This document shows, piece after piece, positions 1 through 34,777 of a stretch of DNA of 34,777 nt. The notes beneath the pieces are model-generated. The model did no database searches. It saw only the letters and a program-made list of their open reading frames with translations, and was not told where the DNA came from. Numbering within the stretch: position 1 is the first letter of the stretch; the number at the start of each line of letters is the position of its first letter. The position numbers and the translations under genes are program-made. Source of the stretch: an uncultured Ilumatobacter sp. (lineage in GTDB: Bacteria; Actinomycetota; Acidimicrobiia; Acidimicrobiales; Ilumatobacteraceae); contig CALAHA010000266.1 in NCBI GenBank assembly GCA_937891565.1, forward strand, positions 1 through 34,777, read 5' to 3'.

Positions 1-1239
1 GCATCGACGCAGCAACTCCTCGGCGAGCTCGATCAATTCATTGTTGACGTGATTAAGCCGATGGAGGACGAAGACGACAACATCCGCTTCTTCGACCGCC
101 GTCGCGAAGACAGCCGGACCGACTGGGACCGTGATGGCCTGCCAAATGCCGAGTGGGAAGGCCTGCTGCGCCGGATGCGTGTCGCAGCTGACGAAGCCGG
201 CTTCTATCGGCAGCAGCTGCCGGAACGGTTCGGCGGCAAAAACCTGGGCAGCCTCGACATGGCAATCGTGCGTGAACATTTGGCGCGCAAGGGCCTTGGC
301 CTTCACAACGACTTGCAGAACGAGAGCTCGATCGTCGGCAACCTCGTCACCGTCTTGATGATGGAGAAGTACGGATCGCCCGAGCAACAAGCCGAATGGA
401 TCCCAAAAATGCTTGCCGGCACGGCGCGCATCGGTTTCGGGCTGACCGAACCGCTTCACGGCTCCGACGCCACCTGGATGGAAACCACTGCAACACGTGA
501 CGGTGACGAATGGGTCATCAGCGGTGAGAAGTACTGGAACACCGGCCTCCACCACGCCACCCACGACTACATCTTTGCCCGCACATCCGGTGAGCCAGGC
601 GACGGACGTGGCATCACCTGCTTCATCGTGCCGACCGACTCACCCGGCTTCAAGATCGAAGAGTTCATGTGGACTTTCAACATGCCGACTGATCACGCCC
701 ATGTCCGGTTAAACGAAGTGCGGGTCAATGACGACACGATCCTTGGCGACGAAGGGCTCGGCTTGATGACCGCCCAGCTGTTCGTGCACGAGAACCGGAT
801 CCGCCAGGCAGCGTCGTCGCTCGGAGCCGGGCTGCACTGCATCGACACCGCAGTCGCCTACGCCAATAATCGCACCACGTTCGGCAAGACCCTCTCGACG
901 AACCAGGCCATCCAATTCCCACTCGCCGAACTCGCCACCGAAGCCGAAATGTTGCGTGCCCTTATCTGGAAGACGGCATGGCAGCTCGACACGGGTGTTG
1001 ACCATATGGAGATCACCGACAAGGTCGCGATGTGCAACTACCGCGCCAACCGCTTTGCTTGCAACGCCGCCGATCAGGCGATGCAGACGTGTGGCGGTAT
1101 GGGCTACAACCGGGCAATGCCGTTTGAGCACATCTACCGTCACCATCGTCGCTACCGAATTACCGAGGGCTCGGACGAAATTCAGATCCGCAAGGTCGCC
1201 GGCAAGCTCTTTGGAATGACCGGCCGCGCCAAAGGCTGA
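1..1239 (+). CDS. acyl-CoA dehydrogenase family protein (5' end outside window)
   Basis: Frame is open from base 1 (ASTQQLLGELDQFIVDVIKPMEDED...). Contains ACAD motifs GFGLTEPLHGSDATWMETTA, TFGKTLSTNQAIQFPLAELATE, QTCGGMGYNRAMPFEHIYR and YRITEGSDEIQ. Confidence 0.95.
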   Translation, partial: ASTQQLLGELDQFIVDVIKPMEDEDDNIRFFDRRREDSRTDWDRDGLPNAEWEGLLRRMRVAADEAGFYRQQLPERFGGKNLGSLDMAIVREHLARKGLGLHNDLQNESSIVGNLVTVLMMEKYGSPEQQAEWIPKMLAGTARIGFGLTEPLHGSDATWMETTATRDGDEWVISGEKYWNTGLHHATHDYIFARTSGEPGDGRGITCFIVPTDSPGFKIEEFMWTFNMPTDHAHVRLNEVRVNDDTILGDEGLGLMTAQLFVHENRIRQAASSLGAGLHCIDTAVAYANNRTTFGKTLSTNQAIQFPLAELATEAEMLRALIWKTAWQLDTGVDHMEITDKVAMCNYRANRFACNAADQAMQTCGGMGYNRAMPFEHIYRHHRRYRITEGSDEIQIRKVAGKLFGMTGRAKG

Positions 1240-1262
1240 GCGATGGAGCGGGCCGGTTTTGG

Positions 1263-1868
1263 TTAGAGGGCGACGTCAGCGACGGTGACGGAGAGCACCT
1301 GGCCTTGGGCTGCATGACTCACGCCGGTGGCGATGTTGCAGAAGAACACGTAGTTGCCCGGCTCAAGATCAAACTCGATGGTCTCGGTACCGCCGCTCTG
1401 CATGTTGCTGGTGCGACCGACGAAGTCGGCACCGAGCGTTGCTTCATCGATAGAGCCGTCAGCGAGCTGCGGAAGTGTCTCGTAGCTTTCGCCGCGAGCA
1501 ATCGCGAAGTGATGCGGAAAGTCGCCGTCGTTGGTGACGTCGAACGTGATGACGCCAGGAATCAACTCGATCGGTGATTCGACGGCCCACTCAACGAGCG
1601 ACACCTCGACGGCCTCCGCAACCTGTTCGGCAGGAATGATCGCATCGGTCACCACAGGTGCTTCGGACACGGGCATACCGGGGTCGGAAATGGGGACCAG
1701 AATCTCGGGCTCGCCAGGGTCAGATTCAGGCTGCTGGGGGGTTTCGCCTTCGGCCTCAACTGAATCGGACGAGGTCGTAGCATCGTCGCTCCCGCCGCAC
1801 GCGGAAAGGGCAAGTATGGCAACGATGGAAACCGTGGAAACCGTGGCGATGAGGGCGGAACGACGCAT
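1263..1868 (-). CDS. secreted cupredoxin-like lipoprotein
   Basis: Lipobox signal peptide (MRRSALIATVSTVSIVAILALSACGG), acidic linker, then a cupredoxin-like C-terminus (DFPHHFAIARGES...LEPGNYVFFCNIATGVSHAAQGQVLSVTV). Confidence 0.8.
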   Translation of the reverse strand: MRRSALIATVSTVSIVAILALSACGGSDDATTSSDSVEAEGETPQQPESDPGEPEILVPISDPGMPVSEAPVVTDAIIPAEQVAEAVEVSLVEWAVESPIELIPGVITFDVTNDGDFPHHFAIARGESYETLPQLADGSIDEATLGADFVGRTSNMQSGGTETIEFDLEPGNYVFFCNIATGVSHAAQGQVLSVTVADVAL

Positions 1869-1904
1869 TCGCACACTCTGACATGTCGGCGGTTCCAAAG
1901 GGGG

Positions 1905-2255
1905 TCACCGGTTGACAGGAATCGGTGCTGGCACGCTCCAATCGAGGGGCATCCGTTCGAAGTCGAAGAATGGAGCTTCGTCCTGCTCGGTAATCGCATC
2001 TTCGATCTGGTCGTAGAAGCCCCGGCCAGTTTATTCGGCGAAGGTGATCGCCACGTCGCTGCCGTCGTTGCGTATGAGTGTCTCGCGGCGTGGCATTCCA
2101 CCCGTCTGCTTCATGTGTGCGTGGAACAACTCAAGGTCACCCGTGTCGTATGCGACATGCTGGCAGGAGTGGTCGCCGTGGCGGCCAACAAACTTGGTCA
2201 CCTGCGACTTCTTCGCCCGGTCGATGGCTGACTTGGCACGCGCACTGGACTTGGC
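1905..2255 (-). pseudogene. VOC/dioxygenase-like C-terminal remnant with in-frame stop
   Basis: Minus-strand reading: ...SQVTKFVGRHGDHSCQHVAYDTGDLELFHAHMKQTGGMPRRETLIRNDGSDVAITFAE*TGRGFYDQIEDAITEQDEAPFFDFERMPLDWSVPAPIPVNR*. The reading continues in frame after a TAA. No N-terminal part found. Confidence 0.6.
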
Positions 2256-2522
2256 GTTGTGGCGTTCTGCACGCTCGAGATCGCACAGGGTTCAGACGAC
2301 GACACGGTCGTAGCGCTGAGTTCGATCACGCAGATTCTCGAGATACACACCGTGACCGGAGTCGGCGATTTGCACCTCCGCATCGTGGCCCGATCCAACG
2401 ATCATCTGCACGAAGTGATGCAGCAGATTGCGGCGGTGCCGACGGTGCAAAGAAGCCAGACTCAATTGGCATTGTCGACCGTTTTGAGTCGAACAATTGC
2501 TGACGTCCTCGCAGGAAACTGA
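2250..2522 (+). pseudogene. Lrp/AsnC C-terminal (RAM) domain remnant lacking the HTH
   Basis: AFCTLEIAQGSDDDTVVALSSITQILEIHTVTGVGDLHLRIVARSNDHLHEVMQQIAAVPTVQRSQTQLALSTV resembles the Lrp RAM domain. No HTH is encoded upstream. Confidence 0.6.
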
Positions 2523-2774
2523 GCGACGAATCGGCTTGTGGCCGGAGTGCTGCGCGGATCAGGTCACCCCCCGGAGACCTGATCCGCCGCAAGCGCGCCG
2601 ACCCGACAAGATCTAGTCGACGAGGGAACGTTACCGGGACTGTGCCATAAGTCGCACCGCGCGTGGAGCATGATTTGTCGCAATCGAACGCCCGTTGGCG
2701 CGCGCGTGGTGTAAAAGCGCGGCATCGTCAGCAGGAACGGACATCTCGAGAGCGAAGTTGACGCGCTTCGCCAC

Positions 2775-3625
2775 TGGCTTCACGACTGGGATTGGCGCGA
2801 TCCGGCCTGGGGTAGCAACGCGATCGAAATCTGGAACTCGGTGCGCGAGCAGTGCCCGATGGCCATGACCGAACGATACGGGCGGGCCTTTATGCCAGTC
2901 ACGATGGAAGCTGAGCGGCGTGAGTACACGCAACACCTGATTGCTCAGGTTCGCGAGAAGGCGAACGATTCCCAGTCAGGTCGTCCGGCCACTGCCGACG
3001 CCGCTGCGCAGTATTCGCAGCACATCCCGGTGCATGGGATCGCCCAGATGATCGGCGTGCCCGACAGCGCCGCGGATCTCTTCCGCGACTGGATCTACTG
3101 CAACTTCCAACTGGCTCCGCGCGACAACAAGGTGCGCGAGCAAGTGACTGCTGAGATGCGGGCCTGTGGCATCTGGCTACGAATCCCGACGACCTCGCTC
3201 GCCTGGCTGCGGTGGTCGAGGACCCGGACGACATGCTCTGGCTCACGTTCACCGAGGAAGTGGTGCGTTACTACGCGCCGGTCACGATGGGCCGCAGGGT
3301 CATTGGCGACACGGAGATCCAGAGTTGCCCGGTCCGTGCCGGCGAGCAAGTGCTGGTTACTTTCCCGGCTGCAAATCACGACCTGCTCGCCTTCGATGAT
3401 CCTCACGAGTTCCGGATTGACCGAGCCGAGAACCGTCACGTTGCATTCGGGCTCGGCGTTCATCGTTGCCTCGGGTCGAATCTCGCCCGGTTGGAGATGC
3501 ACATCGCATTCCACGAGTGGGTGCGCGCGTTCCCGAACTTTTAGCTCGACACGTCAGAAGAAACGATGTTGGCGAACGGCCAGATTCGCGGCCCTCGGAA
3601 CATTCCCGTTGTGCTGGAGGGCTGA
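2775..3625 (+). pseudogene. cytochrome P450 remnant (internal deletion, frameshift, in-frame stop)
   Basis: N-terminal piece WDWRDPAWGSNAIEIWNSVREQCPMAMTERYG. After a frame change, HLATNPDDLARLAAVVEDPDDMLWLTFTEEVVRYYAPVTMGRR (ExxR) and heme loop FGLGVHRCLGSNLAR. Then PNF*LDTSEETMLANGQIRGPRNIPVVLEG*. The I-helix region is missing. Confidence 0.8.
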
Positions 3626-3694
3626 GCCGCTGCAGGACCAAGAGAGCCCTCGTTCCGTGGGGAGACAACGCAAGCGCACTCGTCACCGGTGTCG

Positions 3695-3890
3695 CCAGAC
3701 GTTTTCGAAGACCGCGATCGACATCTACGGGGCTGATGACAAGAACCTGTTCGCGCAACTCACCGTCGTGTTTGGCAACACCAACTTGGCGATTGCCTTC
3801 GAGCACGGTCTGATGTCGCCGCGAAATGGATTGGCCGAAGTCATTGCAACACATCGCGATGCCACGGTGGGCGCACGACTCACTCTTGCT
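3695..3890 (+). pseudogene. GAF-domain (GAF/ANTAR-like) remnant
   Basis: TAIDIYGADDKNLFAQLTVVFGNTNLAIAFEHGLMSPRNGLAEVIATHRDATVGAR resembles the end of a GAF domain followed by the start of an ANTAR linker. No start or complete domain. Confidence 0.4.
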
Positions 3891-3933
3891 CTAGAGCCCC
3901 AAAGGCTCAGAGTGCCAAGACCCGGAGCCAGCG

Positions 3934-4548
3934 TCAGAGTTCGGCCGAGCCGCCCGGCCCGGTGATCGTCGCGGTGAGGCCGCCGCGCTCGGCCGCCACG
4001 ACGTCAATATCGAGACCAAGTGCAGCAAGTGGTCCCATGACGTTGAACGGCAGCGGATGGTTGACCGCAAAATTCTCGAGTTCGACTCCGCCGGGCTGCG
4101 TGGCGCTGGGGAGCGCGGTGTCACCCCAGTCGATGATGAACGGCAGCGTCGACGACGACGGGAAGGTCAGTGCCCAGACCAGCAGCTCGCCGTTCGGGGC
4201 CTTCCGACTCATGTCGTTGATTGGACCCGTGTCGTAGCCAGCGTTGAAGCAAAGGTCGACGAGATCCTCAATTGTTTCGTCGTCGGTGGGCCGTACTGCA
4301 AAGCCAACGAGCCCCGGGCCGTCGAGGTCGTCGATGCCAAACGGCCGAGGAATTTCGGGGTCGGGTTGGCCGGGATCCGGGGCGATAATTTCGAGGTAGC
4401 ACTCGCCGAGGGAGACGAGAGCGTTATGCGTACCGAGCCCGATGTGGGCGCCTCCCATTGCTGGCCTGATGCCCGTCTGTTGCTCAAACCAGTCGATCCC
4501 TTCGGGGAGGTCGGCGACTGCGTACACGAGATGATCGATCACGGCCAT
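3934..4548 (-). CDS. VOC family protein (glyoxalase-like domain)
   Basis: MAVIDHLVYAVADLPEGIDWFEQQTGIRPAMGGAHIGLGTHNALVSLGECYLEIIAPDP is a typical glyoxalase-like N-terminus. Confidence 0.85.
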   Translation of the reverse strand: MAVIDHLVYAVADLPEGIDWFEQQTGIRPAMGGAHIGLGTHNALVSLGECYLEIIAPDPGQPDPEIPRPFGIDDLDGPGLVGFAVRPTDDETIEDLVDLCFNAGYDTGPINDMSRKAPNGELLVWALTFPSSSTLPFIIDWGDTALPSATQPGGVELENFAVNHPLPFNVMGPLAALGLDIDVVAAERGGLTATITGPGGSAEL

Positions 4549-4594
4549 TTCACGATCCTCGCAGCCGAGCCCAGATTCTTTAGTATCAATCGAC

Positions 4595-5341
4595 ATGAGC
4601 ACAAATGAAGAGTTTGCCGGCAAGGTCGCATTGGTCACCGGTTCGTCGAGCGGTATCGGCGAGGAAACTGCCCGCCGCCTGTCTGCACTCGGCGCCACCG
4701 TCGTCGTCAACTCTTCGCAATCGGTCGAAGCCGGAGAAGCGGTCGCGGCAGCGTTGCCGGGGACAGCGACCTACATCCGGGCTGACATCAGCAATCAGGA
4801 CGAAGCCCACGGCCTCATCGACGCGACCATCGAACGATTCGGCCAGCTCGACTTTTTGATCAACAACGCCGGGTGGACCACCGAGGTGCCGCACGACCAG
4901 CTCGACGATCTGACGGACGAGATTTTCCGAAAGACCTTCGACGTCAATGTGTTTGGCACCTGGTGGCTGACCAAGCGGGCAATTCCGCACCTTCGCAAGA
5001 GCGACGACCCGAACATTGTCAACATTACGTCGATCGCAGGCGTCAGGCCGGTGGGCTCATCGATGGCCTATTCGATGACGAAGGCAGCGCTCAACCAGAT
5101 GACGTTGCTGCTGGCGAAGTCCTATGGGCCGATCCGTGTGAACGCAGTTGCGCCCGGCCTCGTGGCCACCCCGTGGACCAAAGACTGGGATGCGCTGCAT
5201 GCCGCTGTCGCAGCCACCGCTCCCGTGCCGCGTTCGGCAACGCCGCAAGACTGCGGTGAGGCTGTGCTTGCATTGCTCCGCAACAAATATGTGTCAGGCG
5301 AAATCTTTGTTGTCGACGGAGGCCTCACTCAAAAGATGTGA
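4595..5341 (+). CDS. SDR family oxidoreductase
   Basis: TGSSSGIGEETARRL, NNAGW, YSMTKAALNQM (YxxxK), C-terminal GEIFVVDGGLTQKM. Confidence 0.93.
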   Translation: MSTNEEFAGKVALVTGSSSGIGEETARRLSALGATVVVNSSQSVEAGEAVAAALPGTATYIRADISNQDEAHGLIDATIERFGQLDFLINNAGWTTEVPHDQLDDLTDEIFRKTFDVNVFGTWWLTKRAIPHLRKSDDPNIVNITSIAGVRPVGSSMAYSMTKAALNQMTLLLAKSYGPIRVNAVAPGLVATPWTKDWDALHAAVAATAPVPRSATPQDCGEAVLALLRNKYVSGEIFVVDGGLTQKM

Positions 5342-5348
5342 GGCCTGC

Positions 5349-5624
5349 TCAGTGAGTGGCGACGCAAAACTCGTTGCACTCAGGGTCGCTTAACGTGGTC
5401 CACCGGACGTTCCACTCGTCCTTGTCGTGTACGACGGTGGCGCCGAGCCTCAGGAGTCGCTCGTGGCGAGTGTCGAGTTCGCCGAGCGCCTCGCCACGAC
5501 AAAGTCGGTGAGCGTTTGGAAGCCAATCCAGCTGGCTGTTGATCCACTGAGCGTGTACCTGTTCGACCGAGAGACCCGACTTCGGCTTGACGGGCTTCAG
5601 CGCGTACGCATCTCGGCTAACCAC
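5349..5624 (-). pseudogene. C-terminal fragment of a glyoxalase-superfamily protein
   Basis: RHERLLRLGATVVHDKDEWNVRWTTLSDPECNEFCV matches the C-terminal half of actinobacterial glyoxalase-like proteins. The N-terminal half is absent, and the ORF start overlaps the neighbouring thioesterase. Confidence 0.5.
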
Positions 5625-6076
5625 GCTGGCAGCCGTGTGGGTCGACCGCCGTTGGTGGTGCAGCCGTGCACGGTCACGCCGGTCGCGTGAGCGAGGAGCT
5701 CGTTGTCTGATCCGGTGGTCACGAGGTAGGCCATCTGGAACGTGGCGCGAGTAACGGCTGCGAGCGAAAGATGGATGGTGATCACGTCATCGAAACGCAA
5801 TGGTTGTCGGTATGTGACGAACGATTCGAGGACAGGTGACTCAAGGCCGGCATCGCGCCACTCTGTGAACGGGTGGCCGACGTGCGCGAGAAACGCGACG
5901 CGGGCCTCTTCGAAGTAGGCGAGGTAGTTGCTGTGGTGGACAATCCCCATGGCGTCGGTTTCAACGAAGCGCACGCGAATCTGGTGAGTGAATTCATAGT
6001 CGGCAGGTGAGGAGGTCGGTTCGACAGACAGGCGCACGCGGTGATTCTTCCACGCGCCGACCAGACCGACTGCCAC
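5597..6076 (-). CDS. acyl-CoA thioesterase, 4HBT/YbgC type
   Basis: IRVRFVETDAMGIVHHSNYLAYFEEARVAFL, a hot-dog thioesterase signature. Start codon uncertain. Confidence 0.88.
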   Translation of the reverse strand: MAVGLVGAWKNHRVRLSVEPTSSPADYEFTHQIRVRFVETDAMGIVHHSNYLAYFEEARVAFLAHVGHPFTEWRDAGLESPVLESFVTYRQPLRFDDVITIHLSLAAVTRATFQMAYLVTTGSDNELLAHATGVTVHGCTTNGGRPTRLPAWLAEMRTR

Positions 6077-6147
6077 GCTCTTGTCACGCTCTTGGCACGC
6101 CCTGGTCAGACCAAGGTGTGACAGGTCGGTTGCGCGAGGATGGCAGG

Positions 6148-6639
6148 GTGACGCCAGCCGTGAAGATGTTGGAGATTGCTGGCGTCAAGCACGCGATCAG
6201 CGAGTACGACCGGCATCTGTCCGGCGACGGTGCGCTGCGCGACTTCGGCAGGGAGGCCGCCGAAGCGCTCGGCCTCTCAGATGACGAGGTCTTCAAGACG
6301 CTGATCGTGGTCGTTGAAGGTGGGCCGCGCTCACCTGAAATGGTGGTGGCCGTTCTCCCGGTCAGCTGTCAGCTGTCGATGAAGCTGATCGCTGTAGCCG
6401 CTGGTGCGAAGAAGGCGACGATGTGTGATCCGGTCGCAGCGGAACGGTCGTCCGGCTACGTGATTGGCGGCATCAGCCCGCTCGGACAGCGGCGTCAGTT
6501 GCGAACTGTTGTTGATGAGTCCGCTCAACTGTTCGACACGATCTACGTGAGTGGAGGCAAGCGAGGCCTCGACATCGGGCTCGCGCCATGCGACCTGATC
6601 AGCGTGCTCAATGCGACCGTGGCCTTGATCACTACATGA
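6148..6639 (+). CDS. YbaK/EbsC family Cys-tRNA(Pro)-deacylase-like protein
   Basis: GTG start; VFKTLIVVVEGG, AVLPVSCQLSMKLIAVAAGAKKATMCDP, GYVIGGISPLGQRRQLRTVVDESA, YVSGGKRGLDIGLAPCDL. Confidence 0.9.
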   Translation: MTPAVKMLEIAGVKHAISEYDRHLSGDGALRDFGREAAEALGLSDDEVFKTLIVVVEGGPRSPEMVVAVLPVSCQLSMKLIAVAAGAKKATMCDPVAAERSSGYVIGGISPLGQRRQLRTVVDESAQLFDTIYVSGGKRGLDIGLAPCDLISVLNATVALITT

Positions 6640-6723
6640 GGTCGTCGTCTGGCGACGGCACAACGACCATGTACTCAAAGGTGTTGTAGATGGTTGTCCG
6701 AGCCGAAACGCAACCGGTCGCGT

Positions 6724-7629
6724 TCAGCGAGCGGGGTGGCGTTGCAGGGCTTCGATCCGAGCGACGCGTGTTCGTGCCGCCGGATGTGAGGCAGCCAGCC
6801 GCGCTCGCCAGCCGATGGCGCGGCCGCCCGTGCCGTTGGCGAGGACCTGGCGCAGTGCACTCGCCAACTCGGGGCCGAATCCCATTGCGACAGCGCGTTT
6901 GTCGGCGTCGAACTCAGCGCGCTGGCCAACGAAGTTCCCGAGTGCATCACCCGCACACAACGCTGCGGTGAAGACCCACGACACTGCCTTGAAAAAGGTG
7001 GCCGCGAACTGCCCGGCAGTTCTGATAATCCGCGACTGGCGCCCGAAGCTCTGCGCCGCCGCCTGGCCCACGTTTTCGAAGAAGAAGCCGATTCGAGCCA
7101 GGAATACGACGGGTGCCGACAACCAGTGAGCGATGGTGATGGCCACCGTGTGGAGGCCGAGGTGGTGGCTGATTTCGTGAGCGAGCACGCCACGTAGTTG
7201 GGTCGGCGTCAGCTCCTGGGCAGCGAATGAGGTGACGACGACGAGGTGCCCACCGCAGGCAAAGGCGTTCAACTCGTCGGATGGCAGCACTCGCAGGACG
7301 TAGCGACTTGGTGGCAGGTGGTTGGCCTGGGCGATTTCGGCCCAGGCGGGAGCGATCAGCGCGGCTTCTTCGGGGTGAGCCCGACGTGCACCCAGAATGG
7401 GGGTCAGTACCGCGGTTTGGAAAGGCCGCACGAACAACAATAAGCCGGAGGCGGCGAACACAACGACCGTCCAGCGAAAAGGCACCCCGAAGACCATGTT
7501 GGCTGGCCACCAGAGCAGGCCGAGTGCCAGCAGGCTGAACGGAGCCATCGCAACGACCGGGACGAACGCCCAGATCGCTGATCGTTCGACGCTCCGAGCG
7601 CCCCGTGACCGAGCCATCAAGATGCTCAT
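6724..7629 (-). CDS. M48 family metalloprotease (HtpX-like)
   Basis: GVLAHEISHHLGLHTVAIT (HExxH), downstream RAEFDADKRAVAMG, and hydrophobic N-terminal segments. Confidence 0.9.
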   Translation of the reverse strand: MSILMARSRGARSVERSAIWAFVPVVAMAPFSLLALGLLWWPANMVFGVPFRWTVVVFAASGLLLFVRPFQTAVLTPILGARRAHPEEAALIAPAWAEIAQANHLPPSRYVLRVLPSDELNAFACGGHLVVVTSFAAQELTPTQLRGVLAHEISHHLGLHTVAITIAHWLSAPVVFLARIGFFFENVGQAAAQSFGRQSRIIRTAGQFAATFFKAVSWVFTAALCAGDALGNFVGQRAEFDADKRAVAMGFGPELASALRQVLANGTGGRAIGWRARLAASHPAARTRVARIEALQRHPAR

Positions 7630-7729
7630 GATAGAGATTTTATGTGAGCTGGAACTGACTGAATCGAGAAACTCACCCTTCGTGTTTGCGTCCACGTTCA
7701 GGGTGGTGAGCGGCGGAGGGACCGTGTAT

Positions 7730-7744
7730 GATTCTTGAAGAATC
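7730..7744. repeat. perfect palindrome GATTCTT-G-AAGAATC
   Basis: 7-bp arms in the divergent interval between the M48 protease and the HD-GYP gene. Confidence 0.5.
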
Positions 7745-7845
7745 CTATGAAGGAGCCGAAGGGCTTGACAGATGCACAAGGATTACCACCGAGAAGCAGT
7801 AGGCAACAACGAGTGAACAGAAATGAAAATTGAGTGCCAGGATCG

Positions 7846-9552
7846 ATGGCCGCAGAGCGGTCAAAAGCCAGAACGCTGCTCGATGACGCCGCGGCGTGCC
7901 GAGTTGCAGACCCCGTTCGGGCGCGCAAGTTGGTCCTCGACGCACGCACGCTCGCACGAGCATCGGAACTGACGGACAACGAAGCCGAAGCGCTTTACTC
8001 GCTGGCCTCCATTGCCCACCAGCGTGGCCATACCGACGATGCGTTCGCCCTCGCAGCCGAAGCTGTTGAGGTGGCCTCGCGCCACGAGCCGTCGCTGACG
8101 CTCGCCTGGTCGCACCACCTGCTCGGTGTGGTCCACTACCAGGCCAGCAACTTTGCTTCTGCCCTCGAACAGTCGCTTGCGGCCCTCCAGGTGTATCGCA
8201 CCACTGGCCACGAGATCGACGAGGGCAAAATTCTCCACACGATCGCCGCCGTGTACCAGTCGATGGGCGATCACGACCGTGCGATTGCCACGTACGAGAA
8301 CGCTCTGGCGATCAACGAGCCGCTCGGTCGTCGTGACCTCGATGCCATGGTGCTCGGCAATCTCGCCCGTATCCGCGGCCGTCGCGACGAGTACCTCGCG
8401 GCGGTCAGCCTCGGCCGACGCGCTGTCGGGCTCGCTCGCGAACATGCGCCGCAGCTGATCGCTGGTCTGCTTGCGGATCTCGCCGAGGCATACGTCGGCC
8501 TCGCTGATCACGCCAGTGCAACTTTGTGCTTCGCTGAAGCTCGGGCCGACTGGGAATATCGTGTGGCTGACGGACAAGAATTGGCTCCGGCCGAGCAGCT
8601 CGCGATCATGGTGTCCGAGGGTCGCGTTGCGCTGCGGAGCGGTCAGACCGACGAGGCGATCGGATCGCTCGCGGCCGCACTCGACCTTGCCGACCGCACC
8701 GATCACCGCGAATCCAAACTCGAAATCCACGACCTCTTGGCCATGGCCTACAAGCAGGCAGAAAAATTTGACGAGGCACTCGATCACCGCGAGCGTCACT
8801 TCGCGTTGCACCGTGAGATTTTCACCGACTCCGCTGACCTCCGCTCGCGAACATTGCAGATTGCTCACGACAACCAGACGGCTCGGCATCGCGCCGAGAT
8901 CACGCGCCTACAGACCACCGAATTGGCCAGTAGCTTCGCCGCTCAGCACGCTGATGCTGACGCCTATCACCTCGAAGCGTTCGAACGTCTGGCATCGCTC
9001 GCCGAATTCCGTGGCGGCAACACCACGAAGCACACCGATGCCGTCGGCGACCTGTCCGCCGAAATCGCTCATGCGATCGGCCAGCCGCCGGAGTGGTGCG
9101 AGCGTTTGCGCTTAGCTGCACGTTTGCATGACGTCGGCAAGGTCGCCATCTCCGATTCGGTACTCCTGAAGCCCGGCCCACTCACGATGTTGGAATTCGA
9201 CGAGGTCAAACAGCACACCGTGCTCGGCCATCGCCTGCTGTCGGGCGTGTCAACCGATCTGTTCTCGCTCGCTGCCGAAGCTGCCTGGGCCCATCATGAG
9301 TGGTGGGACGGCTCGGGCTACCCGAACGGCCTGAGTGCGAAGGCAATCCCGTTGTCCGGCCGCATCGTTGCCGTCGCTGACGTGTACGACTCTCTCGCCA
9401 CCCGTCGCGTGTACAAACGCGAATGGAGCTTGGCTGAAGCGATCCGCTTCGTTCGGTCTGGATCGGGCGCTCAGTTCCAGCCGGAGTTGGTCGACGCATT
9501 CGTGCAAGTGATGGTGGCCCGCGACTCGTCGCTGGAAGCGGAACTCGCTTAA
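7846..9552 (+). CDS. TPR-repeat protein with C-terminal HD-GYP domain
   Basis: TPR-like helices (e.g. IAAVYQSMGDHDRAIATYENALAINEPLG), then RLHDVGKVAISDSVLLKPGPLTMLEFDEVKQHTVLGHRLL...HHEWWDGSGYPNGLSAKAIPLSGRIVAVADVYDSLATRRVYK. An alternative GTG start is at 7834. Confidence 0.92.
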   Translation: MAAERSKARTLLDDAAACRVADPVRARKLVLDARTLARASELTDNEAEALYSLASIAHQRGHTDDAFALAAEAVEVASRHEPSLTLAWSHHLLGVVHYQASNFASALEQSLAALQVYRTTGHEIDEGKILHTIAAVYQSMGDHDRAIATYENALAINEPLGRRDLDAMVLGNLARIRGRRDEYLAAVSLGRRAVGLAREHAPQLIAGLLADLAEAYVGLADHASATLCFAEARADWEYRVADGQELAPAEQLAIMVSEGRVALRSGQTDEAIGSLAAALDLADRTDHRESKLEIHDLLAMAYKQAEKFDEALDHRERHFALHREIFTDSADLRSRTLQIAHDNQTARHRAEITRLQTTELASSFAAQHADADAYHLEAFERLASLAEFRGGNTTKHTDAVGDLSAEIAHAIGQPPEWCERLRLAARLHDVGKVAISDSVLLKPGPLTMLEFDEVKQHTVLGHRLLSGVSTDLFSLAAEAAWAHHEWWDGSGYPNGLSAKAIPLSGRIVAVADVYDSLATRRVYKREWSLAEAIRFVRSGSGAQFQPELVDAFVQVMVARDSSLEAELA

Positions 9553-9598
9553 CCCTGCGGTAGCGGCAGTGTTATCGCTGCGATCTACGGTTACAGCC

Positions 9599-9937
9599 AT
9601 GGCTGCCAACAGCACTGCGATCACGCGTGATGAGCGCATCAAAATGCGTGAGCGGAACCCGAAGTGGCGCAACGATCCGGTGCGGATCGAAATGCTTGAG
9701 TGCATCAACTGCGACGCTTGCCTGCGGGCATGTCCACCGAATTTCGGTGCGATTTTCAACCACGGTGCCGACGTCGTGATCATCCCTGAACTGTGCAGCG
9801 GTTGCGACAAGTGCATCCCGGCATGCCCGGTTGACTGCATCTATCCGGACCCTGACTGGACCCCTGAGACCGCAACGTCCAGTGGCTCCGGTGACTGGTG
9901 GGAGTTGCCGCACTCAGACGACGATCCCTACGTCTAA
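9599..9937 (+). CDS. ferredoxin-like protein, two 4Fe-4S motifs
   Basis: CINCDACLRACP and CSGCDKCIPACPVDCIYPD. Confidence 0.92.
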   Translation: MAANSTAITRDERIKMRERNPKWRNDPVRIEMLECINCDACLRACPPNFGAIFNHGADVVIIPELCSGCDKCIPACPVDCIYPDPDWTPETATSSGSGDWWELPHSDDDPYV

Positions 9938-9972
9938 CTCCCACTCCCACTCCCACTCCCACTCCCACTCCC
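9937..9972. repeat. hexanucleotide tandem repeat (ACTCCC)x6, (GGGAGT)x6 on minus strand
   Basis: Six perfect copies read directly. The first base is the last base of the ferredoxin TAA stop. Confidence 0.97.
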
Positions 9973-9996
9973 GTCGGGTCGTGGGTGGACTTTCCA

Positions 9997-10028
9997 GCAG
10001 GTTGTCTGGTCGGCAGGTTGTCTGGTCG
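9997..10028. repeat. 16-bp tandem duplication (GCAGGTTGTCTGGTCG)x2
   Basis: Two perfect adjacent copies. Confidence 0.95.
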
Positions 10029-10088
10029 AAGGTAACGAGAGCATCGATCCGGCCTGCGGCCCTGGATCGGGCCCTTCGGTTCGATCTA

Positions 10089-10118
10089 CTCCTGCCATCT
10101 CCTGCCATCTCCTGCCAT
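10089..10118. repeat. 10-bp tandem repeat (CTCCTGCCAT)x3
   Basis: Three perfect adjacent copies. Confidence 0.95.
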
Positions 10119-10216
10119 CTGCTCCACCTTTGTAGGCCCCGAGGCTGCGAACAATGCGCGGAACTCGGTGGTGATGCGTCGGCTGAGGTGCACTGAGCAA
10201 GTAGAAAGGGCGGTTG

Positions 10217-10981
10217 ATGAGTGAGCCAATGATTCTTCCCGGTTGTGAGCCACTGAGCCATGACGGCAGCCGCAACGCTGGCGTGCTGGTGATTCACGGT
10301 TTCACCGGTAACCCGTCGTCGCTTCGCGCTCAAGCCGATTCGTTCGCCGAGCTCGGTTATCACGTCGAGCTGCCGCGGCTGCCCGGCCACGGCACGACCA
10401 TCGACGACATGTTGGCGACCAACTGGGCTGACTGGTCGGGTGAGGTCGAAGCTGCCTACCAGCGCCTCGCAGCGCGTACTGCCAACATCGTCGTCATGGG
10501 CCTCAGCATGGGTGGCACGCTCACCCTGTGGGCAGCATTGCAGCACCCCGATGTGGCTGGCCTCGTTCTTGTCAATCCGGCAGCTGCGAATCAGGCCGAC
10601 GACGCACGGGCGATGATTCAGGAGATGGTCGAGGACGGCATGGCCGTGGCGCCTGGAATCGGTTCCGACATCGCTGACCCCGATGCGACCGAGATTGCCT
10701 ACGAAGGAACGCCGCTCGTGCCGCTGCTCTCGCTGTATAACGATGGCATTGCGCCTATTACTGATCGTTACGGCGACCTCGCTATGCCGATCCTGCTCTA
10801 CACCTCGAAAAATGATCACGTGGTGCCACCTGCAGCGAGTGACCACTTGGCAGCGACCGCTGGCGGCGCAGTCGATCACGTGCTGCTTGAGCGGAGCTTC
10901 CACGTTGCCACGCAGGACTATGACGCCGCCGACATCACCGCCGGTGCTGCAGCCTTCGTTGCACGAGTGACCGGAGCATGA
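10217..10981 (+). CDS. alpha/beta hydrolase (esterase/monoacylglycerol lipase-like)
   Basis: GVLVIHGFTGNPSSLRAQADSFAELGYHVELPRLPGHGTT, nucleophile elbow GLSMGG, catalytic Asp region SKNDHVVPP, and a His in SFHVATQDYD. Confidence 0.92.
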   Translation: MSEPMILPGCEPLSHDGSRNAGVLVIHGFTGNPSSLRAQADSFAELGYHVELPRLPGHGTTIDDMLATNWADWSGEVEAAYQRLAARTANIVVMGLSMGGTLTLWAALQHPDVAGLVLVNPAAANQADDARAMIQEMVEDGMAVAPGIGSDIADPDATEIAYEGTPLVPLLSLYNDGIAPITDRYGDLAMPILLYTSKNDHVVPPAASDHLAATAGGAVDHVLLERSFHVATQDYDAADITAGAAAFVARVTGA

Positions 10982-10982
10982 C

Positions 10983-11843
10983 ATGAGCCTGTTGAGCAGC
11001 ATCCCGTCGCCGTCGTTCAATTCCTTCGACATTGGTCCACTCAGCCTGAACATCTACGGGTTGGCCATTGCCTGTGGTGTGATTGCCGCGGTCTGGCTGT
11101 TCGGCAAGCGTCTCGAAGAGCGCAACGCCGGCACGGCAGATGATGCGAGCTCGATTGCGGTCTGGGCAGTCATTGCCGGGGTGATCGGAGCGCGTCTCTA
11201 TCACGTGGTCACCGACTGGGATCGCTTCACCGACAACTACGCAGCCATCCCGAAGTTGTGGGAAGGCGGCCTCGGGATTCCGGGCGGTCTCGCTGCTGGC
11301 ATTCCGGTCGGGCTGCTCATTGCGAAGCGGAAGGGCATCAGCATGCCGATGGCGGCCACATGCGCTGCGCCGGCAATCCCGCTCGCACAGGCGATTGGAC
11401 GCCTTGGTAACTACTTCAACCAAGAGCTTTACGGCAAGGCAACGAACCTGCCGTGGGCACTTGAAATCGATGACGCCCACCTCCTCGACGGCTATGCCTC
11501 AGGCACCACGTTCCACCCGACGTTCCTCTACGAACTGCTGTGGAGCTTGGCGCTGTGTGGCGTGCTGCTGTGGATCGATCGCAAGTGGCGGCCGGGCCTC
11601 GGCCAGCTCATGGCGATGTACATCATCGGCTATGGAATCGGTCGGTTCTGGGTCGAGGGACTCCGCATTGATCGGGCTGATGAACTTGTTGGCCTGCGGT
11701 GGAACCAATGGGTCGCGATTGCCATGGTCGTGGGCGGCAGCGTTGCTCTCGCCGTGATGCGCCGTCATCCGATCCTCGAAGAGACCGATGTCGTCGACAA
11801 CGACGCAGCTCTCGAACCTGCAATCGCTGACCCCGACGACTGA
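10983..11843 (+). CDS. lgt: prolipoprotein diacylglyceryl transferase
   Basis: Multi-TM protein with GARLYHVVTDWDRF, GGLGIPGGLAAGIPVGLL and AIPLAQAIGRLGNYFNQELYGKATNLPWALEI (Lgt signature). Confidence 0.95.
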   Translation: MSLLSSIPSPSFNSFDIGPLSLNIYGLAIACGVIAAVWLFGKRLEERNAGTADDASSIAVWAVIAGVIGARLYHVVTDWDRFTDNYAAIPKLWEGGLGIPGGLAAGIPVGLLIAKRKGISMPMAATCAAPAIPLAQAIGRLGNYFNQELYGKATNLPWALEIDDAHLLDGYASGTTFHPTFLYELLWSLALCGVLLWIDRKWRPGLGQLMAMYIIGYGIGRFWVEGLRIDRADELVGLRWNQWVAIAMVVGGSVALAVMRRHPILEETDVVDNDAALEPAIADPDD

Positions 11844-11859
11844 TCGACCTGTGCGCACA

Positions 11860-11968
11860 TTCTGTGTGAGCGATTGCGGCGTCGTCGCCCAGATCTGCTC
11901 GCACAAAAGCTGGCCCGCGTTTTGTGCGAGCAGAAGCGGCGTCGGTTTCTGCTATCGCTCACACAAAA
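11860..11968. repeat. two tandem 49-bp palindrome-ended units (11860-11908, 11920-11968)
   Basis: Both units start TTYTGTGYGAGC, share GCGGCGTCG and end GCTCRCACAAAA. CTGCTCGCACAAAA/TTTTGTGCGAGCAG (14 bp) and TGTGTGAGCGAT/ATCGCTCACACA (12 bp) are perfect inverted repeats. ACTGATCGACC occurs as a direct repeat at 11839-11849 and 11972-11982. Confidence 0.85.
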
Positions 11969-12013
11969 AATACTGATCGACCGGCCGTGCGCGGTGGGAT
12001 GGGGCGGGGTGAT

Positions 12014-12838
12014 TTAGCTGCCGGAAACTTGGCGGACGTCGGGGATCTGGTTGGCGAGGACCGCGGCGGCGTCGGCTGAGAGTTTGTCGTCGGTGATCAA
12101 GACGTCGGCATCGCTCAGGTTGGCGAAGGAACTGAGGCCAGTGACGCCCCACTTGCTGTGATCAGCGAGGACAATCTTGCGTCCCGAGGCCTGGATAAAC
12201 GCTCGGTTCGTGTCCGATTCCAAGATGTTTGGCGTGGTGAAACCGGCCCGTTCGCTCATGCCGTGCACCCCAATGAACAAGGTGTCGACATGGAGTGCAG
12301 CAAGTGCGGTGGCCGCGATCGGGCCGACGAGCGCATCGCTGGGCGTTCGGACACCACCGGTGAGGATGATGTTTCGATCGGCGCGCCAGAACTCGTTAAA
12401 CACTTCGGCAACGCGCATGCTGTTGGTGACGACGGTCAGGTTTGGGATTGCAGCGAGTTCGCCGGCGAGCCGCCAAGTGGTGGTGCCGGCCATGAGGCCG
12501 ATCGTTGCGCCGCCCCGGACGAACTCGGCAGCGGCCCGGGCAATGGCTTGCTTCTCGGCTGTCTGCGTATTCGATTTGGCGTCGAAGCTGGGCTGATCGG
12601 CGGCATGGTCGGTTGAGACCTTCGCACCGCCGTGCACTTTGACGAGAGCACCGGCTTCGTCGAGCACATCGAGATCTCGCCGGATGGTCATGTCGCTGAC
12701 ATCCAGCAGCGTGGCGAGTTCGGTGACCCGAACAGAACCGCGTGTTCGAACTTCGGACACGATGAGATCATGGCGTTCCTGTGCCAGCGACCGGGAGACC
12801 GGGAAAATGTTGGTCGCCAAGTTCATATCGGTGTTCAT
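12014..12838 (-). CDS. DeoR family transcriptional regulator
   Basis: N-terminal HTH SLAQERHDLIVSEVRTRGSVRVTELATLLDVSDMTIRRDLDVLDEAGALVKVHGGA, plus a DeoR sugar-phosphate sensor domain. Confidence 0.93.
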   Translation of the reverse strand: MNTDMNLATNIFPVSRSLAQERHDLIVSEVRTRGSVRVTELATLLDVSDMTIRRDLDVLDEAGALVKVHGGAKVSTDHAADQPSFDAKSNTQTAEKQAIARAAAEFVRGGATIGLMAGTTTWRLAGELAAIPNLTVVTNSMRVAEVFNEFWRADRNIILTGGVRTPSDALVGPIAATALAALHVDTLFIGVHGMSERAGFTTPNILESDTNRAFIQASGRKIVLADHSKWGVTGLSSFANLSDADVLITDDKLSADAAAVLANQIPDVRQVSGS

Positions 12839-13012
12839 GTGCGCCATCTTCTCGCAAGAATGCGTCGAAATCAACAGCTCTACACAGACTGTGTCTGGAA
12901 TACGCGCAGACCATGTGATCGTTCGCACACCGGAGTGCAGTCATTCGGACATCTTTTCGGACATCCCTATGAAGAGTCCGCCGCTGCCCGTTCTTTATGA
13001 TGCGTCACTGTG

Positions 13013-15124
13013 ATGATTCGCCTCTCCGCTGGTGCCAACATGAACGCAGCGACGGATGTCGTCGTTGATACCTCGACTGGCGCCCCGACGATCGTGCACT
13101 GGGGTGCATCGCTCGGTGTTGACGTCGACCTGGACACGGTGCTCCCCGCGCTCAGCCGGCCGATCGTGCACGGGACCTTCGACGAGATCGCACCAATTTC
13201 GGTTGTTCCCGAACACGGCTCGGGGTGGACCGGGCGCCCCGGGCTGCTCGGTCGCCGTGGTGGCGGCAAAGCCTGGGCGCCTCGCTTCTCGAACCCGACG
13301 CACACCCTTGACGGCAACTCACTGTCGGTTCATTCCACCGATGACGTCGCCGGCCTCGCACTCAACGTCACCATCGTGCTCGACGACGTACTCCATGTCT
13401 GGGTGACCATCAGCAACACTGCGGATCGCCGCTACAGCCTCGATGGGCTGACCGTCACGTTGCCGGTTGCTCAACAGGCTGGTGAACTCCTCAGCTTCGA
13501 AGGCCGCTGGTCCCGAGAGTTTCATCCCGTCCGGAGCGACTGGACCAACGGATCGCTGCTCGTCGAGAACCGACGCGGTCGAACCTCACATGAGTATCCC
13601 CCCGTCATATTCTTCGGGCAGCGCGGTTTTAACGAGTGGGCTGGTGAGGTGTGGGGCGCGCACGTTGCATGGAGCGGTAACCACACGATGCTTGCCGAGC
13701 GGCTCCCTGATGGGCGTCGCTACATCCAGGCCGGCGAACTGCTACACCCCGGCGAGATTGTCCTCGAACCCGGCCAGTCCTACACCACACCGGAGACCAT
13801 CGCGGTGTACTCACCGCAGGGCCTCACGCCCGCAACGCACGGCTTCCACCGGTCGTTGCGCGCCCGGTCGAACCATCCCGTCAAGCCGCGTCCGGTCTTG
13901 CTCAACACGTGGGAAGCGGTCTACTTCGACCACGAGACCGAGAAGCTCAAGGCACTCGCCGACGCCGCTGTCGACCTGGGTATCGAACGGTTCGTGCTCG
14001 ACGACGGCTGGTTCGGCTCCCGCCGCGACGACACCACAAGCCTGGGCGACTGGTGGGTTTCGGAGAGCGTCTACCCCGATGGGCTCGAACCGCTCATCAG
14101 GCACGTCACTGGGCTTGGTATGGAGTTTGGCATTTGGGTCGAGCCGGAAATGGTCAACCCTGACAGCGATATCTTCCGTGCACACCCCGACTGGGTGTTG
14201 ACCACCGACGGATACGAACCGGTGCTGGGCCGACAACAACTCGTGCTCGACCTCGGCAACCGCGAGGCGTTCACATTTATCTACGACTGCCTGGACAAGC
14301 TGCTTGGCGACCACGACATCTGCTTCGTGAAGTGGGACATGAACCGTGACCACATTCAAGGTGCGAACCAGCACGGTGCGGCCGGAACCAATGCCCAGAC
14401 CATGGCGCTGTATCACCTGATCGACAAGCTGCGCCGGGCACACCCGAACGTTGAGTTCGAGTCGTGTGCGTCAGGTGGCGGCCGCATCGATCACGAAATA
14501 TTGAAGCGCACCGAGCGCGTCTGGACCAGCGACTGCAACGACGCGCTCGAACGTCAGGTCATCCAGCGCGGCGCGTCGATGCTGATCCCGCCTGAGCTGA
14601 TGGGCAGCCACATCGGGCCCACCAGATCGCACACCACAGGGCGCACACAGACGCTGTCGTTCAGGGCGGCTACGGCCATGTTCGGGCATCTCGGTGTCGA
14701 GTGGAACGTCACCAAGCTGACCGACGAGGAGCGTCTGGCGCTCCGCGCCGTCATTGCTCTGCACAAGGAGCACCGCGAGTTGTTCCACAACGGCGACTAC
14801 GTGCGTTTCGATTCGGATGCGCAGTTCAACGCTGTCGGGGTCTATGCCGCAGACCGGAGCGAAGGCATTGTGTCGTTCGCTCAGCTCACCACGGCGCCGA
14901 GCCAGACGCCGCCGCCGCTGCGGCTCCCTGGCCTCGACGTCGACGCCATTTACCGGATCGAACACCTGGGCATCCCGTACGAGAGATGGGGTGCGGCGCG
15001 GACCCAGCCCGGCTGGCTGACCGACGGCGCACTCCTCACCGGCCGGCAGCTCGCTGCGCACGGCGTGCAGCCTCCGACGCTGCACCCTGAGTCAGCGGTG
15101 CTCTTCAAGCTCACACGGCAGTAG
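13013..15124 (+). CDS. alpha-galactosidase, GH36 family
   Basis: FVLDDGWFGSRRDDTTSLGDWWV, GIWVEPEMVNPDSDIFRAHPDWVL, CFVKWDMNRDHI, FESCASGGGRIDHEIL and VWTSDCNDALERQVIQRG. GTG alternative start at 13010. Confidence 0.95.
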   Translation: MIRLSAGANMNAATDVVVDTSTGAPTIVHWGASLGVDVDLDTVLPALSRPIVHGTFDEIAPISVVPEHGSGWTGRPGLLGRRGGGKAWAPRFSNPTHTLDGNSLSVHSTDDVAGLALNVTIVLDDVLHVWVTISNTADRRYSLDGLTVTLPVAQQAGELLSFEGRWSREFHPVRSDWTNGSLLVENRRGRTSHEYPPVIFFGQRGFNEWAGEVWGAHVAWSGNHTMLAERLPDGRRYIQAGELLHPGEIVLEPGQSYTTPETIAVYSPQGLTPATHGFHRSLRARSNHPVKPRPVLLNTWEAVYFDHETEKLKALADAAVDLGIERFVLDDGWFGSRRDDTTSLGDWWVSESVYPDGLEPLIRHVTGLGMEFGIWVEPEMVNPDSDIFRAHPDWVLTTDGYEPVLGRQQLVLDLGNREAFTFIYDCLDKLLGDHDICFVKWDMNRDHIQGANQHGAAGTNAQTMALYHLIDKLRRAHPNVEFESCASGGGRIDHEILKRTERVWTSDCNDALERQVIQRGASMLIPPELMGSHIGPTRSHTTGRTQTLSFRAATAMFGHLGVEWNVTKLTDEERLALRAVIALHKEHRELFHNGDYVRFDSDAQFNAVGVYAADRSEGIVSFAQLTTAPSQTPPPLRLPGLDVDAIYRIEHLGIPYERWGAARTQPGWLTDGALLTGRQLAAHGVQPPTLHPESAVLFKLTRQ

Positions 15125-15206
15125 CCGATCGCCCGGGAAGTGCACTGCTGCGACGGCAACATTCGTCAGGTCGTCGCTGACAGTCCTGACGAGCTACGTT
15201 GGCGAG

Positions 15207-16412
15207 GTGAACGCCGCTCTCGTCGACTCACGACGGGCGTGGCTGACCGTCGTTGCAGCATTTCTCGCATCAGGCGTCACGCTCGGCGTTGCCTACAGCT
15301 TCGGAGCTTTCTTTGAGGCCATGAGCGAAGAGTTTGGAGCGGCGAAGAGTGCGACCGCAGTGATCTTCGGGATCACTACGTTTCTCTTCTTCTCGCTCAG
15401 CATCTTCACCGGCCGACTGTCGGATCGATTTGGCCCGCGGATCGTCTTGGTCATCGGTGCGGTAGCGATGCTCGTTGGCTTACTCGCTACGAGCCGTGTG
15501 CAGTCGCTCGGTCTGGGCTACGTCACCTACGGGGCGGGCGTTGGCATTGCTGCAGCGTGTGGATACGTGCCGATGGTTGCTGTGGTCGGCGGCTGGTTCG
15601 TTGAGAAACGAGCGGTCGCTGTTGGGCTGGCGGTTGCCGGAATCGGTGTGGGCACGTTGGTGCTGTCGCCAGTGTCCGCTGCGTTGATCAATCGGTGGGG
15701 TTGGCGAGACACGTACGTCTTCTTTGCAATCGGCGGCGCCAGCGTCCTCCTGCTCTGTATCCCGCTGATCGACCGACCGCCGGGCGACGGAACGCCGCAG
15801 CCGTCCCGATTCGCCGATGCGCTCGCGAGCCCCGTGTTCCGCCGCATCGCGATGTCTGCGACTGCGCTGGGGTTGGCGCTGTTCGTTCCGTTCGTTTTTG
15901 TCGGTCAGTACGCAAAGGAACGTGGCATCGGCTCGGTGCAGGCCGCCGTGCTCGTCGGCGTCCTGGGTGGTTCGAGCGTCGTGTCACGCGTGGGCTTTGG
16001 GTCGCTCGTTAAGCGGTTCGGGTCATTCCGGCTGTATCGGGCGTGCTTGGCGGTCCTCGGTGGCAGTTTCCTGATTTGGTTCGTTGCTGGGAGTTCCTAC
16101 GCAGTGCTCGTCGTGTTCGTGCTCGTGCTGGGCATCGGCTACGGCGGATTCGTCGCGCTCAGCCCGATCGTCATTTCTGACCGGTTGGGTGTTGCCGGGC
16201 TCGGCTCAATCCTTGGCCTGCTGTATACGTCTCCGGGTGTCGGTGCGCTCATTGGAACGCCGTTCGCTGGCTGGGTCATTGATCAGACGGGCGGCTACCG
16301 GTGGACGATCGCCATCTGCTTTGCGTGTACAAGCGTGTCGGTGGCGTTGCTCAGCGGTCTGCCGGTCGACGTGTCGGGACGCCTCGAGCGGGCACCCGAC
16401 GCACGCGGCTGA
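15207..16412 (+). CDS. MFS transporter
   Basis: About 12 hydrophobic segments with the MFS loop TGRLSDRFGPR. Overall pattern resembles OFA/monocarboxylate-type MFS. Confidence 0.9.
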   Translation: MNAALVDSRRAWLTVVAAFLASGVTLGVAYSFGAFFEAMSEEFGAAKSATAVIFGITTFLFFSLSIFTGRLSDRFGPRIVLVIGAVAMLVGLLATSRVQSLGLGYVTYGAGVGIAAACGYVPMVAVVGGWFVEKRAVAVGLAVAGIGVGTLVLSPVSAALINRWGWRDTYVFFAIGGASVLLLCIPLIDRPPGDGTPQPSRFADALASPVFRRIAMSATALGLALFVPFVFVGQYAKERGIGSVQAAVLVGVLGGSSVVSRVGFGSLVKRFGSFRLYRACLAVLGGSFLIWFVAGSSYAVLVVFVLVLGIGYGGFVALSPIVISDRLGVAGLGSILGLLYTSPGVGALIGTPFAGWVIDQTGGYRWTIAICFACTSVSVALLSGLPVDVSGRLERAPDARG

Positions 16413-16413
16413 C

Positions 16414-17367
16414 TCAGCTGATCGTCGACTGAAACTTCCGCATCAGCCACGGCCCGGCCTCGACCGGTTCATGCCTCGGCGCAGTTCCTGGCTCGACACA
16501 CGTCGGGAGACACTCGATCGTGGCATCCCAGTTCGCCATGTGGAAGAACGCCATTGACTGGCGCGCTGCGGGGTCGGCTGCGGTGACGCGGTGGACCGTG
16601 GATCTCCAGCGATCGTTCGTCCACTGCGCGATCGAGTCGCCGAGGTTGACAACAAAGTTGTTCGGATCGGGTGCGATGTCGATCCACGACCCGTCTGGCG
16701 ATTCAATCTGCAAACCCGGCACGTGATCGGTCCGCAGAATCGTGAGTGTGCCGTAATCGGAGTGTGCGCCAGCACGGAGTGCATCGGGCCCAATCGGAGT
16801 CATGGCGAGGGCCGGGTAGTTGAGTGCTCGCATCGAGGTAATCGGCCGATCGATGAGTGGGTCAAAATAGTGAGCGGGCAAGCCGAGTGCGATGGCCATC
16901 ACCGACATCAAGTGTTCGCTGACCGCAGCGAGGGCTTGGTAGTACGCAGTCCACGATTCACGGAGACGTGGTGGATGCTCAGGCCACAAGCTGGCGGAGC
17001 GGATCCATGCGTCATCGCGAGATGCTGAGATCGCGTTGGCTGCGCAGTCGGGGCCGACTGACAGCGATTCCTTGAGGTCGGGTGGCGGGGACTCGGCTCC
17101 GGTCGACTTGGCGAGTGACTCGAACCCGAACGGTGAGAAGCCGTACGGGTAGCCAGGCTCGGGGAACTCGATTCGCCGCTTCTCGGCGTCGGCGAGCGCG
17201 AAGAACTCGCCAGCATCGCTCCATGCCGCGTCAGCGATCGACCGGTCGATCGACGCAAGCGGGATGCAGAAGAACCCAACTTCCTCGCACGCCCTCGCCA
17301 TGCTGCGAGCCTGGTCTTCGATCGGTGCTGTCAGGTCGATCACATCCAGATGCATCTGCGACTCCAT
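16414..17367 (-). CDS. 2-oxoglutarate/Fe(II)-dependent oxygenase (isopenicillin N synthase-like)
   Basis: N-terminal DIOX_N-like IDLTAPIEDQARSMARACEEVGFFCI, then HSDYGTLTILRTDHVPGLQI (HxD) and NLGDSIAQWTNDRWRSTVHRV (distal His and RxS-like). Confidence 0.9.
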   Translation of the reverse strand: MESQMHLDVIDLTAPIEDQARSMARACEEVGFFCIPLASIDRSIADAAWSDAGEFFALADAEKRRIEFPEPGYPYGFSPFGFESLAKSTGAESPPPDLKESLSVGPDCAANAISASRDDAWIRSASLWPEHPPRLRESWTAYYQALAAVSEHLMSVMAIALGLPAHYFDPLIDRPITSMRALNYPALAMTPIGPDALRAGAHSDYGTLTILRTDHVPGLQIESPDGSWIDIAPDPNNFVVNLGDSIAQWTNDRWRSTVHRVTAADPAARQSMAFFHMANWDATIECLPTCVEPGTAPRHEPVEAGPWLMRKFQSTIS

Positions 17368-17475
17368 CCAGGAACGATACGCGCGACGCGCCTGTGACGT
17401 TTGTTGGTCTCCATTTCGGGAAGGGCGCCTGGATATCCGATTTCGTGGGCGCGGGTGGGGGATAGCCTCGGCCGG

Positions 17476-17784
17476 GTGCCAGATGTCCCCAAGATCAGCG
17501 CCGCAGATGTGAGCAAGGTGGCCACCTTGGCCCGGCTCTCTCTGACCGACGACGAGTTGACCACTGCGACTGCCGAACTGTCGGCGATGCTCGACCATTT
17601 CGCTGACATCGATGCGCTCGATCTCGACGGAGTTGAGCCGATGATGCAACCAACGCCACTCGCCAACGTGATGCGCGAAGACATCGAGGGGGAAACGCTC
17701 GATCGTGACGAAGTGCTCGGTCAAGCGCCTCTCACAGAAGACGGCCGTTTCCGCGTGCCGCCGATCATCGGAATCGAAGACTGA
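17476..17784 (+). CDS. gatC: Asp/Glu-tRNA(Asn/Gln) amidotransferase subunit C
   Basis: KISAADVSKVATLARLSLTDDELTTATAELSAMLDHFADIDALDLDGVEPM. GTG start. Immediately upstream of gatA. Confidence 0.93.
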   Translation: MPDVPKISAADVSKVATLARLSLTDDELTTATAELSAMLDHFADIDALDLDGVEPMMQPTPLANVMREDIEGETLDRDEVLGQAPLTEDGRFRVPPIIGIED

Positions 17785-17789
17785 ACGGC

Positions 17790-19259
17790 ATGAGCAGCAT
17801 GAGCGATCAACCAACCACCGCCGTCGACCTCGCCTGGAATGTCCGCAACAGCGTGAGCAAGGCCGTCGATGTCGTCGATGAATACCTCGCCCGCATCGAT
17901 GAACGTGACGGCGAGATCAACGCCTTCAACCTCGTGCTCACCGATCAGGCACGCGAACGCGCTGCCGAGATCGACGAGATGATTTCCCTCGGTCGCGACC
18001 CGGGCCCGCTCGCTGGAGTCCCGGTAGCGCTCAAAGACAACCTCTGTACCCGAGGCATCCCGACCACGTGCTCGTCCAAAATCCTCGCCGATTGGAAGCC
18101 GCCCTACGACGCCACCGTGGTCACCCGACTGCGTGACGCCGGAGCGATCTTCGTGGGCAAAACCAACCTCGACGAGTTCGCTATGGGATCGAGCACTGAG
18201 AACTCTGCGTTCGGCCCGACCAAGAACCCGCTCGACACAAGTCGCGTTCCCGGCGGCTCGTCAGGTGGATCCGCCGCAGCCGTGGCCGCGAACTTCGCCG
18301 CCGTCAGCTTCGGCTCCGACACCGGTGGGTCGATCCGCCAACCCGCAGCACTTTGTGGCGTGGTCGGCGTCAAACCCACCTACGGCGCAGTCAGCCGACT
18401 CGGGCTCATCGCATTCGGATCCAGCCTCGACCAGATTGGCCCGTTTGCCCACACCGTGCGCGACGCAGCAGTCGCGCTCGAAACGATCAGCGGCCATGAT
18501 CCGGGCGACTCGACGAGTATTCAGCAAGGCCCGCTCGACCTCAGCCGCACCCTCGACTCTGGTGTCGAAGGCCTGCGTGTCGGCCGCATTAGCGACCTAC
18601 CGAAAGGCGCCAGCCCCGACGTCGAGGAACGCCTCGAGGCTGCCTTCGATGCGCTGCGCGAAGCCGGCGCCGAGATCGTCGATGTTGAGATGCCTGCATT
18701 CAACTATGGCCTCACCGCCTATTACCTGATTGCGCCTGCTGAGGCGTCGAGCAACCTGGCCCGTTTCGACGGCGTTCGATTCGGCATGCGCACGCCAGCG
18801 CCTGACACGAACTCGATGTACACGGCCACGCGCACAGACGGTTTCGGTGCCGAGGTGAAGCGCCGCATCATGCTTGGCACGTATGCACTCTCGGCCGGCT
18901 ATTACGACGCCTACTACGGGCGTGCGCAGAAGGTCCGTCGACTCATCGCCAATGACTTCGCTGCGGCCTATGCCAAGGCCGATGTGTTGCTCACGCCGGC
19001 ATCGCCCACTGTTGCCTTCAAACTTGGCGACAAGGCCAGCGACCCGCTTGCCATGTATCTCTGCGACACGTACACGATCCCGTCGAACCTCACCGGCGAC
19101 CCGGGTATGAGCGTCCCGTTCGGCACCGGCGAACACGGCATGCCGGTCGGTGTGCAGATCCTCGCCCCGGCGCTCAAGGACCACGTGATGTTCCAGGCTG
19201 CAGCGACACTTGAACGGCATATGCAGAACCACCAGGATCAGAACGTGAGCGGATCATGA
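17790..19259 (+). CDS. gatA: Asp/Glu-tRNA(Asn/Gln) amidotransferase subunit A
   Basis: Amidase signature GGSSGGSAAAVAANFAAVSFGSDTGGSIRQPAALCGVVGVKPTYG. Confidence 0.97.
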   Translation: MSSMSDQPTTAVDLAWNVRNSVSKAVDVVDEYLARIDERDGEINAFNLVLTDQARERAAEIDEMISLGRDPGPLAGVPVALKDNLCTRGIPTTCSSKILADWKPPYDATVVTRLRDAGAIFVGKTNLDEFAMGSSTENSAFGPTKNPLDTSRVPGGSSGGSAAAVAANFAAVSFGSDTGGSIRQPAALCGVVGVKPTYGAVSRLGLIAFGSSLDQIGPFAHTVRDAAVALETISGHDPGDSTSIQQGPLDLSRTLDSGVEGLRVGRISDLPKGASPDVEERLEAAFDALREAGAEIVDVEMPAFNYGLTAYYLIAPAEASSNLARFDGVRFGMRTPAPDTNSMYTATRTDGFGAEVKRRIMLGTYALSAGYYDAYYGRAQKVRRLIANDFAAAYAKADVLLTPASPTVAFKLGDKASDPLAMYLCDTYTIPSNLTGDPGMSVPFGTGEHGMPVGVQILAPALKDHVMFQAAATLERHMQNHQDQNVSGS

Positions 19260-20728
19260 GCATCACCTATGTGAACGACGACGGCTACTACCCGTCGAAC
19301 GAGGAACACCCTCGTTGGGAGCACGAGGGTTACGAGATGGTCGTTGGCCTCGAGGTGCACGTCGAACTTGCCACGCGTACCAAGCTGTTTTCGTCGGCGC
19401 CAAACCGTTTCGGTGACGAGCCGAACACGAACATCGACCCGGTCACGCTCGGCCTGCCGGGGGCGCTCCCGGTACTCAACCGGCAGGCAGTCGAGCTGGC
19501 AATGCGCCTTGGCATCGCTCTCAACTGCACCGTCCAGAAGTCGACGTTCGCCCGCAAGAACTACTTCTACCCGGACATGCCAAAGGCGTATCAGATCAGC
19601 CAGTACGACGAGCCAATCAATATCGACGGCTGGCTCGACCTGCCTGACGGTTTCCGTGTGGGCATCGAGCGCGGCCACCTCGAAGAAGACACTGGTAAGT
19701 CCACACACGTCGGTGGTGCCGGCGGCCGTATCCACGGTTCTGACTACTCACTGATCGACTTCAACCGTGCCGGTGTTCCATTGGTCGAGATCGTCAGCCG
19801 CCCTGACATTCGCCATCCCGATCAGGCCAAGGCGTACGTGACCGAGCTACGTGGCATTCTCGTCGCGGTTGGTGCTTCGGATGCGAAGATGGAAGAAGGC
19901 TCGATGCGCGTCGATGCCAACGTTTCAGTCCGCAAACCCGGTGCCAACTTCAACACGCGTTGTGAGATCAAGAATGTCAACTCGGTGCGTTCACTCGGCC
20001 GAGCAATCGAGTACGAGGCGCAGCGCCAGGTTTTGCTGCACGAGGCAGGCGAGCCCGTGGTGCAACAGACGCGTCACTGGGATGAGAACGACGGCCGTAC
20101 CCACACGCTGCGGTCGAAGGAAGACGCCGACGACTACCGGTACTTTCTCGAGCCCGATCTCGTTGTCGTCGACCCCGGCATCGAATGGATTGAAGCAGTC
20201 CGCGCCGCACTGCCCGTGCTCCCCTCAGAACGTCGGGCCGGGCTCGCAGCAATCACTGGTCTGGCGGCTCATTCCGAAGCGATCATGGTCGTGACCGATC
20301 GCGGTCACGACGGTTTTGTCATGGACGTTGCCAAGCATGGCGGCAACGCAGAGATCGCTCTCAAGCATCTCCAGCAGTTACCCGGAGCTGCTGGCGTTCC
20401 AGCAGAAGACGTCGCCAAGCTGACCACGATGGAAGCGTCTGGTGGGCTGACGGCCACGCAGGCCAAGCAGGTTCTTGCAGACATGGTCGAAGCTGGCGGC
20501 GGCGATGCGGAAACGATTGCAGCCGGCAAGGGCTTTGAAGCAATGGGCAACTCCGAGCTGGAATCGATGGTCGACGCGGCAATCGCTGCTCAACCTGAGG
20601 CGTGGGAGAAGTTCTGTGCGGGTGAAAGCAAGGCCATGGGCGCGCTCGTTGGCGCCATCATGAAAGCTTCGAAGGGCCAGGCCGACGGTAAAGCCGTCAC
20701 GGCGCTCCTCAACGCCAAAAAGAGCTGA
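19256..20728 (+). CDS. gatB: Asp/Glu-tRNA(Asn/Gln) amidotransferase subunit B
   Basis: YEMVVGLEVHVELATRTKLFSSAPN, NYFYPDMPKAYQISQYDEPI, EDTGKSTH. ATGA overlap with gatA. Confidence 0.97.
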   Translation: MSITYVNDDGYYPSNEEHPRWEHEGYEMVVGLEVHVELATRTKLFSSAPNRFGDEPNTNIDPVTLGLPGALPVLNRQAVELAMRLGIALNCTVQKSTFARKNYFYPDMPKAYQISQYDEPINIDGWLDLPDGFRVGIERGHLEEDTGKSTHVGGAGGRIHGSDYSLIDFNRAGVPLVEIVSRPDIRHPDQAKAYVTELRGILVAVGASDAKMEEGSMRVDANVSVRKPGANFNTRCEIKNVNSVRSLGRAIEYEAQRQVLLHEAGEPVVQQTRHWDENDGRTHTLRSKEDADDYRYFLEPDLVVVDPGIEWIEAVRAALPVLPSERRAGLAAITGLAAHSEAIMVVTDRGHDGFVMDVAKHGGNAEIALKHLQQLPGAAGVPAEDVAKLTTMEASGGLTATQAKQVLADMVEAGGGDAETIAAGKGFEAMGNSELESMVDAAIAAQPEAWEKFCAGESKAMGALVGAIMKASKGQADGKAVTALLNAKKS

Positions 20729-20734
20729 ACCGCC

Positions 20735-21035
20735 TCAGCTTGCTACCACTTCGACTTCGTATCGAGCGGTTGCTTGGTCGACAGCTGCCAGTTGCTTTTC
20801 GGCGAGTTCGGGTCGTGATTTTTGTGCGCGATTTGCTGCGCTAATCAAGCTCCCGACGCTGCCCTGGAAATGCGGTATCACGTGGCGTGCAAGGAGCTCG
20901 TAGCTCTTGCGGGTTGTGGCGGTGTTCGCCCAGTTGTGGCTCAGTGTGAGATACGCACCGAAACCACCGTTCGAGTGACAGGGTCGGGTTGTGCCCCGGG
21001 GGATGGAACGGGGCCATGAAAGTGCCGAATCGCAA
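20735..21035 (-). pseudogene. luciferase-like (LLM) flavin monooxygenase remnant
   Basis: N-terminus MRFGTFMAPFHPPGHNPTLSLERWF is followed, after a frame change, by C-terminal FGAYLTLSHNWANTATTRKSYELLARHVIPHFQGSVGSLISAANRAQ. Only the ends of the gene remain. Confidence 0.75.
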
Positions 21036-21062
21036 GCGAGTTGGAGTTTGCTGGCGAGTTGA

Positions 21063-21082
21063 AATCTGTTGGAATCTGTTGG
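21063..21082. repeat. 10-bp tandem duplication (AATCTGTTGG)x2
   Basis: Two perfect adjacent copies. Confidence 0.8.
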
Positions 21083-21098
21083 AAGGGTCGACGGCCCG

Positions 21099-21647
21099 TC
21101 ATTGAGCCGTGGTGAACGCTTTGAGGACACGCAGCGTGACGTTGATCGTGACGGCCACCACCTCATCGTTTTTGGCCTCACGCGCCACGAAAAGTGTGGT
21201 CAGACGTGAGTCGTCCTGGCCCGGATCGAAGATGAGGATCAGTGGACCTGCCGCAATGTCGATCTCGACAAGCTGCTCGCACAAACTCACTGCGAACTTG
21301 TCGCGGACCAGGCTCATGTCATTGGTGTCGATAATGAAGGCATCATCGAATCCCTTGTGGCCAACAGCGTGAGATTGCTCGACGACGTCGAGCAAGTTCG
21401 GTGCTCGACGCGATTGAAATGCGATCCAGCGACCGAGGTGAGTTTGCAGTTTGGCGGCGCCAACAGCCAACACGTTGCCGTTGGCATCTTCACCGCGTTC
21501 GAGGCGGACGCCGTCACGGGAGTGGACCGATTCGAATACATACGCATCGAACGCAACGGAAGTGATCGAAACCGTCGAGGGGGCCACCACAAACACTGTA
21601 TTCGGTGTCGACCTATCGGAAGTCGGCTCGGGGTGGGTGGCGTCCAA
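21099..21647 (-). CDS. hypothetical protein
   Basis: 183-codon ORF including stop, with plausible composition. No family recognised with confidence; the C-terminal part is weakly reminiscent of DUF3137-like proteins. Confidence 0.55.
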
Positions 21648-21736
21648 GTGAGACCAGATGTCGGGAGTGCCTCACACCGGAACTGGTGCGCGTAGCACCA
21701 GGGTCCCCTGGGACGCCTCGCACTATCCTCGCCACT

Positions 21737-23446
21737 ATGTCAGCTGACAATCAGAACACTCCTGTGGACATCAAGCCGCGCTCACGCGACGTCACCGACG
21801 GCATGCAGAAGGCCCCATCGCGTTCGATGCTCCGAGCGATCGGGATGGGCGACGACGACTGGGAGAAGCCGCAGATCGGCCTCGCCAACGCATGGAACGA
21901 AGTCACTCCATGCAATATGACGCTGCGCAAGCTTGCTGCGCAGGCCAAGGCCGGCGTCAACGCTGCCGGTGGTTTCGGCATGGAGTTCGGCACGATCACC
22001 GTGTCCGACGGCATCTCGATGGGTCACGAAGGCATGCGCGCTTCGCTGGTTTCACGCGAGGTCATCACCGACTCGGTCGAGACCGTCATGCACGCCGAGC
22101 GCCTCGACGGTTTCGTTGGCCTCGCGGGCTGCGACAAATCAATCCCGGGCATGCTGATGGCTGCGGCCCGCCTCGACCTCGCATCGGTGTTTGTCTACAA
22201 CGGCTCGATCATGCCGGGTGAGCACCATGGCAAGGCACTCGACATCACTTCGGTGTTCGAAGCTGTCGGGGCACACGCAGCCGGCATGATCGACGACCAG
22301 GAATTGCACGACATCGAAGTGAAGGCATGCCCCGGAGAGGGTGCCTGTGGCGGCATGTTCACCGCCAACACGATGAGCTCGATCGCCGAAGCCCTTGGGA
22401 TGAGCCTCCCGGGTTCCGCGTCGCCGCCGGCTATTGACCCGCGCCGCGAAGCCGATGCACGCCTCGCCGGTGAAGCCGTTGTTGGTTTGCTCCGACTCGG
22501 CATCACGTCGCGCCAGATCATGACCAAGCCTGCATTCGAGAACGCGATTGCGCTGACGTCGGCGCTCGGTGGATCCACCAATGCCGTGCTCCACCTGCTT
22601 GCTATTGCCAACGAGGCCGGAGTCGATCTCCAACTCGACGACTTCAACCGGATTGCCGACAAGGTGCCTCACATCGCCGACATGACCCCGGGTGGCAAGT
22701 TCCACATGAGCGATCTCGACAAGGTCGGAGGCGTCCCCGGTGTCCTCAAGCATCTGCTCGACAATGGCATGTTGAACGGCGACTGCATGACCGTCACCGG
22801 TAAAACAATGGCGGAGAATCTCAACGCGATGGACATCGCTGAGCCCGACGGCGTCGTTGTCCATCCGGTCAGCGCACCGATCCACAGTGAGGGTGGCATC
22901 AACATCCTCACTGGTTCGCTCGCCCCGTTGGGGTCGGTCGTCAAGGTAGCCGGCCTCACCGCCGAGCAGATGCACTTCGAAGGCCCGGCCCGCGTGTACG
23001 ACGACGAGTCGTTCGCGATGGAGGCGATTCTCGCTGGCGAGATCAATGCTGGTGACGTCATCGTCATCCGTTACGAAGGCCCTAAGGGCGGCCCGGGCAT
23101 GCGTGAAATGCTGGCGATCACCGGAGCACTCAAAGGTGCTGGCCGCGGCGGCGACGTCGCGCTGATTACCGACGGTCGATTTTCTGGAGGCACGTGGGGC
23201 TTCTGTATTGGCCACGTGGCACCGGAAGCTGCCGACGGTGGCCCGATTGCATTCATCGAAGAGGGCGACTCGATCCTCATCGACGTGCCGAGCAAGAAAC
23301 TCGACCTGCTGGTTTCCGACGAGGTACTCGCAGCGCGCAAGGTCGGTTGGCAGCCCAACCCGCCGCGCTACACCTCAGGTGTCCTTGGTAAGTACGCACG
23401 TCTCGTGCAGGGCGCTGAAACCGGTGCCATCACGAATCCGCTCTGA
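21737..23446 (+). CDS. ilvD: dihydroxy-acid dehydratase
   Basis: [70 protein letters not shown] and [24 protein letters not shown]. Confidence 0.97.
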
Positions 23447-23452
23447 GTGAGC

Positions 23453-23488
23453 CCGGGGTTTCAGCCGGGGTTTCAGCCGGGGTTTCAG
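23453..23488. repeat. 12-bp tandem repeat (CCGGGGTTTCAG)x3
   Basis: Three perfect copies starting 6 bp after the ilvD stop. Confidence 0.95.
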
Positions 23489-23800
23489 GTGGCGTTTGCC
23501 CGGGTGATTGCGGCGACGACGGTCTGGGGTTCGAAATCGGGGGCCGCCTGGTGGCTCGCCCCAGCTTTGTTCAGCTCGTCTTCGAGGCAGAACGGGACGA
23601 GGTCGGTCAGCCCCGGCAGGGCCATGGCAAACGGCGGCAACCACACCGTTGGCCTGATAGAAAGTGGCGGCGAGCTCAGCGGTCTCGCCGCCATGCGGGA
23701 AATCCCACATCGTGCCGTGGCCGCCGACGTGAAAAATCACGTTGAACTGGTCAGCATCGACTATTTCCGGAACGGCTGTCTCCTCTCCCTTCCCTCCCTC
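23485..23800 (-). pseudogene. DJ-1/PfpI family remnant (frameshifted, N-terminally truncated)
   Basis: VDADQFNVIFHVGGHGTMWDFPHGGETAELAATFYQANGVVAAVCHGPAG in one frame, then LTDLVPFCLEDELNKAGASHQAAPDFEPQTVVAAITRANAT* in another. Confidence 0.8.
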
Positions 23801-23844
23801 CTCTCCCTTTGCGTGCGAAGGCCGAGCGGACGTAACCTGGCCCA

Positions 23845-24048
23845 ATGAGTAACTCCGGCGGACGAAACTTTCTCGCCTCGGTGATCGGCTGGCTCATCGT
23901 GGCCATCATTGTCTGGGTCCTCTTTGGCGGAATCTTTGGTGCGATCCGATTCATCATTCGGATGGTCGTGTTTCTCGTCGTTGTCGGAACGCTCCTGTCG
24001 CTCTATTTTCGACTACGTGGGAACGGCAGCGGGAGCGGCAAGAGCTAG
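23845..24048 (+). CDS. small membrane protein (67 aa)
   Basis: MSNSGGRNFLASVIGWLIVAIIVWVLFGGIFGAIRFIIRMVVFLVVVGTLLSLYFRLRGNGSGSGKS: one or two predicted TM segments and a Gly/Ser tail. Confidence 0.6.
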   Translation: MSNSGGRNFLASVIGWLIVAIIVWVLFGGIFGAIRFIIRMVVFLVVVGTLLSLYFRLRGNGSGSGKS

Positions 24049-24084
24049 CTCATGAGCTGGACCGGAACACTGGTGACTGGCCCA

Positions 24085-24590
24085 ATGTTCTGTCTGTCAT
24101 AACCACTGCGTTCGTACTCTCACGCGGTGCAAGTCGCGGCTCGATCCAGGTCGGGATGGCAATGGCCCTGGCGGACCGTGGCATCGTTCTGGATCTGATC
24201 GTCGTCACAGCTGACGCCATCTCGGGCAAAGAGGTGCTGATCACCGAAGGCAACGTGGTCGACGCCGTCACCGCAAGCGCCGGCTGATCGATGGTGCGGT
24301 CATCAACAACACGCCGATCACAACCGCAATCGAAGCGGGAGCGACCGAGGTGTGGGTGCTGTCGACGGGCTATTCGTGTGATCTGGTCGCTCCGCCCCAG
24401 ACAGCAATCGCTGCAGCGCTGCAGCGCTGCACGCTGTCAGCCTCATGGTGCAACGCCGCTTCGTGCCCGGTGCTGGTGTCACCCATCGACTTCTCCCACT
24501 CAGCCGAACTGATCGAGAGCGCAGCGTCAAGCGCGCACGCGCGGCTCGACACAGGCGAGCCAATCGCACAGATGATTCCACAAGTCACAA
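24085..24590 (+). pseudogene. patatin-like phospholipase remnant
   Basis: TAFVLSRGASRGSIQVGMAMALADRGIVLDLIVVTADAISG resembles the patatin N-terminus with the GxSxG elbow lost. After a stop/frame change: LIDGAVINNTPITTAIEAGATEVWVLSTGYSCDLVAPPQTAIAAAL...VSPIDFSHSAELIESA. Confidence 0.75.
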
Positions 24591-24599
24591 AGCCCGCCC

Positions 24600-24634
24600 G
24601 ACTGTCACACCGAGGTCTGCTCGGTGTGACAGTC
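24600..24634. terminator. 15-bp perfect hairpin (GACTGTCACACCGAG-gtctg-CTCGGTGTGACAGTC), candidate bidirectional terminator
   Basis: Perfect inverted repeat between the convergent patatin remnant and serine hydrolase. It overlaps the hydrolase stop codon (24633-24635). Confidence 0.6.
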
Positions 24635-25862
24635 AGTCAACGAGGGCTTGGTAGACGAGTTGTTGGAGGATCGGTCGGATCGGGTAGGTGCTTGACGGCA
24701 ACAGCTGTGTGAGGAAGACGGCCACGATGTCTTCAACCGGATCGACCCAGAAGGCCGTGCTGGCTGCGCCACCCCAGGCGTACTGACCGGCTGACCCAAT
24801 CACCTTGTTCTCGGCGCTGTCGAGGACCACGGAGAAGCCCAGCCCGAAGCCCATGCCGTTGAACTCGGTTTCAGCGAAGAGCGGCCGCCCGAAGTCTTCG
24901 AGAATGGCTCCGCCGGGCAGGTGGTTTGTTGCCATGTACTTGACGGTTCGACTGCCGAGGATGCGCTCCCCGTCGAGTTCGCCACCGTTCAACAACATGT
25001 GGCAGAACCGCAGATAGTCCGCGGCTGTACCGCACAGGCCACCACCGCCACTGAGCATTGTCGGCTTCTTATCGAGCGGCGCCCCCGGCATGACAGCCGT
25101 TTTCTTGTTCACCGGGTAGTACAGCTCGGCGAAGCGATCACGCTTGTCGCCCTCGACCCAGAACTCGGTGTCGGTCATGCCCAATGGATCGAGGATGCGC
25201 TCACGGAAAAACTCGTCGAGCGATTGGCCTGAAACGACCTCGACGATTCGGCCGAGCACGTCGGTCGACACGCCGTACAGCCATTCGGTCCCCGGCTGGA
25301 ATGCAAGTGGCAAGCCGGCCCACACGTCACAGCAGGCCTCAATGTCCATGCCCTTCGGGATGCCCCACTCGAATCCGGCCTGGCGGTACAGGGCGTCGGT
25401 GACGTGGTTGTTGTGGAAGCCGTAGGTGAGCCCCGACGTGTGCGTGAGCAGATGCCAGATCTTCATGGGCTCGGTCTGACCTTCGGTGACCGGCGCGGTC
25501 GTCGAGCCGCCGCGGTAGACCCGGGCGTTCTCGAAGGACGGGATGTACTTCGACACCTTGTCCTTGAGCTGCAGCTTGCCCTCTTCGTAGAGAATCATGG
25601 CGGCGACCGAGGTGATCGGCTTGGTCATCGAGAACATGCGGCAGATGGTGTCGGATTCCCATGGCAGGTCGGTCTCGATGTTTCGCTTGCCATAGGTCGA
25701 GCTGTGGGCGATCTCGCCTTTGCGTGAGACGACGACTTGCCAGCCCGGCAGTCGACCGTCGTCGACGTACTGCTTGAAGTGATCGTCAATGCGAGTGAGT
25801 CGCCCAGCATCGAAGCCAGCCTCGGCAGGTGTGATTGTTTGCTCAGTTCCAGTGACAGCCAT
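24633..25862 (-). CDS. serine hydrolase, beta-lactamase/EstB-like family
   Basis: CRMFSMTKPITSVAAMILYEEGKLQLKDKVSKYIPSF (SxxK), WLYGVSTDVLGRIVEVVSGQSLDEFF (YxS-like), LSGGGGLCGTAADYLRFCHMLLNGGELDG. Confidence 0.93.
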   Translation of the reverse strand: MAVTGTEQTITPAEAGFDAGRLTRIDDHFKQYVDDGRLPGWQVVVSRKGEIAHSSTYGKRNIETDLPWESDTICRMFSMTKPITSVAAMILYEEGKLQLKDKVSKYIPSFENARVYRGGSTTAPVTEGQTEPMKIWHLLTHTSGLTYGFHNNHVTDALYRQAGFEWGIPKGMDIEACCDVWAGLPLAFQPGTEWLYGVSTDVLGRIVEVVSGQSLDEFFRERILDPLGMTDTEFWVEGDKRDRFAELYYPVNKKTAVMPGAPLDKKPTMLSGGGGLCGTAADYLRFCHMLLNGGELDGERILGSRTVKYMATNHLPGGAILEDFGRPLFAETEFNGMGFGLGFSVVLDSAENKVIGSAGQYAWGGAASTAFWVDPVEDIVAVFLTQLLPSSTYPIRPILQQLVYQALVD

Positions 25863-25931
25863 CGGATGATGATGGCAGGGAAGCGTCGTCTATGAGTAAC
25901 CCCGGGTGGAGTGGTTGAAGAATCGGGTGGC

Positions 25932-26312
25932 TTAGGCGGTGGCGGGCGCAGTGGCGCCACGGCGGCCGACGAGAGCAGCAACTCCACGCCAACCAATCAG
26001 GAACGTGCCAAGGAAGACGGTGGCGACGATCATGAATGATGTTGCTGTGCCGTTATCGAACACGAAGTTGCGCAGCAGCATGCCGAGCGCAACTGTGGTG
26101 ATCCACACCTTGACGCCGGTGACGACACCGGTCGGCTGTGCCCACACGCGCCATGCAATCCACGACACGGCGAGCGCGATCATGAATGGTGCAGCGGTCT
26201 GGGCAACGCCAACGAGCGCCTCGCTCTCGTCGTGATTGCGGCGGCCAATGGCAACGAATGTCACGACGACTGCAGCGTCGAGCGCGGCAGCAATCGGGGT
26301 GCGTGGATGCAT
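25932..26312 (-). CDS. DUF3054 family membrane protein
   Basis: MHPRTPIAAALDAAVVVTFVAIGRRNHDESEALVGVAQTAAPFMIALAVSWIAWRVWAQPTGVVTGVKVWITTVALGMLLRNFVFDNGTATSFMIVATVFLGTFLIGWR. Confidence 0.8.
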   Translation of the reverse strand: MHPRTPIAAALDAAVVVTFVAIGRRNHDESEALVGVAQTAAPFMIALAVSWIAWRVWAQPTGVVTGVKVWITTVALGMLLRNFVFDNGTATSFMIVATVFLGTFLIGWRGVAALVGRRGATAPATA

Positions 26313-26364
26313 GGACACAGTCTGCCGCGGTCTTCGATTGGTTCGACAGCAACGAGGAGGGTGT

Positions 26365-26880
26365 TCAGCCTTGGGCGTCGAAGCCGCCCAAGGCACCCTT
26401 GAAGAAGAGCAGCGGCGTTGGTGGCTCACCGTCGTGGTCGGCGTCGGCGTCAAGGGCACCGACGCGTCCGAGCACGAAGATGTGATCGCCCATCGTGTAT
26501 GTCTTTTCGACCGTGCAGTCGATCCATGCAACGGCGCGGTCGAGAATGGGTGCACCGGACGGGGCGGCATGCCAATCGACGCCGGTGAACCGATGGTCGT
26601 CGGTGCCGCTCTTTGCGAACTTCCAGCACAGGTCGCTTTGGGCATCACTGAGCACGTTGACGCAGAAGCTTCCGGATGCCTTGATGGCGTCCATCGTTGC
26701 TGAGCCAGCTTGGGGAAGGAAGCCGACCAAGGGCGGGTCAAGCGAGACCGAGGTGAACGAACCAATGGTGAAACCGACCGGCGCATTGTCGTTCATGCCG
26801 GTCACGACGGTGACGCCGGTGGGGAAGTGGCCCATGATCGTGCGGAAGTGGCCGGAATCGAATTCTGCTGCGTCGCTCAT
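26365..26880 (-). CDS. flavin reductase family protein
   Basis: FRTIMGHFPTGVTVVTGMNDNAPVGFTIGSFTSVSLDPPLVGF and FCVNVLSDAQSDLCWKFA. Confidence 0.93.
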   Translation of the reverse strand: MSDAAEFDSGHFRTIMGHFPTGVTVVTGMNDNAPVGFTIGSFTSVSLDPPLVGFLPQAGSATMDAIKASGSFCVNVLSDAQSDLCWKFAKSGTDDHRFTGVDWHAAPSGAPILDRAVAWIDCTVEKTYTMGDHIFVLGRVGALDADADHDGEPPTPLLFFKGALGGFDAQG

Positions 26881-26937
26881 CGCCACCGACTCTAGGCAAC
26901 GGCCTGTGCTCACGCGGCACTTGTACAGTTCTGGTTG

Positions 26938-27399
26938 ATGGCGAGCGATCTCGATGAAGCGAAACAGGCGTTGCGTTCCAAGATGCGCGCCGTTCGCAGA
27001 GGTCTTCTCGATCGGCCCGAACGGTCAGCCCGGATATTGCAGACGCTGACACAGCGACCCGACGTGCTCGCTGCATCGAAGATCATGGTGTTCGACCCGC
27101 TCGCAAGCGAGCCTGACATGGCGCCACTGATTGCCTGGTGTGAGATGATGGGCAAGCAGAGCTGCCTGCCAGAAGACACTGATCTTGATCCGACGTGGCC
27201 CGACGTGATTGTTGTCCCCGGCCTTGCGTTCACTGTCGATGGCAGGCGATGCGGGCAGGGCGGCGGCTGGTACGACCGATTCCTGCCACAGGTCCGACCC
27301 GATGCCGTGACGGTTGGTGTGTGCTTCGCCCCGCAGGTCGTCATCGATCTGCCAACTGACGAGCACGACGTCACCCTCCACGCCATTGTCACCGACTGA
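26938..27399 (+). CDS. 5-formyltetrahydrofolate cyclo-ligase family protein (short form)
   Basis: KQALRSKMRAVRRGL and PDVIVVPGLAFTVDGRRCGQGGGWYDRFLPQVRPDAVTVGVCFAPQVVIDLPTDEHDVTLHAIVTD. Confidence 0.88.
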   Translation: MASDLDEAKQALRSKMRAVRRGLLDRPERSARILQTLTQRPDVLAASKIMVFDPLASEPDMAPLIAWCEMMGKQSCLPEDTDLDPTWPDVIVVPGLAFTVDGRRCGQGGGWYDRFLPQVRPDAVTVGVCFAPQVVIDLPTDEHDVTLHAIVTD

Positions 27400-27443
27400 C
27401 CGGTATGCCGAGCGTCGCAACGACGATCGGCGGCTCGTTTTGC

Positions 27444-27692
27444 CTAGGCGGCGTCAGCGGAAGCAGTGTCGGCTGAGGCGTGACCTCGAGCGCCTGAATT
27501 CATCTCGGCGTACAGGTCGCGGATGCATTCGCTGGCCGTTGTTTTGCACATCGAAGGAACAACGGCATGCACTGCGGCTGCACCAGCGGCCTTGGTGAGA
27601 CAGCGCGCGAAGTGCGCAGCGACACGGAAATGCTCGGTGTAGGACTCGCCGACCGATGCCGGATGTTCCGTGAAGTGCCGCGTCATTGCCAT
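27444..27692 (-). CDS. DUF6356 family protein
   Basis: HFTEHPASVGESYTEHFRVAAHFARCLTKAAGAAAVHAVVPSMCKTTASECIRDLYAEM. Confidence 0.75.
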   Translation of the reverse strand: MAMTRHFTEHPASVGESYTEHFRVAAHFARCLTKAAGAAAVHAVVPSMCKTTASECIRDLYAEMNSGARGHASADTASADAA

Positions 27693-27805
27693 GCCTCAAC
27701 CGTAGAGATTTCTTGCGATCTGCGTATTGCGTTCTCCGCGTCAATCTCTGCCTTGTGTGCACGATTGTTCTTTTTACCGAGCGTAACCTGCAATAATCAT
27801 CGATT

Positions 27806-28270
27806 GTGGACCAACTTGATCGGGAAATCTTGCGTTTGTTGCAACAAGACGGGACGCTGAGCGCCCGGGAGTTGGGCGACGCTGTCGGTCTGACGGCCAC
27901 GCCGTGTTGGCGACGCGTCAAGGCGCTCGAAGACGCTGGTGTGATCGTGGCTCGAGTCGCACTGGTGAACCCGGCCGCGGTCAACCTGGGGGTGACCGCA
28001 CTCGTCAACATCCGCACCAACGACCATGGGCCGGATTGGATCGAGCGGTTCCAAGACGCGTGCGATTCGTTTCCGGAGATCGTCGAGGCGTATCGAACCA
28101 GCGGCGACATTGACTACACGCTCAAGGTGATGGTTGCGAGTATCGAGGCGTATGACGCGTTCTACAAGCGGTTGATCGCGGCTGTTGATCTGTACGACGT
28201 CCGATCGATCTTCGTCATGGAGGAAATGAAGCGCACCACAGCGTTACCGCTTGATGGGTTTGGCGTGTAG
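27806..28270 (+). CDS. Lrp/AsnC family transcriptional regulator
   Basis: MDQLDREILRLLQQDGTLSARELGDAVGLTATPCWRRVKALEDAGVI and C-terminal RAM domain VEAYRTSGDIDYTLKVMVASIEAYDAFYKRLI. Confidence 0.95.
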   Translation: MDQLDREILRLLQQDGTLSARELGDAVGLTATPCWRRVKALEDAGVIVARVALVNPAAVNLGVTALVNIRTNDHGPDWIERFQDACDSFPEIVEAYRTSGDIDYTLKVMVASIEAYDAFYKRLIAAVDLYDVRSIFVMEEMKRTTALPLDGFGV

Positions 28271-28305
28271 ATCACGGATGCGGCCCGTGGCATTCGCCAT
28301 CTGCG

Positions 28306-29202
28306 TTAGTTGGAGATCGGCCGTCGTCTGAGGCGGTGGGCGAGTTCGTCGACAGCGGGGTCGGTGACGACTCCTGATCGTCGGGCGAGTACGAGCTTTC
28401 GTTCGAGAATCTGGTCACCGACTGTCATGGCGCCGCGCTCGGACTCGCCCTGGCTGCGCGGCAGTACGGTCCAGCCGAGTCCGAGGAGCACCATCTCGCG
28501 GAGCACGTTGGGCTGATGCGATTCGGCGGCGATCGTGACGGGTGCACCCAGCGCTCGGAGGCGCTCGACCACCAGCCTGCGCGTGTGCGAACCCGATGGG
28601 AAGAGCACCCACGGACCCCAACTCTGCGGCGTGCCGATCATTGATTCTGGAGGGCCATAGACGATCATTGGTTCGCTTAACAGCGACGTGGTGTCGACGC
28701 CGACGATTGGTTCGGGCGGCTCGACACACACGGCGAGATCGAGTGTGCCACGCTGCACGTCGTCGAGTAGCGACCGCGACGACGCGACCGACAACATGAA
28801 TTCAACGTTGCTCCGCTCGGCCCGGAATGCTCGAAGAACGTCGGGGAAGTGCACGACCGCTGCGACGTCGATCATGCCGAGGCGAACCCGGCCGCTTTGT
28901 GCTGTGCGGAGGCGTTCGGCCCACGTGCTCACGTCGCGAGTCAGTGCTAACACATGTCGCGCATGCTCAAGAACGGGCGTGACAGTCGCTCGTAAAATGC
29001 GACGCCGACCGACACTCTCGAACAACGCGACGCCAACTCGACGTTCGAGTTCGGCAAGTCCCTGCGAAAGCGCGGAGGCTGACACTCCGACTCGATCAGC
29101 GGCTGCGGCCCACGTCGGGGCCTCCGCGACGGCGACGAGGTACTCCAGCTGTCGGATCGAGATGTCGGGCAGCCCGGAGGCGGGATCGTTCACCCTGCAC
29201 AT
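28306..29202 (-). CDS. LysR family transcriptional regulator
   Basis: ISIRQLEYLVAVAEAPTWAAAADRVGVSASALSQGLAELERRVGVALFE HTH and a substrate-binding domain. Confidence 0.93.
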   Translation of the reverse strand: MCRVNDPASGLPDISIRQLEYLVAVAEAPTWAAAADRVGVSASALSQGLAELERRVGVALFESVGRRRILRATVTPVLEHARHVLALTRDVSTWAERLRTAQSGRVRLGMIDVAAVVHFPDVLRAFRAERSNVEFMLSVASSRSLLDDVQRGTLDLAVCVEPPEPIVGVDTTSLLSEPMIVYGPPESMIGTPQSWGPWVLFPSGSHTRRLVVERLRALGAPVTIAAESHQPNVLREMVLLGLGWTVLPRSQGESERGAMTVGDQILERKLVLARRSGVVTDPAVDELAHRLRRRPISN

Positions 29203-29262
29203 AATACTTCAGACTTACTTCACTGTCACTGATAACGAAACAGTTCCGCTTATGTTCTTCTC

Positions 29263-30564
29263 ATGACCGCACGAACAGTCGCCCCAGCCACCGGAAAGCT
29301 CGGTGTCCTCACGCCCGGCATGGGTGCCGTGGCATCCACCTTTATCGCAGGCGTGATCGCCGCACGGGATGGCATCTCGCCACCCATTGGCTCCGTGTCG
29401 CAGATGGCCCATATTCGTCTCGGCACCAAGAACGAGAATCGGAACCCGCTGATTAAGGAGTTCGTTCCGCTCGCTGACCTCGGCGACATCGTCTTTGGCG
29501 GTTGGGACCCGATCTCCCCGAACGCCATGGAAGCAGCCAAGACCGCCGGCGTGCTGCAGGGCAATGATCTCGATGCCATCTCAGCCGAGATGGAAGGCAT
29601 CGTGCCGATGTCAGCCGTCTTCGACCAGCGCTGGGTGAGTCGCCTCGAAGGTATCCGCGTCAAGGACATCGCCAACAAGTGGGATCAGGCCGAAGCGCTG
29701 ATCGCCGACATCGCCCGATTCAAGCAGGAGAACGGCTGCGACCGTGTCGTCATGGTCTGGTGTGGCTCGACCGAGGCCTACCAAGAGCCTTCGGAAGTAC
29801 ATGCAACCGTCGCATCGTTCGAGCAGGGTCTGCGTGACAACGATGCGAACATCTCACCGTCGCAAATCTATTGCTACGCCGCACTCCAGAGCGACGTCCC
29901 CTACGCCAACGGTGCTCCAAACCTGACAACCGACCTCGACTGCATCGTCGAACTGTCGAAGAAGAACGGTGTGCCGATCGCCGGCAAAGACTTCAAGACG
30001 GGCCAGACCCTCATCAAGACGATGCTCGCACCGGGCTTCAAGGCCCGCATGCTTGGCGTGCGCGGTTGGTTTTCGACGAACATCCTCGGCAACCGCGACG
30101 GCGAAGTGCTCGACGACCCGGAGAATTTCAAGTCGAAAGAAGTCTCCAAGCTCGGTGTGCTCGACGGCATTCTGCAGCCCGAGGTCTACCCCGACCTCTA
30201 CGGCAACATCGACCACGTCGTCCGCATCAACTACTACCCACCCCGCGGCGACAACAAAGAGGGTTGGGACAACATCGACATCTTCGGCTGGCTCGGCTAC
30301 CCAATGCAGATCAAGGTCGACTTCCTCTGCCGTGACTCGATCCTCGCCGCGCCAATCGTGCTCGACCTCGCACTCTTCATGGACCTTGCCCATCGCGCCG
30401 GCGAGAGCGGAGTGCAGGAATGGCTGAGTTTTTACCTCAAGGCGCCACAGGCTGCCGGGGATTCGCCAGCCGAGGCCGATCTGTTCATTCAGCAGACCAA
30501 GCTGAAGAACACCCTCCGCGAATGGATGGGCGAGCTTCCCGTCACCCACTCCGAAGCGGGTTGA
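29263..30564 (+). CDS. ino1: myo-inositol-1-phosphate synthase
   Basis: GVLTPGMGAVASTFIAGVIAARDG, ADLGDIVFGGWDPISPNAMEAAKTAGVL, PIAGKDFKTGQTLIKTMLAPGFKARMLGVRGWFSTNILGNRDG. Confidence 0.93.
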   Translation: MTARTVAPATGKLGVLTPGMGAVASTFIAGVIAARDGISPPIGSVSQMAHIRLGTKNENRNPLIKEFVPLADLGDIVFGGWDPISPNAMEAAKTAGVLQGNDLDAISAEMEGIVPMSAVFDQRWVSRLEGIRVKDIANKWDQAEALIADIARFKQENGCDRVVMVWCGSTEAYQEPSEVHATVASFEQGLRDNDANISPSQIYCYAALQSDVPYANGAPNLTTDLDCIVELSKKNGVPIAGKDFKTGQTLIKTMLAPGFKARMLGVRGWFSTNILGNRDGEVLDDPENFKSKEVSKLGVLDGILQPEVYPDLYGNIDHVVRINYYPPRGDNKEGWDNIDIFGWLGYPMQIKVDFLCRDSILAAPIVLDLALFMDLAHRAGESGVQEWLSFYLKAPQAAGDSPAEADLFIQQTKLKNTLREWMGELPVTHSEAG

Positions 30565-30607
30565 GCGGCGCCAGATCGCCCGAATGCTGCGTTGCGAGAG
30601 CTCCTCG

Positions 30608-30625
30608 TTGAGCAAGCTCAACGAC
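30608..30625. terminator. possible hairpin CGTTGAGC-AA-GCTCAACG downstream of ino1
   Basis: 8-bp perfect stem about 40 bp after the ino1 stop. No T tract. Confidence 0.3.
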
Positions 30626-30778
30626 GTCGCCTCGCGCCTCGCCTTCGAACGATCTGATCACCGCTCAACTGGAGTTGAAATCCTGAGCTTGTGCTGACTC
30701 GTTATTGAGACGGTCCACAACTTGATCCCCCTGGTGTCTTCGGGCGCTCGGGGGTCGGTCGTTTTCGGGGCGGAGTGC

Positions 30779-30814
30779 GGGGGTTCTCCGGGGGGGAGGG
30801 GGTGGGGGTGAGGG
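30779..30814 (+). other. G-quadruplex-forming motif upstream of folD
   Basis: GGGGG-TTCTCC-GGGGGGG-A-GGGGG-T-GGGGG-TGA-GGG, read directly. Confidence 0.8.
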
Positions 30815-30855
30815 TTATCCGAGCACCGAGTTGGAGCGACTAACGTAGGGCCGAT

Positions 30856-31710
30856 ATGGCTGCGATCTTGATGAACGGAAATGCACTGCGGGACGAGATC
30901 ATTGCTGGGCTGCGCTTGACGGTCGATGCTGCAGGCTCGCCTGCCATCTGCCTCGCCACGGTGCTCGTCGGCACAGACGGCCCCTCGCAGCGTTACGTCG
31001 GCAGCAAGCACAAGAAGGCCGTCGAGGCTGGCTTTAAGGCGCGTCACGTCGACCTTGCTGAGACCGCCACGCAAGATGAAGTCGAAGCCGTAGTGCGCGA
31101 ACTCGCAGCAGACGACTCGGTGCATGGCATTCTCGTCCAGCTGCCCCTGCCCGATGGCCTGAATCCTGAGCCCGTACTCGACCTCATCCCCGCAGACAAA
31201 GACGTCGACGGACTGACCGAGAGGTCGATGGGCCGCCTGGTCCGTGGCCGCCCGGGCCTCGTCGGATGTACGCCGTTGGGCGTTATGCGGCTGCTCGAGA
31301 AGTACGAGGTGCCAACTTCCGGTGCTCGCGCGGTCGTCATTGGTCGGTCGACGCTCGTCGGGCTGCCGTTGTCCCTGCTGCTCAACCGCAAGGGCGTCGA
31401 CGCCACGGTGACGATGGCGCACTCGCGAACCGCCGACATGGCAGCCGTGGTGCGTGAAGCTGACATCGTCATTGGCGCAGCTGGCCAAGCCCGCATGATC
31501 ACCGCCGAGATGATCAAGCCAGGAGCGGCTGTCATCGATGTCGGTGTCTCGCGAACAGAGGCAGGGATCGTCGGCGACGTTGACCCGGGCGTTGCCGAGG
31601 TGGCGCGGTGGTTGACGCCGATGCCGGGTGGAACCGGCCCGATGACGATTGCCTGTCTCATGGAGAACACCCTGACCGCAGCACGTTTGCAGGGCGCCTT
31701 TCCTGCCTGA
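30856..31710 (+). CDS. folD: methylenetetrahydrofolate dehydrogenase/cyclohydrolase
   Basis: VGTDGPSQRYVGSKHKKAVEAGF, GILVQLPLPDGLN, PADKDVDGLTERSMGRL, CTPLGVMRLLEKY, VVIGRSTLVGLPLSLLL, KPGAAVIDVGVSR and VDPGVAEVARWLTPMPGGTGPMTIACLMENT. Confidence 0.97.
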   Translation: MAAILMNGNALRDEIIAGLRLTVDAAGSPAICLATVLVGTDGPSQRYVGSKHKKAVEAGFKARHVDLAETATQDEVEAVVRELAADDSVHGILVQLPLPDGLNPEPVLDLIPADKDVDGLTERSMGRLVRGRPGLVGCTPLGVMRLLEKYEVPTSGARAVVIGRSTLVGLPLSLLLNRKGVDATVTMAHSRTADMAAVVREADIVIGAAGQARMITAEMIKPGAAVIDVGVSRTEAGIVGDVDPGVAEVARWLTPMPGGTGPMTIACLMENTLTAARLQGAFPA

Positions 31711-31740
31711 TTGCTCAACGACCGATTTATACGGTACGCT
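31711..31740 (+). promoter_or_regulatory. candidate promoter for ilvBN leader
   Basis: TTGCTC (31711-31716), 18-bp spacer, TACGCT (31735-31740, TANNNT form). Would place the TSS near the leader-peptide ATG. Confidence 0.35.
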
Positions 31741-31749
31741 GATCCGATT

Positions 31750-31800
31750 ATGGAACTCACGAGCGTGCTGCGCATTGCCCTCGTAGTACTTATTTGGTAG
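31750..31800 (+). CDS. ilvBN leader peptide MELTSVLRIALVVLIW
   Basis: 16-aa ORF with 9 Leu/Ile/Val residues. Followed by a hairpin region and an intrinsic terminator before ilvB. Confidence 0.75.
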   Translation: MELTSVLRIALVVLIW

Positions 31801-31829
31801 CGCGCCCAGCTTTTGCTGCGCGTGCTCCT

Positions 31830-31861
31830 CGACCTCCCAGCCGGGAGGTCGTTTGCTTTTT
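31830..31861 (+). terminator. intrinsic terminator of the ilvBN attenuator
   Basis: CGACCTCCC-AGCC-GGGAGGTCG stem followed by TTTGCTTTTT. Located about 50 bp before the ilvB ATG. Confidence 0.8.
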
Positions 31862-31913
31862 CACCATCAATCGCCTTCCATCACATTCCCTCCTGAACTG
31901 AAAGACCAGTCAC

Positions 31914-33731
31914 ATGGCTGATTCACCAGCAACACCTGAACGGATCACCGGCGCACAGGCCTTGATCCGAGCGCTCGAGCACGAGAACGTCGACCTGATC
32001 TTCGGCTACCCAGGTGGCTGCATCCTTCCGGCGTACGACCCGCTGATGGACAGCCCGATCCGCCACGTGCTCGTACGCCACGAACAGGGTGCTGGTCATG
32101 CCGCCGAGGGATACGCACACGTGTCCGGCAAGCCCGGCGTCGCCATGGTCACGTCGGGGCCGGCAGCGACCAACCTCGTCACGCCGCTGATGGACGCCTT
32201 TATGGACTCCATTCCAATGGTTGCGATCACCGGTCAGGTTCCAACAGCCGCTATCGGTACCGACGCATTCCAGGAGTGCGACACCGTTGGCATCACGCGG
32301 TCGTGCACCAAGCACAACGAGTTGGTCATGTCGGCCGACGAGATCCCGATGGCGATCCGTCAGGCCTTCCACATTGCCACCACGGGTCGCCCGGGCCCCA
32401 CGCTCGTTGACATCCCGAAGGATGCACTGACGAACGAGATGGAGTGGTACTGGCCGACGGACGAAGAGGTCCAGGCCTCGCTGCCTGGCTATCGACCGAA
32501 CACCAAGGGCCATCCCCGGATGATCAAGGAAGCCGCCAAGCTGATCCTCGCGTCCGAGCGGCCGATCGTCTACGCCGGTGGCGGTATCTTGAAGGCGCGT
32601 GCGGCTGAAGCGTTGCGCGAACTCGTCGAGTTGATCGATGCGCACGTCGTGACCACCCTGATGGCGCGCGGTGCATTCCCTGACGAACACCCACTTTGTC
32701 TGGGTATGCCGGGCATGCACGGCAACGCAACGGCGATCACCGCGATGCAGCAGTCTGATCTACTGATCACACTTGGCGCACGTTTCGACGACCGCATCAC
32801 CGGCAAGGTCGACGCGTTCGCACCCGAGGCAAAAATCATCCACGTCGACATCGACCCAGCCGAACAGGGCAAGGTCCGTCGTCCCGACGTGCCGATCGTT
32901 GGTGATGCCAACTACGTGATCCTCGAGATCATCCGCGAGATCAAAGAGCTTTTGCAGGGCGGCACGCGCCAGGCCGACACCAGCGCCTGGAAGAGCAAGA
33001 TCTCGGGGTGGCAAGAGCAGTTCCCGATGGCCTACGAGCCGTCCGAGCCCGGCGGGCCGCTCAAGCCGCAGTACTGCATTGAGCAACTCAACAAGTACGC
33101 GCCGAAAGGCACAATCGTTGCGTCGGGTGTTGGCCAGCACCAGATGTACACGTCGCAGTACTGGAAGTTCAACGACCCCTACACGTGGGTCAACTCAGGT
33201 GGCCTCGGCACGATGGGCTTCTCGATCCCGGCAGCGATTGGTGCAAAGGCAGCAATGCCTGACCGCACCGTCTGGGCCGTTGACGGTGACGGTTGTTTCC
33301 AGATGACGGCAACCGAACTGGTCACGGCGACACTCGAAAAGCTTCCGATTAAGGTCGCACTGTTGAACAACAGCTTCCTCGGCATGGTCCGGCAGTGGCA
33401 GGAGATGTTCTACGACGAGCGCTATTCCTCGGTGTTCCTCGACAGCGCGAACGTCCCGAACTTCGTGATGATGGCCGAGTCGATGGGATGCGTCGGCATT
33501 CTTGTCGAGTCGCCCGAAGAAGTCGGCCCAGCCATCCAGAGAGCAAACTCGATCAATGACCGCACCGTCGTTGTCGAGTTCCGTACCGATGCCACCGAGG
33601 GCGTGTTCCCAATGGTGCCGCCTGGCACGAGCAACAGCGATCTCATCCTGCACCCGACACAGAGCGATCCGACTCGGGCGCTCCAGCCCGAACCGAAGCC
33701 GATCGACACCAAGTTGAAGGACGTCCACTGA
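31914..33731 (+). CDS. ilvB: acetolactate synthase large subunit
   Basis: TGAQALIRALEHENVDLIFGYPGGCILPAYD, RHEQGAGHAAEGYAHVSGKPGVAMVTSGPAATNLVTPL, GLGTMGFSIPAAIGAKAAMPDRTVWAVDGDGCFQMTATEL. Confidence 0.97.
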   Translation: MADSPATPERITGAQALIRALEHENVDLIFGYPGGCILPAYDPLMDSPIRHVLVRHEQGAGHAAEGYAHVSGKPGVAMVTSGPAATNLVTPLMDAFMDSIPMVAITGQVPTAAIGTDAFQECDTVGITRSCTKHNELVMSADEIPMAIRQAFHIATTGRPGPTLVDIPKDALTNEMEWYWPTDEEVQASLPGYRPNTKGHPRMIKEAAKLILASERPIVYAGGGILKARAAEALRELVELIDAHVVTTLMARGAFPDEHPLCLGMPGMHGNATAITAMQQSDLLITLGARFDDRITGKVDAFAPEAKIIHVDIDPAEQGKVRRPDVPIVGDANYVILEIIREIKELLQGGTRQADTSAWKSKISGWQEQFPMAYEPSEPGGPLKPQYCIEQLNKYAPKGTIVASGVGQHQMYTSQYWKFNDPYTWVNSGGLGTMGFSIPAAIGAKAAMPDRTVWAVDGDGCFQMTATELVTATLEKLPIKVALLNNSFLGMVRQWQEMFYDERYSSVFLDSANVPNFVMMAESMGCVGILVESPEEVGPAIQRANSINDRTVVVEFRTDATEGVFPMVPPGTSNSDLILHPTQSDPTRALQPEPKPIDTKLKDVH

Positions 33732-33732
33732 G

Positions 33733-34296
33733 ATGGCTCAAACCAGCGATGTCTCCGGTGCGCGCAGCGCCAACACCTCCTCCGCCAACATGAACCATCA
33801 CATTCTGTCCGTCCTTGTTCAGAACCGACCTGGAGTCCTTGCTCGTGTGGCCGGTCTGTTCGCACGGCGTGGCTACAACATCTTCAGTCTGGCTGTGGCG
33901 CCGGCCGAAGAAGAAGGTCGCAGCCGGATCACGATCGTTGTCGACCTCGACTCGGCACCGCTCGAACAGATCACGAAACAGCTCTTCAAACTGATCGACG
34001 TGATCAAAATCTCCGAACTCGACCCGTCGCGCAGCGTCGAGCGCGAGCTGCTCCTCGCCACCGTCAAGGCGTCCGGCCCGAAACTGGCTGACGTGTCGAC
34101 CTTGGCCGAGATTTTCGAAGGCAAGATCATCGCTGTTGTTGAGGACTTCGTCACCGTCAGCCTGGAAGGCCATCCTGACAAGCTGGACGATTTTGAGGAT
34201 TTGCTCGGCCGACATGGCATTGTTGAGCTGCAGCGGACAGGTCGCGTGGCTCTACCCAAGCTCGACCGAAGCTCACGTCATCGCTCCGCTCATTGA
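33733..34296 (+). CDS. ilvN: acetolactate synthase small subunit
   Basis: NHHILSVLVQNRPGVLARVAGLFARRGYNIFSLAVAPAEEEGRSRITIVV (ACT domain). Directly follows ilvB. Confidence 0.97.
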   Translation: MAQTSDVSGARSANTSSANMNHHILSVLVQNRPGVLARVAGLFARRGYNIFSLAVAPAEEEGRSRITIVVDLDSAPLEQITKQLFKLIDVIKISELDPSRSVERELLLATVKASGPKLADVSTLAEIFEGKIIAVVEDFVTVSLEGHPDKLDDFEDLLGRHGIVELQRTGRVALPKLDRSSRHRSAH

Positions 34297-34301
34297 AACA
34301 A

Positions 34302-34777
34302 TCAGCCAGACGACGGTGCGGCCTCGGGAAGTAGCGACCAGAAGGCGCTAACCAGTGGGTTCTTGAGGTGGCGCTTCAAGGTGAACAGCCCAAGGTCGTA
34401 GGCGGCAAGGGCGGGCGTGACGTCGAGGATGCGCACGCGAGCGGCATGCGGGCTGTTGTCGAGGACGATCTGGGGAACCACTCCAACCCCAAGCCCCAGG
34501 CTGACCATGCTGACAAGGGCCTCGTTTCCGGCGACTTGGGCGTAGATCTTTGGCGTGACGCCGAGGGTCCGGAACCAGTTGTCGACCCGTTCTCGGGCGA
34601 TCCCGCTGGTGGCAAGGATCATGGGAGTTTGCTGCCAGGTAGCGGGATCGTCGAGTGATATCTGCGTGGAGTCCGCTGGGTCTTTCGGAGCAATGAAGAC
34701 AAGCGGCGAGGTCCGGATGGGCTTGAATACCACCTCTGATGGCAAGCTCTCGGGAAGAGCGGCAATGGCCAACTCTT
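34302..34777 (-). CDS. LysR family regulator, C-terminal substrate-binding part (5' end outside window)
   Basis: PLVFIAPKDPADSTQISLDDPATWQQTPMILATSGIARERVDNWFRTLGVTPKIYAQVAGNEALVSMVSLGLGVGVVPQIV is a typical LysR effector-domain pattern (IlvY-like spacing). Open at the window end. Confidence 0.85.
   Translation of the reverse strand, partial: ELAIAALPESLPSEVVFKPIRTSPLVFIAPKDPADSTQISLDDPATWQQTPMILATSGIARERVDNWFRTLGVTPKIYAQVAGNEALVSMVSLGLGVGVVPQIVLDNSPHAARVRILDVTPALAAYDLGLFTLKRHLKNPLVSAFWSLLPEAAPSSG

Follow-up and report, generated by a model that had tools for sequence, protein, structure and literature searches.

How are the branched-chain amino acid (BCAA) genes ilvB and ilvN controlled in the 34,777-nt stretch of Ilumatobacter DNA analysed here, hereafter called the window? 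The regulated gene, ilvB, encodes the large subunit of acetolactate synthase and occupies positions 31914–33731 of the forward strand (NCBIfam TIGR00118, 746 bits against a cut-off of 538). It is followed on the same strand by the small-subunit gene ilvN/ilvH at 33733–34296 (NCBIfam PRK11895 and TIGR00119, both above cut-off). By inspection, a folD-like gene lies upstream at 30856–31710, with 39 nt between its end and the leader ORF described below, and an inositol-phosphate-synthase-like ORF at 29263–30564 lies ahead of it. The source genome comprises 446 contigs and is 81% complete; judged by ilvB, its closest named relatives belong to Ilumatobacter and other Acidimicrobiia. The initial annotation proposed a BCAA leader-peptide attenuator upstream of ilvBN. 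The control codons, their conservation, the promoter geometry and the gene-matched codons of sister elements support this proposal, and we put the probability of ribosome-mediated transcription attenuation by stalling at BCAA codons at about 0.85. The evidence is comparative throughout, and the relatives form a non-independent sample.

Leader, hairpin and terminator upstream of ilvBN

Where does the transcript start? A predicted -35 element, TTGCTC, lies at 31711–31716 of the forward strand, and a predicted extended -10 element, CGGTACGCT, at 31732–31740, for which relatives have TGGCA[C/G]ACT; a spacing of 9 nt separates it from the leader ATG. In 83% of ilvB leaders, a -10 score of at least 7 of 9 coincides with a TTG -35 at a distance of 16–18 nt, as compared to 0% of shuffled sequences, while a -10 score of at least 8 of 9 is reached by 70% and 1%, respectively. 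The spacing between the -10 element and the leader ATG or GTG has a mode of 7 nt and a range of 5–11 nt. The transcript is predicted to start at most a few bases from the leader ATG, which would make the ORF leaderless. This conserved geometry bears out the earlier suggestion of a near-leaderless leader ORF, with a start site that is itself predicted. If the transcript starts at about the ATG, the sequence upstream of the ORF cannot supply an antiterminator arm.

The leader ORF, MELTSVLRIALVVLIW*, runs from the ATG at 31750 to the TAG at 31798–31800 on the forward strand, and contains 16 codons before the stop (asterisk). The 17 codons first reported, with the stop counted, are thereby confirmed, as is the content of 9 Leu, Ile or Val residues among 16. 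As a signal, however, this count is largely incidental, since the relatives keep only about the last five codons. Among 93 ilvB leader sequences, BCAA codons account for 68, 92, 99, 100 and 99% at codons -6 to -2, and for at most 31% at codon -7 and further upstream. The conserved peptide core, (L)VV(L/V)(I/T)x*, thus occupies the last few codons, and is represented by the final LVVLI in the window. The corresponding candidate control codons, CTC GTA GTA CTT ATT (Leu-Val-Val-Leu-Ile; 31780–31794, forward strand), are assigned from codon conservation and GTA bias, and include the rare Val codon GTA twice. In the ilvB leaders, GTA accounts for 164 of the 199 Val codons at positions -5 to -3 (82%), but for only 1 of 56 at positions -2/-1, and for 2% of the Val codons inside the ilvB genes. 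The constant position of this rare codon would fit a ribosome that stalls with GUA in its A site, which would set its leading edge against the base of the hairpin that follows. The putative leader thus has the form expected of an attenuator, a short ORF whose control codons match the operon's end product.

Two hairpins follow the control codons. The segment 31745–31870, whose folding had been suggested as a check, proves to be stable, with a folding energy of -55.0 kcal/mol, as compared to a mean of -36.0 for shuffled sequences (z -5.5; 0 of 200 shuffles equally stable). A hairpin after the stop codon had been placed at 31801–31822, with the arms CGCGCCCAGC-TTTT-GCTGCGCG. Its position holds, but its size does not: the minimum-free-energy hairpin, hereafter hairpin A, is larger, spans 31796–31828 of the forward strand, overlaps the stop codon, and has covarying pairs in helices 1–2. 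The terminator hairpin T begins 1 nt after A, at 31830–31851 of the same strand, with the arms CGACCTCCC-AGCC-GGGAGGTCG, nine perfect pairs, a 4-nt loop, and two-sided changes in seven of the nine pairs. The U-rich tract TTTGCTTTTTC follows at 31852–31862, also on the forward strand, and is kept in relatives. The intrinsic terminator with its T-rich tract is therefore present where the initial annotation put it, and lies between the leader and the structural gene, as in attenuators.

How widely is this arrangement kept? The ilvB upstream regions of relatives were aligned on the leader stop codon and then folded. One layout, a BCAA-ending leader followed by A and T, is common to all 95 relatives in which a terminator could be recognised. 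In these 95 ilvB leaders, the base of A lies at -4 to +4 nt from the leader stop (mode +2), and A ends 0–5 nt from T in every case. Over the gene families compared, the gap is 0–6 nt, with no bases in common. A strong hairpin abuts T at 92% of the BCAA-stop terminators, as compared to 27% of the remaining terminator-like sites of these loci. A covariance model built from 48 sequences finds matches in 268 of the 298 genomes of the order, and in 217 of the 226 better-quality ones. The element also occurs in part of the remaining phylum, upstream of ilvB wherever checked. Among 93 model-fitted matches, two-sided changes occur in 12 of the 15 pairs, with 171 such cells against 49 in shuffled alignments; model fitting favours the structure, and a plain MAFFT alignment already gives 9 of 15. 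The short ORF core, A and T are thus all conserved in the relatives, with covariation, as the initial annotation would lead one to expect. Because the element is conserved across the order and covaries, a chance origin is excluded. The preceding gene does end nearby, at 31710, so that T could in principle be its ordinary terminator, accompanied by a chance ORF. However, a conserved promoter and leader separate the gene end from the terminator, and the element is kept before ilvB across the order, which makes this explanation barely credible.

Codons matched to the regulated gene

Are the leader codons the sensor? Weaker covariance-model matches pointed to cimA (citramalate synthase, TIGR00977), leuA (TIGR00970) and leuB (3-isopropylmalate dehydrogenase). 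A stop–hairpin–terminator detector that is blind to amino acids was run on the cimA, leuA and trpE regions of relatives, with samples of 30 loci each for cimA and leuA, mostly near the window's family. The cimA leaders that it returned end in IIIIR*, IIIIL*, IIIIP* and similar sequences, and the leuA leaders in LLLLM*, LLLT* and similar ones, while it found no credible Trp version upstream of trpE in 30 loci. We also counted runs of any one residue in at least three of the last five codons before a stop, up to 350 nt upstream. Ile runs occur at 20 of the 30 cimA loci, with no Leu or Val runs; Leu runs occur at 27 of the 30 leuA loci, the source genome included, with no Ile or Val runs. The Leu and Ile runs are never exchanged between leuA and cimA. 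The codon specificity rests on the blind detector and this any-residue count, because the other Leu- and Ile-run counts were selected on those residues. The source genome itself carries a leuA version (SFLLLM*, TAG, hairpin, terminator) on contig 308 (L262, G000:C308), where its stop codon lies near position 1344 on the reverse strand, and no Ile-run leader was found upstream of cimA in the window's own genus.

While the hairpin sequences differ among the gene families, the layout is constant, and the A–T contact is conserved in all three of ilvB, cimA and leuA. Gene-matched codon identity within the same layout gives the strongest support to the peptide codons as the putative sensor. It also bears on the possibility that the element acts without translation, as a riboswitch or a protein-binding site, with incidental BCAA codons. 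GTAGTA is indeed conserved as nucleotides, and the A loop is often C-rich or contains CATA. Nevertheless, the codons become Ile in cimA and Leu in leuA under the same layout and with different hairpin sequences, substitutions remain within Val, Leu and Ile codons, and the element is without an Rfam family; we consider such a mode of action very improbable. Comparison thus establishes the parts, their conservation, the pathway-matched codons and the A–T layout. The re-coded versions constitute a natural experiment in telling the sensor, the codons, apart from the actuator, the two abutting hairpins.

Several further features were observed in these leaders. Codon -2 is ATT in 20 of 20 cimA leaders and CTT in 23 of 27 leuA leaders, while the codons upstream favour ATC and CTC; this synonymous bias is positional and resembles the GTA bias in the ilvB leaders. 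Val/Ile-coded versions occur upstream of leuB in other families of the order (L191, L196–L198 and L206). The loops of the A hairpins in the ilvB and leuA leaders are G-poor and often contain CCACATA or CCCATA, for which a protein site, a pause signal and the avoidance of mispairing are candidate explanations.

How hairpin A could act on the terminator

We propose the following mechanism. Transcription would begin at or near the leader ATG, and a ribosome would load directly on the leaderless 16-codon ORF behind the polymerase. When charged Val tRNA (above all the one that reads the rare GUA), Leu tRNA or Ile tRNA is in short supply, the ribosome would stall at codons -6 to -2, with its leading edge at about the stop codon, leaving hairpin A free to form. 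Folded first and jammed at the base of T, A would prevent T from closing to the U tract, and the polymerase would enter ilvBN. With an ample supply of these amino acids, the ribosome would instead reach the stop codon and cover the 5′ arm of A; A would not form, T would close, and transcription would end. We infer the stalling and the direction of regulation, by which the switch very probably shuts the BCAA genes off when Val, Leu and Ile are plentiful.

In the computed folding, masking a ribosome footprint at the stop codon lowers P(A) from 0.92 to 0.0, while a footprint over the control codons leaves P(A) at 0.92. As in trp-type attenuation, A is thus disrupted by a ribosome at the stop but not by one at the control codons, and we therefore assign A as the starved-state hairpin and a candidate functional antiterminator. 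P(T), on the other hand, is 0.91–0.98 at equilibrium for every ribosome position, and A, unlike a trp-type antiterminator, shares no terminator arm. Since the equilibrium P(T) is independent of the ribosome, abutment, and not base competition, would have to act.

Do A, T and the leader nevertheless compete for bases? The initial annotation suggested that an early-leader segment, GAGCGTGC (31761–31768), could pair with GCGTGCTC (31820–31827) to form alternative folds. Both segments are present, and the early-leader pairing is strong in the window (-13.7) and in its nearest relative, L004 (-21.0), yet it is not conserved. Pairing of the early leader with the 5′ or 3′ arm of A (1:2, 1:3) was rejected, with mean duplex energies of -9.71 against -9.76 in the cross-locus control and -10.97 against -10.78 in the shuffled one. 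A pseudoknot between the A loop and the 3′ arm of T was likewise rejected, as it equals the cross-locus control for ilvB, cimA and leuA alike. In 95 ilvB leaders, no conserved upstream partner for either T arm was found, and the pairing is weaker than in shuffled sequences. With neither a conserved T-arm competitor nor a conserved early-leader pairing, the suggested mutually exclusive, base-sharing folds are not upheld. Judged from sequence, the element is a leader-peptide attenuator in every feature tested, while it fails the classical base-sharing test.

A subtler form of sharing would involve only a few nucleotides at the A/T boundary, exchanged by branch migration as in the "fast attenuator" of Corynebacterium glutamicum; this would replace the abutment but not the attenuation. 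A and T do abut, and the boundary GCC common to the C. glutamicum antiterminator and terminator has mutational support (PMC11857589). In nascent RNA without the 3′ arm of T, a minority of leaders (7 of 81 for ilvB, 1 of 19 for cimA, and 3 of 25 for leuA) have the three basal T bases mostly paired, as such sharing would have it. In the others (74 of 81, 18 of 19 and 22 of 25, respectively) these bases are mostly free, so that a boundary-trinucleotide overlap is not the general pattern. With about 90% of the leaders lacking such sharing, and A–T gaps of 2–5 nt common, we regard this form of competition as unlikely, while giving it real weight.

In the trp leader, the 1:2 hairpin pauses the polymerase until the ribosome arrives. 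Hairpin A could similarly cause a pause, keeping RNA polymerase in place until a ribosome comes, with T regulated otherwise, and would then have no part in an abutment step. A is strong, it forms during synthesis of the 5′ arm of T, and a ribosome that reaches the stop codon melts it. However, pausing alone would result in constitutive termination and leaves the failure of T upon ribosome stalling unexplained, and we find this role for A rather improbable.

How, then, could A antagonise T by abutment? A terminator must close down to its U tract inside the polymerase exit channel, and a hairpin 0–6 nt upstream of T would presumably have to share this space. That A acts on T in this manner, sharing no bases with it, is a reading to which we give slightly less than even odds. 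The complete proposal is an attenuator family re-coded for each gene (Val/Leu/Ile for ilvB, Leu for leuA, Ile for cimA, and Val/Ile for leuB), in which A blocks T purely by abutment at the RNA exit channel, and it is offered tentatively.

Relation to known attenuators

The purpose of the element is ordinary, its actuator is less so, and as an RNA family with re-coded versions it is undescribed. No Rfam 15 family matches it at the gathering score, and E ≤ 10 yields only a chance trypanosome snoRNA; the Rfam search for ilvB leader families suggested at the outset thus returned no match. The literature searched contained no description of the element in Acidimicrobiia. Ribosome-mediated control of BCAA synthesis would thereby extend to an entire class of Actinomycetota, most of it uncultured, through an RNA family absent from Rfam.

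In the trp, leu and ilvGMEDA attenuators of Escherichia coli, the antiterminator shares a terminator arm, and the leader ORF has a Shine-Dalgarno site. Those leader peptides carry control codons as here, and the leu leader also has a rare-codon run. In contrast, no arm is shared in the present element, and its ORF is predicted to be leaderless.

The closest known systems, both experimentally supported, are the ilvB attenuators of Mycobacterium tuberculosis and C. glutamicum. In M. tuberculosis, which belongs to another class of the same phylum, experiments on ilvB1 established the LVVI codons, the role of GUA, the terminated leader RNA, and the loss of induction in an AAAA mutant (PMC13236596). 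The ilvB1NC leader resembles ours in its LVVI control codons, its GUA regulatory codon and the intrinsic terminator before ilvB, and its antiterminator is blocked once a ribosome is at the stop codon, as in our model (PMC13236596). The leader is given as 166 nt long, and its terminator and antiterminator are described as mutually exclusive folds (PMC13236596), whereas A and T here are neighbours that share no bases. The C. glutamicum ilvBNC (ilvB-II) leader is transcribed from 1 nt off the start codon, uses Leu CUU and Val GUA control codons, and has adjacent antiterminator and terminator bases (PMC11857589, PMC10272879). The present element matches this type, with a leader ORF that is leaderless by its predicted start and a GUA control codon. 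The C. glutamicum hairpins overlap by the GCC trinucleotide, and an anti-antiterminator extends over the leader ORF (PMC11857589, PMC10272879), whereas here the hairpins are 0–6 nt apart, no conserved anti-antiterminator was found, and A lies wholly after the control codons. The ilvB-OMG motif and the ppGpp riboswitch leaders (as discussed in PMC10272879) are also RNAs upstream of ilvB; together with the T-box they are Rfam 15 families, none of which the window matches.

Candidate ilvB leaders of Streptomyces, Mycobacterium and Corynebacterium (PMC1262725) share with ours the BCAA run, the terminator, the ilvB operon, and the lack of an identified antiterminator. Their ORF overlaps the terminator, unlike here, and their mode of action was left open by those authors. 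In Streptomyces coelicolor, mutations of the ilvB leader codons were without effect, which counts against codon sensing (reported in PMC1262725). Leader codons and a terminator with no visible antiterminator have made actinobacterial ilvB a puzzle since 2005, for which abutment is a simple candidate answer. To leuA, the same study assigned a different element, the LEU pseudoknot (PMC1262725).
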